26,065 nucleotides of DNA from a virus: the IMG/VR virus record IMGVR_UViG_3300030419_007340, positions 1 through 26,065 of that record, one strand, 5' to 3'. The notes under the pieces were generated by a model. That model was not told the origin of the DNA. It searched no databases and saw only the letters and a list, made by a program, of their open reading frames with translations. The position numbers were made by a program, and so were the translations under genes. Position 1 is the first letter of the stretch. Each line of letters begins with the position of its first letter. Below are positions 1 to 26,065 of this stretch, piece by piece.

Positions 1-2
1 AC

Positions 3-404
3 TTAATTCACCAGAAAACACTACGTGGTGGTGCTAACTGGATGGTAGTTTCTCCGAAAGTTTCTACAATCTTAGAATCAATCCCAGGCTTTGCTGCTGA
101 CTCTTCTGGAGACAGTGACAAATATAACATGGGAGTTCAAAAGATGGGAGCTATTGATAATCGTTATACAGTTTACAAAAACCCATATATGGTTGAAAAT
201 GTCATTTTAATGGGTTATAAAGGAAGTCAATTCCTTGAAACTGGTGCGGTATTTGCTCCATACATTCCATTAATTATGACACCTCTAGTGTATGATCCTG
301 CATCATTCACTCCAAGAAAAGGTATCATGACTAGGTATGCTAAGAAAATGGTACGACCTGACTTCTATGGTAAAGTATGGATTACAGATTTAGATCAAGT
401 TTAA
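3..404 (+). CDS. 23: Major capsid protein, C-terminal part (T4 gp23-like), partial at 5' end
   Basis: This frame is open from the first base of the window, so the gene begins upstream; 133 codons are visible and the first ATG (42) is internal. The protein forms the hexameric shell of the phage head. Support comes from the motif RGGANWMVVSPKV near the visible start, which matches the 'RG..N..V.S..V...L' stretch of gp23-family proteins. The final part (YAPYIPL-like 'FAPYIPLIMTP', 'FTPRKGIMTRYAKKMVRP', ending YGKVWITDLDQV) resembles the conserved P-domain and C-terminal strand of gp23. A strong hairpin terminator follows 24 nt after the stop, as expected for a highly expressed single-gene unit. 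The family assignment rests on motif recognition, not a database search, but the neighbouring neck, sheath and tube genes agree with it. Confidence 0.88.
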   Translation, partial: LIHQKTLRGGANWMVVSPKVSTILESIPGFAADSSGDSDKYNMGVQKMGAIDNRYTVYKNPYMVENVILMGYKGSQFLETGAVFAPYIPLIMTPLVYDPASFTPRKGIMTRYAKKMVRPDFYGKVWITDLDQV

Positions 405-427
405 TAACTTAATTTAATCTACCTTTT

Positions 428-456
428 AAAGAGCCGCATTAGCGGCTCTTTTTTTT
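428..456 (+). terminator. Rho-independent terminator after capsid gene
   Basis: A perfect 10-bp stem (aaagagccgc / gcggctcttt) with a 4-nt ATTA loop is followed by an uninterrupted T run to 456. It is almost identical to the terminator at 1117-1148, suggesting a duplicated element. The T run leads straight into a TATATGTATG box. Confidence 0.93.
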
Positions 457-465
457 ATATGTATG
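456..465 (+). promoter_or_regulatory. Late-promoter-like box TATATGTATG
   Basis: A variant of the recurring [T/C]ATAT[T/G]TATA box, fused to the end of the preceding terminator T run. It lies 113 nt before the next start codon, much farther than the other boxes, so it would produce a long leader for the 579 gene. The last base deviates from consensus. Confidence 0.4.
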
Positions 466-531
466 TATAGTAACAATATTTGGTCGAGATTGTTTTAACA
501 ATATAAAAACGGGGAAAATGGCCTCTATGGG
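466..531 (+). other. Leader with 9-nt direct repeat and small inverted repeat
   Basis: The 174-nt gap between the capsid gene and the next gene contains TAACAATAT twice (471-479 and 496-504), with ATTGTTTTAACAAT (490-503) as a small potential hairpin overlapping the second copy. No ORF of useful size is present; the ATG at 518 reads only five codons before a stop. A regulatory leader is possible, but no known RNA family is recognised. Confidence 0.3.
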
Positions 532-559
532 TTGACCACTATAGTTGTATCCCTATAAT
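532..559 (+). promoter_or_regulatory. Sigma70-type promoter (TTGACC - 16 nt - TATAAT)
   Basis: TTGACC at 532-537 (5 of 6 matches to TTGACA) and a perfect TATAAT at 554-559 are separated by 16 nt, and the gene start at 579 is 19 nt beyond. This is the best housekeeping-type promoter seen in the window. In an AT-rich genome the -10 alone could occur by chance; the paired -35 makes it more credible. If the host is a Bacteroidota member, whose promoters differ, this element might not be used. Confidence 0.45.
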
Positions 560-578
560 GCTATAAAATTATAATAAG

Positions 579-1094
579 ATGGCAAGAAACACAAGTGGAA
601 TTAAAAACTTAACGTTTTTAAAAGACTCAAACACAAATTTTGATAATATCCTAGATAGTATGCATACTCTAGTTGACCCTCATGTAGAATTAGCAGATAC
701 AGCTGCAATTTCTTTAACAGAGGCTACTCACGGGTATAAAACATGTATTATTCCTAATGTAGGACAGGATACAACTTTAACTTTACCAACACCTAAAGCA
801 GATTTATGGTTTCATCTCCTTTATTTTGGAGCTTTAGCTACAGACGGTCACGATGTATTAATTAAAACAGAAACTCAAAACACGGATTTTTTCCATGGAG
901 GAGTTATACATCATGATACTGCCCAAACGGGTCAAACATCAGCTATGGTATTTGGTGATGGTGATTCAAATGATGTATTTAACCTTCAGTTAGGTCAAGC
1001 TATGGATGTATGGATCAGAGGTAAATCAACTACTTCTTGGTACATTTGGGGATGGACAGCAGGTGATACTCCAGTAGAAATTGCTGACAGTTAA
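579..1094 (+). CDS. Putative capsid-associated / decoration-type protein
   Basis: A 171-residue protein of unknown function encoded alone between two strong terminators, immediately after the major capsid gene. It has no signal peptide or membrane segment. The sequence is mostly beta-prone: a strand-rich core with 'TTLTLPTPKADLWFHLLYF' (about residues 65-83) and 'HDVLIKTE' (about 90-97) recalls the 'TVTLP...Y.F......VIK' pattern common in small trimeric virion decoration or fibre proteins of marine phages. This resemblance is an inference from pattern only. The position directly downstream of gene 23 and its isolation as a single-gene unit fit a high-copy head protein. It could instead be a fibre-tip or other structural protein. 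The start at 579 gives the typical MARNTSG opening and has no Shine-Dalgarno sequence. Confidence 0.5.
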   Translation: MARNTSGIKNLTFLKDSNTNFDNILDSMHTLVDPHVELADTAAISLTEATHGYKTCIIPNVGQDTTLTLPTPKADLWFHLLYFGALATDGHDVLIKTETQNTDFFHGGVIHHDTAQTGQTSAMVFGDGDSNDVFNLQLGQAMDVWIRGKSTTSWYIWGWTAGDTPVEIADS

Positions 1095-1116
1095 TAGTTA
1101 ATCTATTAAATTATCT

Positions 1117-1148
1117 AAAAAAGAGTCGCATAAGCGGCTCTTTTTTTT
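1117..1148 (+). terminator. Rho-independent terminator
   Basis: The stem gagtcgc (1123-1129) / gcggctc (1134-1140) has one G-T wobble and an ATAA loop; flanking A and T runs extend it, and an 8-T run follows. It is nearly the same sequence as the terminator at 428-456 and runs directly into the box at 1148-1157. Confidence 0.9.
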
Positions 1149-1157
1149 ATATGTATA
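1148..1157 (+). promoter_or_regulatory. Late-promoter-like box TATATGTATA
   Basis: An exact copy of the G variant of the recurring box; its first base is the last T of the terminator run. It covers the first in-frame ATG (1151) of the PhoH gene, which argues that translation begins at a later ATG (1163 or, better spaced, 1175). Confidence 0.55.
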
Positions 1158-1174
1158 ATCAAATGTTGCATTAT

Positions 1175-1840
1175 ATGACTAAACAAAATATTGAAAGAAA
1201 ACCACCAAAAGGTTCTGTAAAATTTTCATTAACTCTATCTCAAGAACAAAAAAAAGCAAAAACAGAAATTCTTAAACATCCCTTTAATTTTATAGTAGGT
1301 AAAGCAGGTAGTGGTAAAACATTATTAGCTGTTCAGATTGCTTTAGATCAATTTTTTAAAAGACAATATAACAAAATTATTATAACAAGACCTACTATAT
1401 CTACAGAAGATAACGGGTTTCTTCCAGGATCAGAAAGAGAAAAGATGGAACCCTGGTTAGTTCCTATTCGTTCAAATATGAGAAAAATTTACAATAAACC
1501 TCCTATATTAGAAAAAATGGAAAAAGATGAACAAATTGAATTAGTATCATTAGCTCATTTTAGAGGTAGAACTTTTGATAGTTCTGTTGTTATTGTAGAT
1601 GAATTTCAAAATTTAACACGTTCTCAATTAGCAATGGCTATTGGAAGATTAGGTAAAGATTCTAAGATGATATTTTGTGGAGATTCATATCAAATAGATT
1701 TAAAAGATAAAAACTACTCAGCATACCATGACATGGCTAAATTAGTAAATTCAGATTATGTATATAAATGTGTTTTAAATGATAGCCATAGACATGATGC
1801 AATAGATAATTTATTAGAATTACTAAACGGGTATCATTAA
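1175..1840 (+). CDS. phoH: PhoH-like P-loop ATPase
   Basis: This is an ATPase of the PhoH family, a group frequent in marine phages and often discussed in connection with phosphate stress or RNA metabolism; its phage role is not settled. The Walker A motif GKAGSGKT lies about 42 residues in. It is followed by the family's TRP (ITRPTIS), LPG and 'PWLVPI' segments, the 'AHFRGRTFD' stretch, Walker B VVIVDEFQN with catalytic D-E, and 'FCGDSYQIDL' corresponding to the GD..Q(I/T)D motif. All key ATPase motifs are intact. The frame is open from ATG 1151, but that codon lies inside a promoter-like box fused to the terminator; 1175 (MTKQNIERK) is 17 nt beyond the box, and 1163 is another option. The gene stands alone between a terminator and the box upstream of the neck gene. 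Confidence 0.93.
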   Translation: MTKQNIERKPPKGSVKFSLTLSQEQKKAKTEILKHPFNFIVGKAGSGKTLLAVQIALDQFFKRQYNKIIITRPTISTEDNGFLPGSEREKMEPWLVPIRSNMRKIYNKPPILEKMEKDEQIELVSLAHFRGRTFDSSVVIVDEFQNLTRSQLAMAIGRLGKDSKMIFCGDSYQIDLKDKNYSAYHDMAKLVNSDYVYKCVLNDSHRHDAIDNLLELLNGYH

Positions 1841-1856
1841 TTTTTTAGATTCTTTC

Positions 1857-1866
1857 CATATTTATA
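1857..1866 (+). promoter_or_regulatory. Late-promoter-like box CATATTTATA
   Basis: The T-variant box (first base C) lies in the 52-nt gap after the PhoH gene, 26 nt before the ATG of the neck gene. It would drive the neck/completion operon. Confidence 0.5.
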
Positions 1867-1892
1867 TCCGAACAATCTAATTTAATTTTAAG

Positions 1893-3719
1893 ATGGCAGA
1901 GATACCTATTTGGACAGGAAATGCAACTTTTACAACAGGTAAAACAGCATTTGGATTTTATGATTATGAAGATCCCAATACTAGAGGATCAGGTTCGTCT
2001 ACTTTTGATGAAGATGCTCCTAAAGTAGCAGATTGGTGTGCTAAACGTTTAGGATATCCTCTTGTAGATATAGAATTACAAGATACTAATTTTTTTACTG
2101 CTTTTGAAGAAGCAGTAAGTGAATATGGAGCTCAAGTTTATCAATTTCAAATTATAAATAATTTATGGAGAGTTAAAGGATATAGTACTGCTTCTGAACA
2201 TAAAGATGGTTTTAATCAAATAGATTTGTCCGATGTTTATGGTAGTTCTGAAGGAGGAGGGGCATCAGTAGGAGGAGGATCATCTGGTGGAGGTGGTGGA
2301 AGTTATGGAGAAAAAGTATATTCAGCTTCTTTAGATGTAAAAAAAGGAACCCAAAAATATGATTTATTATCTAGTACTCCTGGATATGCTTCTACAACTT
2401 TAGAATGGGGAGGATCCGGTTTTGAATTATCTCACTCCCAATCAATCGTTATAACGGATACAAACGGGGTTACAGTTCATTACAGAGCTACAACAGGATC
2501 ATCAGCAGGAGGATGGATAGAAGGAGCAAATGAGGGAATAAATCCATCAGTAGGAGTAGCAGGAAATATGACAACACAATCAGGAGAATATCGCGAATAT
2601 ATTCATATAAGTGCAAGTGTAGGTGAATTTGTTACAGGTAGTTATGGAGGTTATGCTACAACAACTGATGATCCTGACGGAGTTTATTCTAATCCTGATG
2701 GTTTAAATGGTGTACAAGGAAGTGCAGGCAATTCAGCTTTATCAGCAAGTATAGATTCTTTCTTAAAAACATTACAACACCCAAGTGGTCGACATAAAAA
2801 TTCATTTATTGTTAGTTCTTCTCATAATGCAGATAAAACAATATATGAAATAAAATTAACCCAAAGAACTGAAGCTACAATATCAACTCTTCCCCTTACA
2901 CTCGCAAATTCAGAAGTAACTATAACAAGCTTTTCAGGAGGTACTTCAGGATTAAGTTTTGAAGCTTCTGGTTCAGCAATACAAGCAGGGAAAAAAAGAA
3001 TAAATGTTAAAAAAATATTCCACCATCAACCTGCAGCTATAAATAGATATTTTGATCCTTATGCGGGTACAGGTACAGGAATTCAATCATTAATGCAAAC
3101 TTTTGGATTTGGTAATTATTCACCAGGTGTGAATTTTATGTTAATGCCTATGTATTTTGATGCTTTAAAACTACAAGCAATCGAGATGAATGATAAAATA
3201 AGAAAATCAGCTTATCATTTTGAAATAAATGCAGGTAGATATTTAAAATTATTTCCTATACCTACAAGAGACTACACATTATGGTTTGAATATACCATAG
3301 CAAATCAATCTCAAGATTTAACAATAGATGATACAGCAGATGAAGGTGAAGATAATGAAAAAGATAGAGGTACAATTACAGATATGTCAAATGTTCCTTA
3401 TAAAAGACCAGTATATAGCTACATTAATGAACCTGGAAGACAATGGATCAGAAAATATTGTTTAGCTATATGTAAGGAAATGCTAGGGGGTATTAGGGGT
3501 AAATACCAAACAGTACCTATTCCTGGGTCCGAAACTACTTTAGACCACAGTAGATTAATAAGTGAAGCTGTTGCAGAAAAAGAAGCATTAATATTACAAT
3601 TAAGAGAAGATTTAGAAGCAACTACTACACTTAGTCAATCAACAAGAGCAGCAGATGAAAGTGCTGCAACCCAAACACAATATTCGTTAGATAATCCTTA
3701 TCAAATTTATATACATTAA
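1893..3719 (+). CDS. 13: Neck / head-completion protein (T4 gp13-like) with an inserted beta-rich domain
   Basis: Predicted to sit at the head-tail connector and close the filled head. The N-terminal helical part (about 40-95, with 'WCAKRLGYPLVDIEL') and the C-terminal part resemble gp13-type connector proteins. In the latter, 'YSYINEPGRQWIRKYCLAI' is followed by 'GGIRGKY', 'PIPGSETTLD' and an EA..E...L...L helix. At 608 residues it is about twice T4 gp13 (309). Most of the excess is a roughly 200-residue block (about 164-366) beginning after a Gly/Ser-rich linker (119-138) and interrupting a segment that appears to resume at 'KKRINVKKIFHHQPAA'. The block shows an 'IVITDTNGVTVHYRA...' opening, a central helix 'SALSASIDSFLKTL' and a closing 'VTITSFSGG', a pattern seen in domains of other marine virion proteins. 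Its stop overlaps the next start (TAATG). The gp13 assignment is by motif and by gp14/gp15 downstream. Confidence 0.72.
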   Translation: MAEIPIWTGNATFTTGKTAFGFYDYEDPNTRGSGSSTFDEDAPKVADWCAKRLGYPLVDIELQDTNFFTAFEEAVSEYGAQVYQFQIINNLWRVKGYSTASEHKDGFNQIDLSDVYGSSEGGGASVGGGSSGGGGGSYGEKVYSASLDVKKGTQKYDLLSSTPGYASTTLEWGGSGFELSHSQSIVITDTNGVTVHYRATTGSSAGGWIEGANEGINPSVGVAGNMTTQSGEYREYIHISASVGEFVTGSYGGYATTTDDPDGVYSNPDGLNGVQGSAGNSALSASIDSFLKTLQHPSGRHKNSFIVSSSHNADKTIYEIKLTQRTEATISTLPLTLANSEVTITSFSGGTSGLSFEASGSAIQAGKKRINVKKIFHHQPAAINRYFDPYAGTGTGIQSLMQTFGFGNYSPGVNFMLMPMYFDALKLQAIEMNDKIRKSAYHFEINAGRYLKLFPIPTRDYTLWFEYTIANQSQDLTIDDTADEGEDNEKDRGTITDMSNVPYKRPVYSYINEPGRQWIRKYCLAICKEMLGGIRGKYQTVPIPGSETTLDHSRLISEAVAEKEALILQLREDLEATTTLSQSTRAADESAATQTQYSLDNPYQIYIH

Positions 3720-4060
3720 TGATTAGTCTTAAAAACATATTATATGAAGTTTTAAATAACTATAGTGTAGAAGTAGATATTCATATTGATCCATCAACTT
3801 CTCATTACGATGTAACAAATGAAATTAGAGCTTTAAAGGGCATAACAATTGTAACTATTATTACTCCTGAAGATTATGTTCAAAAACAAGGAGCAGACGA
3901 ATATATTAGAATTAGAATAAAGTTTGTAACAAGAGATGAAGCTAATAATATGTTACAACAATTTTTAAATGATGCTTTAGCTCAAAATGATGATGATGAA
4001 GTAAGAATACAAGGAATAAAATCTATGAGTTATAGAGAAGGAACTTTAAAAAAACTATAA
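3719..4060 (+). CDS. Small unknown protein between neck genes, possible ferredoxin-like fold
   Basis: A 113-residue protein that is not recognised as a named phage protein. Secondary-structure-like patterns alternate as helix, strand, helix and strand: 'DVTNEIRALKGITIVTII', then 'EYIRIRIKFVT', then a helix 'RDEANNMLQQFLNDAL', then 'IQGIKSMSYREG'. This beta-alpha-beta order suggests a ferredoxin/ACT-like fold, but that is an inference. Both ends overlap neighbours by one base in TAATG junctions, so translation is probably coupled with the gp13-like and gp14-like genes. The protein is likely made in similar amounts and may take part in connector assembly. No catalytic motif is seen. Confidence 0.7.
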   Translation: MISLKNILYEVLNNYSVEVDIHIDPSTSHYDVTNEIRALKGITIVTIITPEDYVQKQGADEYIRIRIKFVTRDEANNMLQQFLNDALAQNDDDEVRIQGIKSMSYREGTLKKL

Positions 4061-4599
4061 TGGCTTTATTTGGAAAACAAAGAGATATAAATCTATTTCA
4101 TACTATAAATAGTGAACTTTTGAAAGATATAATTCAAACAGAAGTTGCTTATTATAAATTTGCCTTAGAACAAACCACTACTAATGTTTATGGTGAGTCT
4201 ATGGGTAAAGTTTACTATGAACCCATGAAAATCGCGTGTTTAATCGATAGAGAAGATGAAGTATGGTCGTCCGATGATTTTGGATCTGATTTAAATCAAT
4301 CTGTTGTTTTTAGTTTTTTAAAAAATGAACTTCAAGATATAAATTTAATACCTGAAGTAGGAGATATATTACTTTTTAGAAATAATTTTTATGAAGCCGA
4401 TAGTAAAATAGAAAACCAATTAATAATGGGGAGAGATAAAGATTATGCTTTATCAACAGAAACTTCAACACACGGAGATAGTTTTTCTATTATTCTTAAT
4501 ACCCATATTTCAAGAGTAGAAAAATTAAATTTAATACCTCTTAGAGGAGGTAAATACCCAGAAACTATAAAACCATATGGAGGAATAGCAAATACATAA
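4060..4599 (+). CDS. 14: Neck protein (T4 gp14-like)
   Basis: Predicted to join gp13 and gp15 at the head-tail junction. The 179-residue sequence has the features of gp14-type proteins: an N-terminal 'INSELLKDIIQTEVAYYKF' segment, 'NVYGESMGKVYYEP', and a later 'IPEVGDILLFRNNFYEAD' stretch. That stretch corresponds to the 'P..GDLIYFP...FEI' pattern followed by a short 'GRDKDY' turn and a beta-rich tail. It is shorter than T4 gp14 (256). It overlaps the preceding stop by one base and lies 4 nt before the gp15-like gene, a gene order (13-x-14-15) that supports the call. Confidence 0.75.
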   Translation: MALFGKQRDINLFHTINSELLKDIIQTEVAYYKFALEQTTTNVYGESMGKVYYEPMKIACLIDREDEVWSSDDFGSDLNQSVVFSFLKNELQDINLIPEVGDILLFRNNFYEADSKIENQLIMGRDKDYALSTETSTHGDSFSIILNTHISRVEKLNLIPLRGGKYPETIKPYGGIANT

Positions 4600-4603
4600 A
4601 TAA

Positions 4604-5608
4604 ATGGCAGATAAAAAAGACATAAATCCAAGAAGACCAATACCTTCATCTGAATATGATAAATTAAGAAGTAATTTATCTGCTAACTTTAAACCTGGTT
4701 TTCCTGTAATTGATAAAAGTTTTCCTGGACCTGATACTAGACCAAGTATAGAAAAAGGAGATCATACTACACGTAAAGACGACACTAAAAAAAATATATC
4801 AATAGGATTACAAGACCATGATGAAGCTATAATGTATTATTTTAATAAAGTTATAAAACCTTCAGTTATTATAAACGGAGATAGAACTCCCGTCCCTGTT
4901 ATATATGGGGCTCCTGAAAGATGGAAAGGGGTTCAAAAAGATGGATATTTTAGAGATAAAGGAGGTAAACTTCAATCTCCTCTTATTATGTTTAAAAGAG
5001 ATACTGTTGAAAAAAGAAGAGATCTTGGAAACAAATTAGATGCTAATAATCCTCAATTTTATTATTCATTTCAAGAAAGATACACACCAAGAAACAGATA
5101 TGATAATTTTAGCATATTACAAGGAAGAAAACCCCAAAGAGAAAGTTATCTAGTTGTAGTTCCTGATTACGTTATCTTAACATATACTTGTACTATTTGG
5201 ACAGATTTTGTATCTCAAATGAATAAATTAATTGAAATGATTAATTATTCATCAGATAGTTATTGGGGAGATCCAGAACGTTTTAAATTTAATGCCCAAA
5301 TAGACACATATAATAATACAACAGAAGTATCTCAAGGACAAGACAGAGTAGTAAAGTCTAGTTTTGGATTAACAATCCAAGGATATTTAGTACCAGATAG
5401 CTTAAATAAAGAAATTGCTAATGGGGCTATGAAGAAGACATACAGTAAATCTGTAGTAACTTTTGGCACCGAAATAGTAACAACACCATTTGGAGATATA
5501 AGATCAACAAGAGAATCAGTTAGAAGTGCTCCTGTAGCCCAAAATATAGTACAACATGGAGAAGGAATAGGATTCCAAGAAATAGGAAAAACAAATCAAA
5601 TAGGATAA
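4604..5608 (+). CDS. 15: Tail completion / sheath stabiliser protein (T4 gp15-like)
   Basis: Predicted to cap the tail tube and sheath at the head-proximal end so that the head can attach. A polar, disordered N-terminus (about 1-70) precedes the core: 'DEAIMYYFNKVIKPSVII', then 'TPVPVIYGAPERWKG', then 'YLVVVPDYVILTYTCTIW' followed by 'TDFVSQMNKLIEMI' and a 'GLTIQGYLVPD' strand. T4 gp15 shows the same order: an early helix, a 'V(P)ITYAS.E.....' segment, a 'IYELSIFTRYEDDMFQIVEQI' segment, and a C-terminal 'L.FEVNGWMYP' strand. Length is 334 against 272 in T4, the excess being in the termini. The C-terminus (about 290-334) is polar and probably flexible. Confidence 0.78.
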   Translation: MADKKDINPRRPIPSSEYDKLRSNLSANFKPGFPVIDKSFPGPDTRPSIEKGDHTTRKDDTKKNISIGLQDHDEAIMYYFNKVIKPSVIINGDRTPVPVIYGAPERWKGVQKDGYFRDKGGKLQSPLIMFKRDTVEKRRDLGNKLDANNPQFYYSFQERYTPRNRYDNFSILQGRKPQRESYLVVVPDYVILTYTCTIWTDFVSQMNKLIEMINYSSDSYWGDPERFKFNAQIDTYNNTTEVSQGQDRVVKSSFGLTIQGYLVPDSLNKEIANGAMKKTYSKSVVTFGTEIVTTPFGDIRSTRESVRSAPVAQNIVQHGEGIGFQEIGKTNQIG

Positions 5609-5612
5609 TAAA

Positions 5613-7256
5613 ATGGCAAAAGTAAATAAAACAATATTAAAAACATATTTTGAATCAGGAGATATACCTACACAAAATAATTATATAGATTTAATAGATT
5701 CACAATTTAATTTAGCAGAAACATCTTTACAGATAATAAGTGGTACTCTTAGTGCTTCTGCAGCTAATTTTGAATATTTAAACTTAAAAAAAGCATATTT
5801 ACCCGGTGTAGGAGTGGGTGAAGCTAAAGTAGGTTCAACTTTTGCTATTGGTAGAACTTTAGAAATATCAGGTTCTGTAATAGCAGATACAGGATCATTT
5901 AGTCATTTATCTATAACTCAAGGTACTGTAAGTTCAAGTGGAGGAGTAGTAACACACCATGTAACTGCTTCAGGTAATGTAAGTTCAAGTAGTACAGGAT
6001 CCTTTGGTCATATTCGCACTCCTGTAATAAGCTCACCGGCTTTAGTTAATATTATTGGAGGAAGTAATGGTATAAAATTAACAGGACATGCAATAACATC
6101 ATCAGCTGTAATAACTTCAAGTAGAGGCATAACAGCAAGTGCTGCTGTATTTTCAGGCCATGTAACAGCATCTAATATAAAAGCTACTGGTGAATATTAT
6201 ATAACTTCGAATAACTTACCAGTGGTGACCTTTACCTCAGGAGAATACATATTTGGTGATACTGGTGGAAGTGGTACTGCAAACAAAGTCCAAATACTTG
6301 GAACTAATTTCAAACTAAATGGAAGCCTAACAGCCTCTGCAATTAGTTCAAGTACAGGTATAACAGCCAGTGCTGCTTTATTCTCTGGAAATGTAACCTC
6401 TTCAGGTAATATAAGTTCAAGTGCAACCATAACAGGTCTTACAGGTTCTTTTGGGTATGTAGATGGAACTAATATTAATTTTACAAGTATTACTGCAAGT
6501 GGAGATTTACTACTTACTACGGGTAGTAGTGGTATTAGATCAGCAGGATCTCTGATAGTAACACTTGAAGATATAACTAATTTAGGTGCATCTACTGATT
6601 TTCAAATTAAATATGGAGTTTCAGATTCAACAATATTTAAAGTTGATGAAAGTGGGTTTGTATATCTTTATGGTGGTATTGTTTTTGGTGAAGGAGCAGA
6701 TCAAAACTTTACATCTGATGGTAATATGACTTTTGTATTAGATTATGATGATGATGAAACAGGCCAAAGTTTCACATTTAAAAACAAAAACACAGTATTA
6801 ATGGAGTTAGATGAATCCGATGGGTTAAATGTTTCAGCTAATGTAACAGGTTCTAACGTTAAGTTTGACACTATCACTTGTGGAAAAATTTCATCATCAA
6901 ATATAATAAGCTCAAGTGCTCATATAAGTTCAAGATACAATATATTAGGTTATGAAAATGTTAATGGAGGTAATGGAGTAGGAGCCGCAACAACATTAAA
7001 TCCAGATGTCGGTGTTTCTTTTTGCAATACAGATAGTGCAGAAAATTATTTTACTTTAAGTGATGGAGTTTCAGGACAAGTTAAACATATAGTACATAAA
7101 AGTCGAACAAACAGTGTTGATATGGTTTTAAGACCCCAAAATTTGGCAGCAGGTACAACTCTAACATCAGACAGAGAAGGAAGGGGAATTACATTAATAT
7201 TTGGTCAATCTGCTTGGCATGTAATAGGAGATTTGGGTGAATTTGTATTAGCGTAA
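5613..7256 (+). CDS. Modular tail fibre protein 1
   Basis: A 547-residue beta-rich fibre, probably trimeric, exposed on the virion and involved in host recognition. The N-terminus 'TYFESGDIPTQNNYIDLIDS' (about 11-30) is a virion-attachment type motif often found in phage and Bacteroidota proteins of this kind. The shaft consists of irregular repeats of the type I-T-A-S-G-x-I-S-S-S, with several copies of the DNA word TAAGTTCAAGT (5929, 5980, 6412). The C-terminal domain (about 460-547), ending 'GRGITLIFGQSAWHVIG', resembles a common marine fibre tip with an 'ITLLF...AWHL' finish. It lies 4 nt after the gp15-like gene and one base before the next gene, so it is co-transcribed with both. The exact receptor and location on the tail are unknown. 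Confidence 0.82.
   Translation: MAKVNKTILKTYFESGDIPTQNNYIDLIDSQFNLAETSLQIISGTLSASAANFEYLNLKKAYLPGVGVGEAKVGSTFAIGRTLEISGSVIADTGSFSHLSITQGTVSSSGGVVTHHVTASGNVSSSSTGSFGHIRTPVISSPALVNIIGGSNGIKLTGHAITSSAVITSSRGITASAAVFSGHVTASNIKATGEYYITSNNLPVVTFTSGEYIFGDTGGSGTANKVQILGTNFKLNGSLTASAISSSTGITASAALFSGNVTSSGNISSSATITGLTGSFGYVDGTNINFTSITASGDLLLTTGSSGIRSAGSLIVTLEDITNLGASTDFQIKYGVSDSTIFKVDESGFVYLYGGIVFGEGADQNFTSDGNMTFVLDYDDDETGQSFTFKNKNTVLMELDESDGLNVSANVTGSNVKFDTITCGKISSSNIISSSAHISSRYNILGYENVNGGNGVGAATTLNPDVGVSFCNTDSAENYFTLSDGVSGQVKHIVHKSRTNSVDMVLRPQNLAAGTTLTSDREGRGITLIFGQSAWHVIGDLGEFVLA
5929..5990 (+). repeat. TAAGTTCAAGT repeats in fibre 1 (two adjacent copies)
   Basis: Exact copies of the 11-nt word lie at 5929-5939 and 5980-5990, with another at 6412-6422 and near copies at 6112 (one base changed) and 6907. 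They encode I/V-S-S-S and use the same AGT-TCA-AGT codons each time. Confidence 0.8.
6338..6422 (+). repeat. 85-nt block duplicated in fibre 2 (copy A)
   Basis: Aligned by eye with 9311-9395 without gaps, with about 14 mismatches in 85 (roughly 84% identity). Both copies encode an AISSSTGITAS-type segment followed by NVTSSGN. Confidence 0.75.
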
Positions 7257-7257
7257 T

Positions 7258-7611
7258 ATGGCAGGAATAGGCAATAAGTATACTAAAATAGAATGGGGTC
7301 AAAAAATTGTTGATGGGGTAGATGCTACCTTTAAATGGAATACAGCACCTAATAATTCTACATATCCTCGTTATACTTGGAATGAAGTTGAATTAATTCG
7401 TCACGCTGGAGGCGATTTAATGAACGAGCCATGGCAAAAATGGGATAAAGAAAAAAAGAAAAAATTAATAAAACTTATTTGTAAAGTAAAAGGAAAAACA
7501 TATAAAGATTCTAAATATATCAATGATTATAAAATAAAAATTAGTGATGTAAAATTAGCTACCAAAGAAATTCTAGGTATAGAACTAATGACAGAAAATA
7601 TTAAGTTTTAA
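7258..7611 (+). CDS. Small unknown protein of the fibre cluster
   Basis: A 117-residue protein with no recognised function. The N-terminal half contains 'YTWNEVELIRHAGGD'. The C-terminal half is strongly basic (KWDKEKKKKLIKLICKVKGK) and is followed by a helix 'ISDVKLATKEILGIEL'. The layout resembles small proteins often found beside fibre genes in uncultured marine phages, but that is recollection of a pattern, not an identification. It starts one base after the fibre 1 stop and ends 9 nt before a late-promoter-like box, so it appears to be the last gene of the 1893-7611 operon. A fibre chaperone or fibre-attached subunit is possible. Confidence 0.7.
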   Translation: MAGIGNKYTKIEWGQKIVDGVDATFKWNTAPNNSTYPRYTWNEVELIRHAGGDLMNEPWQKWDKEKKKKLIKLICKVKGKTYKDSKYINDYKIKISDVKLATKEILGIELMTENIKF

Positions 7612-7620
7612 TTATTACTT

Positions 7621-7630
7621 TATATTTATA
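7621..7630 (+). promoter_or_regulatory. Late-promoter-like box TATATTTATA
   Basis: An exact consensus copy in a 33-nt gap, 14 nt before the ATG of the 7645 gene. It would separate transcription of the second part of the fibre cluster from the neck operon. Confidence 0.6.
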
Positions 7631-7644
7631 ATAAAACATATTTA

Positions 7645-8184
7645 ATGTATAAATTATTTACAGATAAATCAGAACTTTTTGAATGTGATATTAAACTTCA
7701 AGGAGCAAGTCTAAAAAAATCAAAAGCACGATTAGTAGTCGAAACACAAGACTATTCTTTAATGTTCAATGGTTCTATATCTAATGGAGGTAAGTGTGAA
7801 ATTCCCATTAGAAAATTAAAAGGTTTAATCGATGAAGATACTACTGGTAATATTCGATTAGAAGTAATAGCAGAAGATACATTTTTTACTCCATGGGAAT
7901 CAGATTTTGAAGTTGAAACAAGTAAAAAAGTAACAGTAGAAGTAAAATCACAAACAACTAAAAAACCTATTGTAGAGGCAAAAGTTAAAGTTACTGTTTC
8001 TGAACAACAACATGTGGTTAATTTACTTAAATTACTTATAAATGAAAATATTAATATTAAAAATATTTCTTATAAAAGAAATAAACTTAATAACATAGTG
8101 GCAACATACTTAAAAGAAAACACTGTAAAAAATAATAAAGAAGTTATAAGAGGTGTTTTAAAAAGACTTGAAAAACAAAAATAA
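7645..8184 (+). CDS. Unknown structural-region protein with beta-sandwich-like N-terminus and helical C-terminus
   Basis: A 179-residue protein. The N-terminal part (about 1-95) is beta-rich ('KSKARLVVETQDYSLMFNG', 'GKCEIPIRKLKGLI', 'GNIRLEVIAEDTFFTPWES'), compatible with a small beta-sandwich. A Lys/Val-rich linker (about 95-120) is followed by a helical segment 'QHVVNLLKLLINENINIKN' and a basic tail. It is not recognised as a named family. It heads a unit with fibre 2, the methyltransferase and the 10745 gene, and the downstream gap is only 11 nt. A role in virion assembly or as an adaptor is inferred only from position. Confidence 0.68.
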   Translation: MYKLFTDKSELFECDIKLQGASLKKSKARLVVETQDYSLMFNGSISNGGKCEIPIRKLKGLIDEDTTGNIRLEVIAEDTFFTPWESDFEVETSKKVTVEVKSQTTKKPIVEAKVKVTVSEQQHVVNLLKLLINENINIKNISYKRNKLNNIVATYLKENTVKNNKEVIRGVLKRLEKQK

Positions 8185-8195
8185 AATGGTTATAA

Positions 8196-10196
8196 ATGGC
8201 ATTAAACGATCTAACGAATCAGAACATACAGGATACTTACCAAAAAGTAGTCCAAACAGATGGAGTCAATCTTGCTGACGGAACTGGAAGCGCATTACCT
8301 ATAAAATTTGATGGACCTGATCTTATAGTTTCAGGAGCTCTTAGAGCCCAATCTTATATAGTTTCCGAAAGTGTAGTTAATGTTTCTTCAGGATCTACAA
8401 TTTTTGGTGATTCTACAGACGATTCACACACATTTAAAGGAAATATAACTGCATCTGGAACAATAAGTTCAAGTAATACTATAACTGCTAATAAGTTAGC
8501 TATAAATGATGATTGTACAATAGAGGATGGAAATATTACAATACTAAATAACTTATCTGCTGGAAATTCTCAAATTAATGATCTACAATTACTTAGAGGT
8601 AAAATAAAATTTGAGGGTAACGTAACAGCATCGGGTCATATAAGTTCAAGTGAAACAATACATGCAATAGATTATTATGATAATGGAACAAATATAAATA
8701 CAATATATTCTCCTATAGCAGGAGGTACAGATATAGTAACTGTAGGAACAATTGGAACTGGAGTTTGGCAAGGAACAACTATTCAAAGCCAATATTTAGA
8801 TGGAGATACGGCTCATTTATCTACAGATCAAACATTTACAGGAAAAAAGACATTTACCTCTGCTATTACTTCATCCCATATAAGTTCAAGTGCAACATTA
8901 ACAGCAAATCTAATTAATTTACCAGATGCCGATTCTACAATTACGACTGCTACAGCTTCATTAGCGTATATTATGTCAGAACCAGACACATCAGACCCTA
9001 AAGATACAAAAATAAGACTATCTAATGATGCTATGCAGGTTACTGTAGGTAATCTCAGATTTATAAACTTATATGAATACGGAACCGGAAATAGTAGTAT
9101 CGATATAAATCCAGAAAAAGAAGATATAAATTTCAGAGTTAGAGGTGATAATAATAATGATTTAATATGGACAGATGCAGGAGCAGATAAAGTAGCAATA
9201 GGAACAGGCACAGTTGGTGACTCTTTATTAACAGTTGATGGTGATATAACACTAACAAATATAACCTCCTCAGGCACAATAAGCGCTAGTGGAATGATCC
9301 AAACAGCAGGTGCAATCAGCTCAAGTACTGGTATAACAGCAAGTAATGCATTTTTTTCAGGTAATGTAACCTCCTCAGGTAACCTAAGTTCAAGTCTAGG
9401 TAAGGCAAGATTTGGGGGAGGGTATTATACTCAAACTGCAAGATTTGTAGATGCATCTACAAATAATGCAGCTATCCAAAAATCTGATGGTGGTGAATTA
9501 GATACATTACAGTTAAAGACAGCTGAGACACAAGTTAATAATCTTAAAACAAGTGGCCATATTACAGCATCAGGAATTATAAGTTCAAGTAACAGTTTAG
9601 TAACAAACCATATAACAGCATCAGGTAATATAAGTTCAAGTGGTGGTAATATAATAGCAAATTTCCCAGATACAAACGATGATGCTGATCATTATCCTAC
9701 TGTAGTAACATCTCAAAATTCTACATTAGAAACCCAAAATTCATTATCAATAAATCCTTCAACCAATACTGTTAAAATCGCACTAAGAAATATCCAAGTA
9801 TCTACAACAGGAGACCACAACGTAGGTACAGGTGATGTTGTATTTTTTGGGGGAGGCAGTACAACACAAGGAAATATATGTTATTTACAAGCAAACGGTG
9901 AATGGGGAGATGCCCTAGCAGACGCTACAAATACATCAACACAACTATTAGCAATAGCTCTAGGAGATGACCCTGATGTTGATGGAATGTTATTAAGAGG
10001 AATGATAACTTTAGATCATGATGTGGGAAATAATCAAGGTGTACCACTATATTTATCAGATACTGCTGCAGGACAAGCAACTGTAACCGCTCCTAGTTCA
10101 AATAATGATGTAGTAAGAGTTATAGGATATAATATGGGGGATGATGATGAGATATGGTTTTGTCCAGATAATACATGGGTAGTAGTAAGTGCATAA
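8196..10196 (+). CDS. Modular tail fibre protein 2
   Basis: A 666-residue fibre protein and the largest of the three in the cluster. The N-terminal segment 'NIQDTYQKVVQTDG' with 'LADGTGSALPIKFDG' and 'LRAQSYIVSESVVNVSSGST' resembles the attachment end of many uncultured marine T4-like fibre proteins. The shaft has many T-A-S-G-x-I-S-S-S repeats encoded by near-identical DNA (TAAGTTCAAGT at 8464, 8641, 8881, 9385, 9580 and 9631). A distinct C-terminal domain (about 540-666) contains 'VDGMLLRGMITLDHDVG', 'VPLYLSDTAAGQATVTAPS' and 'VVRVIGY', and probably forms the trimeric tip. An 85-nt block (9311-9395) is about 84% identical to one in fibre 1. The start at 8196 (MALNDLT) is preferred; the ATG at 8186 is in another frame. 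Confidence 0.82.
   Translation: MALNDLTNQNIQDTYQKVVQTDGVNLADGTGSALPIKFDGPDLIVSGALRAQSYIVSESVVNVSSGSTIFGDSTDDSHTFKGNITASGTISSSNTITANKLAINDDCTIEDGNITILNNLSAGNSQINDLQLLRGKIKFEGNVTASGHISSSETIHAIDYYDNGTNINTIYSPIAGGTDIVTVGTIGTGVWQGTTIQSQYLDGDTAHLSTDQTFTGKKTFTSAITSSHISSSATLTANLINLPDADSTITTATASLAYIMSEPDTSDPKDTKIRLSNDAMQVTVGNLRFINLYEYGTGNSSIDINPEKEDINFRVRGDNNNDLIWTDAGADKVAIGTGTVGDSLLTVDGDITLTNITSSGTISASGMIQTAGAISSSTGITASNAFFSGNVTSSGNLSSSLGKARFGGGYYTQTARFVDASTNNAAIQKSDGGELDTLQLKTAETQVNNLKTSGHITASGIISSSNSLVTNHITASGNISSSGGNIIANFPDTNDDADHYPTVVTSQNSTLETQNSLSINPSTNTVKIALRNIQVSTTGDHNVGTGDVVFFGGGSTTQGNICYLQANGEWGDALADATNTSTQLLAIALGDDPDVDGMLLRGMITLDHDVGNNQGVPLYLSDTAAGQATVTAPSSNNDVVRVIGYNMGDDDEIWFCPDNTWVVVSA
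8464..9641 (+). repeat. TAAGTTCAAGT repeat series in fibre 2
   Basis: Six exact copies of the 11-nt word start at 8464, 8641, 8881, 9385, 9580 and 9631, usually preceded by an ACAGCATCAGG-like stretch. They are spaced irregularly, so they are a dispersed coding repeat, not an array. Confidence 0.85.
9311..9395 (+). repeat. 85-nt block duplicated from/to fibre 1 (copy B)
   Basis: The partner of 6338-6422. Both lie in the shaft and in the same reading frame, which allows recombination between fibre genes without loss of frame. Confidence 0.75.
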
Positions 10197-10198
10197 TT

Positions 10199-10744
10199 AT
10201 GAATAATATGATAACCCCCACCCAATGGATAAATGGTGAATTAACTGAAAAAGAACATGGTTATTATATTGAAGGAGAAGATGAATGTGTTTTATACCAT
10301 CATGAGCAAAAAGGAATAAAAAAGGGTGTTGAATTACTTTGTAAAAAATACAAGTTTGAATCTGTCTTAGAATTAGGATTTGGAATGGGTTGGACAGCAA
10401 CAGAATTTCAAAAACAAGGAATAAAAAGACATGTTATTATAGAGCCGAATAAAGGAATCTATGAATCTGCATTAGAATGGAACAAAAATCATAATGCAGA
10501 AATACTAAATATGTTTAGTTGGGAATATGAACCAAAAGAAAAATTTGATTTAGTTTATGATGATGTTTTAGAATTTGGAAATACTAGAGATAGACATCGT
10601 GAATTTGTAGATAAATTTAAAAACCAATGGTATGCTAGATGTATGCAATGGAAATGTCTCTATAAAAATACGCTTATGGAAAAACCATATATAGATTACG
10701 AAGTAAATGGAACTAAGTATAGACAAATAATAGAGAAATTATAA
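10199..10744 (+). CDS. Class I SAM-dependent methyltransferase within the fibre cluster
   Basis: A 181-residue protein with a Rossmann-type methyltransferase core. The SAM-binding motif I is 'VLELGFGMGWTA' (56-67), the acidic residue ending strand 2 is in 'HVIIEPNK' (E82), and a strand-4-like 'FDLVYDDVLEF' follows. The motif 'ELGFGMG...T' and 'IIE.N.G' recall guanidinoacetate/arginine (RMT2-like) methyltransferases more than DNA methylases; no DPPY or similar DNA-methylase motif is seen. The substrate is unknown. It could modify a virion protein, a small molecule or the host surface. The frame is open from ATG 10175, but that would overlap fibre 2 by 22 nt; the ATG at 10199, two bases after the fibre 2 stop, is the better start. 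The stop directly abuts the next ATG. Confidence 0.75.
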   Translation: MNNMITPTQWINGELTEKEHGYYIEGEDECVLYHHEQKGIKKGVELLCKKYKFESVLELGFGMGWTATEFQKQGIKRHVIIEPNKGIYESALEWNKNHNAEILNMFSWEYEPKEKFDLVYDDVLEFGNTRDRHREFVDKFKNQWYARCMQWKCLYKNTLMEKPYIDYEVNGTKYRQIIEKL

Positions 10745-11311
10745 ATGGCAACAGCATATTTAAATCCTGCAGCTGCAATAACCAATACTAATTGGGACTC
10801 TTCTAATGTGTCTGAGTTAGACCAAGGAGAAACTTCTAATACCTGGAACACAACAAATCAACCTGCAGATTTAGTGGTCACTCTTGATGATTTTGATTTT
10901 AGTGGATTAGGGGCTACTAGTATTACTAATGTTCAATTAATACTTGTTGGTAATTACAATAGTCGTTCGGGATTTTGGACAGCTAATACAGAAATACAAA
11001 ACTCAGCTGGTTCTTCATTATACTCTGAAAATCTTACAGTTCCCGCAGGAAGAACCGCATCAACACTTACTGGAACCGTAAGAACAACATCAGATGGATC
11101 TACAGCGTGGACAGATAGTGATTTAGATGGAATGAGGATAAGGGTACTCTCTCTTAATTGTGCAACTAAAGGACAGTTGGTTCAATTTTATATTAGAGTT
11201 ACATATGAAACCGGATATGGTCATACAATTTCTGGGGTAGCATCATCAAATATAGGTTCAATAAATACAGTAGCAACAGCTAATATAGCTGAAGTAATAG
11301 GAGTAGATTAA
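10745..11311 (+). CDS. Beta-sandwich virion protein, possible adhesin
   Basis: A 188-residue beta-rich protein immediately following the methyltransferase stop codon (no gap). The N-terminus 'MATAYLNPAAAITNTNW' and strands such as 'ITNVQLILVGNY' and 'GQLVQFYIRVTYET' suggest a jelly-roll or carbohydrate-binding-like sandwich, an inference from pattern. The C-terminus 'SSNIGSINTVATANIAEVIG' is a short version of the N-I-x-x-(V/I)-N-x-V-A-x-A-N-I-x-x-V repeats seen at the end of many phage and Bacteroidota surface proteins. No signal peptide is present, as expected for a cytoplasmically assembled virion protein. It is likely a small adhesin or fibre accessory subunit. Confidence 0.68.
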   Translation: MATAYLNPAAAITNTNWDSSNVSELDQGETSNTWNTTNQPADLVVTLDDFDFSGLGATSITNVQLILVGNYNSRSGFWTANTEIQNSAGSSLYSENLTVPAGRTASTLTGTVRTTSDGSTAWTDSDLDGMRIRVLSLNCATKGQLVQFYIRVTYETGYGHTISGVASSNIGSINTVATANIAEVIGVD

Positions 11312-11313
11312 TT

Positions 11314-11323
11314 TATATTTATA
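11314..11323 (+). promoter_or_regulatory. Late-promoter-like box TATATTTATA, unusually close to the start codon
   Basis: An exact consensus copy in the 16-nt gap before fibre 3, ending only 4 nt before the ATG at 11328. If it acts like a T4-type -10 box, the transcript would begin at about the start codon, giving a leaderless or nearly leaderless mRNA; alternatively this copy is not used. Confidence 0.45.
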
Positions 11324-11327
11324 ATAT

Positions 11328-12959
11328 ATGGCTATAAAAATTAAACATACAGACCCTAAATCTACTGATTTTGGACCTAATGATATTGTTATTAATGTTA
11401 AAGAAGGTACTTTATTCTATAAATCTGAAAAAAATATATTCAAATTAACAGGAGATAATTTAGATAAAACAAATGATCTCATTACTTTAAATTCAAATAT
11501 ATCTGCATCAAAAGCCTTTTTTGCTACTCCTGGAATAGGAGGTATGGTTATAGGATCTCAAAATAATAATGTATTTGAGGTAGGAACAAAAACATTAGTA
11601 GTAGGAGGATCAATAATACCTTCATCTTCTCTTTCTTCAAAATATGATTTAGGAAGTCTTGATGAACCTTGGAAAGACATATATCTCTCATCTGATTCTT
11701 TACATTTTGTTAAACACGGTAAAGGTATAGGATTTTCTCAAATAGAAAATGGCTTTATAATAGAAGGTTATAGTATTCAATCAATAAAAGAATCAAAAAC
11801 CTTATCACTTACACATGACCCTAATCCTAATGAAAAATTTGATAATTTTAAAATAGGAGGCGCTGGATTAGTAGTAGAAGGCTCCATCACAGCATCAGGA
11901 CATACAATAAAAGCAACTACGGGATCATTTGATCATTTTATAACATTAGGTGACACAATTGAATTTATAAATAAAACTACAAAAGCAGTAGAAGGTTTTT
12001 TAAAATTCGATACAAGTGATGGATTACAAATACAATCTGCTGATAGAAACCCAACAAGAGCAAAATTTCGAGATATATATGCAACAAATATAACATCATC
12101 AGGCAATATAAGTTGTAGTGGAACTGTAATAGCTGACTCTTTCCAATCAACAGGAGAAGATGATCAATTAGACTTTTCAGACCATATAAATGTAAGAGGA
12201 AATATAACATCTTCAAACCATATAAAAGCAGTAGGATTTACAGGTAGCTTAACAGGAGATGTTATAGGAGAAGCAACAAATGTATCAAATGCTTTAACAA
12301 TTGGTACAGGCGTAGATCTAAATTCAGGAGTCAATTGGGATGGAACACATGCTAGAACATTAAGCTTAGATCTTACAGAAGTTGGTTTTGGTGGAGGAGC
12401 GAATAGACTAATAACAGATGATGGTGATGGTACTGTATCAACAGAAGCAAATTTAACATATGATGGTGATGGAATAAATTTAACTGGCCATATAACAGCT
12501 TCAGGTGCTATAACAGCAAGTCAATTTGAAGGTAGTAATATAGGATCTATATATGAAACTTACATTTATATAACCCCAGCTGAATTTTTTCCCGACGATA
12601 TTACAGATTATTCTCGTACTAGAGCTTCTGGAATAGGAGGAAATGGTGCTTATTTAGCAGATGGGGGTAGTATAAATGTATATACTGCGATGAAAATGAT
12701 CCCAAAAGGATACAAAGCAACAAAAACAATGGTATATGATAATAATCCAGCAGCTTCTACATATACAACATATTCTAGTAGTGTCAGTGTTACTACAGCA
12801 GGTCTTAACGCAGGTATATGCGGAACAGCAACAGCAACAAATACAGAAAAAGACATAACAGATATTACAGGAGGAAGTGGAGTTTATTGTATATTAAATT
12901 GGACACCAGCAGCGGCAAATAGATGTTATGGGGGTTATATTAGATTAGAAAAAACTTAA
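11328..12959 (+). CDS. Modular tail fibre protein 3
   Basis: A 543-residue fibre protein. Its N-terminus, 'MAIKIKHTDPKSTDFGPNDI' followed by 'VKEGTLFYKSEKNIFKL', differs from those of fibres 1 and 2, so it probably attaches to a different partner. The shaft has fewer and more divergent repeats (ITSSGNISCSG, ITASGAITAS) and lacks the exact TAAGTTCAAGT word. Before the tip is a 'GSLTGDVIGEATNVSNAL' and 'GTHARTLSLDL' segment typical of phage fibre proteins. The C-terminal domain (about 405-543) begins 'TYIYITPAEFFPDD' and ends 'CYGGYIRLEKT', probably the trimeric tip. It is encoded alone, with promoter-like boxes on both sides. The opening residues and lack of another nearby Met support this start. 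Confidence 0.8.
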   Translation: MAIKIKHTDPKSTDFGPNDIVINVKEGTLFYKSEKNIFKLTGDNLDKTNDLITLNSNISASKAFFATPGIGGMVIGSQNNNVFEVGTKTLVVGGSIIPSSSLSSKYDLGSLDEPWKDIYLSSDSLHFVKHGKGIGFSQIENGFIIEGYSIQSIKESKTLSLTHDPNPNEKFDNFKIGGAGLVVEGSITASGHTIKATTGSFDHFITLGDTIEFINKTTKAVEGFLKFDTSDGLQIQSADRNPTRAKFRDIYATNITSSGNISCSGTVIADSFQSTGEDDQLDFSDHINVRGNITSSNHIKAVGFTGSLTGDVIGEATNVSNALTIGTGVDLNSGVNWDGTHARTLSLDLTEVGFGGGANRLITDDGDGTVSTEANLTYDGDGINLTGHITASGAITASQFEGSNIGSIYETYIYITPAEFFPDDITDYSRTRASGIGGNGAYLADGGSINVYTAMKMIPKGYKATKTMVYDNNPAASTYTTYSSSVSVTTAGLNAGICGTATATNTEKDITDITGGSGVYCILNWTPAAANRCYGGYIRLEKT

Positions 12960-12976
12960 TGTTTTTAAATTAATAA

Positions 12977-12986
12977 TATATGTATA
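12977..12986 (+). promoter_or_regulatory. Late-promoter-like box TATATGTATA
   Basis: An exact copy of the G variant in the 44-nt gap before the 13004 gene, 17 nt from its ATG. Confidence 0.55.
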
Positions 12987-13003
12987 TATAAACAATAAAA
13001 GTT

Positions 13004-13300
13004 ATGGCTATAAAAGATAATAAAATTCCATCTCCTTCAGAAGTTAAAGCAACCCCTCAATCTTTTTCTCAACAAGAAATTAATGATATAAAGAATTTAA
13101 AAACCGAAATTAATAAACTAACAGTTCAATTTGGTCAATTATGTATTCAAAAATATAAATTAGAAGAAAAAGAAATTCAATTAAAAAATAAAATGAAAAA
13201 TTTAGAAGAACAAGAATCTTCTATAGCAAAAACTTTAACATCTAAATACGGTAAGGGAAGTATAGACCTAGAAACAGGTACTTTTACCCCCTTAACATAG
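13004..13300 (+). CDS. Small coiled-coil protein upstream of the sheath gene
   Basis: A 98-residue protein of unknown function. Residues about 23-78 form a probable coiled coil, with regularly spaced Ile/Leu in 'INDIKNLKTEINKLTVQFGQ' and 'YKLEEKEIQLKNKMKNLEEQ'. The C-terminus 'TSKYGKGSIDLETGTFTP' is glycine-bearing and polar. The arrangement is reminiscent of small coiled-coil proteins often found in marine T4-like phages, but no function is assigned to them here. It stands alone between a box and the sheath leader. It could be an assembly chaperone or an internal virion component. It ends in TAG, unlike most genes here. Confidence 0.65.
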   Translation: MAIKDNKIPSPSEVKATPQSFSQQEINDIKNLKTEINKLTVQFGQLCIQKYKLEEKEIQLKNKMKNLEEQESSIAKTLTSKYGKGSIDLETGTFTPLT

Positions 13301-13316
13301 TTTTGTAAAATTTTCT

Positions 13317-13326
13317 TATATTTATT
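13317..13326 (+). promoter_or_regulatory. Late-promoter-like box TATATTTATT (first of a tandem pair)
   Basis: A one-base variant of the consensus, 107 nt before the sheath ATG. TTTTG occurs at 13302-13306, so the arrangement TTTTG ... TATATTTATTG also resembles a Bacteroidota -33/-7 promoter, although the spacing has not been tested against known sites. Confidence 0.4.
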
Positions 13327-13333
13327 GACGATT

Positions 13334-13360
13334 AAGCTTTACGTTTAAGCTTCAGTTTTT
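13334..13360 (+). terminator. Weak hairpin plus T run, possible terminator or attenuator
   Basis: AAGCTT occurs at 13334-13339 and 13347-13352; being self-complementary, the copies can pair as a 6-bp stem with a 7-nt loop, followed by CAG and five T. It lies between the two tandem boxes upstream of the sheath gene. The stem is short and AT-rich, so function is uncertain. Confidence 0.3.
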
Positions 13361-13382
13361 GGTTTGGTTTATAACCCTCTTT

Positions 13383-13392
13383 CATATTTATA
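13383..13392 (+). promoter_or_regulatory. Late-promoter-like box CATATTTATA (second of a tandem pair)
   Basis: This box lies 41 nt before the sheath ATG. A potential TTTGGTT/AACCAAA pairing (about 13358-13364 with 13400-13406) encloses it. The sheath is needed in high copy, which would fit a double promoter. Confidence 0.5.
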
Positions 13393-13433
13393 GGGGAACA
13401 ACCAAAGACATAAATTTATAAAAAAAATATAAG

Positions 13434-16016
13434 ATGGCAGAACAAATAATATCACCCGGTGTATTTACCAGAGAAAATGATTTATCATTTTTACCCGCAG
13501 GAATTGGAGCAATAGGAGCCGCAATGGTAGGACCTACTGTAAAAGGACCTGCATTTGTACCAACAGTAGTAAATAGCTTCGCAGAATATGAAAGACGATT
13601 TGGAGGTTTAAGCTCAGAAACTTTTGTACCCCAAACAGTAAGAGAATATTTAAAAAATGCAGGATCAGTAACTGTATGTAGAGTATTAGCAGGGGGAGGA
13701 TATACATATAAAACAACTTTATCACCAGCTTATTTAATTGCAGGGTTAGCAGGAATAGGTAGATCAACAATTGAAGATGGTTTTAAGATAGAAGGTTATC
13801 TACCAGGAGCTAGTGGAGTAATATTAGGTGCTATTTTCCCTTCAAAAGATACAGGAGGCCATGCAGACTCTCCAGATTTGTCATTAACAGATATAATAGG
13901 ATATAGTGGTTCTGCTCTAATAAGTGGTAGTACATTTAGTGGTTCATTTAAAATAACATTACAAGGTTCATCAGGTGAATCTACACCAGCTGCTCATAAT
14001 ATATTTTCTGCTTCTATGGACCCAACCAGAGCTGATTATTTATTTAAACAATTAGGATATACACCAGATAACAGTAAAACAGCAGTAAATGCATATACAG
14101 GAACTCAAGGATATACTTATATAAATTTTAAATCTTTACAATCCCAATCTCAAGCTTCATCTGTACCAGGATATGATGTTTTAGGTAAAGCATCTACAGT
14201 AAGAGTAACAGTACAAGGTTCAGATATGGAATTTAATGGTATAGGCCAAACAGAAGGATATAGTTATGCTTCTACACCTTGGATTCGATCTAATTATACA
14301 ACAATAGGTGAAACAACTACAAAACCATTATTTAAAGTTCATACATTAGCACATGGTACCTCTTGCAATACAGATTATAAAATATCTATTGCTAACCAAA
14401 AAACAATGTCGGACATAGACGGTGAAGAACAATATTCACAATTTTCTTTAATTGTAAGAAAGTTTAATGATACAGATAAAAATCCTATTATTGTAGAACA
14501 ATATAATAACTTAACTTTAGATCCAGATAGTCCTAATTATATTTCAAGAAAAATTGGAGATAGATATCCCCAATACAATGATACTTTAGGTAAAGTTGAA
14601 TTATTAGGTAATTATCCTAACATTTCACCTTATATTAGAATAGAAGTAGATCAAGCAGTAGAAGCAAAATCAACTTCACCAAAATTATTACCTAAAGGAT
14701 TTTCTGCTCCTATTAACCCAATAGCATCAGCTAAATTAAAATCAGTATCTCAATTTCCATCAGCTTCTTATGAAGTATCACAATCATTAGGAACAGATGG
14801 AGCTTATAATAGTAAAGGATATTTAGGATGGAAATTTAGAGAAAAACAAGCAGATAATGATAACTGGATAAAACCTTTACCTTCAACACAAGAAACAAAT
14901 AAATCAGGTGAATTTAATGTAGATAGTGAATATGGCCATATAAGTTCAAGTTTATGGACAGGTTCCTTAAGTGCCTCTATAGATGTAACAGGAACGAGTG
15001 GACCAACATCAAATCAAATAAAATTCTCAGTTCCTTTCCAAGGAGGAGATGATGGTACAGCACCATGGCTTCCTATATGGACAGGAGCAGAAAGTTCAGA
15101 AGGAGGCACATATGCCTCAGGTACTAATTTATTTGGATTTGATTTAAGTACTACATCAGCAGCAGGGTATAAAGGATATAAAAAAGCAATTGATATATTA
15201 TCAAATCAAGATGAATATGATATCAATATGTTAGCTATGCCTGGTGTTATTAAATCACTCCATCCATTAATTACAAATGCAGGAATTGATATGGTTGAAG
15301 ATAGAGGAGATTGTTTTTATGTAATGGATTTAGCTAAAAAAGAATCATCTGTAAATAATGCAGTTAGTGTAGTCTCTGGTTTAGATAGTAACTATGCTGC
15401 AGTTTATTATCCATGGGTTAAAGTACTTGATACTGCTGCTAATAAGCCAGTATTTGTACCACCATCTGTAATAGTACCAGGAGCCATAGCAGCTTCAGAT
15501 AGAATAGGAGCTGAATGGTTTGCGCCTGCAGGTTTAAACAGAGGTATTTTAGGTAATGTGTTAGAAGCTAAAATAAGATTAAATCAAGCTGAAAGAGATA
15601 CTTTATATGATGCAAAAATTAATCCAATAGCAACATTCCCACAAACAGGAGTTTGTATTTGGGGACAGAAAACATTACAAGAAAGATCAACAGCATTAGA
15701 TAGAATTAATGTTCGAAGATTATTAATTGCACTTAAGAAATTTATTGCAAGTTCTTCTAGATTCTTAGTATTTGAACAAAATACTATTCAAACAAGAGAT
15801 AGATTCTTAAATATAGTTAATCCATATTTAGAATCAGTACAACAAAGACAAGGATTATATGCATTTAGAGTACAAATGGATGAAGGTAATAACACACCAG
15901 ATATTGTTGATAGAAATCAATTAGTAGGTGCAATTTACTTACAACCTGCTAAAACAGCTGAATTTATAATACTTGACTTTAATGTATTACCAACGGGAGC
16001 AACATTCCCCTCATAA
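13434..16016 (+). CDS. 18: Contractile tail sheath protein (T4 gp18-like)
   Basis: The main sheath subunit, which polymerises around the tail tube and contracts on infection. The N-terminus 'ISPGVFTRENDLSFLPAGIG' is characteristic of sheath proteins, followed by 'VPTVVNSFAEYERRFGG' and 'VREYLKNAGSVTVCRVL'. The C-terminal core 'ILGNVLEAKIRLNQAERDTL' with 'INPIATFPQTGVCIWGQKTL' and 'ALDRINVRRLLIALKKFI', closing with a polymerisation arm (FIILDFNVLPTGATFPS), is the most conserved part of the family. At 860 residues it is about 200 longer than T4 gp18 (659), the extra length lying in the outer central domains. One of these contains 'GHISSSLWTGSLSASIDV', encoded by the same DNA word as the fibre repeats (14941-14951). 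The gene has a 133-nt leader with two promoter-like boxes and is followed by the tail tube gene. Confidence 0.96.
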   Translation: MAEQIISPGVFTRENDLSFLPAGIGAIGAAMVGPTVKGPAFVPTVVNSFAEYERRFGGLSSETFVPQTVREYLKNAGSVTVCRVLAGGGYTYKTTLSPAYLIAGLAGIGRSTIEDGFKIEGYLPGASGVILGAIFPSKDTGGHADSPDLSLTDIIGYSGSALISGSTFSGSFKITLQGSSGESTPAAHNIFSASMDPTRADYLFKQLGYTPDNSKTAVNAYTGTQGYTYINFKSLQSQSQASSVPGYDVLGKASTVRVTVQGSDMEFNGIGQTEGYSYASTPWIRSNYTTIGETTTKPLFKVHTLAHGTSCNTDYKISIANQKTMSDIDGEEQYSQFSLIVRKFNDTDKNPIIVEQYNNLTLDPDSPNYISRKIGDRYPQYNDTLGKVELLGNYPNISPYIRIEVDQAVEAKSTSPKLLPKGFSAPINPIASAKLKSVSQFPSASYEVSQSLGTDGAYNSKGYLGWKFREKQADNDNWIKPLPSTQETNKSGEFNVDSEYGHISSSLWTGSLSASIDVTGTSGPTSNQIKFSVPFQGGDDGTAPWLPIWTGAESSEGGTYASGTNLFGFDLSTTSAAGYKGYKKAIDILSNQDEYDINMLAMPGVIKSLHPLITNAGIDMVEDRGDCFYVMDLAKKESSVNNAVSVVSGLDSNYAAVYYPWVKVLDTAANKPVFVPPSVIVPGAIAASDRIGAEWFAPAGLNRGILGNVLEAKIRLNQAERDTLYDAKINPIATFPQTGVCIWGQKTLQERSTALDRINVRRLLIALKKFIASSSRFLVFEQNTIQTRDRFLNIVNPYLESVQQRQGLYAFRVQMDEGNNTPDIVDRNQLVGAIYLQPAKTAEFIILDFNVLPTGATFPS

Positions 16017-16030
16017 AAACTAAAAAAGAT

Positions 16031-16040
16031 TATATTTATA
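16031..16040 (+). promoter_or_regulatory. Late-promoter-like box TATATTTATA
   Basis: An exact consensus copy in the 46-nt gap between sheath and tube genes, 22 nt before the tube ATG. Confidence 0.6.
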
Positions 16041-16062
16041 ACGGAATAAAAAAAATAAAAAA

Positions 16063-16563
16063 ATGGGAATAATAGATTCAACAGGGGGGATGATGTTTAC
16101 AGCGTTTGAACCTAAACTACAAAACAGGTTTTTAATGTCAATTGATGACGGAGCAGGAAGTATTCCAGGATATCTTATTAAAAAAATATCTAGACCTAGT
16201 GTTACTTTTGGAGAAGTAGTTCTTGATCATATTAATGTGAAAAGAAAACTTAAAGGTAAAGCAAATTGGGAAAACATTACATGTGATCTTTATGATCCCG
16301 TAACCCCATCAGGCGCCCAAGCAGTAATGGAATGGATTCGTTTATCACATGAATCTGTAACAGGTAGAGATGGTTATTCTGATTTCTATAAAAAAGATAT
16401 ATTAATTAAAACCTTAGGTCCTGTAGGAGATATTGTTGAAGAGTGGAAATTAAAAGGAGCTTATTGTCAATCAGCTAATTTTGGAGATATGTCTTGGGAT
16501 ACAGATACTCCTGTTAATATTTCATTAGTTATAGTAATGGATTACGCTATCTTAAATTACTAA
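16063..16563 (+). CDS. 19: Tail tube protein (T4 gp19-like)
   Basis: Forms the inner tube through which DNA passes. Length, 166 residues, is almost that of T4 gp19 (163). The sequence starts 'MMFTAFEPKLQNRFLMSID' and continues 'GYLIKKISRPSV', 'VKRKLKGKANWENITCDLYD' and 'WIRLSHESVTGRDGYSDFYK', ending with a 'NISLVIVMDYAIL' strand. These are hallmarks of the gp19/phage tail tube family. The position directly after the sheath gene confirms it. It is flanked by its own box and a terminator, so it is probably a separate, strongly expressed unit. Confidence 0.96.
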   Translation: MGIIDSTGGMMFTAFEPKLQNRFLMSIDDGAGSIPGYLIKKISRPSVTFGEVVLDHINVKRKLKGKANWENITCDLYDPVTPSGAQAVMEWIRLSHESVTGRDGYSDFYKKDILIKTLGPVGDIVEEWKLKGAYCQSANFGDMSWDTDTPVNISLVIVMDYAILNY

Positions 16564-16584
16564 AATCGCTACTTAATATAAAGA

Positions 16585-16611
16585 AAAGCGCTTATTTTAG
16601 CGCTTTCTTTA
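16585..16611 (+). terminator. Hairpin terminator after tail tube gene
   Basis: The stem AAAGCGCT (16585-16592) / AGCGCTTT (16599-16606) with a TATTTT loop is followed by CTTTA. The T run is interrupted by a C, so it may be weaker than the others. A box follows 8 nt later. Confidence 0.7.
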
Positions 16612-16618
16612 TTCTACA

Positions 16619-16628
16619 TATATGTATA
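16619..16628 (+). promoter_or_regulatory. Late-promoter-like box TATATGTATA
   Basis: An exact copy of the G variant just after the tail-tube terminator and 29 nt before the ATG of the chaperone gene. Confidence 0.55.
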
Positions 16629-16657
16629 TCTGAACCAGTTTTAATTAAAATAACGTT

Positions 16658-17407
16658 ATGGATAAAACAAAACAATTATTTCCTGCAGAGGAAGTTACTC
16701 TACCTTCAAAAGGTTTACTTTACCCAAAAGACTCTCCATTAAGAAAAGGAATTATAGAAATGAAATATATGACTGCTAAAGAAGAAGACATATTAACAAA
16801 TCCTAATTTAATCGAAAATGGAACAGTAATTGATAAATTATTAAAATCTCTTATAGTGACTGATATCAACTATAATACCTTACTAACAGGCGACAAAGAT
16901 GCTATTTTAGTTGCTGCTCGTGTTTTAGGTTATGGTAAAGATTATACTTTTAATCATAGAGGAGAAGAAATTAACATTGATTTAACTACTATTAAAGATA
17001 AACAATTAGATGAAAAGTTAGTAATAGATGGTAAAAATGAATTTTCATATACTCTCCCTACAGCTAAAAAAGAAATAACTTTTAAATTTCTAACTCACGG
17101 TGATGAACAAAAAATCCAAAGAGAATTAAAAGGTCTTAAAAAACTTAATAAAGAGGTAACTAGAGAATTATCAACTCGAATGAAATATGTTATCACTTCA
17201 ATAGATGGAGATTATGAGCAAAAAACTATTAGAGAATTTGTAGATACTCAGTTTTTAGCTAGAGATGCAAGAGAATTAAGAAACTATATTAAAAAAATCC
17301 AACCAAGTGTCGATTTATCATATGATTATGAAGACCAGAGTGGTAATACTGTTAAGATCAGTATCCCTGTTGGTATTGGCTTTTTTTGGCCTGACGCCAC
17401 AATATAG
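16658..17407 (+). CDS. Tail assembly chaperone / baseplate hub assembly protein (T4 gp26/gp51-like), short form
   Basis: A 249-residue protein lying between the tail tube and tape measure genes, the usual position of the tail assembly chaperone. 'LPSKGLLYP' (15-23) and 'MKYMTAKEEDILTNPNLIEN' (about 34-53) with 'DKDAILVAARVLGYGKDY' and the C-terminal 'ISIPVGIGFFWPDA' match the conserved pattern of gp26-type proteins in T4-like marine phages. Many of those carry Cys-x-x-Cys pairs in the middle and near the end; here the corresponding positions lack cysteines. The final codons cross a run of seven T and are followed by a TAG. A conserved-looking extension is encoded in the +1 frame (17388-17645), so this is probably the short product of a frameshifting gene, like lambda gpG versus gpGT. 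T4 naming of the homologue is uncertain. Confidence 0.75.
   Translation: MDKTKQLFPAEEVTLPSKGLLYPKDSPLRKGIIEMKYMTAKEEDILTNPNLIENGTVIDKLLKSLIVTDINYNTLLTGDKDAILVAARVLGYGKDYTFNHRGEEINIDLTTIKDKQLDEKLVIDGKNEFSYTLPTAKKEITFKFLTHGDEQKIQRELKGLKKLNKEVTRELSTRMKYVITSIDGDYEQKTIREFVDTQFLARDARELRNYIKKIQPSVDLSYDYEDQSGNTVKISIPVGIGFFWPDATI
17378..17407 (+). other. Candidate programmed frameshift site (T7 slippery run before a stop)
   Basis: The zero frame reads GGC TTT TTT TGG and ends at TAG (17405-17407). Skipping one base after the second TTT (+1), or slipping back two (-2), enters the downstream frame and avoids the stop. A small potential hairpin TGGC-CTGAC-GCCA (17387-17399) lies right after the run. The two modes would give 328 or 329 residues. 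Confidence 0.6.
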
Positions 17408-17645
17408 GAAACTTATATTTGATCAAGTGCATGACCTAGTATTCCATGGTGGTGGTGGATTTCAATACTACGATGTCTATAATATGCCTGTTTGGTTAAG
17501 AAGATTCCATACTCATAAAATTAGTGAGTATAACAAAAAACAAAATGAAGAAATGGAAAAAGCTAAAAGAGGTCCAAGCTCAAGTCAACCCTCAATACAG
17601 CGCCCCAATATAGATCCATCTTCTGTGTATAATTTTAGAAAGTAA
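17388..17645 (+). CDS. Frameshift extension of the tail assembly chaperone
   Basis: Eighty-five codons in the +1 frame relative to the upstream gene, with the soluble, helical sequence 'YRKLIFDQVHDLVFHGGGGF', then 'YYDVYNMPVWLRRFHTHKIS' and a charged tail 'KKQNEEMEKAKRG'. The 'YNMPV.LR.F...K' pattern is typical of the small C-terminal part of tail chaperones. The protein-like region begins before any plausible ATG. The frame can be read from an ATG at 17307, but residues before the T run are then an out-of-frame reading of the chaperone's end and look hydrophobic and unnatural. Production by frameshift is therefore preferred. The tape measure gene follows, as in other phages where the extended chaperone binds the tape measure. 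Confidence 0.7.
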   Translation, partial: GLTPQYRKLIFDQVHDLVFHGGGGFQYYDVYNMPVWLRRFHTHKISEYNKKQNEEMEKAKRGPSSSQPSIQRPNIDPSSVYNFRK

Positions 17646-17668
17646 AGGCAATTGCCTTTACTTTTTTT
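17639..17668 (+). terminator. Rho-independent terminator overlapping the stop codon
   Basis: A perfect 11-bp stem (aaagtaaaggc / gcctttacttt) with an AATT loop and a 7-T run contains the TAA stop (17643-17645) of the frameshift extension. The T run merges with the box at 17668. Confidence 0.93.
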
Positions 17669-17677
17669 ATATTTATA
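17668..17677 (+). promoter_or_regulatory. Late-promoter-like box TATATTTATA
   Basis: An exact consensus copy whose first T is the end of the terminator T run. It lies 21 nt before the tape measure ATG. Confidence 0.6.
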
Positions 17678-17698
17678 CATGAAACACATTATTTCATT

Positions 17699-19555
17699 AT
17701 GGCAAGAAAACAAAATACTAATTCTCAACTAGAAAAAGGAATAAAACTTATTCAGGATCAATCAGCTGAACTTTTAAAGTTAGCAGGTGTATATGATTCT
17801 ATGTATAATTCTATCAGTAAAATTAATGAAGGTTTAGGATCAACTGCTTCTATTCAAAACAAACTTAATAAAGGACAAAATGCCTCTAAACAAATTGATG
17901 ATGGTCTTATGAAAAATAAAGCCAAAATGCAAGCTTTAGCAATGAAGATGAAGACGATGAAAAAACATGGTTTAAAGTTTGATATGGAAGAGGCAAGAAA
18001 TGCAAGAAAAAAACTTCAAGTTGAAAAAGATATACTACTACAACAAAAAGACCAACAAAATAGCTTAGAACATCAAGGAAAGGTATTAAAAGAAAATCTT
18101 AAAGGTTTTATGAAAAGTAAGTATCTAGCGGGAGGAATAACTGCTATGATGACTAGTGGTGTATATGAATTAGATAAATTATGGAAAGGATATAATAAAA
18201 CTTATGGTTTTACTTCTGATATAGCAAAAAGTGTTCATGAACGTACTGAACAATTAGCTTTAGCTTCTCAAAGAGTTAGTATAACTTTTAAAACCCTCCA
18301 TAAAACAATGGCAGGAATAGCAACATCTACAGGACTATACGCAGGAACTTTAAGATCTGATGTCTTAGAAGAAGCTAGTGAGTTATCAAAACTTATGGGA
18401 ATATCTAATAAAGGAATGTCAAATTTAGCTCTCAATGCCCAAAGAACAGGCCAAAATATGGAGGCACAATCCATTTCAATGGTGAAGGGTATAAGAAATG
18501 CTGAAAATATGGTAGGAGCAACTGTAGATATGGAAGTAGCTTTTAAAGCAGCTTCTGAAACAACAGGATTAATAAGAGCTAATATAGGTCGTTCTTATGA
18601 AGAAATAGCAAGAGTAACAGCACAAGCACAAGCATTTGGTTTAACTCTTCAAGATTTAGCAAGTATTAGTTCTAACATGTTAAATTTTCAATCATCCATT
18701 GAAGCAGAACTAACAGCAGAATTATTCATAGGTAAACAACTTAATTTAGAAAAAGCCAGATTATATGCATTAACGGGAGATTATGAATCATTACAAAAAG
18801 AAATAGTAGGCCAATTAGGAAGTGAGTATGAATTTTTAAGAATGAATACCCTACAAAAACAAAAATACGCAGCTGCTTTAGGAATGTCTGTAAATCAAAT
18901 GTCTGATTTAGTTTTGAGAAATGCAGAATTATCAGACATAGAACAACAAGCAAGAGATGCAGGAGATGAACAAACATTAAATATGCTAAAACAAAGAGAT
19001 CTCCAACAACAAATAGCAGATTTTACAGAAAAACTTCAAACTACTTTTATATCACTTGCAAAAGGTCCTTTAGGTAAAGTAGCAGAAGTAATGGCTAAAG
19101 TTTTAAGTAGTACAGAAGCTGTATATGGAATATTAGGATTAATGGCTGTTATGAAGATGGGTTCTATAATAGCATCCTTAAAAATGGTAAGTAAATTTTT
19201 AAGTTTATCTGCTTTAAGAGCTGGTTTTACTATGGCTGCTATGACAGCAGGAATAGGTTTAATTGCTGCTGTTGGAGCTGCAGCTATTTTTGCTGCAGCA
19301 ATGAAAGGTGCAGAAAGTAGAGCAACAGCGGGTGGTGATACTACGGCAGCAAGTGTTAAAAGTTATCAAGGTTTAGGTGATGAAGAAATGGTAACTCTTG
19401 ATAGAGGAGCAGCATTATTCCATTCAGGTGAATCTGTAGTTAGATCAGAAAATTTTGGTAGAATGAATGCTATTTTAGAAAGAATTGATTCATCAATTAA
19501 TAAACAAAAACTAAACATTAACGTAGAATCTCATCATGGTACAAGGTTTAGATAA
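17699..19555 (+). CDS. Tail tape measure protein (T4 gp29-like position)
   Basis: Sets tail length and serves as the core of the assembling tail. It is 618 residues, similar to T4 gp29 (590). The N-terminal third is rich in Lys/Gln and coiled-coil-like (about 1-130). The middle holds long helices with repeated small-residue patterns ('EEASELSKLMGISNKGMSN', 'LASISSNMLNFQSSIEAE'). Two hydrophobic segments (about 473-494 and 510-536, 'GIGLIAAVGAAAIFAAAMK') are typical of tape measure proteins that insert into the host membrane. The C-terminus is 'EEMVTLDRGAALFHSGESVV', a common tape-measure ending. It follows the chaperone and its frameshift extension and precedes baseplate genes. Confidence 0.92.
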   Translation: MARKQNTNSQLEKGIKLIQDQSAELLKLAGVYDSMYNSISKINEGLGSTASIQNKLNKGQNASKQIDDGLMKNKAKMQALAMKMKTMKKHGLKFDMEEARNARKKLQVEKDILLQQKDQQNSLEHQGKVLKENLKGFMKSKYLAGGITAMMTSGVYELDKLWKGYNKTYGFTSDIAKSVHERTEQLALASQRVSITFKTLHKTMAGIATSTGLYAGTLRSDVLEEASELSKLMGISNKGMSNLALNAQRTGQNMEAQSISMVKGIRNAENMVGATVDMEVAFKAASETTGLIRANIGRSYEEIARVTAQAQAFGLTLQDLASISSNMLNFQSSIEAELTAELFIGKQLNLEKARLYALTGDYESLQKEIVGQLGSEYEFLRMNTLQKQKYAAALGMSVNQMSDLVLRNAELSDIEQQARDAGDEQTLNMLKQRDLQQQIADFTEKLQTTFISLAKGPLGKVAEVMAKVLSSTEAVYGILGLMAVMKMGSIIASLKMVSKFLSLSALRAGFTMAAMTAGIGLIAAVGAAAIFAAAMKGAESRATAGGDTTAASVKSYQGLGDEEMVTLDRGAALFHSGESVVRSENFGRMNAILERIDSSINKQKLNINVESHHGTRFR

Positions 19556-19557
19556 GT

Positions 19558-19567
19558 TATATTTATA
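19558..19567 (+). promoter_or_regulatory. Late-promoter-like box TATATTTATA
   Basis: An exact consensus copy beginning two bases after the tape measure stop, 35 nt before the ATG at 19603. It probably drives the baseplate group 19603-26065. Confidence 0.58.
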
Positions 19568-19602
19568 ATAAAAAATAATTATTAATTTAAAAAAACAATT
19601 TT

Positions 19603-19926
19603 ATGAGTTTAAAAGATAAAAAATCCAAATACGATAGACATGTATTAGGAGAATTAGGAAATTCTATAGGAGGACCAGATGGTACAGGACCTAATCCAGC
19701 AGACGGTCCTTATCATACTTTATATGGGGTTAGTGATTCTCCTTTTATAGGCACTTCAGTAGATCATATGGTACATTTATTGAATAATACAACAACAACC
19801 CAAACGGGAAACAAGTATCTCCCATCACCATCTAAATCACCATTTCAGGATATAGAGGGTTTGGACATAAACACACAAAAACCTCCACAATATCAGGATA
19901 ATGGTCCAGATGAAGGATCTTATTAA
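19603..19926 (+). CDS. Small unknown protein, probably tail/baseplate-associated
   Basis: A 107-residue, Pro/Gly-rich, low-hydrophobicity protein with no catalytic motif. The N-terminal 'MSLKDKKSKYDRHVLGELGN' followed by 'SIGGPDGTGPNPADGPY' and the later 'SPSKSPFQD' look like a conserved pattern from related marine phage tail clusters, where the function is also unknown; this is from memory and unverified. It appears largely disordered. It is the first gene of the baseplate unit, 10 nt before the gp48/54-like gene, and may be a small binding or plug protein. Confidence 0.7.
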   Translation: MSLKDKKSKYDRHVLGELGNSIGGPDGTGPNPADGPYHTLYGVSDSPFIGTSVDHMVHLLNNTTTTQTGNKYLPSPSKSPFQDIEGLDINTQKPPQYQDNGPDEGSY

Positions 19927-19936
19927 TTAAGAGTTT

Positions 19937-21613
19937 ATGGGTTTATCAGCTAGTTTTTCGGCCTCACCCCCTTCTATATCTTTAATAGAAAGTGGTAGTC
20001 AAATTGAGGGTACAACATTAAGATTACGATCTCAAGATCCAGGTGCTTATGATATAGATTATCCATCTAAAGGAATATCCTTTGGAGAGGGTGGTCCTAT
20101 ATTAGGAGATTATGTTAAATGGGATGTCGGTGATGAAAATGCAAATCCTACATTTGAATATGGTATTGGTCAAAATTTTCAACTAAAAGATAATACAATA
20201 GATGCTTTTACAAGAGGTGGAATAAGAGGAGCAATTAATAGAAGATTAATTGATGTTAAGAGAATAACTAAATTCTTTGCATCCCCTCAAGGTGCCCAAT
20301 TTATTGCTAAACAAATGACCCTTCAGGCACAAAATCCTGGAAAACCCAAATTTTATAATTTAGGAATCAATACACTCCAACAAATAGCATTAGCAGGAAT
20401 ACAAAATGTACCACGAGGAGGAGCTTTATCTTTAGGGGGATGGCAAGTAGGTTCAGGAATTGTAGCTACAAATTATGAAACTAGTTTTAAGAAAAAAGAA
20501 AGAAGAGAGATTAAATATGGTTTAGGTGATCCTGGTAAAAAATCACAACAAGAAGGTCTTTGGAATAGAATAAAACAAGGAGCAAAAGGCCTTGTTGGGA
20601 TGGATAAAATAGGATATGATCAAAAATTAAAAGGAAAAATAGATTTAGTAAATGCACTTCCTATTTTAAAATTAAAAGAAACTACAAATAAATTTGAAGA
20701 AAAATCTAAAGATTTTGTAAAATTTAGAATAGAAATAGTAGATCACGATACTAATCAAAATGATTTTATAGTATTTAGAGCTTTTTTAGATAATCTATCA
20801 GATGATTTTAGAGCTTCTCATAATGAGTTTAAATACAATGGAAGAGGAGAACCTTTTTATACCTACAAACAATTTAATAGAAGCATATCTGTAGGTTTTA
20901 AAATAGCAGCTCAAACTAGATGGGAAATGAAACCCCTATATCAAAAATTAAATTATTTAGTAGCCCAAACAGCCCCTAATTATTCTGCAATGGGAAGGAT
21001 AAGAACCCCTTATGCTTATCTAACAGTAGGTGATTGGTTTAGTAGAGTACCAGGTTTAATAACTCAAGTAGGTTTAAAATGGCAAAAAGATTATCCTTGG
21101 GAAATAGCATCAGATAAAGGTTATGGCATGTCAAATTTAAATAAAATTAAAGATAAATTAGAAGCAGAAGTATCAGAAAATACTGAAACTTTAAATGGAA
21201 GGGATAAAGATATGTTGGTTTTACCCCATGTATTAGATGTTAATCTTGGTTTCCAACCAATCCACGCATTTAATCCACAAAATACTCCAACATCTCCTTT
21301 TATAGGAATTCATGGTGGGGATTTAGGTCCAGATTGGAGAATAGATAAAAATAATAAAAAGAATGAACAAAGTTTAGTTTGGACTGAAGTTCCAGGAGAA
21401 GGAAGTCTTTTAGATGAAGGAAAAGAATTATTCCAAAAAACAAAAGACTGGCTAAAAAGTCTAGGTAAAGATAAAGACGGTGAAGAATCTTCAATAGATT
21501 CAATTCAATTAGGAAATGATGGTTTTAGGGGAGGTTTAAATAATTCTAACGATGGTTGGAATTTAGGTGATGATGTTGGTGATTTTATTGATATGGGTAG
21601 TGATTTTGCTTAA
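19937..21613 (+). CDS. Baseplate tube-initiator / tube-cap type protein (T4 gp48/gp54-like)
   Basis: A 558-residue protein whose central part (about 270-410) has the pattern 'VKFRIEIVDHDTNQNDFIVF', 'RAFLDNLSDDFRASHNEF', 'GEPFYTYKQFNRSISVGFKI', 'EMKPLYQKLNYLVAQTAPNY', then 'TPYAYLTVGDWFSRVPGLIT' and 'LPHVLDVNLGFQPIHAF'. Such a segment is common in T4-like baseplate proteins with a tail-tube-like domain, which cap the hub and start tube polymerisation. The N-terminal part (about 1-250) is variable and the C-terminus (about 480-558) is acidic and probably disordered. T4 gp48 and gp54 are shorter (364 and 320). The assignment is by pattern and by location between tape measure and gp53-like genes; an exact T4 equivalent is uncertain. 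Confidence 0.58.
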   Translation: MGLSASFSASPPSISLIESGSQIEGTTLRLRSQDPGAYDIDYPSKGISFGEGGPILGDYVKWDVGDENANPTFEYGIGQNFQLKDNTIDAFTRGGIRGAINRRLIDVKRITKFFASPQGAQFIAKQMTLQAQNPGKPKFYNLGINTLQQIALAGIQNVPRGGALSLGGWQVGSGIVATNYETSFKKKERREIKYGLGDPGKKSQQEGLWNRIKQGAKGLVGMDKIGYDQKLKGKIDLVNALPILKLKETTNKFEEKSKDFVKFRIEIVDHDTNQNDFIVFRAFLDNLSDDFRASHNEFKYNGRGEPFYTYKQFNRSISVGFKIAAQTRWEMKPLYQKLNYLVAQTAPNYSAMGRIRTPYAYLTVGDWFSRVPGLITQVGLKWQKDYPWEIASDKGYGMSNLNKIKDKLEAEVSENTETLNGRDKDMLVLPHVLDVNLGFQPIHAFNPQNTPTSPFIGIHGGDLGPDWRIDKNNKKNEQSLVWTEVPGEGSLLDEGKELFQKTKDWLKSLGKDKDGEESSIDSIQLGNDGFRGGLNNSNDGWNLGDDVGDFIDMGSDFA

Positions 21614-21629
21614 TATATTTAAAAAATAA

Positions 21630-21932
21630 ATGAGAAATAGAGTTCAACATATTAAAATGAAAAGAAATAATGGGAAAAGAATTTATACAAATATTAAATA
21701 CCCAAATATTCCTCCTTCTCCTAATGACATTTATGTTTTAACTTCAATAGGGGATAGACTTGATTCTCTAGCATATCAGTTTTATAAAGATGTAAGATTA
21801 TGGTGGATAATTGCTAATGCTAATCCCACAAATGTTAAAAGAGATGGTTATGGTTTAAAGCCTAATATAGAAATTAGGATACCTCAAGATATTAGAACAA
21901 TATTAAAAGATTTCGAACAAATAAATAAATAG
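21630..21932 (+). CDS. 53: LysM-like baseplate wedge protein (T4 gp53-like)
   Basis: A 100-residue protein. After a basic N-terminus it shows a LysM-type stretch: 'SPNDIYVLTSIGDRLDSLAY' then 'QFYKDVRLWWIIANANP' and 'LKPNIEIRIP'. The phrase 'DRLDSLAYQFYKD..LWW.IA.AN' is the standard LysM/gp53 turn-helix pattern. T4 gp53, 196 residues, carries a LysM-like fold and joins baseplate wedges to the hub; the present protein is essentially just that domain. Phage tail protein X-type LysM proteins are an alternative. It lies between the tube-cap-like gene and the hub gene, only 2 nt before the latter. Confidence 0.75.
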   Translation: MRNRVQHIKMKRNNGKRIYTNIKYPNIPPSPNDIYVLTSIGDRLDSLAYQFYKDVRLWWIIANANPTNVKRDGYGLKPNIEIRIPQDIRTILKDFEQINK

Positions 21933-21934
21933 TT

Positions 21935-24900
21935 ATGTCTACAATTAAAGGAATATTTGAGCCTTTTTATGATTATGTTCAAAAACAACTAAATCGAAGA
22001 AAGGAAATTTTAGGCTATGAAGCTGAATTTACAGGAGATCCTACAGAACATCGTAGCAGAAATATAGATTCAGACTCAGGATCTGCTTTTTTCAAATTAG
22101 TCACAGAAAAACAATGTGTTATTAGAATGGCTTCCGGGGTAGATTTAAAATCTAATAATAATATATTAGAAAAAGACGGAGACGAAGATTATTTACTGGC
22201 TTCTGGTAAATATGGTAATTATAGTGGTTTAGCTAGGCAATATGTTTTAGAAGGGGGTACTCAATTTCAATATATATTTAGTGGTAGTTATGAAGGTTTT
22301 GGAGGAGAACATGGGGGAACAAGAGAAGGATTTGCACAACATGGTCTTATAGATACACATCAAAAAGGCCACACATATGGGGATATAAATGTTAGAGGAA
22401 ATACAAAAGATGGTTATGGTATAGTACCTATGCCAGGTATAACAGATGCCCAAATAAATACTAAATCAGAAGATGGTTCACTTAGAGAAGCCACTGTAAA
22501 TTTTGTTTGTTTTAATAGAAGACAGTTACAGGTTTTAGAAACTTTATATATGAGACCTGGATATCCTGTTTTATTAGAATGGGGCTGGACTCCTTTCATA
22601 AATAATAAAGGAGAGATAGAAAATGATGAATTTGGTTTTATTGAGGAATTTTGGGATCCAAAGTCGGATTTAAATACAATGAATCGTTCTATTAGAAAGC
22701 AAAAAGAAATATCAGGAGGAAATTATGATGGTTTTATAGGATATATTAAAAATTTTGCGTTTAAAGCAAGAGAAGATGGGGGGTTTGATTGTGTTACTGA
22801 ATTAATAGCACATGGTGAATTATTAGAAGCTTTACAAGTACCTTCTAGATTAGTTACAAGAGGACTTACTTATGATAGTATAAGTGGGTTAACAGATAAC
22901 GAATGGAATCAGATAAATAGTGGAGACTATAATATTAGAAAGGAATATGAGGCTGTAGATGAATTTTTATATCTATTAAAATCAATAAAAAACACTTTCG
23001 ATAGAGCAGGAGACGAAGCCCAATTACGTTTAGAAGGTACAGACAAGCATAATGTAAGAATGAAGGTACAGCAGGATGATCCTAGTTGGTGGAAAAATGT
23101 AAGGATTGGGACTAGAAACATGTTATCTGCTACTGAACATGAGGCCACAGAATGGGTTACATACAAATATGTAGATAGTAAAAATAGACCTATTGACGTA
23201 ACTAAATTAAATCAATGGAGTGAAGATTTTGTTGAAGGTTTTGATGAAGTTAAAAAAATAGCAGCAGAAATACTTAAATTACCTGATACTGGTTCTTGGG
23301 ATGAACATGTAAATGAAATAATTGGGTTAACGGATTTATATGGTACTCAATTTAATGTAGACAGACATAGAGATTTTACCCCACAAGCATTTGATGAACT
23401 ATATTCTGCAGAGAGTGCTCTTCCATCTGATAATTTAGGACCCCAAACAGATTACTTAGATAATCCTCAAGCAAGGGATATGTATGATAAAGAAGCAAAT
23501 AAATATAGATGGGATGTAGGAGGTTCTGGAGATGCTTTACAAGCAGAAAAACTATTCGGATCAAAATTAGGTTTTTATTCTTTGATGAATGGTTTGATAC
23601 TTAAAGAAATAGTTGCTGGTAGAGAAAACACCGATTCCGATAATGTAGATAGTGGTTATGATAAAAGAGTTTTTATTAGATGGGATTTGTTATGTCAGTT
23701 GTTAAATCAAAAAGCCATAGGTCATTATCAAGAAAACACTCCTTTATCAGAATTAACTTATCTCCACCCAAATCAACCCACATATGATCCTAAAAGTACA
23801 ACTAAAGTAGACAATATAGAAAAACACCCAGAACATTCTAAAGGTTATTCTTATATAAGATATTCTGTCCCAGAAGTTTTACCAAAATTATTTCCCGGTG
23901 ATGGGGGTCCCTTAGATAAAAAATATCCCCCTATGTTAGGATGTAGTTTTGATCCTAGTATATGTATAATGCCTCACCAAATACCCCAATTAAGATTTCA
24001 GGCGTGGGAGGGACATAGAGAGGATAAAAAATCAGACATAGAACCTGGAGATGAGAATTGGGAAAAAGAAACAGGTAATTTTACTTCTTTTACTAAGGTA
24101 GAATCTGATATACATTCTATAGGACATGTTTATCTTAATCTAGATCATTTAATTAAAAATTATGAATCATTATTATTCGAAGAGTATAATACAGATGTAT
24201 CTGATGAAAAAAAAGTTAGAAGAAGAAAGAAAAAAGTATTTAATTTACATGATTATATAACTACTATATGGAATGATGTAAATAAAGCTTGTGGAGGGTA
24301 TTATGATTTTGGGGTACACACAGAACATGAAAGACCACATGTAGCTAGAATACTAGACTTTACTCTTAGTGGACGACCTCCGGTAAATATATTTGAATTT
24401 GACCCACAAGGATTAAATTCTATTTCTAGACAGAACTTTTTTTCATCTAAATTAGATAATGATTTCGCAGCATCAATATCTATAGCAGCTCAAGCACCTG
24501 ATAATATAGATTCTTTAGAATCATTATCTTTTAAAGCTTTTCGTAAAGGTATAAAAAGCAGATTTACCCTTCCTCAAATGTCAAGAGAAGAAAGATGGAA
24601 AATGATAAGAGAAGCAGGAAAAGAATATGAAGAGGACTTAAAAAGATATGGTGACACTTTATATAGTTTAGGTTTTTATTTAAAAAAATTAGGACAAAGT
24701 AATTATAAATCAGAAATAGTTTATAAATCTGGTGAGGACGGAGGAATGGAACCTGATTATACAAGAACCCCTTTATCAGCTGAACAAGCTAAAAGATTAG
24801 CTGCAAATATAGAAGAACAAAGAGTAAAAATTGCTGCTAGATACCCTAGATATCAAGAGGATGGTATAACTCCTTACTTCACAGTAAATGAAAAAAATAA

Positions 24901-26065
24901 ATCTAATAATGTAGAAGCTAATGCATGGTATGAGGGGAATGCTGGAGATGAAAATAATTTCTCTAAAACTAAATTACAAAGTTTAAATTATAAAGGCCAA
25001 TTTAGAGAACAATCAACCCATTATAGAAGTGCAATAATACCTTTAACTTCCAATATAACTTTAGACGGTATAGCAGGTATAGTTCCTTTACAATTATATA
25101 AGATAAATCCAGAAAAATTACCTCTTGGGTATCAAGGAGATGATGTAGCTTTTGTTGTAAAATCTGAAAGCCAAAAAATTACATCAGGACAAGATTGGAC
25201 AACAACAATCCAAGGTAATTTTACTCTTTTAAATATACATAGTAATACAGGAGATAATAATCTAAAGGGAGAAAATGATACTAGCCCAGAATTAAATGAA
25301 ATAGATGAAGATGTACAGTGGTACGCAAATCAATTAAGGGCATTAATGGATCAACATGGCCATGTTGAAAAAATTTACACTAACAACTTAGGAGTAGGAA
25401 GTGGTGAATTAGATTCAAATGGAGATATAGACCCAATAATAGTAGAGTTTATGGAAATATTCTTTAAAGAATTAGATGCTGTAGATGAAGATGGAAATTC
25501 TAAATGGTTTAAAGATTTTCCAGACTGCCCCTCTGAACCACCTTTTCAACAATTATACTTTACAGCAGGAAATGATTTACATCATGCATCCTCAACTAAT
25601 AGTTACCATAATGCTAACAAAAGAAAAGATGGTTTAGATTTAGGATTAGCAGTAGATTTTAGATTAGTATCTGGTATGACAAAAGAGGGAACAGATAGTG
25701 GTGTATTCCCAGGTAGTAATGTTTATCATTCATCCTATGCTAATAGTAGTGGTCATGATAATTATGCAAAGATGTCTGTACAACGTAAACATTTAGAAAT
25801 GATGATAAAAAAATCATCTCTATTCCCTCCTGCAGATGGATATCAGATTATGACATTGGATGATTTAAATGAAACCCAATTAGCTCAATTATCTAATTCA
25901 GTAGGTCTAGGGGACCCAGTTAATAGACCTGATTTGACTGATGCCTATTTGGATTCAAATATCGGAGAGACCTATACAGATTGGAGAGGTGCCGTTGTTG
26001 ATGGTATAATTAAAATTATGCTGTTTAATGGTTTATCATGGATAGAATTGAGTACTGTTGTTGGA
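21935..26065 (+). CDS. Giant baseplate hub protein with peptidase-like motif, partial at 3' end
   Basis: An open reading frame of at least 1377 codons that runs off the right edge. The early part has 'FVCFNRRQLQVLETLYMRPG' followed by 'LLEWGWTP' (E215-W218) and 'FIGYIKNFAFKAREDGGFDC', a pattern of hub (gp27-type) proteins in marine T4-like phages. A middle part has 'YITTIWNDVNKACGGYYDFG'. A later part (about 1035-1095) has 'PLTSNITLDGIAGI' and 'SGQDWTTTIQGNFTLL', typical of the hub ring domain. Near 1210-1243 is 'TAGNDLHHASSTNSYH' followed after 11 residues by 'GLAVDF'. This resembles the H...D core of VanY/M15-type D-Ala-D-Ala peptidases (S-x-H-x-x-G-x-A-x-D), with H1225 and D1241 as possible zinc ligands and an unusual insert between them. 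The likely role is central hub and local wall digestion, analogous to T4 gp27 plus gp5. The remainder cannot be judged. Confidence 0.75.
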   Translation, partial: MSTIKGIFEPFYDYVQKQLNRRKEILGYEAEFTGDPTEHRSRNIDSDSGSAFFKLVTEKQCVIRMASGVDLKSNNNILEKDGDEDYLLASGKYGNYSGLARQYVLEGGTQFQYIFSGSYEGFGGEHGGTREGFAQHGLIDTHQKGHTYGDINVRGNTKDGYGIVPMPGITDAQINTKSEDGSLREATVNFVCFNRRQLQVLETLYMRPGYPVLLEWGWTPFINNKGEIENDEFGFIEEFWDPKSDLNTMNRSIRKQKEISGGNYDGFIGYIKNFAFKAREDGGFDCVTELIAHGELLEALQVPSRLVTRGLTYDSISGLTDNEWNQINSGDYNIRKEYEAVDEFLYLLKSIKNTFDRAGDEAQLRLEGTDKHNVRMKVQQDDPSWWKNVRIGTRNMLSATEHEATEWVTYKYVDSKNRPIDVTKLNQWSEDFVEGFDEVKKIAAEILKLPDTGSWDEHVNEIIGLTDLYGTQFNVDRHRDFTPQAFDELYSAESALPSDNLGPQTDYLDNPQARDMYDKEANKYRWDVGGSGDALQAEKLFGSKLGFYSLMNGLILKEIVAGRENTDSDNVDSGYDKRVFIRWDLLCQLLNQKAIGHYQENTPLSELTYLHPNQPTYDPKSTTKVDNIEKHPEHSKGYSYIRYSVPEVLPKLFPGDGGPLDKKYPPMLGCSFDPSICIMPHQIPQLRFQAWEGHREDKKSDIEPGDENWEKETGNFTSFTKVESDIHSIGHVYLNLDHLIKNYESLLFEEYNTDVSDEKKVRRRKKKVFNLHDYITTIWNDVNKACGGYYDFGVHTEHERPHVARILDFTLSGRPPVNIFEFDPQGLNSISRQNFFSSKLDNDFAASISIAAQAPDNIDSLESLSFKAFRKGIKSRFTLPQMSREERWKMIREAGKEYEEDLKRYGDTLYSLGFYLKKLGQSNYKSEIVYKSGEDGGMEPDYTRTPLSAEQAKRLAANIEEQRVKIAARYPRYQEDGITPYFTVNEKNKSNNVEANAWYEGNAGDENNFSKTKLQSLNYKGQFREQSTHYRSAIIPLTSNITLDGIAGIVPLQLYKINPEKLPLGYQGDDVAFVVKSESQKITSGQDWTTTIQGNFTLLNIHSNTGDNNLKGENDTSPELNEIDEDVQWYANQLRALMDQHGHVEKIYTNNLGVGSGELDSNGDIDPIIVEFMEIFFKELDAVDEDGNSKWFKDFPDCPSEPPFQQLYFTAGNDLHHASSTNSYHNANKRKDGLDLGLAVDFRLVSGMTKEGTDSGVFPGSNVYHSSYANSSGHDNYAKMSVQRKHLEMMIKKSSLFPPADGYQIMTLDDLNETQLAQLSNSVGLGDPVNRPDLTDAYLDSNIGETYTDWRGAVVDGIIKIMLFNGLSWIELSTVVG

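Follow-up and report, generated by a model that had tools for sequence, protein, structure and literature searches.

Probable programmed +1 frameshifting in a phage tail assembly chaperone gene of the T4 gp26 family

Introduction

The frameshift that joins the G and T parts of phage tail assembly chaperones is -1, -2 or +1 in different phages, and the 2016 review that states this excepts T4 from G-T frameshifting (PMC5009743). T4 gp26 and gp51 both belong to phrog_150/PF12322, gp51 having an additional C-terminal part. T4-like phages with a short and a fused copy have been reported by Vladimirov, Gautam and Davidson (2022; Virology 566:9-15), as cited in the PRFect paper (PMC10885494). In cyanophages, gp51 was described as about one-fifth the length of other gp51 proteins, with the first ~200 residues missing (Sullivan et al., 2010; PMC3037559); the word 'frameshift' is absent from that gp51 comparison. 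Sites of +1 shifting are hard to recognise, as they follow no general motif.

Here, we analyzed 26,065 nucleotides of viral DNA (IMG/VR record IMGVR_UViG_3300030419_007340; the window), in which a gp26-like gene ends shortly after a run of seven T and a second protein-like frame begins at the same run. Comparison with related sequences shows that the arrangement is genuine and conserved, and indicates that a tail chaperone of the gp26 family is made with a programmed frameshift, most likely +1.

Results

The features of the locus are listed below.

16063..16563, + strand: tail tube protein, immediately upstream (phrog_4542 tail tube, E = 3.3e-26)
16658..17407, + strand: G-type chaperone ORF in the zero frame, 249 aa, C-terminus ...GIGFFWPDATI before the stop (phrog_150 match, AF2/Foldseek)
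17381-17387, + strand: T7 run, within the codons GGC TTT TTT TGG
17381..17389, + strand: putative shift site UUU UUU UGG (all 66 lineages have TTT[T/C]TT; 14 of 15 SP-15-type members have UUU_Y at codon 2)
17387..17407, + strand: short zero-frame tail WPDATI and stop
17388..17645, + strand: T-type domain, 85 aa, +1 frame (GLTPQYRKLIFDQVHDLVFHGGGGF...), translated only after the shift in the proposed model (80 + 80 related loci, codon periodicity)
17405-17407, + strand: TAG stop of the G-type ORF
17699..19555, + strand: probable tape measure protein, immediately downstream (position matches annotated relatives)

The second frame runs for 85 residues from 17388 (GLTPQYRKLIFDQVHDLVFHGGGGFQYYDVYNMPVWLRRF...) to 17645, in phase +1/-2 relative to the G ORF. 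By arithmetic from the coordinates, skipping one base after the second TTT gives GIGFFGLTPQ... and a product of 328 residues. The coordinates given in the original prediction of an apparent frameshift were exact, and its placing of the gene between tail tube and tape measure was likewise confirmed. The tube gene lies upstream. ORF 17699..19555 has no PHROG match; a tail tape measure protein is annotated at the equivalent place in Flavobacterium phage immuto and Listeria phage LIS04. With a tube gene before it and a tape measure gene, as annotated in relatives, after it, the gene occupies the classical place of the G/GT chaperone pair. Searches of Rfam and NCBIfam gave no match. Elsewhere in the window, upstream of the sheath gene, three long ORFs (5613-7256, 8196-10196 and 11328-12959) share repeated ASGxISSS-type motifs and are apparently paralogous fibre-like proteins.

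The G part matches phrog_150 'baseplate hub' over residues 8-242 (E = 3.1e-11). This is the family that holds T4 gp26 and gp51, and the match (E 3e-11) bears out the gp26/gp51-type assignment made from the sequence beforehand. PF12322 was not reached by the window G protein itself; it was reached by its relatives from SP-15 (1.5e-28) and GXN1 (4.3e-25). In Foldseek, the AlphaFold2 model of the G part (pLDDT 91) matched T4-like hub assembly proteins, among them the baseplate hub subunit of SP-15 (TM 0.81); HK97 2ob9, the sole phage chaperone among the listed solved structures, was a weak match (E 1.9, probability 0.21, TM 0.46 of target). The T part resembles DUF6760 (PF20546) at 20.6 bits (E = 4.6e-4), below the curated cut-off of 27, and a fold search with the T domain returned nothing significant. 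T4 gp26 was the only family named by the profile libraries, and the likeness to lambda gpG is one of gene position and arrangement. On the phrog_150 match, we assign the window gene to the T4 gp26 family, in which it would act as a tail assembly chaperone.

Relatives were collected with the second domain alone as query, the T run being excluded. This search found 80 IMG/VR loci, and TTTTTTTGGCC stands directly before or at the start of the second domain in 80 of 80. A profile search gave 80 loci, some on contigs already found, and a search with a divergent member gave 27; automatic site location covered 160 loci, 120 of them distinct, in 66 lineages (less than 80% identity in the second domain). 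The automatic locating pattern itself required TTT[T/C]TT, and the unbiased evidence is the raw listing of loci, in which LR756508 (TTT CTA TTC) is the sole departure among true relatives. A scan with the T domain of LR756508 found nothing, and one with that of RM378 found only RM378 itself. One further locus (L168) was a spurious match and was discarded.

The comparison showed that a slip-prone site in the overlap of the two frames is kept in relatives. TTT[T/C]TT directly precedes the second frame in all 66 lineages, whose second domains diverge by more than 20%, and the offset between the upstream and second frames is constant in every interpretable locus. Codon 1 of the site is TTT in 66 of 66 lineages, codon 2 is TTT in 58 and CTT in 8, and codon 3 is TGG in 64 of 66; the zero-frame stop lies 8 codons from the first TTT in 45 lineages and 6 codons in 19. 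The second frame shows codon periodicity in the relatives, with entropies of 0.83, 0.62 and 1.40 at codon positions 1, 2 and 3. Because of this periodicity and the presence of TTT[T/C]TT in all 66 lineages, we judge the two-frame arrangement to be far beyond chance. A homologue check had been proposed together with the original prediction; its outcome was that the run and both frames are kept throughout, with no member of the clade in which the two parts form a single frame or in which a start codon is obligatory.

Several explanations other than ribosomal shifting were weighed against these data. A separate gene, with its own start or with re-initiation after the zero-frame stop, is suggested by ATG codons upstream in the second frame of the window and by the annotators of Microcystis phage Mel-JY01, who assigned an own start. 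However, 22 of the 66 lineages have no ATG, GTG or TTG in the second frame between the previous in-frame stop and the site, as is also the case in RM378, and in 53 of 66 the T domain has its first ATG at codon 32, where initiation would remove the domain's first helix. Own initiation is therefore no general solution; it would also leave the invariant run unexplained, and we consider a separate gene very unlikely. The earlier statement that no plausible ATG lies ahead of the second frame consequently stands for relatives and fails for the window, whose second frame has upstream ATG, GTG and TTG codons; that the frame cannot start by itself was found in relatives, not for the window sequence alone. 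Transcriptional slippage on T7, adding or removing mRNA bases, would have the homopolymer it needs, but the run is broken in eight lineages (TTTCTT) and reads TTCTTTC in the sister clade described below, with the frames unchanged, neither of which favours polymerase slippage; this reading is highly improbable. As six T would make one frame, a homopolymer error in sequencing or assembly that splits one continuous gene had also been raised. It is excluded for practical purposes, since relatives have the identical arrangement: the same seven positions recur in many separate contigs and in Mel-JY01 and RM378, immuto has TTTCTTT, and protein constraint is seen in both frames around the site.

The direction of the shift had been left open between +1 and -2, which the window clade alone separates poorly. 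A distant sister clade of 15 members, comprising SP-15, LIS04, GXN1 and IMG/VR relatives, has the second domain in the same relative frame. Its site is GAR TT(T/C) TTT, followed by CGT, CAT, CGA or CAC in 14 of 15 members, LIS04 being the exception. Codon 2 is TTT in 15 of 15 against a background of 65% (P = 0.0016, which is overstated, as the P values here treat lineages as independent), and TTC occupies codon 1 in 5 of 15, in line with background codon use (65% TTT). A -2 shift, as known in phage Mu and arteriviruses (PMC5009743), would have the Phe tRNA on the second UUU slip back two bases to give GIGFFFGLTP; the T7 run permits the base pairing, and the invariant TTT that it would need at codon 1 is what the window clade has. 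In the five sister-clade members with TTC at codon 1 (GXN1, L227, L235, L240 and L242), however, such a slip would put tRNA-Phe on UCU, so a -2 shift is not plausible there. For -2, the CTT variants would need a G.U pair at the first position, and CUU_U is a classical +1 site. We regard a -2 shift as unlikely.

Re-pairing from UUU_C to UUC is, on the other hand, perfect for +1. UUU_Ynn is reported to be particularly +1-prone in bacteria, the influenza +1 cassette has UUU_CGU at its core, and the RF2 +1 site is CUU_U, with UUU_U in a minority (PMC5009743); the window clade, with TTT or CTT at codon 2 (58:8 lineages), shows an exchange of the same form as at the RF2 site. These comparisons favour +1 at UUU_Y, with the slip at codon 2, over -2, though with reservations. 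LIS04 (TTT TTT AGT) and LR756508 (TTT CTA TTC) are outliers to the codon-2 UUU/CUU_Y rule; both have UUU_Y at codon 1 and fit only with slippage there. A slip at codon 2 alone does not require codon 1 to be fixed, and codon 1 may contribute to the slip in the window clade because it is TTT in 66 of 66 lineages (P = 7e-6, overstated for the same reason).

The base before the run gave a further indication of direction. Among the 61 lineages in which the preceding amino acid leaves a choice, T before the run was seen 0 times against 39 expected; a T there would complete the -1 heptamer U_UUU_UUU. No comparable depletion was seen at the third positions of codons -7 to -2. This avoidance supports the +1 reading, since a need to prevent -1 slippage at U_UUU_UUU would produce it. 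T before the run is missing from the eight CTT lineages as well, though no -1 heptamer would form in them, so common descent or another effect may contribute. The base is T in -1 relatives (see below) and is not T in the window clade, a contrast that supports selection on direction. Further upstream, T is rarer than expected at the third positions of codons -8, -9 and -11 (11 against 26.6, 14 against 26.2 and 7 against 19.5 expected in 66 lineages), and no element was identified in codons -14 to -8 of these lineages. Downstream of the site, RNAalifold on 54 relatives predicts no pair, so that the small hairpin noted after the T run is not conserved and no conserved stimulator was found there; folding bias is weak (mean z -0.4 to -0.9).

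The wider gp26 family contains other arrangements. NNT TTT TTC or TTT TTT, with the second part in -1, was found in S-SM2, P-SSM2, KVP40, Atu_ph07, PA5oct, P-TIM68, S-RIM8, ACG-2014b, Melnitz-3 and Desulfovibrio phage 7757; the second part is also in -1 in LR756511. In hhalign, the -1-frame domains of cyanophages matched the gp51 C-terminal part at 95.7%, SP-15-type T domains at 91% and the window T domain at 70%; aligned directly, the window T domain and the T4 gp51 C-terminus gave no significant match (1.1%), and the link runs via these intermediates. The alignments support T4 gp26/gp51 as a short and a fused gene in place of a shifted gene, which is apparently already published. Vibrio phages D531 and VP-1 and Aeromonas phage phiA8-29 have no clean slippery heptamer between gp26 and a -1-frame second part, and an overlapping TAATG in D531 and VP-1 suggests re-initiation instead.

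Two bacterial contigs were observed in addition. In one (L173; 647-1194, minus strand), a 123-aa ORF with CxxC stands at the gp26 position of a sheath-tube gene cluster resembling a contractile injection system, and a DUF6760 domain follows in an overlapping -1 frame at TCG GGG GAA TCA TAG. This arrangement was seen at a single locus; a frameshift there, if true, would be of interest. In the other (L174; 871-1626), the equivalent ORF and DUF6760 form one continuous frame (...SFFMLRLTGERRNLLEEVHLIASHYHWSHREILELP...).

Discussion

We propose a programmed +1 ribosomal frameshift in a tail assembly chaperone gene of the T4 gp26 family, carried by a contractile-tailed phage, a reading to which we give a probability of about 0.85. 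Its support consists of the conserved double-frame architecture, the conserved site, relatives without an alternative start, homology and synteny; the ribosomal shifting, the exact codon, the ratio and the chaperone function we infer. Most ribosomes would translate ...GIG-F-F-W-P-D-A-T-I up to the stop and thereby make the short chaperone (G). A fraction would slip +1 with P-site tRNA-Phe on the second UUU, from 17384-17386 to UUU at 17385-17387, and continue with GGC; in sister lineages the re-pairing would be CUU to UUU or UUU to UUC. The zero-frame codon, UGG in the window, would thereby be skipped, and ...GIG-F-F-G-L-T-P-Q... would lead into a G-T fusion of a predicted 328 aa. By analogy with lambda G/GT, G may coat the tape measure and the T part may recruit tail tube subunits.

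Taken jointly, the data could mean that one chaperone family has repeatedly changed its recoding at the same codon pair and that selection on the base before the run maintains the direction of the shift, a reading we hold to be about evenly balanced. Under the same joint reading, the solutions of the family would be +1 at UUU_U, CUU_U or UUU_C in the window and SP-15 clades, -1 at U_UUU_UUC in cyanophages, KVP40 and jumbo phages, and separate short and fused genes in T4, with phage-tail-like bacterial gene clusters possibly holding -1 or single-frame versions. This kind of frameshift has long been known in phages, the usual shift being backward; as far as the open literature searched shows, the site type and direction in the gp26 family and the spread of solutions are new, and no paper on a gp26/gp51 frameshift was found in it. 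The relatives form an extensive natural alignment of a single proposed +1 site, which includes the informative variants UUU_U, CUU_U and UUU_C. As the same family also holds -1 sites and shift-free gene pairs, the choice and switching of direction become testable by comparison.

The annotation of these genes can also be corrected: in the named phages examined, either the fusion is not annotated, or its second half is absent, cut short or assigned a conjectural start. In immuto (L082), the annotated piece of the T domain is just its tail end (3133-3243), entered as a separate hypothetical protein.

Among known systems, lambda gpG/gpGT is alike in having a short ORF before the tape measure gene and a shift near its 3' end that adds a second domain; lambda, however, shifts -1, whereas the window family is best explained by +1 at UUU_U, CUU_U or UUU_C. 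The phage Mu tail chaperone has its second frame in the same relative phase, but the Mu-type -2 shift is disfavoured for the window family by the sister clade. T4 gp26/gp51 shares phrog_150 with the window G protein and differs in having two separate genes, a short gp26 and a longer gp51, without a shift. Cyanophage and KVP40 gp26/'gp51' belong to the same family and hold the same position, and their Phe-Phe site is likewise followed directly by a second part in a different frame; unlike in the window, that frame is -1 and the site U_UUU_UUC. The RF2 +1 site has the identical CTT/TTT exchange at the slipping codon, but RF2 shifts at a stop codon, whereas the A-site codon of the window family is a sense codon (UGG, CGU).
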